Below are positions 1 through 27,044 of a stretch of DNA of 27,044 bases, piece after piece. How positions within the stretch are numbered: the first letter of the stretch is position 1; each line of letters begins with the position of its first letter. The DNA comes from Saccoglossus kowalevskii (lineage: Eukaryota > Hemichordata > Enteropneusta > Harrimaniidae). The DNA is taken from the NCBI RefSeq assembly GCF_000003605.2, contig NW_003122412.1, forward strand, positions 1 through 27,044, read 5' to 3'. The notes below the pieces were generated by a model. That model was not told where the DNA came from and made no database searches. It saw only the letters and a list, made by a program, of their open reading frames with translations. A program made the translations under genes and the position numbers.

Positions 1-126
1 AATAATATACTCTAATCCCACAGTACTATACTCTAACCCCACAGTACTATACTCTAATCCCAAATTAATATACTCTAATCCCACAATACTATACTCTAAT
101 TCCACAATACTATTCTCGAACCCCAT

Positions 127-530
127 AATAATATACTCTAATCCCACAGTACTATACTCTAACCCCACAGTACTATACTCTAATCCCACAATAATATACT
201 CTAATCCCAAAATACTATACTCTAATCCCACAGTACTATACTCGAATCCCACAATAATGTACTCTAATCCCACAATACTATACTCTAATTCCACAGTACT
301 ATTGTCGAACCCCATAATACTATACTTTAATCCCACAATACTATACTCTAATCCCACAGTACTGTACTCGAATCCCACAATTATATACTCTAATCCCACA
401 ATACTATATTCTAATCCCACAACACTATTCTCGAACCCCATAATACTATACTCTAAATCCCACAGTACTATACTCTAATCCCACAATACTATACTCTAAT
501 CCCACAGTACTATACTCGAATCCCACAATA
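127..530. repeat. Higher-order block, copy A (offset 927 bp)
   Basis: About 400 bp here recurs base for base at about 1054-1457, an offset of 927 bp. The rare landmarks CCCAAAATACT (206 and 1133) and CTCTAAATCCC (451 and 1378) sit at the same distance. This shows recent duplication of a multi-unit block inside the minisatellite. Confidence 0.85.
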
Positions 531-1053
531 ATATACTCTAATCCCACAATACTATACTCTAATCCCACAATACTATTGTCGAACCCCATAATACTATACT
601 TTAATCCCACAATACTATACTCTAATCCCACAATACTATTCTCGAACCCCATAATACTATACTCTAAATCCCACAGTACTATACTCTAATCCCACAATAC
701 TATTGTCGAACCACATATTACTATACTTTAATCCCACAATACTATACTCTAATCCCACAGTACTATACTCGAATCCCACAATACTATACTCTAATCCCAC
801 AGTACTATACTCTAACCCCACAGTACTATACTCTAATCCCACAATAATATACTCTAATCCCACAAAACTGTACTCTAATTCCACAATACTATTCTCGAAC
901 CCCAGAATAATATACTCTAAATCCCACAGTACTATACTCGAATCCCACAATACTATACTCGAATCCCACAATAATATACTCCAATCCCACAATACTCTTC
1001 TCGATTCCCACAATAATATACTCTAATCCCACAATACTATTCTCGATTCCCAC

Positions 1054-1457
1054 AATAATATACTCTAATCCCACAGTACTATACTCTAACCCCACAGTAC
1101 TATACTCTAATCCCACAATAATATACTCTAATCCCAAAATACTATACTCTAATCCCACAGTACTATACTCGAATCCCACAATAATGTACTCTAATCCCAC
1201 AATACTATACTCTAATTCCACAGTACTATTGTCGAACCCCATAATACTATACTTTAATCCCACAATACTATACTCTAATCCCACAGTACTGTACTCGAAT
1301 CCCACAATTATATACTCTAATCCCACAATACTATATTCTAATCCCACAACACTATTCTCGAACCCCATAATACTATACTCTAAATCCCACAGTACTATAC
1401 TCTAATCCCACAATACTATACTCTAATCCCACAGTACTATACTCGAATCCCACAATA
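1054..1457. repeat. Higher-order block, copy B (offset 927 bp)
   Basis: This is the second copy of the block at 127-530. It ends where the units after it diverge (ACAATAATA against ACAATACTA). A different shared block of about 190 bp links about 770-958 to about 1444-1632 at an offset of 674 bp, using the rare landmark CACAAAACTG (861 and 1535). A third duplication, offset 147 bp or seven units, links the ATCAAACAATAC variants at about 2058 and 2205. Confidence 0.85.
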
Positions 1458-2719
1458 CTATACTCTAATCCCACAGTACTATACTCTAACCCCACAGTAC
1501 TATACTCTAATCCCACAATAATATACTCTAATCCCACAAAACTGTACTCTAATTCCACAATACTATTCTCGAACCCCAGAATAATATACTCTAAATCCCA
1601 CAGTACTATACTCGAATCCCACAATACTATACTCCAATCCCACAATAATATACTCCAATCCCACAATACTATTCTCGATTCCCACAATAATATACTCTAA
1701 TCCCACAATACTATTCTCGATTCCCACAATAATATACTCTAATCCCACAGTACTATACTCTAACTCGACAGTACTATACTCTAATCCCACAATAATATAC
1801 TCTAATCCCACAATACTATACTCTAATTCCACAATACTATTCTCGAACCCCATAATAATACACTCTAAATCCCACAGTACTATACTCGAATCCCACAATA
1901 CTATACTCTAATCCCACAATACTATACTCGAATCCCACAATAATATACTCGAATCCCACAATACTATACTCTAACCCCACAGTACTATACTCTAATCCCA
2001 CAATACTATACTCTAATCCCACAATACTATACTCTAATCCCACAATAATATACTCTAATCAAACAATACTATACTCTAACCCCACAGTACTATACTCTAA
2101 TCCCACAATACTATACTCTAATCCCACAATACTATACTCTAATCCCACAATAATATACTCTAATCCCACAGTACTATACTCTAATCCCACAATAATATAC
2201 TCTAATCAAACAATACTATACTCTAACCCCACAGTACTATACTCTAATCCCACAATACTATACTCTAATCCCACAATACTATACTCTAATCCCACAATAC
2301 TATATTTCGATTCCCACAATAATATACTCTAATCCCACAGTACTATACTCTAATCCCACAATAATATACTCTATCCCACAATACTATACTCTAACCCCAC
2401 AATAATATACTCTAATCCCACAATACTATACTCTAATTCCACAATACTATTCTCGAATCCCATAATAATATACTCTAATCCCACAGTACTATACTCGAAT
2501 CCCTTAAAACTATTCTCGAATCCCATAATATTATACTCGAATCCCATAATATTATACTGGAATCCCACAATACTATACTGGAATCCCACAATGCTATACT
2601 GGAATCCTGCAATACTATACTGGAATCCCACAATGCTATACTGGAATCCCACAATGCTATACTGGAATCCTGCAATACTATACTTGAATCCCACAATGCT
2701 ATACTGGAATCCCACAATG

Positions 2720-3345
2720 CAATACATTCGTTTTATGTATTACGCTAATTTCGTTATTATATTTAGGATTGATTTAAAAACACAAAATTCGTTAATCTGA
2801 AATATTTGTATTAAACATTTCAGTAGTTTAGTATGTATTAGTTCGTTTCATGACATCAATATCAAAAGTGTTTGTCGACATTTGGTTAAAATTGCCCAAT
2901 GCCGATATATAAGAGTTAAATAAAGGCAGTTGGCTAACTTTCAATTATTAGTACAATGAGACAAAGCAAGGCACCGAACGTTTTATCGAATTTCTGTACG
3001 CACATATTGGCGTGGTAATATTCGCATTTAAAAGCATAACAAAAGGGGCATTTATTACGACCGTACGGTCTTCCGCATTTTCCTCAGTTACCTCTCACGC
3101 CTTTCCAAATGTATTGATATAGTATGCACTAAAATAGGTTGTCGCTGTTTTAATAGTGACGTTCATAACTATGATTAAATAATCAATTAACTAATTAATT
3201 GCCTAGAGCATAATTTCCAAGAGATGGCCAAGATAGTATATCTATACGTTACCACTGTTATCAAGATGTATTTATATTAAATACAGTTTTGAAAATAATA
3301 AAAATTCTCATTACAGCTACATTTATATATCCCAAAATAATTTAC
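2720..3345. other. Non-coding stretch, no feature seen
   Basis: This AT-rich DNA follows the minisatellite. I see no convincing exon, RNA gene or repeat in it on either strand. Confidence 0.5.
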
Positions 3346-3492
3346 CTTTCTTCCACACATATGTAAGCTGAGATATTTTATATTACTCCCGTGCATGGGA
3401 CGTTTATCTGTTGGCTTGATGTCAAATGACCTACTCGGGCTCGCTGGTGCCGACGGACAAGTAGTCAAACACATTTTAGACCAATCGTCCAT
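3346..3492 (-). CDS. Possible first coding exon of a minus-strand gene
   Basis: On the minus strand an ATG at 3492 opens 49 codons that end exactly at a good splice donor (AAG then GTAAAT, boundary at 3346/3345), phase 0. The peptide begins MDDWSKMCLTTCP and holds a proline/serine-rich stretch and three cysteines. It matches no family I recognise, and I found no clear second exon between 3345 and 2720. It could be the start of a divergently transcribed gene with distant exons, an internal exon, or a chance frame with a chance donor. Support is the open frame plus donor only. Confidence 0.2.
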
Positions 3493-6400
3493 ATTGCAGC
3501 AGACTGGACAGTGCTACTAAGTCCGAATTAGTACACAATTATGTTTTATTATGCTATAAACTTGTACAATATTTGTTCAGATATTATCATTATTATTTAC
3601 TCTTATCATAATGATAATAATAATTTTATTTACGTAAAAAAATGTCATACCATACATAAAATTGTACATGCAGTCTAGATAAAATGGAATCTGAAATAGC
3701 TTAAAAGCTAGTCGGGTCAGATCCCTATCAGAACTCAAAAGCTGGCTATACTATTGTAACTCATACAGGCTGTATGAATGCGAATTTCGTTTGGGGACCA
3801 CGTTGCTTATATTTTATTCAAATACAATATGACTATAACAGCACTATAGCGTGAATTACGCCATGCAGTGCGCATATGCGTTACACGTGTGTACGAGTCT
3901 TCAGTGCGATGGAATGTGGTACATGTACCATTGTTCCCGTAACCTACTCAACTCATTATCATAGGTTAATGATAAAGTCATGAATATTCATTATCTACCT
4001 GTCAACATGATATAGTTCACACCATGATCGAGTTGCAGGTAGATCATGATACAAGGGGTACGCACCAATTTTCTTTCTGAGGTCTGAGATCAATAATATT
4101 TTTAGTAGTTTCTTCTTAGCACAGGTAATCTTGGTCAGGGTTGCCCTATAAAAGCCCTATGGTGATTACAAATAAGTGCATATGTATATACTTGATATTA
4201 AATTCCTAGAATTTGACCCTTGATGTGACCAGACTCAGAAAACAGGTCGCTGTCGCTCAGTGTATATAACGGAACATTGTGATTGGTCGGGAATTCACAG
4301 GTATATTTTCACTCCAATTTGAGCTTATTGAGGGCGCTAGTAAACTAGCAAAACTGTCATAACAAATTGAACGGTTTATAAGTGCGCATGTACATTGCCA
4401 ATATATCAGTTTAGGAGCATTGTCGCAGATAAGTGCAGACATTATTGTACCACAGTAACCGTGGATTCACGTAATTGCTGCTGGCAACAGGTAGGTATAT
4501 TATTCTAAAATACTGTGAACGTAAAATAATGGCCGTCAGGGTTTGTGTTAGCGATACTTACTAATCTCGGATGTCGTCAATCGATCAATGACGTAAGCAT
4601 TGGGTATATACGTTACTCAGCGTATATTGCAATATTATACCAATATTTTGTTCCGAAATAGATTATAAATTACACCTTTTTCATATTATTTTTTGCAGTA
4701 GACAAGTTTAGTTGTAATACCAGCAAATTGCCAATGAATCTAAATATAATAGTAGCGCAGTTATTTTGGTTGATTTGTATAGCGGTGGATGATGTCTAAG
4801 TGCATAAACAAGACAACGTCAATGTAGACAGGTTCATCCATTGTTATCCCACAGGCGTCCAAATTAACCCCTGGCTGTCAAGCAAACGTAGATGATTATA
4901 GATAATAATAATGATATATATTAAATTGTAATTGACCATTCACAGACCAGTCACAGTTTATACGTATTGTGTACATCCGAGTACTCGGAAAATTCTACGC
5001 ACGTCACGATGAAAGTGTGTGCAACATTATCCAGGTCATTTTGAAACAGCATACTTAGTGCTCTATTAAAAACTAAACTAAAATATAGCAATTTTTCTTG
5101 TTACTAAACCGTCAAAACTATGTTTGATTTGATTGAGCTCAACGTGCAAGTGTGTGTGTGCTTGCAGTGGATGCAGCTGACATTACAAAGTATATCTGAT
5201 TCCTCTTTTGGTGGCCGAGAAATATGCCATGTACACACAAAGACGCGTCATGTATGGACAGTCACACTGATACAATCGAGCCCTAATACCGGAATTAATT
5301 TAAAACCCACTTGTCATGTGTTGTACATTCCGAAGACAGCTTATACGTCTTCTAAATATAACTGTCTATTTTTCTATGTATTTTTTATTTTTAGTATAAT
5401 CATGGGTTGGTTTTGATAACGTCAAATCAACTACACAACTATTGATAGTCGAGTTAGGAATCTTTTATTTGATAAACATATGCACATGCAAATCGACCGA
5501 TCGTTTTTACCGTTGTTGCTCGTAAGGACGACCGTCAATCTGCAAAACATACCATCGCAATGTTGATATTCTAATCACGGTGTTCTCCGTATATTTCATC
5601 ATCTTGGGAACGCGAGGACGACCAAGTGAAGGGTTACGCTTATTGACGCGGTATGTTCGAGTTAATTACACAAGTATCATGCCCAGATTCCACATAAATA
5701 TCTCAATGGATAATTTGATAAGGCATTGCATCACGGGAAATTAAAAAGAGAAGGGTTATCACAGCGTCCATCCCATGGGCGTCACTATACTACATTACTG
5801 CACGGTAACCGTGATTACTGTAATGATTCAGAGTCATACCGCCCGGCGTGGTTCTAATAAATCACACGTTTTGATATACGAGGATTCGTGTTAACAATTA
5901 AAGAATAACACCACATTATTTGTTTGCTACAAAGGTGTTTACCTAATCTCACTGTAATGTGGACAAGGTGTCTACTGCACACAGAAGAGTAAACCCAAGG
6001 TTACGAACATCCGGGCAATTGCCATATCCCACCGGAGATCCATGATGGATGATACCGAGCGAATATGGATATATATATGAGTTAGATCGCCTGGGGTACC
6101 ATGATCAGCTACCGGCTCCCTGAAAACGAGATCTCTGAACATGCAATTTGTATGGCATGGTGTTAACTTTTATCTGCGAGAGCCGAATATATGAGCCATA
6201 TACGTTGCGATGCCAGTAGATTATCGCTTTTCGTTGCGGAATCTCAGTATTACCCCTTATATGGCTCTGTAAATATTTATACAACTAAACAACACGCAAA
6301 GCAACACTTATTCATCGAAAATGTTTTGCCGTTTTTAATTTTTTTTTTATGTTAAACACTATTACGGTTTTTTGCTTCCTACTGCTCACTGTCCCAGACA

Positions 6401-8058
6401 GGCTTTTGTCGTAGACCTAGTCCCTCCCCGGTAATAATGAGCGACTCCTGAATTTCATCTATATGACACGTTTCTTCTAATCGGAACATAGTTTTTATTG
6501 AGTCATACTCTTTCTATGATCGATACTCGGCGTCTTTGTGAATTATGTCTAAAGAGTGTAGAGATATACACTGACAACTAATTCCCGGGAAATCACATCC
6601 TCTGGCTAGTTATTATCTTCTGAGATAAAATTCCCATTATTCAAACATCGATTTGTCTCCTTTCAGTCACATGTGACACGAAGGATGGTTGGCGAAGTTT
6701 TTTATGCGCTCCTTTCTTGATTTTCTTTTTTTGTGTGGATAATATTGCGTATGGATACTGAGTATTGAAGTTGTTAGATTGTGTACGAATTACCAGAAAT
6801 GGGAATCCCGTCCATATCTTCAATGAAATATGTCGGAAAAAGGGAAATGTCGTGAAAATATATTACGCAATGTGATGTACACGTGTGCATTAGTGGTGAC
6901 CATTAATTGTTTTCATAATTTGCATTTTCAAAATGCGGGGTGTGGAGCGTATGCTCAAGAGATGTACGGTTGTCATTTTATGAATATTAATGATCTAACT
7001 TGATCAAAAATCATATAGCCCAAAAGTCAGACAACCAAATTCCAGTTCCATTGACGGTATTTCTTTCATTCTAAAACAGACATATTTTCTAGTGGCAAGG
7101 CACACATACTTGATCCTTTCATTTTATTTATTTATTGGGGGCAAATGCTCACTAAACCACTTTGTGCTTCTGCCAAAATATTGCTTGCGATTTTCTCCAG
7201 CTGATAAAGGTATAAGTGGGTACAATTTTCCTTACTATTGCAATTATAACCCACACAGTTCTGGGTTATTAACCCACTCCAAAGCCTACACTTACCTATA
7301 TAACTTGTATACGCACATTTGTTTTTATGTGGGATGTAAATTTACAACACACTGCAAAACAGCCAAATCCATCTGATGTGATTACAATTAAGAAGTAACA
7401 TGCGAATCACGTTGAAAAGTACAGCGTACAATAACAGGTACAGAGCAATTAAAATATATTGTCGGAATTTCCACTGGGGTTTTATCGACAATACCTCAGA
7501 GAAATTATATGCGCTCGTACTTTAGAATGGAAATTGAATTACTAAACAAATGGTGTAGAAAAAAATAGCAATCAAATTAAATTACTTAATTTAACTATAA
7601 TTTGTTACATGACAAGTATTCGCCCAATTTGTTTAAATGTCTGAATTCAACCTGTGCAAGTAAATGACTTGTATACCATGGTAGACGATTGTAGGCATTT
7701 TATTTTTCACTGTTCTTAAACTTGAAGTTCTTGCGAGTTTTTATTAGAAAGACATTTTTGCTGGATTTCAAACACGTCATTTATGTCTACGGAGGAAAAG
7801 TTGCGCGAATTCGAAACTACTGAATTGAAGGCACAATACGGACACAAAAATGAATTTCTAATAGTGTTGTTTAATATTGCACATTGCGGACCAATTCGAA
7901 TATGATTTATCGTGAACTAAACACGTTAACGTTCATTTATTTCACATTATATAGTTAATATTTCGATGAAAGAATACGCACCAATACGCATACCACGCGT
8001 ATCTTTTGTGCGCTGCGACAACAGCGTTTTTAGTTTATCATAAATCAGTATCCAGTAT
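3493..8058. other. Long non-coding stretch
   Basis: Frames here are short (under 100 codons), lack recognisable motifs and have the composition of the surrounding AT-rich DNA. There are small palindromic patches, for example the ATTATCATTATTAT/ATAATGATAATAAT pair at about 3583-3625. No gene, RNA or complete mobile element is evident. Confidence 0.5.
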
Positions 8059-8470
8059 TTGTATTACTCAACATTCAATATGTCAGACATCAGTATTGAA
8101 ACTCTCCTCTATGTAACTATCAGGGGTAAATCTCTCTCTCTGGGGTCCTCCACACTTGTCAGGGGGGAAACTCGTCTCGTCTCTATATCTCGTCCCCTTG
8201 AGGTACGGGATCGGGAAAGTCACTTTAACTTTACAGTCAAATAAGGCACACACAACGAAATACGTTTCAACTCTCGTCTTAGTCGATCTTTTGGAGCACT
8301 CTATAAGACACAGCGCCCTGGGGAAAAGTCCCCAAGACTCTCACAAGGCTGAACCAAGACTCGCCCAAGACTGGACTCTCGACTCTCAGACTGCCCAGGA
8401 CTGCACTCTCTCTCTACTGCGTCTATCGTAGAGTATTCGCCAAGACCAACTCAAACTCTCTTTATTCATT
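8059..8470. other. TC-rich unexplained block
   Basis: This stretch is markedly richer in C, T and CTCTCT runs on the + strand than its AT-rich surroundings. It holds GACTCTC/GACTCGC-like motifs repeated at irregular spacing and a short palindrome (GGGGAAAAGTCCCC, about 8321-8334). Its edges are fairly sharp, so it may be an inserted repetitive element such as a solo LTR. I see no terminal repeats or target duplication that would prove it. Confidence 0.3.
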
Positions 8471-9309
8471 TTCAAAACTCTAACCAATTACAAAGCAGTA
8501 AAAAGACTCTAATGCGTAAACTTCAATCATAAAGCCAATCACACTAAGTACTGAATACGTCATATCTTTTGATTAATCGTTCACTACATTAATAACTATG
8601 AAATACCAACTGTCAGAATCGCGACGGATATCTGGTAATTAGTTCCAAATCACTGAGCCAAGTTCCGTCCAAAACTTTAAATAGACCTAAACGATGACAG
8701 ACATAACACAGCAATTCGCTAATAATCAGTTAATTAAGTCGGTTAACAGATACGCGAAAACAAATTCATGACATAACATCTAAATAATCCCATGTGACAA
8801 AATTCACAATATATATATATAGCAATAGTTACACGGGAACTGTTAATCGTTTTCTCACAGGAGAGTTAATATTACATTAAAGAAAAAAAAACCTTGCAAG
8901 CAGAATTTCTCTGGTCCTCAAAATTATGTTAATAATTACAGGCAAGTATCATACACTCGGAAAAGAGGGATGGACAACTACAGAATTTCTATTGTACTAT
9001 GCTCTTTTGCATTGATTTAGTACATAAACAACAACACATTCTAACGCATTGTTTATTCAGAAACTTCTGGTAATCACATAATATAAGTCAAATAATCTTC
9101 AAGCACATACCAATGACTAGTACATTTACGGAGACATAGAAAACAGAAAATTGATAAATTGGGGTTACATGACATCAAAATACAATGAAGTTTGTGAAAT
9201 ACAGATCATCAGAGTGACTCTTTTGTTCTACAAAGATAATCTAATTAAGTGTTTTAATTATGCAAAACAACATCACACATGTTTATTCTGTCTAATCTTG
9301 TGTCTTTGT
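8471..9309. other. Non-coding stretch, no feature seen
   Basis: AT-rich DNA with short frames only. The last part, up to the LINE fragment, may belong to the same decayed element but has no motif that shows it. Confidence 0.4.
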
Positions 9310-9565
9310 TATCCCTCTTCTCAGATGTTTCAAAAATGGTTGATTCTCAATCTGGGTTTCAGCAATTCCAATCGTGCTATACCGGTCAATTATTTTAACT
9401 AATCAACGTTTGCAAAACAACGATTCAAGGTTTTTTTAAAAATCTTTATGAAAGGCATTTGATCCTATTGATCATAGTATTCTTTTTATCCAAACCCGAA
9501 TGTTACGATGTTAATACTAAAATTGTTTCACTCTTGTCTAGACGAATCTTAATTCATTATATGAA
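9310..9565 (+). pseudogene. Decayed LINE reverse-transcriptase fragment
   Basis: Short translated pieces on the + strand match the order of motifs in non-LTR retrotransposon reverse transcriptases. One frame reads DSQSGFQQFQSCYTGQLF followed by LINV, like the QSGFR....S.T..L conserved block. About 100 bp further on another frame reads KAFDPIDHSILF, the palm-domain DxxKAFDxVDHxILL motif. A third frame then reads CYDVN and SLLSRR, like the Y-G-(V/F)...-SYLSxR block. Stops and frameshifts lie between the pieces, so this is a dead fragment. The clade cannot be told. Upstream and downstream limits are approximate. Confidence 0.55.
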
Positions 9566-10084
9566 CACAAAATTGGTCTTCATCAACCCGTTGAGCATTT
9601 GATTTGGATATGTTTGCATAAGGTTATTGGGAGAGGGTAGTTTGTCAGTCGATAACACATGTTCATTAATAAAAACAAAATAAAATGCAACTGTTTCTTC
9701 TCGCCCGAACCGTTGTAAACCCCAATTAATATGGATCAATAATATGCATATTCAAAATGTTACAAATCATATGTTGCACGCATGCGTGGATTTAGGGAAA
9801 GGTGGACCAGGCGCGCCTCCGATCACAAGGAGATTCAATAGCACGACCCCTTACCAAATTTCTGGTTCTGCAATTGGCACGGGATTGATATTTTACGGTG
9901 ATAACACTCGCGAGATTCGAATACATGGTGATTATAATTTAATATGGATGTGGGAGTTACCACTGACCGGTAGGTGTGACTTTATCCATACTATCATGCC
10001 GATTTTATTTGCAAGTAATTTGTTAAATAATGTATTCGGAGCCTCTAATGCAAATTACACAAGTCGCAACTATCTTCTATATAT
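9566..10084. other. Non-coding stretch with a weak open frame
   Basis: A 117-codon + strand frame (9744-10097) runs through this stretch into the microsatellite, but its composition is ordinary and it shows no domain. No other feature is seen. Confidence 0.4.
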
Positions 10085-10090
10085 AAAGTA

Positions 10091-10129
<39 letters not shown>

Positions 10130-10138
10130 ACAAACAAA

Positions 10139-10220
<82 letters not shown>
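10085..10220. repeat. (TAAA)n microsatellite
   Basis: About 135 bp of near-perfect AAAT/TAAA tetranucleotide repeat, interrupted once by AACAAACAAAT near 10130. It lies roughly 270 bp upstream of the predicted TATA box of the channel gene. Confidence 0.97.
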
Positions 10221-10223
<3 letters not shown>

Positions 10224-10486
10224 AAGGATTGATTGTATATTATATCATTTAAAAATATACATCTAAGAGATGTTTTTAATTGACGACTCTTACAAAAAAG
10301 ACGTAATTACGAGAGGAATTCCCGCCTTGATAGATGACGTAGAATTCACAATCAACATAATATAGTAATGGAATTTTCTCACGTACATTGTCACTCATGG
10401 TGTCGTGTATATGGCATGTCCCACGTCCATGCTGCCAGTAACATCGTGTAATTACGTTGGCTGCTACACGCAGCGAGTGGTTACGC

Positions 10487-10494
10487 TATAAATA
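10487..10494 (+). promoter_or_regulatory. Candidate TATA box of the channel gene
   Basis: TATAAATA lies 129 bases before the predicted start codon, which would place transcription start near 10515-10520 and give a 5' UTR of about 100 nt if there is no upstream intron. In such an AT-rich genome a TATA match has limited weight. Confidence 0.35.
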
Positions 10495-10583
10495 ACGCAT
10501 ATCTCCAGGGAATGACGTGAACACATTTTGTTATAATTTATTTGCTCGACAGGGAGACGACTCAGTACTGCCGACCGGGCGGG

Positions 10584-10610
10584 ATGAGAGCGCATGGTAG
10601 GCACATCTAG
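10584..10610 (+). promoter_or_regulatory. Short upstream ORF (8 codons)
   Basis: An ATG at 10584, in the same frame as the channel start, is closed by TAG at 10608-10610. The in-frame stop shows that the coding sequence cannot begin further upstream in this exon, which supports 10623 as the start. It matters only if the transcript includes this region. Confidence 0.4.
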
Positions 10611-10743
10611 AAGATTATTAACATGTCGACCCAGTTACAGCGGCCACTTCCCGTCAACGGACCATCGACGGACCTCTTGCAAGATTACCGCTCAGCACAC
10701 GAAGAGGGCATCACTCCAATGGAGGAGCCGCCCAAAGAAGTAA
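10594..10743 (+). promoter_or_regulatory. Upstream ORF overlapping the channel start
   Basis: An ATG at 10594 opens 49 codons in a different frame, ends at TAA 10741-10743 and overlaps the first 121 bases of the channel coding sequence. Its initiation context is moderate (C at -3, G at +4), while the main ATG has A at -3. Ribosomes using it would miss the main start, so it could lower translation. This is inference from position only. Confidence 0.35.
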
Positions 10744-11109
10744 TAATGAAAGGGGACAATCCTTGCGATGCTATCATTGGGAACTTTGCATCGTCTACTA
10801 CCGTTCACGGACTACCACATATCTTGAGCTCCACCTCGCTGCGTGCCAAACTGGTCTGGGCTGCGGTGTGCCTGGTCGCAATCTGCGTGTTCGCATATCA
10901 GTCCTCCGAACTGATCCACCTGTATCTGCGATTTGAAGTCCGAATGAAAATAGAAACTGGTACTGCTGAAAGTCTATCTTTCCCGGCCGTTACGATATGC
11001 AACACAAACACGATCCGCGCATCAGAGGCCGTACGAAGTGGATTTGCCGAGGTAGTGAAAACCGATCCACAACATCCAGAAAGTATTCATCGCAAGCTGA
11101 TATATAAGA
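10623..11109 (+). CDS. Channel exon 1: N-terminus, TM1, start of ectodomain
   Basis: Codes for 162 residues plus one base (phase 1), ending at a consensus donor GTAAGT. The start ATG has A at -3 and is the first ATG after an in-frame stop at 10608. Residues 1-60 are a polar cytosolic tail. VHGLPH (61-66) holds the HG pair conserved for gating in DEG/ENaC channels. A hydrophobic run at about 75-94 is TM1, and SFPAVTICNTNTIR (119-132) is the family signature just outside the membrane. Confidence 0.93.
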
Positions 11110-14100
11110 GTAAGTACAACATATTACAAAATACAAAATTCAGTCTAAACACTGAGAAAACATTGTTTTACTTTCCTCTAAAATATAAGCATAATTTGCC
11201 ATATAGAATTTTCTCTGTGTAGACACCCAATCACCCCCAAATGTTTAATGATCAATCCCTCCGTACTAATATTCCGACCAATTAAAATGAATAAGAACAA
11301 TTATACTCTTTCAGATATACAGCAATGACGCCGTACATGGCTTATCGATTTACAAACTCATATTCATTCATTTGCATACGTTTACAATGTGTTGTTGTCA
11401 TACGCGCTTATTACTATTACGTTCTTGCAACGTATGTTTTTGGCACCAGCGTTCTCGACATCACGGTGATTACAATATTCATATTATTGCATTTTAAACA
11501 CTTATGTATTGAGATTAGTATATAATTAGTATCTACCCGTGACGAAATGAATTTTCACAAGTGACTATATAAATAAGACATAGGCCATGACGTCGTCTCT
11601 CTCAAGGCTAGATCTCTTGCTCTTAAAGTATTTCTATATTTGATGAAGGGAATAGGGATAACGTAAAGGTTTGACTAAGAGGGGAATTCACATCTGGGCC
11701 ACTTTCCCTTAGTATTTTCGTTTAGTAATTTTCCCTTATGTTGAAGTCAACTAACCGGGGGAGCACATAGTTTGATATTATCCCCCATTCTTTCTTCACC
11801 AACGTCTCACTTATTTTACACAGCCATGAACCGTGACCGATGATTAAATAAACGTGGCCCTCTCACTATTCAAACACAATTATTGCTATTTACGAAAAAT
11901 CGATATTAATATTCGCACTAGATCGAGAATTATTCGAGGTTCGTGTTATAGTCAAATAATAATTTTCGTCAATGTTTTTGTAACTCTGTGGACACAAACT
12001 GAAAAGTTACAATTTTCTGTATTCTCAATATTAAATGAGTCTTGTGATGATGAAATATGTATTTAATATTTAATATTTTATCATCTAATGGTCACTACAT
12101 GTCTTGAAATATATTGTCCCCATGGCGACTAAAATACATTAGCGCACACTGTCTCTATCTACTCGTGTTAATTTAGTAGCAATCTTGTAGCAATTAATTA
12201 TTTAGACCATGCATGTTCCGAATGAATAAATTTGGAATAATCATGGGTTACCATAGAAACAATGTATCCTGTTTATTGCTTGTATAAAAGTTAAAATTAT
12301 AATTACTTATTGCCATCATCCGTTGTGATATAGCTCACCAACCAGGAAACAACAACTCCCAGAGCATGAAGGATTAGCGATCGACGATTTAATAGCACAT
12401 CCACGGAGAGGTAGTTTTTGCGAATATCCGGTCTGTGCACACGTGTTCTGATGAACACCGCAAACCCAATTTGAAGTTTTAAAAAGCTATGACGTCATCT
12501 GACAGTTTCGGCTATATAACAAGTTGTTTGTATTTAAATTCATGCGCTTGCGCGGGACGAAATGGACATTAATATTGCAATATCAAGTACTTACGTAGCT
12601 CAGCCAGGATGACCTATGGCGATTTTAATATAGTTACTATTACCACAGGTTTACATGAAGGCAAACACCGTGGGAACTGTAATTAATAAATACGGTTGCA
12701 TTATTAATATAAACAAAAATCCGACATATGTATCATCGTCAGTTGTTTTTGAGTGCCGCAATCCATCAAACTATTAACGTCAATGTATTGTATATAATAC
12801 GAGTGAAGTACCTAATTGTTCCTTTATCATCACTGCTGTTTATTTCCGAGAAATAAAAGAATACAAATATATTCGTAGCGTCATCCGACTGTTTTTTTTT
12901 AAGATCTTCGGTGATAACTTTCGACGTCAGTTGTTATTTTTTAGTTTACAGTTCGGTGATTTCAAACCGTCGATTAATAGCTGCTGTAAAATATAGCATA
13001 TACGTTTAAATCTCACGGGATGTGACGTCGACGACGATGGCAGTTAGTAGGCAATGAGAAGACGCGCCAGAAGCGAGGACGATGTTATCAATTCGCGTAC
13101 TTCTGATTACATACATATGCCTCAGATAACAAAATAATAATAATTAAAATGCAATTGCAATTGTGTAATGCATTATATCAAATGTAGAGATAAGGGTATG
13201 TAAACTTCTTAACCATGACAATTCTATGACAATATTTTTAAGGAAGCTAGAAAAACAACAACCCTGAGACGAATTGGAATGATTTTTTTGTCTTGGTTAT
13301 ACTCTCTAGAAATGTAGGGTTGTATCGCGTCTGCTCGTGATCATTTAGACCTGGAGTCTATGTCACCATGGTTACATAACCTGCTAAAATTTGTTTCGCA
13401 TATGTACTTAGCGACTATTATGTGAAATATGCGATATGTGAAATATACGATATGTGAAATATGAGTCGAATATATACAAATTGCAGAACATGTTAAGAAA
13501 GTTAAAATTTCAAGGAATATCAGCACGCCCGGACACTGGCGATCATTTCGGCTTCCTATTTTATTGTGTACTTGAATTTCATTTATTCACGTGTTTGAAC
13601 AAGGAATCGATTCAGTTCCGAATCACCACAGACGCAGTAATTCAGAACACAAGCGAATTCAGTAGAATCACACAATATTCCCAGAAATTTTCTCATATAT
13701 AGGTTTTAGGAAAGATCTCAGAGTGCATATTAATTTGTTTGTTGTCTGTGTTCATCCAGCTCCATGCATGGACGAAGATTTCTCGTGCGGTGATGGCACT
13801 TGTATAAAAAGCCACCTAGTGTGTGACGGCTACTTCCACTGCTGGGATGGTCTTAGTGACGAAGTAAACTGTACATATCGTAAGTTCTATTTGCATGTAA
13901 CTGTAAAACAAGACTAAAACAAAACTTTAAGAAACAGGAAGGTGAATGTCCTACCTGGATTGAGACGCGACTGGAAATATCACTATGACGTCATGCATTA
14001 CTGCACAGACACTTTGGTCGTTAGAAGACATCATTTATCGTCATTAACCCAAGAACGTCATAAATATTGTATTACCTCATGTTTCTCGTATAGCATGTCA

Positions 14101-17100
14101 GTAGAGAGTCCTCCGGTTGCTAAGCAACAATGCACATACGAGTGAGCACCGATCATGTAGGCGTACATGACAAACTCGCGGAGGTACTCAAATAGGAAAT
14201 GTTTGCGTGATTGGTTACTTTTCCCAAATAGGAAATGTTTGCGTGATTGGTTACTTTTCCCAAATAGGAAATGTTTGCGTGATTGGTTACTTTTCCCAAA
14301 TAATCACTTGCCAAGGGTCACATTTTGAGAGATTTTTTTTTATCAAATTTGAACAAATATTTACTAACATAGAGCAAAATTTTATCAACATCTCTTTTTC
14401 GTCGAGTAAATGACGTCATTTCACCCCAAAGGGCATTGTTCACCGCCGAATATTGGTTTCGGTCACTTTTCAGACCAAAATTTCTCTAGAAAAGGGTCCA
14501 TGTTTTGCGGTCGGGCGGCAGACCTCCGTCATGTTTACCCCCAACCAGTGTAGTAAACAATACTTAGTGTGAGGCAAGGATGTCGAAACACAAATTGTCA
14601 ACAAACATGTCTGAATTAAGAAGGGATATTCACCATATGTTTTAGAAAAAAACACACCTAATATAGACCCCACGGGCGTCGCTCTGTAGAACACTCAAAT
14701 ATAAGAAAGAGTCATTCCCCTAATTTTGGTCATCAATGTGTTACAATTTTTATACCGGGTTTTATATCAACTTCAGTTTTCCAACGAGCACGTTCAGGTG
14801 ATGTTTTGTAGGAGTTTACGAAATGGCCGTGCAATATATTTTTTTTTTATTCATACACACTGATGAAAAAGGACAGAAAAGTGAGTTGTGACATCTTGAA
14901 ACGCGTTCCAATACTTCGATCAGTGACATAACGCCCCCTAATTACAATATTACATGTGATGGTGTTCTTATGTTGTCTTTATAGAAAAATGTGGAGTCAA
15001 CGAATTTAACTGTGGACAAGCAGGGCTCTACGGTGTTTGTATCCCCGAAGAACAGCGATGTGATGGAACGTACCATTGTCTTGAAGGGGAGGACGAGCAA
15101 AATTGTCGTGAGTATTATCCAATATTCGATAGAAAATTAAAAATAAGACTATTCACCATTATTATGCGTGTCACGTATCCATTTTCTAGCGGAACATCTT
15201 TTGTAGATTACGAATGTCGAACCGATTCTCTCTTTCGCACATTGTGATTTTGTATGGATCACTCATCTTCAACCTCAGCGGATATAAAATATATCGATTG
15301 CGATATGACAATTCATGAATTTGTTGAATTTTATAAACGTTCATCATCGGTCTTCATTAATATATAAGTATTAAAATGCAAAGTATTTTTATCGTGATTT
15401 GGACTTTTTTGTCAAACTGCTTCGAAATGTTTATGTGGAGGTCAGATCTTTGTGTTTATTTAGGCAGACGAGTTTTCATTCCGTTTCTGACGAACACTAT
15501 AACTTCACCCGCAGCGAATATTAATGATTATATATTAATAATTGTTTCAACAACTTAAATTGTGAACACATTCTGAGGAATGTACACAACTGCATCTAAC
15601 AAGTTCATTTAAAAACGATATTTTGGGCCCAGAACTTTCGCTGTGTGCGACCGCCTTACGCCGAGTGAGTGTAAACTACAGTATACTACGCAGAGTGTAT
15701 TGAATCCATATTTCTTGTTACATGTTTTCAAATTATAAGTGGCAATGAATACACCACTTTGTCTGCTTTTCTAAATTGTCTATGCTATTGCGCTAGATCG
15801 TAGTGAGCATTCTGATTCACACTGAAAATAATAAAAATGGCAAAACCGTGCACCACCATTGGAATTCATCTTAGGTTAAAATGTAATCAGCTTACATCAT
15901 GACAACGCATGCAAAGTATTTAGACTATTGGTTNNNNNNNNNNNNNNNNNNNNNNNNNNNNNNNNNNNNNNNNNNNNNNNNNNNNNNNNNNNNNNNNNNN
16001 NNNNNNNNNNNNNNNNNNNNNNNNNNNNNNNNNNNNNNNNNNNNNNNNNNNNNNNNNNNNNNNNNNNNNNNNNNNNNNNNNNNNNNNNNNNNNNNNNNNN
16101 NNNNNNNNNNNNNNNNNNNNNNNNNNNNNNNNNNNNNNNNNNNNNNNNNNNNNNNNNNNNNNNNNNNNNNNNNNNNNNNNNNNNNNNNNNNNNNNNNNNN
16201 NNNNNNNNNNNNNNNNNNNNNNNNNNNNNNNNNNNNNNNNNNNNNNNNNNNNNNNNNNNNNNNNNNNNNNNNNNNNNNNNNNNNNNNNNNNNNNNNNNNN
16301 NNNNNNNNNNNNNNNNNNNNNNNNNNNNNNNNNNNNNNNNNNNNNNNNNNNNNNNNNNNNNNNNNNNNNNNNNNNNNNNNNNNTCACTTAATACGCTAGA
16401 ACCCCCCATTTTTATAAACGACAGTGTTAATCGTTCAACCAATAGTCTAAATACTTTGCATGCGTTGTCATGACGGCATGTGGACTCCGCCAGTGAGGGC
16501 GTCGCCCCATAGCATCGTCATGACAACATCAATGCAACTTGGTGACAACAATCACTATACTTCTGATTATACATACGATATTCTGACCATAGGCAGTAAT
16601 ATTTCATTATCATATTCAACAAAATTGATGTGGTTATTTTTGGTTTGTTTTATTTTTTATAGCTTCGTGTCACGGCGAGCAGGCTCATGCATGTGATAAC
16701 AGCGACGGGGATTCTATAAATAGATGTATTCCGCTTAGTAGTGTGTGTGATCACTTTCCCGACTGTGTTGATGGTTCGGATGAGAGATTATGTTCGTATG
16801 ACGGTAGGTGATCGACTTAGGATGATTGTACGATTTTCCGAACTGGCAGACCGTGTCAATGGGATCTTTACCTGAGCGTGACGAAGTGTGTCACGAGAGC
16901 GACACGTACGTCCGATAGCACAGAGAAAACACAAAACGCTACAACTGCACTACGTATAGATATGGCACAATGGTTGCGTTCCAGTATCTGCAACTTGGTA
17001 TTGGTGAATTAGTAGGGAAACTTGTCACTGATAGAATCGGTATCATTATATACACGTCAGATGTTGCCATGGTAACAGACTGTTGGATAAACTTGTATAT

Positions 17101-20100
17101 ACCATGTTGTGCAATATATCTTCTGTATATCTGTATATTTCTTATTGCAGACACAGGTACGTCGGGAGGATGTTCTACCAGTGTAACAGCATTGCCTACC
17201 ACCATGTCGATGTTATACTCACCAGGGTATCCGTCTGACTACCCCGGGGATCAACAGTGTACGATTAACGTGCACTCGCCTGTTACTTACTGTACGTATA
17301 TAAGATTCTTGGAAATGGACATTGCATGGAGTGCTAACTGTTCAGACGATTTTCTAGCGGTGAGTCCGAAATAACTTCACTAATAGATGCTTGTTATTAC
17401 GCAATGATTGTGAATCCGTGTTGTTACTGATAAGACCACATTGGGCTAATGAAAACATTCGTTTGCACAACTACTTTTAATGTCGTACATCTTACATTTA
17501 GCATTACGTATCGATTGCTCTAAATGATTGTTATTACGCAATGATTGTGAATCCGTGTTGTTACTGATAGGACCACATTGGGCTAATGAAAACATTCGTT
17601 AGCACAACTACTTTTAATGTCGTACATCTTACATTTAGCATTACGTATCGATTGGTCTAAATGATTTGACAGCCTCTCCCATGAGAACAGAATCGATGAT
17701 ACCAACAAGTACAGTTAGCGTGATTAATAGCATTGCTTTCATCTGGGATTATATTGATGCGTGAGGTGCAAGGCAACATCGAATGACTAAAACGCAGAAT
17801 TTGTTTCTAATACTAATTCTCGAAAGCGGCAAACCACTTAACTGCGTGTGAAATCACTATCACGTCCCTTACACAATTTTTATTATCATACACGCCTCCG
17901 TTGCAGCTAGATGACGTAATGAATACCAACATCAGCCGTAAATATTGCGGTCATAATACGCCGACATCTTGGATATCCTCCTCAGATGAAGTGCTCCTAC
18001 ACTTCTCCAGTAACTCTGACGGACTGGCAGGACGAGGGTACCGGCTGGAATACACGGCAGTGCCTTGTCAAGATGATTCCATGATGACTTGGGAAACTGG
18101 ACCCTGGGAAGAGGTCACTAATAAGTATTATTACATAATATTTCCCTTCCTCGGACGTCGTACGTGATGGCATTGTCAGTTACTCCATCACCATATTAGA
18201 TAATTGCAAAGTATTTAATGTACCAGATACACTCATTTAGCTGTGAAGGAATTCCAATCAGTCAATTTTCAGATTAAACGCAATTACAACCATTGTTATA
18301 TGTGTCGTGACTTTCTGTTCACTGACGCTTTGTTGCTAGATGGCGCGATTAGAAGAATTATCGATAATGCAAGCACACATTGATATATACAGATACCACA
18401 CGCTACGTAAATACGTATAACCAAATTATTCTCTACTGGATTTGTTGACTTAAGTCCGAGCAAAGATATGTCCACTAACCAAAACATAGATCAGGCCACC
18501 GCCACACAGGTATGTCCACACGCCAGAACGCAGATAAGGACAACGTCACACAAAGATATGTCCACACACCAGAACACAGATCCGGACACCGGCACACAAA
18601 GACATGTTCGCACATCAGAACACAGATCAGGACACCTACACGCAAAAATATGTCCACACATCAGATAGAACACTGCTGAGCACATTGCTTTTCCGGGAAT
18701 AAATGTACTAGTAGAGTAAATTACTTGAGCATGAAAGGAAGAAAATAATTACTTGTTTTTCAGTGTTCTGTAACTTGTGGCATTGGTACACGAAGTCGCC
18801 AAGTTCAATGTCCTGTTGATTCGTCGTCGTCACTATTTGAATGCCTTATTCCGGGATCAATACCGCCGTCTGAAGAAGTGTGTAACACTCAACCATGTCC
18901 AGGTAATTTTTAAATAATTCTAATCCAATTTATTTATGTGACTTGGTTGACCGTTATGAACCGGTCATAGTGGCCTCAGGTCATCTAACACTAATATTTT
19001 GTTATTAAAAGACAAGATTCAAAATGTACCACAAAAACTTATGATTGGTGTTCTTTTAGCAAATATGCCCTCTTTTGTGGAATGAACTTCTACTCTACAT
19101 TCAATCAATATCAATGTTTTTAAGATTAGTCTGAAAACCCGTCGATTTAAAAGACAGTTTTCATTTAAATCAGACTTTAATGGTAATGCTATTTTAAAAG
19201 TATTTTGAAAACTTTTTATTTTATTTGTTTATAATACTGTTAATGTTTCTCTTAGTGTGAATTTTATTTATGTTTGTATGGCGGTGTTTGACGCAGTGAA
19301 CATCGCTTAATAAAATATGTTATTATTATTTTTTTTATCTGATAAGCACCATCAGCTAGAGTTACCAAACACTGCCAGCATACCGTTCCTGTAAGACACG
19401 CCCTCCAGTGGCGAGGAGTTTCTATGACGCAAATGCGTGAATGAAAGCCTATTCACATCATCGATAATGTTTTGATTTGTAACAGTCCATAAAAATAAAG
19501 TTTTGAGGTAATTACTGTGTTTTAAATGACAAACGAAAGCACACCGAGGCACAGTTGTTGATTTGGACGAGTCTGACGTTGCCACCACCTATCTACGCAA
19601 TTGTAACGTCACCGAAGCGCGTTGTCGGTAGAGGGCGCGACATTTAAGAAAGGTGAATTGCGTTGAGCTATTACGTAATATAAACTTATTGTTAACCTTC
19701 GTACTATACTTACTTTTCTGAAATCTACAAAAGTTTACAACTGTATATTGGAGTCAAAGAAAATATTTAGCGCGATGGAGGGACAATATTTTGATGTTGA
19801 AGTATACCTTCAGTGTAAATACCGTGCTTTTCAACCCTTCTTTTCAGGATGGTATAGAATCTTTTGAAATTTCTATTAGGCGAACTGTTTCTGAGTTAAG
19901 ATTTGCTTTTACCAGAAAGCTTAGCGCTGAATCTTACTTTCAGAACTGTGTTATTTTCTTACTCTCTAGACGGGTTGTGTGGGGCCGTGCTTGAACAGTG
20001 TTGTGCTGAACTGACGTCACCGGGTTACCCTGACAACTACACTGTCAATCTGCATTGTGAGATTTACATAATCAATTCCGATGGTTGTGTCGCTATTAAT

Positions 20101-23100
20101 TTCATTGCCATGGATATTATTGACAGTGAAGAATGTCATAAAGACTACTTACTGGTCAGTATGACAATGTAAAACAATTACAGCGGGCGAGTCGTCACTT
20201 GCGCATGTGCCAGATGGCCATAGCGTGTCATTATTTACAAACAAGCGTCGCTTGGGACTCGATTCCCGCGCGTGCGCAGGTGACAAACTCCCGCTTTAAA
20301 TTCTACCTGATTCAACAACCTCAATAACGATAACAACAACACCGCCATTGACAGAAAGTAGTATTTTCACGTGATTTGTGTTTTGTAGATTCAAGATCTT
20401 GACCGTCCAACGCACAGACAGATCTACTGTGGCAAGAGTATGGAACGATGGAATTCGGTTTCTGGTCGTGTATTAATGACCTTCCACAGCGATAGTTATA
20501 TGGGTGCCGCTGGATTCAAGGCAACGTACGAGTTTGTACCGTGCGGAACGTGGCAGGTCATGGCATGGAGTCAGGTACGTATGTATGCTCGGTGCCCAGT
20601 GATACTCTGAACTGTGCAACGGTACATTCGATCTATGCTGCACAACATCACAAATATAATGCTCATGACAGTGTTAGCGTTGAGTCAATGCGAAGTTACT
20701 TTACAAAATTATACCTGATTGACTACCCAACCATAACACCCATCAGTCGGACCAATCAGAGAGCAGGTTTTTTTCGACGCATCAAATTCTTCCTTGCATA
20801 TAGGCTTCGACTCATCTGTTGGCGTTTGATCTGGCGTTGATCGTAATTTAATGCATGAACAAACAAACATCGGTGACTTTTATATCATTTGACATTGTAA
20901 TGGCCTGAACACATCAGAAATCAAATAATATTAATCTGACATGGTTTCCAATCATCCCAGAAAATGTAGACGACTTTCTGTTGAGTACCTTGCCAATATT
21001 TACCGGAACTATTTTTAAGATAAGCAACAATTTGATTGAATTTAGTTGTCGTTCCAAATATGTGTAGTTTTTCGTGTATTCCGAAACTTTCTCAAACACG
21101 TTAAACGACCAAGTGACTAAAATATCTAGTTCTAGGGCTACATTTACGATGATAAACGTGTCGACGAAATAATACCAGTGCAAGGACGTAAAGTGCCTAC
21201 TGCATGTACATCCATATTGAATGAATAATCTATACTATGCTTTCTCGTGTACACTGACGTACTACCTACTAGTATATGCAAATAACGTCAGTGTAACAAA
21301 GTGTATTTCTTTCAGTGTACGGCGTCGTGTGGGAATGGTATGCGATTCCGACGGGTTTTGTGCTGGAGTCGCTCGCATAATGGTGAGATAGATGAAAAGT
21401 TTTGTTCGGACGTCAAACCAATTACGTCGGAAAAGTGCAATGACGTCACATGTGACGTAGGTAGGTATTCTTTAGCTTACCGCGCAATGTTACACAGCGT
21501 CTGATTGGGCGCCTTTCCAACAGGCACATCCAATCAAACTTGGTTATTTGTTTAACATAAAATACGCGTTTATCCAGGCTGATCCCGCACGGGTTGGTGG
21601 AGTCGGTAATGAGTCGGCAACAACAAACCGTGCGATTCTGATTCGGACGATGATTAAATATATATTGTGTCTATTATTTGACGAAAATAGTTTCACTGGA
21701 TAGTCGTGTTTATATAATTATTGAATATCACCATCTAAAGCAACCACACCGACCAATAAGCCATCGTTTATGCGTGGGTACAAGGTTTGGAAATTCAACA
21801 CATTAAACCGGCTAGCCGTTCAATACCACTATCATGATTTATATTTCAGTCAGTTTGACAGTGGTTGTTAATGACAAGACCAGATGGCGAGCTGGTCGAA
21901 ATCAACCAAAAACATCTTATGACTCTGCAGTTTTTAAGATACAAGACAGTAGCTGTAATTCTAAACCAATGTTGTTTGCGAGTTTAAAAAAGGTAGTATC
22001 TTGGTGGAATGTTAGTGCGAGATTATTACCCCATCAATATTAGTTAGCGTTGACAATGTATAGAAATGTTTTCTCTAGACAGCTTGACGAGTAATTAATT
22101 GATTATGATGTGTAAAACTTTCATGTGATTGGTTGTTTGTTGGAAGGCAAGGCCTTGGAGTCTCTTATACTGATTGTAATTGGTTAAGGGGTGACAAGAA
22201 ATAAAGATGGATTTAATGCTGTCTCGGGTGAAAACCAGGGACTTGGCAGAGAATCGTTTTGGGAACATGAACGAAGCTTGTGTGTGTCTTTTGTTAGCCT
22301 AGCGTGGAAACGACCGAATCCCGGTTACCTAAGTGAAAGGTTTTTAACCATCAAAAATACCTATCACACCACAAACATTGAGCAATATACATCTTCCCGG
22401 GGACCTCTTCAAGTTCTCATGAATGTTCATTTTGTATTTCTTTTAAAGTTGAGGTCACTGAAATCCCCTACACGGTGAAAAATTTGTACGAACGTTTCAA
22501 AGACCTAGTTGATGAGTTCAGTGTTTATCAAGACTTCATCGATTCCTACTACACAAAGAACTCCTTTGATGGGATCATGGAATACCCACCGGATTGGGTC
22601 GGTGAGATGATTTTCTCCGCTATAGTATTTAAAGCCATACCCCAGACCATTCGTCCCGGTGTTATCGCTATCGCCACACGAGACTCCAGCTTGTCTTCTA
22701 TACAATTTGACTGCGCACATCCAGAAAGTAGATGTAGCTGTGATTGGTGGAATACTAATGAGTTGAGTGTCAATCAAACGCCCACGCTATCTTTAGTAAA
22801 CAAAGTCACGTGACACGCGCCATTTTAGTTTTGATTAGTTCATCGTGGTCGGGCAGGCGATTTCAAGGCAGCAGGCTTAACCCTTTCATTCACAGGTTGG
22901 GAGATATTAGAATGACTGACAATTTCACGCCACTGTTTTACATTATTGGCGGATTTTTCTGCGCTATCAATCTTTCTCTTACAAACTAGACATAGATGAG
23001 ACGACAGAGTCGCTCTTTTCACAACGTCGCACTGGATCAAATTGGAAAGACGATTTCCATAAGTTATCCTCCTGCTTTTCCTGGCTTGAATAAATTCACA

Positions 23101-25502
23101 CACGACTTTAACTGTCCACAAACTCGAAGACTACACGAACACAGTCTACAATAGTCGTCCGCAACAATATGTATGTATTTCTTCGGTGTACTGATGCACG
23201 AATGCACCGTGACACGGTGTTTCTCGGGTGTCGCCATCGCTGAGAATGCCGCCGGCGCAATTTTTCACCCAACTCGCGATTCTGTTTTGCAACATTTTAT
23301 CAATATTCCCTTTGACAAAATCGTCGACAAAAGCACCGCTTTGCTGATCTTTTGTTCTATAATTCTTAATGCAAACACCGACCCTAGTAGTAATTAGTAA
23401 CGTCGCCTAGTACATATCATGGATGTACTAAGAATGAACGGTCGTCATTGCAAATCGAACATCCTTTTGAAATTTGGACGTCGGGCAGGCGATTTCAAGG
23501 CACCGCACTTAAATATTAGCAACATATGATTTTTCTGAGCGGTTGTTGATTCTCTTTCAAACGAGACATAAATGTGACAACATAGTCGATCCCTTATCCA
23601 CCGCTAAGAATGCCGCAATGTTTCGTTCGTTTTGCAACATGCCACAAATCGTCAAAAAAAACACCACTTCGACGGAAGCTTGCGTAATAAGGGGGTTAAA
23701 ACAAGAAAACAAATGCCATGTTTAATACATATCAACCTGTTTTACTTGCGTTTCGTGCGACTTCGGAACCCGAAGTTCCATGGGGTTTATAGTTCCATTA
23801 ACACACCAACAACGTTGAATTTACCCGCTATCTTCCAAATATGGTATATTAATTTATTCAGTTGTTTATTTAGAGTGACGTCCGCGGTCGAATGCGATTG
23901 GCTATCGATGTCAGTGCAAAGGTCATATGAATATTAAAATTAAGTGGGCGGAAGGAAAATTGTATAGGAGACAAGCTGGAGTCTCGTGTGGCGATAGCGA
24001 TAACACCGGGACGAATGGTCTGGGGTATTAAAGCCAGGATTCCGGTTTTCAGAATCTAGAAGGAAAATATAAATCCTTCCGTATTATTTTAGAAAATACT
24101 TTATTTCCTTCTCATAATTATGATGCACAAATTACTAGTAGCATATTTGGAAACTTATCTACGTTAATATAAAAATTAGCATATTTGGTAATTGCAAAGC
24201 TCATTACAATGATTAATACCCTGTTTTTACTAATTTTGGTCAATATTTTTATTATTATTTTTGAATTATTAAACAGTATAATAAATTGCCATCAATGCAG
24301 TTTTTGGTTCTTTCAGTCGATGTTTCTGTTTGCCCAGAAAGACATATGCAAATTAACCAATTATTATGCATATTTTGTACATACACTACTGTAATGACTG
24401 TATTCTTTGTATGCACTTTTTTCACGTTCATACTATTACATAAAACATTCCGAAATTAGCTTTTAGAATACTTTGCACGAACTCATTATTAGTCTTAATT
24501 TGTTTCTTATAGTTAAATCTCCCTCATAGCCATTCCAAAAACAAAAATCACATCACTGGACCACACCGTCACGGTCTGTTTCCGTAATGTATGTTTCTTA
24601 TAATGCCAGGATTGCTGTCGCGTAGTACGAGCCCTGATTACAGTGACTTGCAGGATATGCTTAAACTCTCTGCAGAGGAAGTTGCTAAGTTTGGTCACCA
24701 AGGAGAAGATTTCATTTTGAGATGTACGTTTGATGAGAAGTACTGCAACTCAAGGTATCATGACGTCAGCTAATATTTCTAATATATTAATCACATCTGA
24801 TTATTGATTACTATTAACACGTGTTACTTAATCAAAATATAAACAATCTCTGTCATCAAAGATTCTTCTGGAAGTCACAATTTTCCGAAAGTCTTCGGAA
24901 TTTACGAATAATGCCGACAACGGTGTAATGTGGGTTTTACTCTTTTTTTAGCCAGTTTAGTGTTTTTCAGAATGATAATTATGGCAACTGTTATACGTTC
25001 AATGATGAAAAGCTCATTAATGGGACTATCCGGCGATCCTCAAGACCAGGGGCACGATTTGGTAAGTGTACAAATAATGTTTATGTTTACAATTTTTCCA
25101 GCCTTGGGGTCTAGTTAATTTAGAAAGCAACTTCGTGTAACCTGTTTTGAACTGGTACTTTCACAACTTCCTGTTATGAGTTCGCGACAGTGCCACCAAC
25201 GACGAGAAGGGCGATTTGTTTTTATAGCCGACATGATGTACATGATAGTCCAATACGCCCTCTAGTGGGATATATACGAAGAACAAATGTAACTTCATAA
25301 TAACTACTAGTATCTGTATGTCATTATCCTCATTCTAGGTTTGAAGATCACGTTATATTTGGAACAGAATGAATACATACCAATATTTGGACAAACGGCC
25401 GGGGTTCGTGTTTTGATTCACCCCCCTGACGTAGCACCATTCCCAGAAAATAATGGAATCACCGTACCACCGGGCTTCAAGTCATCGTTTGCAATACGCA
25501 GG
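10623..25502 (+). CDS. DEG/ENaC-family channel with LDLa-CUB-TSP1 ectodomain (gene span, partial)
   Basis: Spliced gene of at least 14 exons (listed separately), 2505 coding bases and 835 codons visible, no stop reached. Domain order by predicted residue: cytosolic N-terminus with HG gating motif (62-63); TM1 (about 75-94); FPAVTICN (120-127); three LDLa modules (163-290); CUB1 (about 291-415), TSP1-1 (to about 475), CUB2 (about 476-590), TSP1-2 (to about 647); then the DEG/ENaC ectodomain with FGHQGEDFILRC, YGNCYTF and the GLKITLYLEQNEYIPIF palm strand. Splice phases agree at every junction. The thumb cysteine array, TM2 and selectivity filter must lie beyond 25502. DEG/ENaC proteins form trimeric, usually amiloride-sensitive sodium channels at the plasma membrane. 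The inserted adhesion-type modules suggest ligand or matrix tethering, which is inference. An exon could be hidden in the 450-base gap. Confidence 0.9.
11110..13759 (+). other. Intron 1 (2650 bp)
   Basis: GTAAGT donor and TTCATCCAG acceptor. Frames inside are short and without motifs. A 16-bp sequence (TATGTGAAATATNCGA type) repeats about three times near 13419-13463. Nothing else is supported. Confidence 0.75.
13760..13879 (+). CDS. Channel exon 2: LDLa module 1
   Basis: 120 bases, phase 1 to 1, donor GTAAGT. It encodes one LDL-receptor class A module with all six cysteines (CMDEDFSC, GTC, HLVC, FHC, VNC). The calcium site is altered: the Asp normally before the fifth cysteine is His (CDGYFHC), and one extra residue sits in WDGLSDE. 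The N-C-T triplet near the end is a possible N-glycosylation site. Confidence 0.9.
13880..14984 (+). other. Intron 2 (1105 bp)
   Basis: GTAAGT donor and TTTATAG acceptor. It holds the 36-bp tandem triplet at 14190-14297 and otherwise non-coding DNA. Confidence 0.75.
14190..14297. repeat. 36-bp tandem repeat, three copies
   Basis: Three identical adjacent copies of a 36-bp unit starting AAATAGGAAATGTTTGCGTG, plus a few bases of a fourth. The perfect identity indicates a recent local expansion within intron 2. The open frame through it is a by-product of the unit length. Confidence 0.95.
14985..15107 (+). CDS. Channel exon 3: LDLa module 2
   Basis: 123 bases, phase 1 to 1, acceptor TTTATAG, donor GTGAGT. 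Six-cysteine LDLa module (KCGVNEFNC, GVC, QRC, YHC, QNC). As in module 1, His replaces the Asp before the fifth cysteine (CDGTYHC). The usual DGSDE reads EGEDE, so the calcium cage is only partly conserved. Confidence 0.88.
15897..15933 (+). repeat. Left arm of 37-bp inverted repeat at gap edge
   Basis: This arm, starting TCATGACAACGCATGC, is the exact reverse complement of 16437-16473. It stops at the first N of the gap, so the true arm may be longer. Confidence 0.95.
15934..16383. other. Assembly gap (450 N)
   Basis: A run of exactly 450 unknown bases. Any open frame through it is an artefact. The real length and content are unknown. Confidence 0.99.
16437..16473 (-). repeat. Right arm of 37-bp inverted repeat at gap edge
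   Basis: Perfect reverse complement of 15897-15933. No matching target duplication is seen outside the arms (left flank ends CTTACA, right flank starts CGGCATG). Another TCATGACAAC occurs at about 16517, opposite in orientation to the end of this arm. Confidence 0.95.
16663..16803 (+). CDS. Channel exon 4: LDLa module 3
   Basis: 141 bases, phase 1 to 1, acceptor TTTTTATAG, donor GTAGGT. Six-cysteine LDLa module (SCHGEQAHAC, NRC, SVC, PDC, RLC). Unlike modules 1 and 2 it keeps the full acidic calcium set: CDHFPDC followed by VDGSDE. Confidence 0.9.
16804..17150 (+). other. Intron 4 (347 bp)
   Basis: GTAGGT donor and CTTATTGCAG acceptor. No internal feature is seen. Confidence 0.75.
17151..17359 (+). 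CDS. Channel exon 5: first half of CUB1
   Basis: 209 bases, phase 1 to 0, acceptor TTATTGCAG, donor GTGAGT. It encodes the start of a CUB domain: a leading cysteine (GGCSTS), the typical YSPGYPSDYP turn, QQCTINV, and the second cysteine pair ending at NCSDDFLA, where the C..D.L pattern of CUB domains falls. Confidence 0.9.
17360..17906 (+). other. Intron 5 (547 bp)
   Basis: GTGAGT donor and CCGTTGCAG acceptor. About half of it is the 137-bp tandem duplication. Confidence 0.75.
17391..17664. repeat. 137-bp tandem duplication
   Basis: Copy 1 (17391-17527) and copy 2 (17528-17664) differ at only a few bases. The unit starts TTGTTATTACGCAATG. Both lie within intron 5. There are no terminal inverted repeats, so it looks like simple duplication. 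Confidence 0.93.
17907..18113 (+). CDS. Channel exon 6: second half of CUB1, start of TSP1-1
   Basis: 207 bases, phase 0 to 0. It continues CUB1 with KYCGHNTP, the strand EVLLHFSSNSD and GYRLEYTAVPC. It then reads TWETGPWEE, the tryptophan-containing first strand of a thrombospondin type 1 repeat that continues in exon 7. The donor GTCACT is weak, but the phase and the completed TSP1 motif require it. Confidence 0.87.
18114..18763 (+). other. Intron 6 (650 bp)
   Basis: Weak GTCACT donor and TTGTTTTTCAG acceptor. The reading frame continues 18 codons past the donor before a stop at 18165-18167. The 46-bp tandem array occupies about 200 bp. Confidence 0.7.
18462..18668. repeat. 46-bp tandem repeat, about 4.5 copies
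   Basis: Units begin near AAAGATATGTCCACACACC and recur with TATG/CATG landmarks at 18467, 18511, 18557, 18603 and 18649 (spacing 44, 46, 46, 46). The copies have diverged, so the array is older than the 36-bp repeat in intron 2. Open frames on both strands come from the repeat. Confidence 0.92.
18764..18902 (+). CDS. Channel exon 7: TSP1-1
   Basis: 139 bases, phase 0 to 1, acceptor TTTTTCAG, donor GTAATT. It completes a thrombospondin type 1 repeat: CSVTCGIGTRSRQVQC, then a spaced C and NTQPCP at the end, giving six cysteines. CSVTCG fits the C-x-x-S/T-C-G site that is O-fucosylated in TSP1 repeats, and R-S-R supplies the stacked arginines. Confidence 0.92.
18903..19969 (+). other. Intron 7 (1067 bp)
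   Basis: GTAATT donor and ACTCTCTAG acceptor. It contains a possible retroelement tail (19230-19335). Otherwise nothing is seen. Confidence 0.7.
19230..19335 (+). mobile_element. Possible non-LTR retroelement 3' tail
   Basis: A GC-richer patch (GGCGGTGTTTGACGCAGTG) is followed by AATAAAATATG and a short TTATTATTATT tail. This resembles the 3' ends of LINEs or SINEs with a simple-repeat tail. There is no coding motif and no visible target duplication, so this is a weak call. Confidence 0.25.
19970..20154 (+). CDS. Channel exon 8: first half of CUB2
   Basis: 185 bases, phase 1 to 0, acceptor ACTCTCTAG, donor GTCAGT. CUB features are CGAVLEQCC, TSPGYPDNYT, LHCEIYI, the cysteine in DGCVAINF, and EECHKDYLL, which equals the CSDDFLA position of CUB1. 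The exon boundaries fall at the same domain positions and phases as exon 5. Confidence 0.9.
20155..20388 (+). other. Intron 8 (234 bp)
   Basis: GTCAGT donor and GTTTTGTAG acceptor. About half of this short intron is the inverted-repeat element at 20181-20296. Confidence 0.75.
20181..20296. mobile_element. Small MITE-like inverted-repeat element
   Basis: The left end CAGCGGGCGAGTCGTCAC and the right end, read in reverse (AGCGGGAGTTTGTCACC), form an imperfect inverted repeat of about 28 bp around a core of roughly 60 bp. The ends are GC-rich against AT-rich surroundings. The size fits a MITE. No clear target duplication is seen, so a plain hairpin is also possible. Confidence 0.45.
20389..20574 (+). 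CDS. Channel exon 9: second half of CUB2, start of TSP1-2
   Basis: 186 bases, phase 0 to 0, acceptor GTTTTGTAG, donor GTACGT. CUB2 continues with QIYCGKSM, GRVLMTFHSDS and GFKATYEFVPC. The exon ends in TWQVMAWSQ, the tryptophan strand opening the second TSP1 repeat, as in exon 6. Confidence 0.9.
20575..21315 (+). other. Intron 9 (741 bp)
   Basis: GTACGT donor and TTTCTTTCAG acceptor. No exon or element is recognised inside. Confidence 0.75.
21316..21460 (+). CDS. Channel exon 10: TSP1-2
   Basis: 145 bases, phase 0 to 1. It completes the second TSP1 repeat: CTASCGNGMRFRRVLCW, then FCSD, EKC and VTCDV, six cysteines in all. CTASCG again fits the O-fucosylation pattern. The end is placed at GTAGGT (21461) because phase 1 joins exon 11 in frame. 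GT dinucleotides 4 bases to either side are possible but give the wrong phase. Confidence 0.87.
21461..22448 (+). other. Intron 10 (988 bp)
   Basis: GTAGGT donor and TTCTTTTAAAG acceptor. Frames inside are short and motif-free. Confidence 0.7.
22449..22601 (+). CDS. Channel exon 11: DEG/ENaC ectodomain resumes
   Basis: 153 bases, phase 1 to 1. The peptide runs VEVTEIPYTVKNLYERF, then SVYQDFIDSYYTKNSF, and ends EYPPDWVG. The donor GTGAGA at 22602 was chosen over the open continuation because exon 12 then joins in phase as DWVG-LLSRS. This is the part of the DEG/ENaC ectodomain leading to the finger region. No LDLa, CUB or TSP1 residues remain. Confidence 0.85.
22637..22708 (+). repeat. Left terminal inverted repeat
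   Basis: 72 bp, matching the reverse complement of 23957-24028 except for one T/C difference. It lies 35 bases after the exon 11 donor. Confidence 0.93.
22840..23121 (-). pseudogene. Open frame inside the transposon, unknown
   Basis: A minus-strand open frame of 93 codons lies in the element interior. It includes HLCLVCKRKI (a single CxxC) and a basic stretch. The related module at 23481 has stops in the corresponding frame. It may be a remnant of a transposon protein or of captured host sequence. No family is recognised, and chance is possible. Confidence 0.2.
23957..24028 (-). repeat. Right terminal inverted repeat
   Basis: Inverted partner of 22637-22708, followed directly by the second TTAAAGCCA copy, which shares its first base with the end of the repeat. 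Confidence 0.93.
24610..24754 (+). CDS. Channel exon 12: DEG/ENaC finger region
   Basis: 145 bases, phase 1 to 2. It encodes SPDYSDLQDMLKLS followed by FGHQGEDFILRCTFD and YCNS. The GH..EDFIL.C.F...C pattern is the conserved cysteine-containing stretch before the YGNCYTF motif in DEG/ENaC channels. Donor is GTATCA. Confidence 0.92.
24755..24960 (+). other. Intron 12 (206 bp)
   Basis: GTATCA donor and CCAGTTTAG acceptor. The acceptor was chosen because it restores phase 2 and leads straight into the YGNCYTF motif. Confidence 0.75.
24961..25061 (+). CDS. Channel exon 13: YGNCYTF motif
   Basis: 101 bases, phase 2 to 1, donor GTAAGT. It encodes VFQNDNYGNCYTFND, a strong family signature, and a possible N-glycosylation site at LINGT. 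Confidence 0.93.
25062..25338 (+). other. Intron 13 (277 bp)
   Basis: GTAAGT donor and CATTCTAG acceptor. No internal feature is seen. Confidence 0.75.
25339..25502 (+). CDS. Channel exon 14: DEG/ENaC palm/thumb strands
   Basis: 164 bases, phase 1 to 0, donor GTAAGT. It encodes GLKITLYLEQNEYIPIF, then GVRVLIHPPDVAPFP and VPPGFKSSFAIRR. This matches the G-L-.-L.L....Y......G..V.IH.....P pattern of DEG/ENaC ectodomains. The cysteine-rich thumb, TM2 and G/S-x-S selectivity filter would follow in exons outside the window. Confidence 0.93.
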
Positions 25503-26341
25503 GTAAGTTTCTAGCCGTGACTGCAAGTTCAAATACAAACAACCTGTGGGAAACTGTTTTTGTTTATTTTTCCCGTCGGGCGGACAGCGTCACTCTGTAT
25601 GTTTCAGGGGGGGGGATTGGCATGAGAGGGCGCCATCCGATCTGAATGGAACGTTTCGACGTCAGTCGCCCGTAGCCCATCGTCAAAGCAACAACGTCCC
25701 GTTTTCAAAGAGATGAAATAATTTCAGCAATTTCTTTACAGAATAATCCACAACAAAACTTAGAAACATTTCATAGACAAATAGGCCCCAAAATTATGTC
25801 TATTGCAAAACAATTCAACCAACGACCAGTTTGACGCCACAATTTATTGCTGGAGCCCGAGATCTACGCGTGATGGTATTGCGTTCAAATCTGTTCCATT
25901 TCAAACTGCGCATGCACACACACTGTGGTTTCTCGAAATGCATACTAATTAGGTAACTTGTCACTAATAAAAGTCACCGAAAACATTTTGAGCAATTTTG
26001 AGCAATAATACTAGAGTGAAATTTAAACGGGCCTCTGCATTCTCTATGAATATCGCAACTTGCTATGATCAGGGTAAAGAGAAAATCTGTGCTTACTTTC
26101 AACAGTTAGCTGGAGTCCGCTCGAAAACGCGTCTCAAAAAATACCTTTACATCATTTTTCCGATAATTTTTCCAGCTCGTAACGATAGAATCGGTCAATT
26201 TAGAACTAACATGTATGCTATCGGAAAGCATTTTGGCACAATTTTACTGAAAAGACGAGTTTTTCATTGCTCATGAATATTAATTTATGCAAATGAGACG
26301 AGTATTTCAGCCAATCGTGTCATGCAACTCCCCCCCTGGTA
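25503..26341 (+). other. Intron 14, visible part before the LTR element
   Basis: It starts with GTAAGT. I see no phase-0 exon with the expected cysteine-rich thumb sequence in this stretch, so the intron probably continues through the retroelement. A run of nine G at about 25607-25615 is notable. Confidence 0.6.
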
Positions 26342-26587
26342 TGTTTATGTTTACGTCCATACTTACTTTATACTCTATTTATGTTTGGTCTTAATTATTG
26401 TAATTCTGTTAATTGATTTAATTAATCCCTGACACCTGGTCAGCGCAATGTATTGTTTTGGCGGCACCTTTCATGTGCGCTATATAATGCGTGACCATTT
26501 GCAGAATAAACCAGAGTTCTTTCAACCATCAATCGAACGTCTCTCCGTGATATCGTCTTTTCCGACCGATGTATTTCCCCTACCACA
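26342..26587 (+). mobile_element. 5' LTR of a BEL/Pao-type retroelement (predicted)
   Basis: The segment begins TGTTTATG and ends CCACA (TG...CA ends). It contains a TATATAATG box at 26481 and an AATAAA poly(A) signal at 26505-26510, and is followed within a few bases by a TGGTGCCGAGAACC primer-binding-like sequence. Only this LTR is in the window, so the left edge cannot be checked against a partner. Confidence 0.6.
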
Positions 26588-26592
26588 TTTTT

Positions 26593-26606
26593 TGGTGCCG
26601 AGAACC
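26593..26606 (+). other. Primer-binding-site-like sequence
   Basis: TGGTGCCGAGAACC directly after the predicted LTR. TGG-TGCCG sequences at this position are usual in BEL/Pao and related LTR elements, where a tRNA 3' end primes minus-strand DNA. Confidence 0.55.
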
Positions 26607-26673
26607 AGTTGCATTGCTGAACCTACTAACACTCAACGAAAAGTTGCAGTCACTAGTATATCAAGAAGTCAAG

Positions 26674-26967
26674 ATGACAGAACCAAGAACGAATCTGCAA
26701 CAACTTACGAAGAAGCGAGGTGCTAACAAAGCGCAGCTAACCAGACAGTTACAGAAAGCGGACGATACATCGAAAAAAGACAAACTAGAAGAAACCGACA
26801 TCGAACTGCTTCAGTCAACCATCGAAAACATTGAAGAACAAATCAAACTGGTACGTGACCTAGACGAACAAATACTTGATCTCGTCGAGGAAGAAAACTA
26901 CGAAAGACTATTCACTGAAGCCGACGATTCACTGAACTCCGCATCACTCGATACCAGCGGGTTTTGA
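26674..26967 (+). pseudogene. BEL/Pao-type gag start, frameshifted
   Basis: A 97-codon frame starts at an ATG 67 bases past the primer-binding site. It begins with a basic KKRGANKAQLTRQL segment like the (R/K)G..K.QLTR motif at the start of BEL/Pao gag-pol polyproteins, followed by a charged helix with coiled-coil character (IENIEEQIKLVRDLDEQI). The frame ends at TGA 26965-26967. Near 26926-26929 a second frame becomes the natural continuation and stays open for 39 codons to the window edge (serine/proline-rich). A one-base loss, or an assembly error, best explains this. The rest of gag-pol is outside. Confidence 0.6.
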
Positions 26968-27044
26968 ACAAAGCAGAGAAGATATCGTCTCAACCAAATC
27001 CAACTGCCGCCACAGAAACATCGTCAAATTCACCATCGTCGTCA

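Follow-up and report, generated by a model that had tools for sequence, protein, structure and literature searches.

LDLa and CUB-TSP1 modules within a DEG/ENaC channel-subunit gene of Saccoglossus kowalevskii and its modular sister genes

Among DEG/ENaC channels, ASIC1 and FaNaC are not known to carry adhesion modules in their ectodomains. The alpha, beta and gamma subunits of ENaC possess an extra finger-region domain, GRIP, which PMC6197857 describes as a group of short beta strands found only in ENaC; according to the same paper, DEG/ENaC gating is thought to run through the finger and thumb. For nematode degenerins, PMC10148893, which treats the tethering of DEG/ENaC channels to the extracellular matrix, describes the matrix proteins needed for worm MEC-4 as separate proteins. 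Modular proteins also act on ion-channel receptors. PMC9083331 assigns receptor clustering to LEV-10, which has CUB and LDLa domains, and to MADD-4, a TSP1 protein; SOL-1 and SOL-2 alter the properties of one receptor, and Neto proteins bind their receptors through CUB domains. No DEG/ENaC channel with LDLa, CUB, TSP1 or PAN modules was found by title or abstract in the open-licence PMC literature, and the main text of PMC9822975, PMC10507113, PMC9949801 and PMC9234716 contained no occurrence of LDL or of thrombospondin. Similar predicted proteins may well be listed in UniProt or InterPro.

The window analysed here comprises bases 1-27,044 of contig NW_003122412.1 (labelled C1494) of the S. 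kowalevskii genome (572 Mb, 4,830 contigs). A gene of 14 exons was modelled on the + strand at 10623-25502, with splice sites placed by hand from reading frames and splice signals. Its exons, with the evidence for each in brackets, and the tandem repeats of its introns are as follows:

10623..11109, + strand: exon 1, cytoplasmic N-terminus, HG motif, TM1 and FPAVTICN, phase-1 donor (splice model, Pfam ASC, ASIC1 match)
13760..13879, + strand: exon 2, LDLa 1, phase 1-1 (splice model, Pfam)
14985..15107, + strand: exon 3, LDLa 2, phase 1-1 (splice model, Pfam)
16663..16803, + strand: exon 4, LDLa 3 with CDHFPDCVDGSDE box, phase 1-1 (splice model, Pfam)
17151..17359, + strand: exon 5, first half of CUB 1, phase 1-0 (splice model, Pfam)
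17907..18113, + strand: exon 6, second half of CUB 1 and start of TSP1-1, phase 0-0, weak donor GTCACT (splice model, Pfam)
18764..18902, + strand: exon 7, remaining TSP1-1 with CSVTCG, phase 0-1 (splice model, Pfam)
19970..20154, + strand: exon 8, first half of CUB 2, phase 1-0, weak donor GTCAGT (splice model, Pfam, unit alignment)
20389..20574, + strand: exon 9, second half of CUB 2 and start of TSP1-2, phase 0-0 (splice model, Pfam, unit alignment)
21316..21460, + strand: exon 10, remaining TSP1-2 with CTASCG, phase 0-1 (splice model, Pfam, unit alignment)
22449..22601, + strand: exon 11, DEG/ENaC finger resumes, phase 1-1 (splice model, matches finger exons of sister loci)
24610..24754, + strand: exon 12, finger with GHQGEDFILRC, phase 1-2 (splice model, Pfam, ENaC alpha match)
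24952..25061, + strand: exon 13, YGNCYTFN motif, phase 2-1 (splice model, Pfam, ENaC alpha match)
25339..25502, + strand: exon 14, next ectodomain segment, LYLEQNEYIPIF...FAIRR, phase 1-0 (splice model, Pfam, ENaC alpha match)
14189-14302: intron tandem repeat, 36 bases x 3.2, 100% matches
17387-17666: intron tandem repeat, 137 bases x 2, 97% matches
18461-18665: intron tandem repeat, 46 bases x 4.5, 79% matches

Every intron of the model has GT...AG borders, and phases agree at 13 of 13 junctions. Under random phases such agreement has a chance of about 6e-7, a value that serves as a guide only because the splice sites were picked by the analyst. Exon 2 starts about 2.65 kb after exon 1, a 450-base run of N sits in the intron separating LDLa 2 from LDLa 3, and the stretch TATAAATA was found about 136 bases upstream of the ATG. 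The spliced frame encodes 838 aa without a stop, and the Pfam order along it is DEG/ENaC, LDLa x3, CUB-TSP1 x2 and DEG/ENaC again. The initial annotation had read these exons as a single in-phase protein holding the HG motif, TM1, FPAVTICN, three LDLa and two CUB-TSP1 modules and further ectodomain. The exons, phases and open frame bear this out, as does the domain search it had proposed, in which ASC, Ldl_recept_a, CUB and TSP1_ADAMTS all scored above cut-off. A single gene for a DEG/ENaC channel subunit is represented here by its 5′ portion; that channel and module exons belong to a single gene is almost certain, given the phase agreement on both flanks and the sister genes with the same layout described below. 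Exon 1 joined straight to exon 11 also gives an in-frame, stop-free product of 353 aa, so phase alone does not prove that the module cassette is always included.

Outside the 14 exons, a 21-base unit is repeated in tandem about 129.5 times (84% matches) at positions 1-2725; the array has long open frames on each strand but looks like a minisatellite and not a gene. An open frame rich in charged residues at 26551-26967, with no Pfam family over the cut-off, looks like the start of a retroelement gene. The intron between exons 11 and 12 includes similar stretches at about 22635-22700 (+) and 23960-24030 (-), which read IPQTIRPGVIAIATRDSSLS... on translation and are probably a dispersed repeat.

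The channel parts on either side of the modules were recognised by Pfam ASC with 160.5 bits over two stretches of the spliced protein, above the curated whole-protein cut-off. The HG motif at residue 62, before TM1, aligns with that of ASIC1, and FPAVTICN at residue 120, after TM1, matches the DEG/ENaC TM1 signature FPAVTxCN in both the Pfam ASC and the ASIC1 alignment; HG, TM1 and FPAVTxCN are shared with ASIC1 and FaNaC. The best PDB chain for exon 1 was ASIC1 (E 9.6e-12), and FaNaC1 gave E 5.4e-11. For exons 11-14 it was ENaC alpha (6bqn_A, E 5.1e-21), and the YGNCYTFN ectodomain block is present in exons 12-14 (Pfam, ENaC alpha match). By its sequence, the gene is a DEG/ENaC, with an ectodomain layout that appears undescribed in the open-licence PMC literature searched.

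Two NCBIfam models locate the insert. Against the ENaC model TIGR00859, the flanking pieces cover positions 8-89 and 207-328; scored separately and with the C-terminal half missing, they reach 69.7 and 127.4 bits, far below the cut-off of 428. The degenerin model TIGR00867 matches both flanks as well, at positions 1-83 and 303-422, leaving a gap of about 220 positions (83 to 303) at the insert site. The different gaps indicate that the interval already varies in length among known subfamilies. The insert falls in the finger-region interval that carries GRIP in ENaC, and we infer its exact position relative to the helices from these alignments. The location given in the initial annotation, between TM1 and the finger, is supported as to place; the insert does not simply precede the finger, however, but lies in the interval that GRIP occupies within the finger of ENaC. 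Whereas GRIP consists of short beta strands, the insert measures about 485 residues and is built from LDLa, CUB and TSP1 modules.

All three module families exceeded the curated Pfam cut-offs on the spliced protein: CUB with 108.2 bits (two copies), TSP1_ADAMTS with 66.2 (two) and Ldl_recept_a with 61.8 (three). LDLa 3 has a complete acidic box, the residues of which we take to be those binding calcium; in LDLa 1 and LDLa 2, a His replaces one acidic residue of this box. CUB-TSP1 forms a three-exon unit (phases 1-0, 0-0 and 0-1) present in two copies. Because the introns of both copies lie at identical alignment columns with the same phases, and because their global alignment score of 202.5 (56 identical residues) far exceeds the maximum of 11.5 in 200 shuffles, the unit is, judged by sequence, a tandem duplicate. 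Both TSP1 modules contain the C..S/T-C-G sequence, which serves O-fucose attachment in TSP1 modules. The best PDB match of the CUB-TSP1 part was cubilin (E 2.9e-28), and CUB 2 weakly matched Neto2 (PDB 7f56_E, E 2.8e-7).

Other DEG/ENaC loci of the genome were surveyed with Pfam ASC. With 93 of 217 candidates scored, 37 TM1-type matches were selected besides that of the window. Downstream DNA was read for 18 of them, giving 19 loci with the window; the first three were chosen for a long stretch between TM1 and finger and the others mainly down the list, so that the sample is not random. Modules were counted by tblastn at E 0.02, at which a few chance matches are possible, and PAN-type exons were first read from translations of sister loci. 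In 14 of these 19 non-randomly chosen loci, window included, same-strand module exons follow the TM1 exon:

window gene: LDLa x3, CUB-TSP1 x2
C262: LDLa and one PAN-like
C3976: PAN x3
L040, L042, L043, L044, L051, L053: LDLa only, 5 to 8 in the stretch read
L045, L046: LDLa x6 and ShK
L047, L048: LDLa and PAN
L050 (C2855): LDLa only, about 13 exons after the TM1 exon within the 10 kb read

The thirteen sister genes (C262, C3976, L040, L042-L048, L050, L051 and L053) share with the window gene the TM1 exon, its phase-1 donor and the presence of module exons; they differ in the modules themselves, which range from LDLa arrays of 5 to 13 through LDLa with ShK or PAN to three PAN modules. Of the 19 loci, the window gene alone showed CUB-TSP1, and this part of the cassette therefore has no sister for comparison. 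No module exons were found at C692 (L038) or at L039, which contains 251 N, and L041, L049 and L052 are uninformative on modules, with 46-62% N. The L038 locus includes a polybasic NTRRRRQT past the conserved part of the TM1 exon, in the interval of the ENaC furin sites.

The succession of TM1 exon, modules and finger exons was followed in five of the 14 module loci: the window gene, C262, C3976, L045 and L046. The DNA read at each of the remaining nine (7.6 to 10 kb) did not extend as far as a finger exon, which makes their module counts minimum values; by analogy with the five, these modules would also be linked to a downstream channel part. ASC matches of later model positions lie farther along the same contig and strand at L047, L048 and L053. 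Three sister genes read without a stop from the TM1 exon to an exon-14-like segment, namely C3976, L046, whose frame starts at its ATG, and L045, whose frame starts at a late ATG located in TM1. Pfam recognised LDLa x6, ShK and two ASC stretches in each of L045 and L046, and PAN_4 x3 with two ASC stretches in C3976; the automatic model of L045 shortened the last LDLa through an early donor. C262, which has one stop at the PAN-exon junction in the automatic model, was not counted among the read-through genes, and its single PAN exon scored 19.6, just under the Pfam cut-off of 21.4. Two PAN stretches of L047 passed Pfam.

Some matches in these stretches were set aside or stand apart. A CUB match at 1598 of L044 (E 0.006) was judged to be chance, and an LDLa match at 7540 of the same locus, without good splice sites, may be chance as well. 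The first LDLa of L040 and of L043 has lost one cysteine in this reading, and L042 shows a second, partial TM1-like stretch at 1747. Six other DEG/ENaC loci (L001-L006, on C2355 and C3473, five of them within about 90 kb of C3473) have matches that span TM1 to mid-ectodomain in one stretch, L003 with two internal stops; no modules were present within the 3.5 kb examined per locus.

The initial annotation knew of no well-described channel with such a module set. The literature searched agrees with this, but the locus is not a single oddity: its architecture belongs to a family of modular channel genes that this genome contains.

Intron phases bear on how the family arose. The TM1-exon donor is in phase 1 at 14 of 14 module loci, and 78 of 85 candidate LDLa exons are phase 1-1, against a random expectation of 1 in 9 (splice choice was phase-blind; the count includes the three LDLa exons of the window and the self-matches of L050 (two), L040 (one) and L051 (one)). 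Other self-matches of sister-derived queries were the ShK of L045 and the PAN of C262, C3976 and L047. When the window LDLa modules were the sole queries, 79 matches were obtained in 12 of the 18 sister loci, 70 of them phase 1-1, with none on the opposite strand. A control module search of 77,713 readable bases elsewhere in the genome, including the six other DEG/ENaC loci, gave no matches. The phases of the TM1 donors and LDLa exons point to exon shuffling, which, as read from sequence, is the insertion of phase-1 cassettes into one shared intron behind the TM1 exon.

For three pairs of closely related sisters, LDLa exons gave dN/dS values of 0.31, 0.13 and 0.29 and TM1 exons gave 0.26, 0.11 and 0.16, with LDLa exons paired by order (5, 3 and 6 exons), few changes and no significance test; the L042/L044 LDLa comparison comprises only 7 synonymous and 11 other changes. 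In these pairs, channel and LDLa modules look to have been copied together and both look constrained at the protein level; the window gene has no such pair. According to the TM1-exon tree, the window gene groups with L049 (support 86/99, 48% identity), whose following DNA is 61% N. Good support is limited to 4 of the 17 inner branches, and several terminal branches are long, so no order of module gains and losses was drawn.

The 3′ part of the gene would lie beyond the exons modelled. No thumb, TM2 or C-terminal exon was recognised within the 27,044-base window, the whole-genome Pfam ASC search (93 of 217 candidates scored) gave no TM2 match for this gene, and a motif search of the 80 kb that follow the window, part of which reads N, showed no TM2 or selectivity-filter exon in the readable sequence. 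As no TM2 exon was found, the gene is only presumed to encode a working channel; its product would be a subunit of a trimeric cation channel.

The explanation that we favour combines one channel gene, a finger slot filled by shuffled phase-1 modules, and modules that anchor or cluster the channel; as a whole, we give it an even chance of being correct. Against it stand the two weak donors, the in-frame join of exon 1 to exon 11, the two sister loci that show no modules, the His of LDLa 1 and LDLa 2 and the cysteine losses in sister LDLa exons. The slot, from the end of TM1/beta-1 to the distal finger, would have been filled through exon shuffling by phase-1 cassettes, here three LDLa exons and a three-exon CUB-TSP1 unit later duplicated in tandem. 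About 485 residues would then project from the finger region of each subunit of the trimer. The modules may bind an extracellular partner, such as matrix, a neighbouring cell or a secreted ligand, and this binding would anchor the channel or gather it into clusters. Since the finger moves during DEG/ENaC gating, the pore may also receive load or binding exerted on the insert. The initial annotation had likewise suggested a matrix- or ligand-tethered sodium channel, a function that is still hypothetical.

The nearest functional parallel is the clustering or tuning of receptors by LEV-10, Neto and MADD-4, here with the modules fused in cis. Neto and LEV-10 (CUB and LDLa) and MADD-4 (TSP1) carry the same kinds of module and act on ion-channel receptors, but they are separate single-pass or secreted proteins, whereas the CUB and LDLa modules of the window gene do not form a separate single-pass protein and are joined in phase to DEG/ENaC exons on both sides. 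Likewise, the matrix partners of the nematode degenerins (deg-1, MEC-4) are separate proteins, unlike the modules inside this subunit. According to PMC9083331, LEV-10 can cluster receptors without its LDLa and does so through its CUB domains, which speaks by analogy against LDLa-only sisters as clustering devices. Anchoring or clustering as the main function of the modules is, by this analogy, a tentative assignment, somewhat short of evenly balanced.

Several other explanations were weighed. Direct ligand gating, with the modules binding a soluble ligand or acting as a tethered agonist, draws on the fact that LDLa, CUB and TSP1 are ligand-binding folds and that the LDLa module of relaxin receptors acts in a ligand or tethered-agonist fashion; the cassette also varies among sister genes whose channel frame is retained, much as in a receptor repertoire. 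We regard this mechanism as rather unlikely. It is distinctly unlikely that the cassette exons are optional, with a plain channel of exon 1 spliced to exon 11 as the main product and module isoforms minor or tissue-specific. The stop-free 353 aa product, the symmetric 1-1 phases of LDLa exons and CUB-TSP1 units and the two sister loci without modules (C692 and L039) would fit such splicing, but the low LDLa dN/dS in the three sister pairs and the shared position of the modules in 14 of the 19 loci argue against it. The shared interval and the ENaC alpha match of exons 11-14 would suit a GRIP-like insert, an inhibitory plug near finger and thumb removed by proteases to open the channel. Yet the only furin-type RX[KR]R site in the 838-residue frame, RFRR at residue 609, lies inside TSP1-2, and folded disulphide modules would be poorly suited as protease plugs; we consider this role quite improbable.

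The remaining explanations deny a working modular channel. A decayed or truncated copy lacking TM2 would account for the missing TM2 exon in readable sequence, but the 14 exons contain no stops or frameshifts, a TM2 exon lies farther along the same strand in C3976, a sister gene with modules, and the contig after the window is partly N, so the absence of TM2 is not established; such decay seems very improbable. An arrangement of two genes would place an LDLa-CUB-TSP1 protein, secreted or membrane-bound, in intron 1 of a plain DEG/ENaC gene, and the distance between exons 1 and 2 leaves some room for it. We rejected it as barely credible because the cassette borders fit the phase of the channel on each flank, 13 sister loci likewise have modules after the TM1 exon though their cassettes differ, and three sister genes read through in one frame. 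The preferred reading is that of one channel gene with a finger slot filled by shuffled modules.

Beyond the single locus, sister channels with differing module strings suggest a set that could sense, or be anchored by, outside partners. A slot-and-cassette receptor family of one animal lineage, in which the finger slot docks the phase-1 modules LDLa, CUB-TSP1, ShK or PAN and the sodium channels are gated or placed by different extracellular partners, is possible but more doubtful than not; if it exists, the symmetric exons would also permit isoforms with fewer modules from one gene. The family also clearly illustrates how exon shuffling can act on an ion channel, and does so repeatedly in a single genome. 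It bears on how extracellular forces and partners reach the DEG/ENaC gate; in the worm the matrix partners are separate proteins. Built-in modules that may bind partners and natural cassette swaps among sister genes would allow a direct test of whether finger load or ligand gates the pore.
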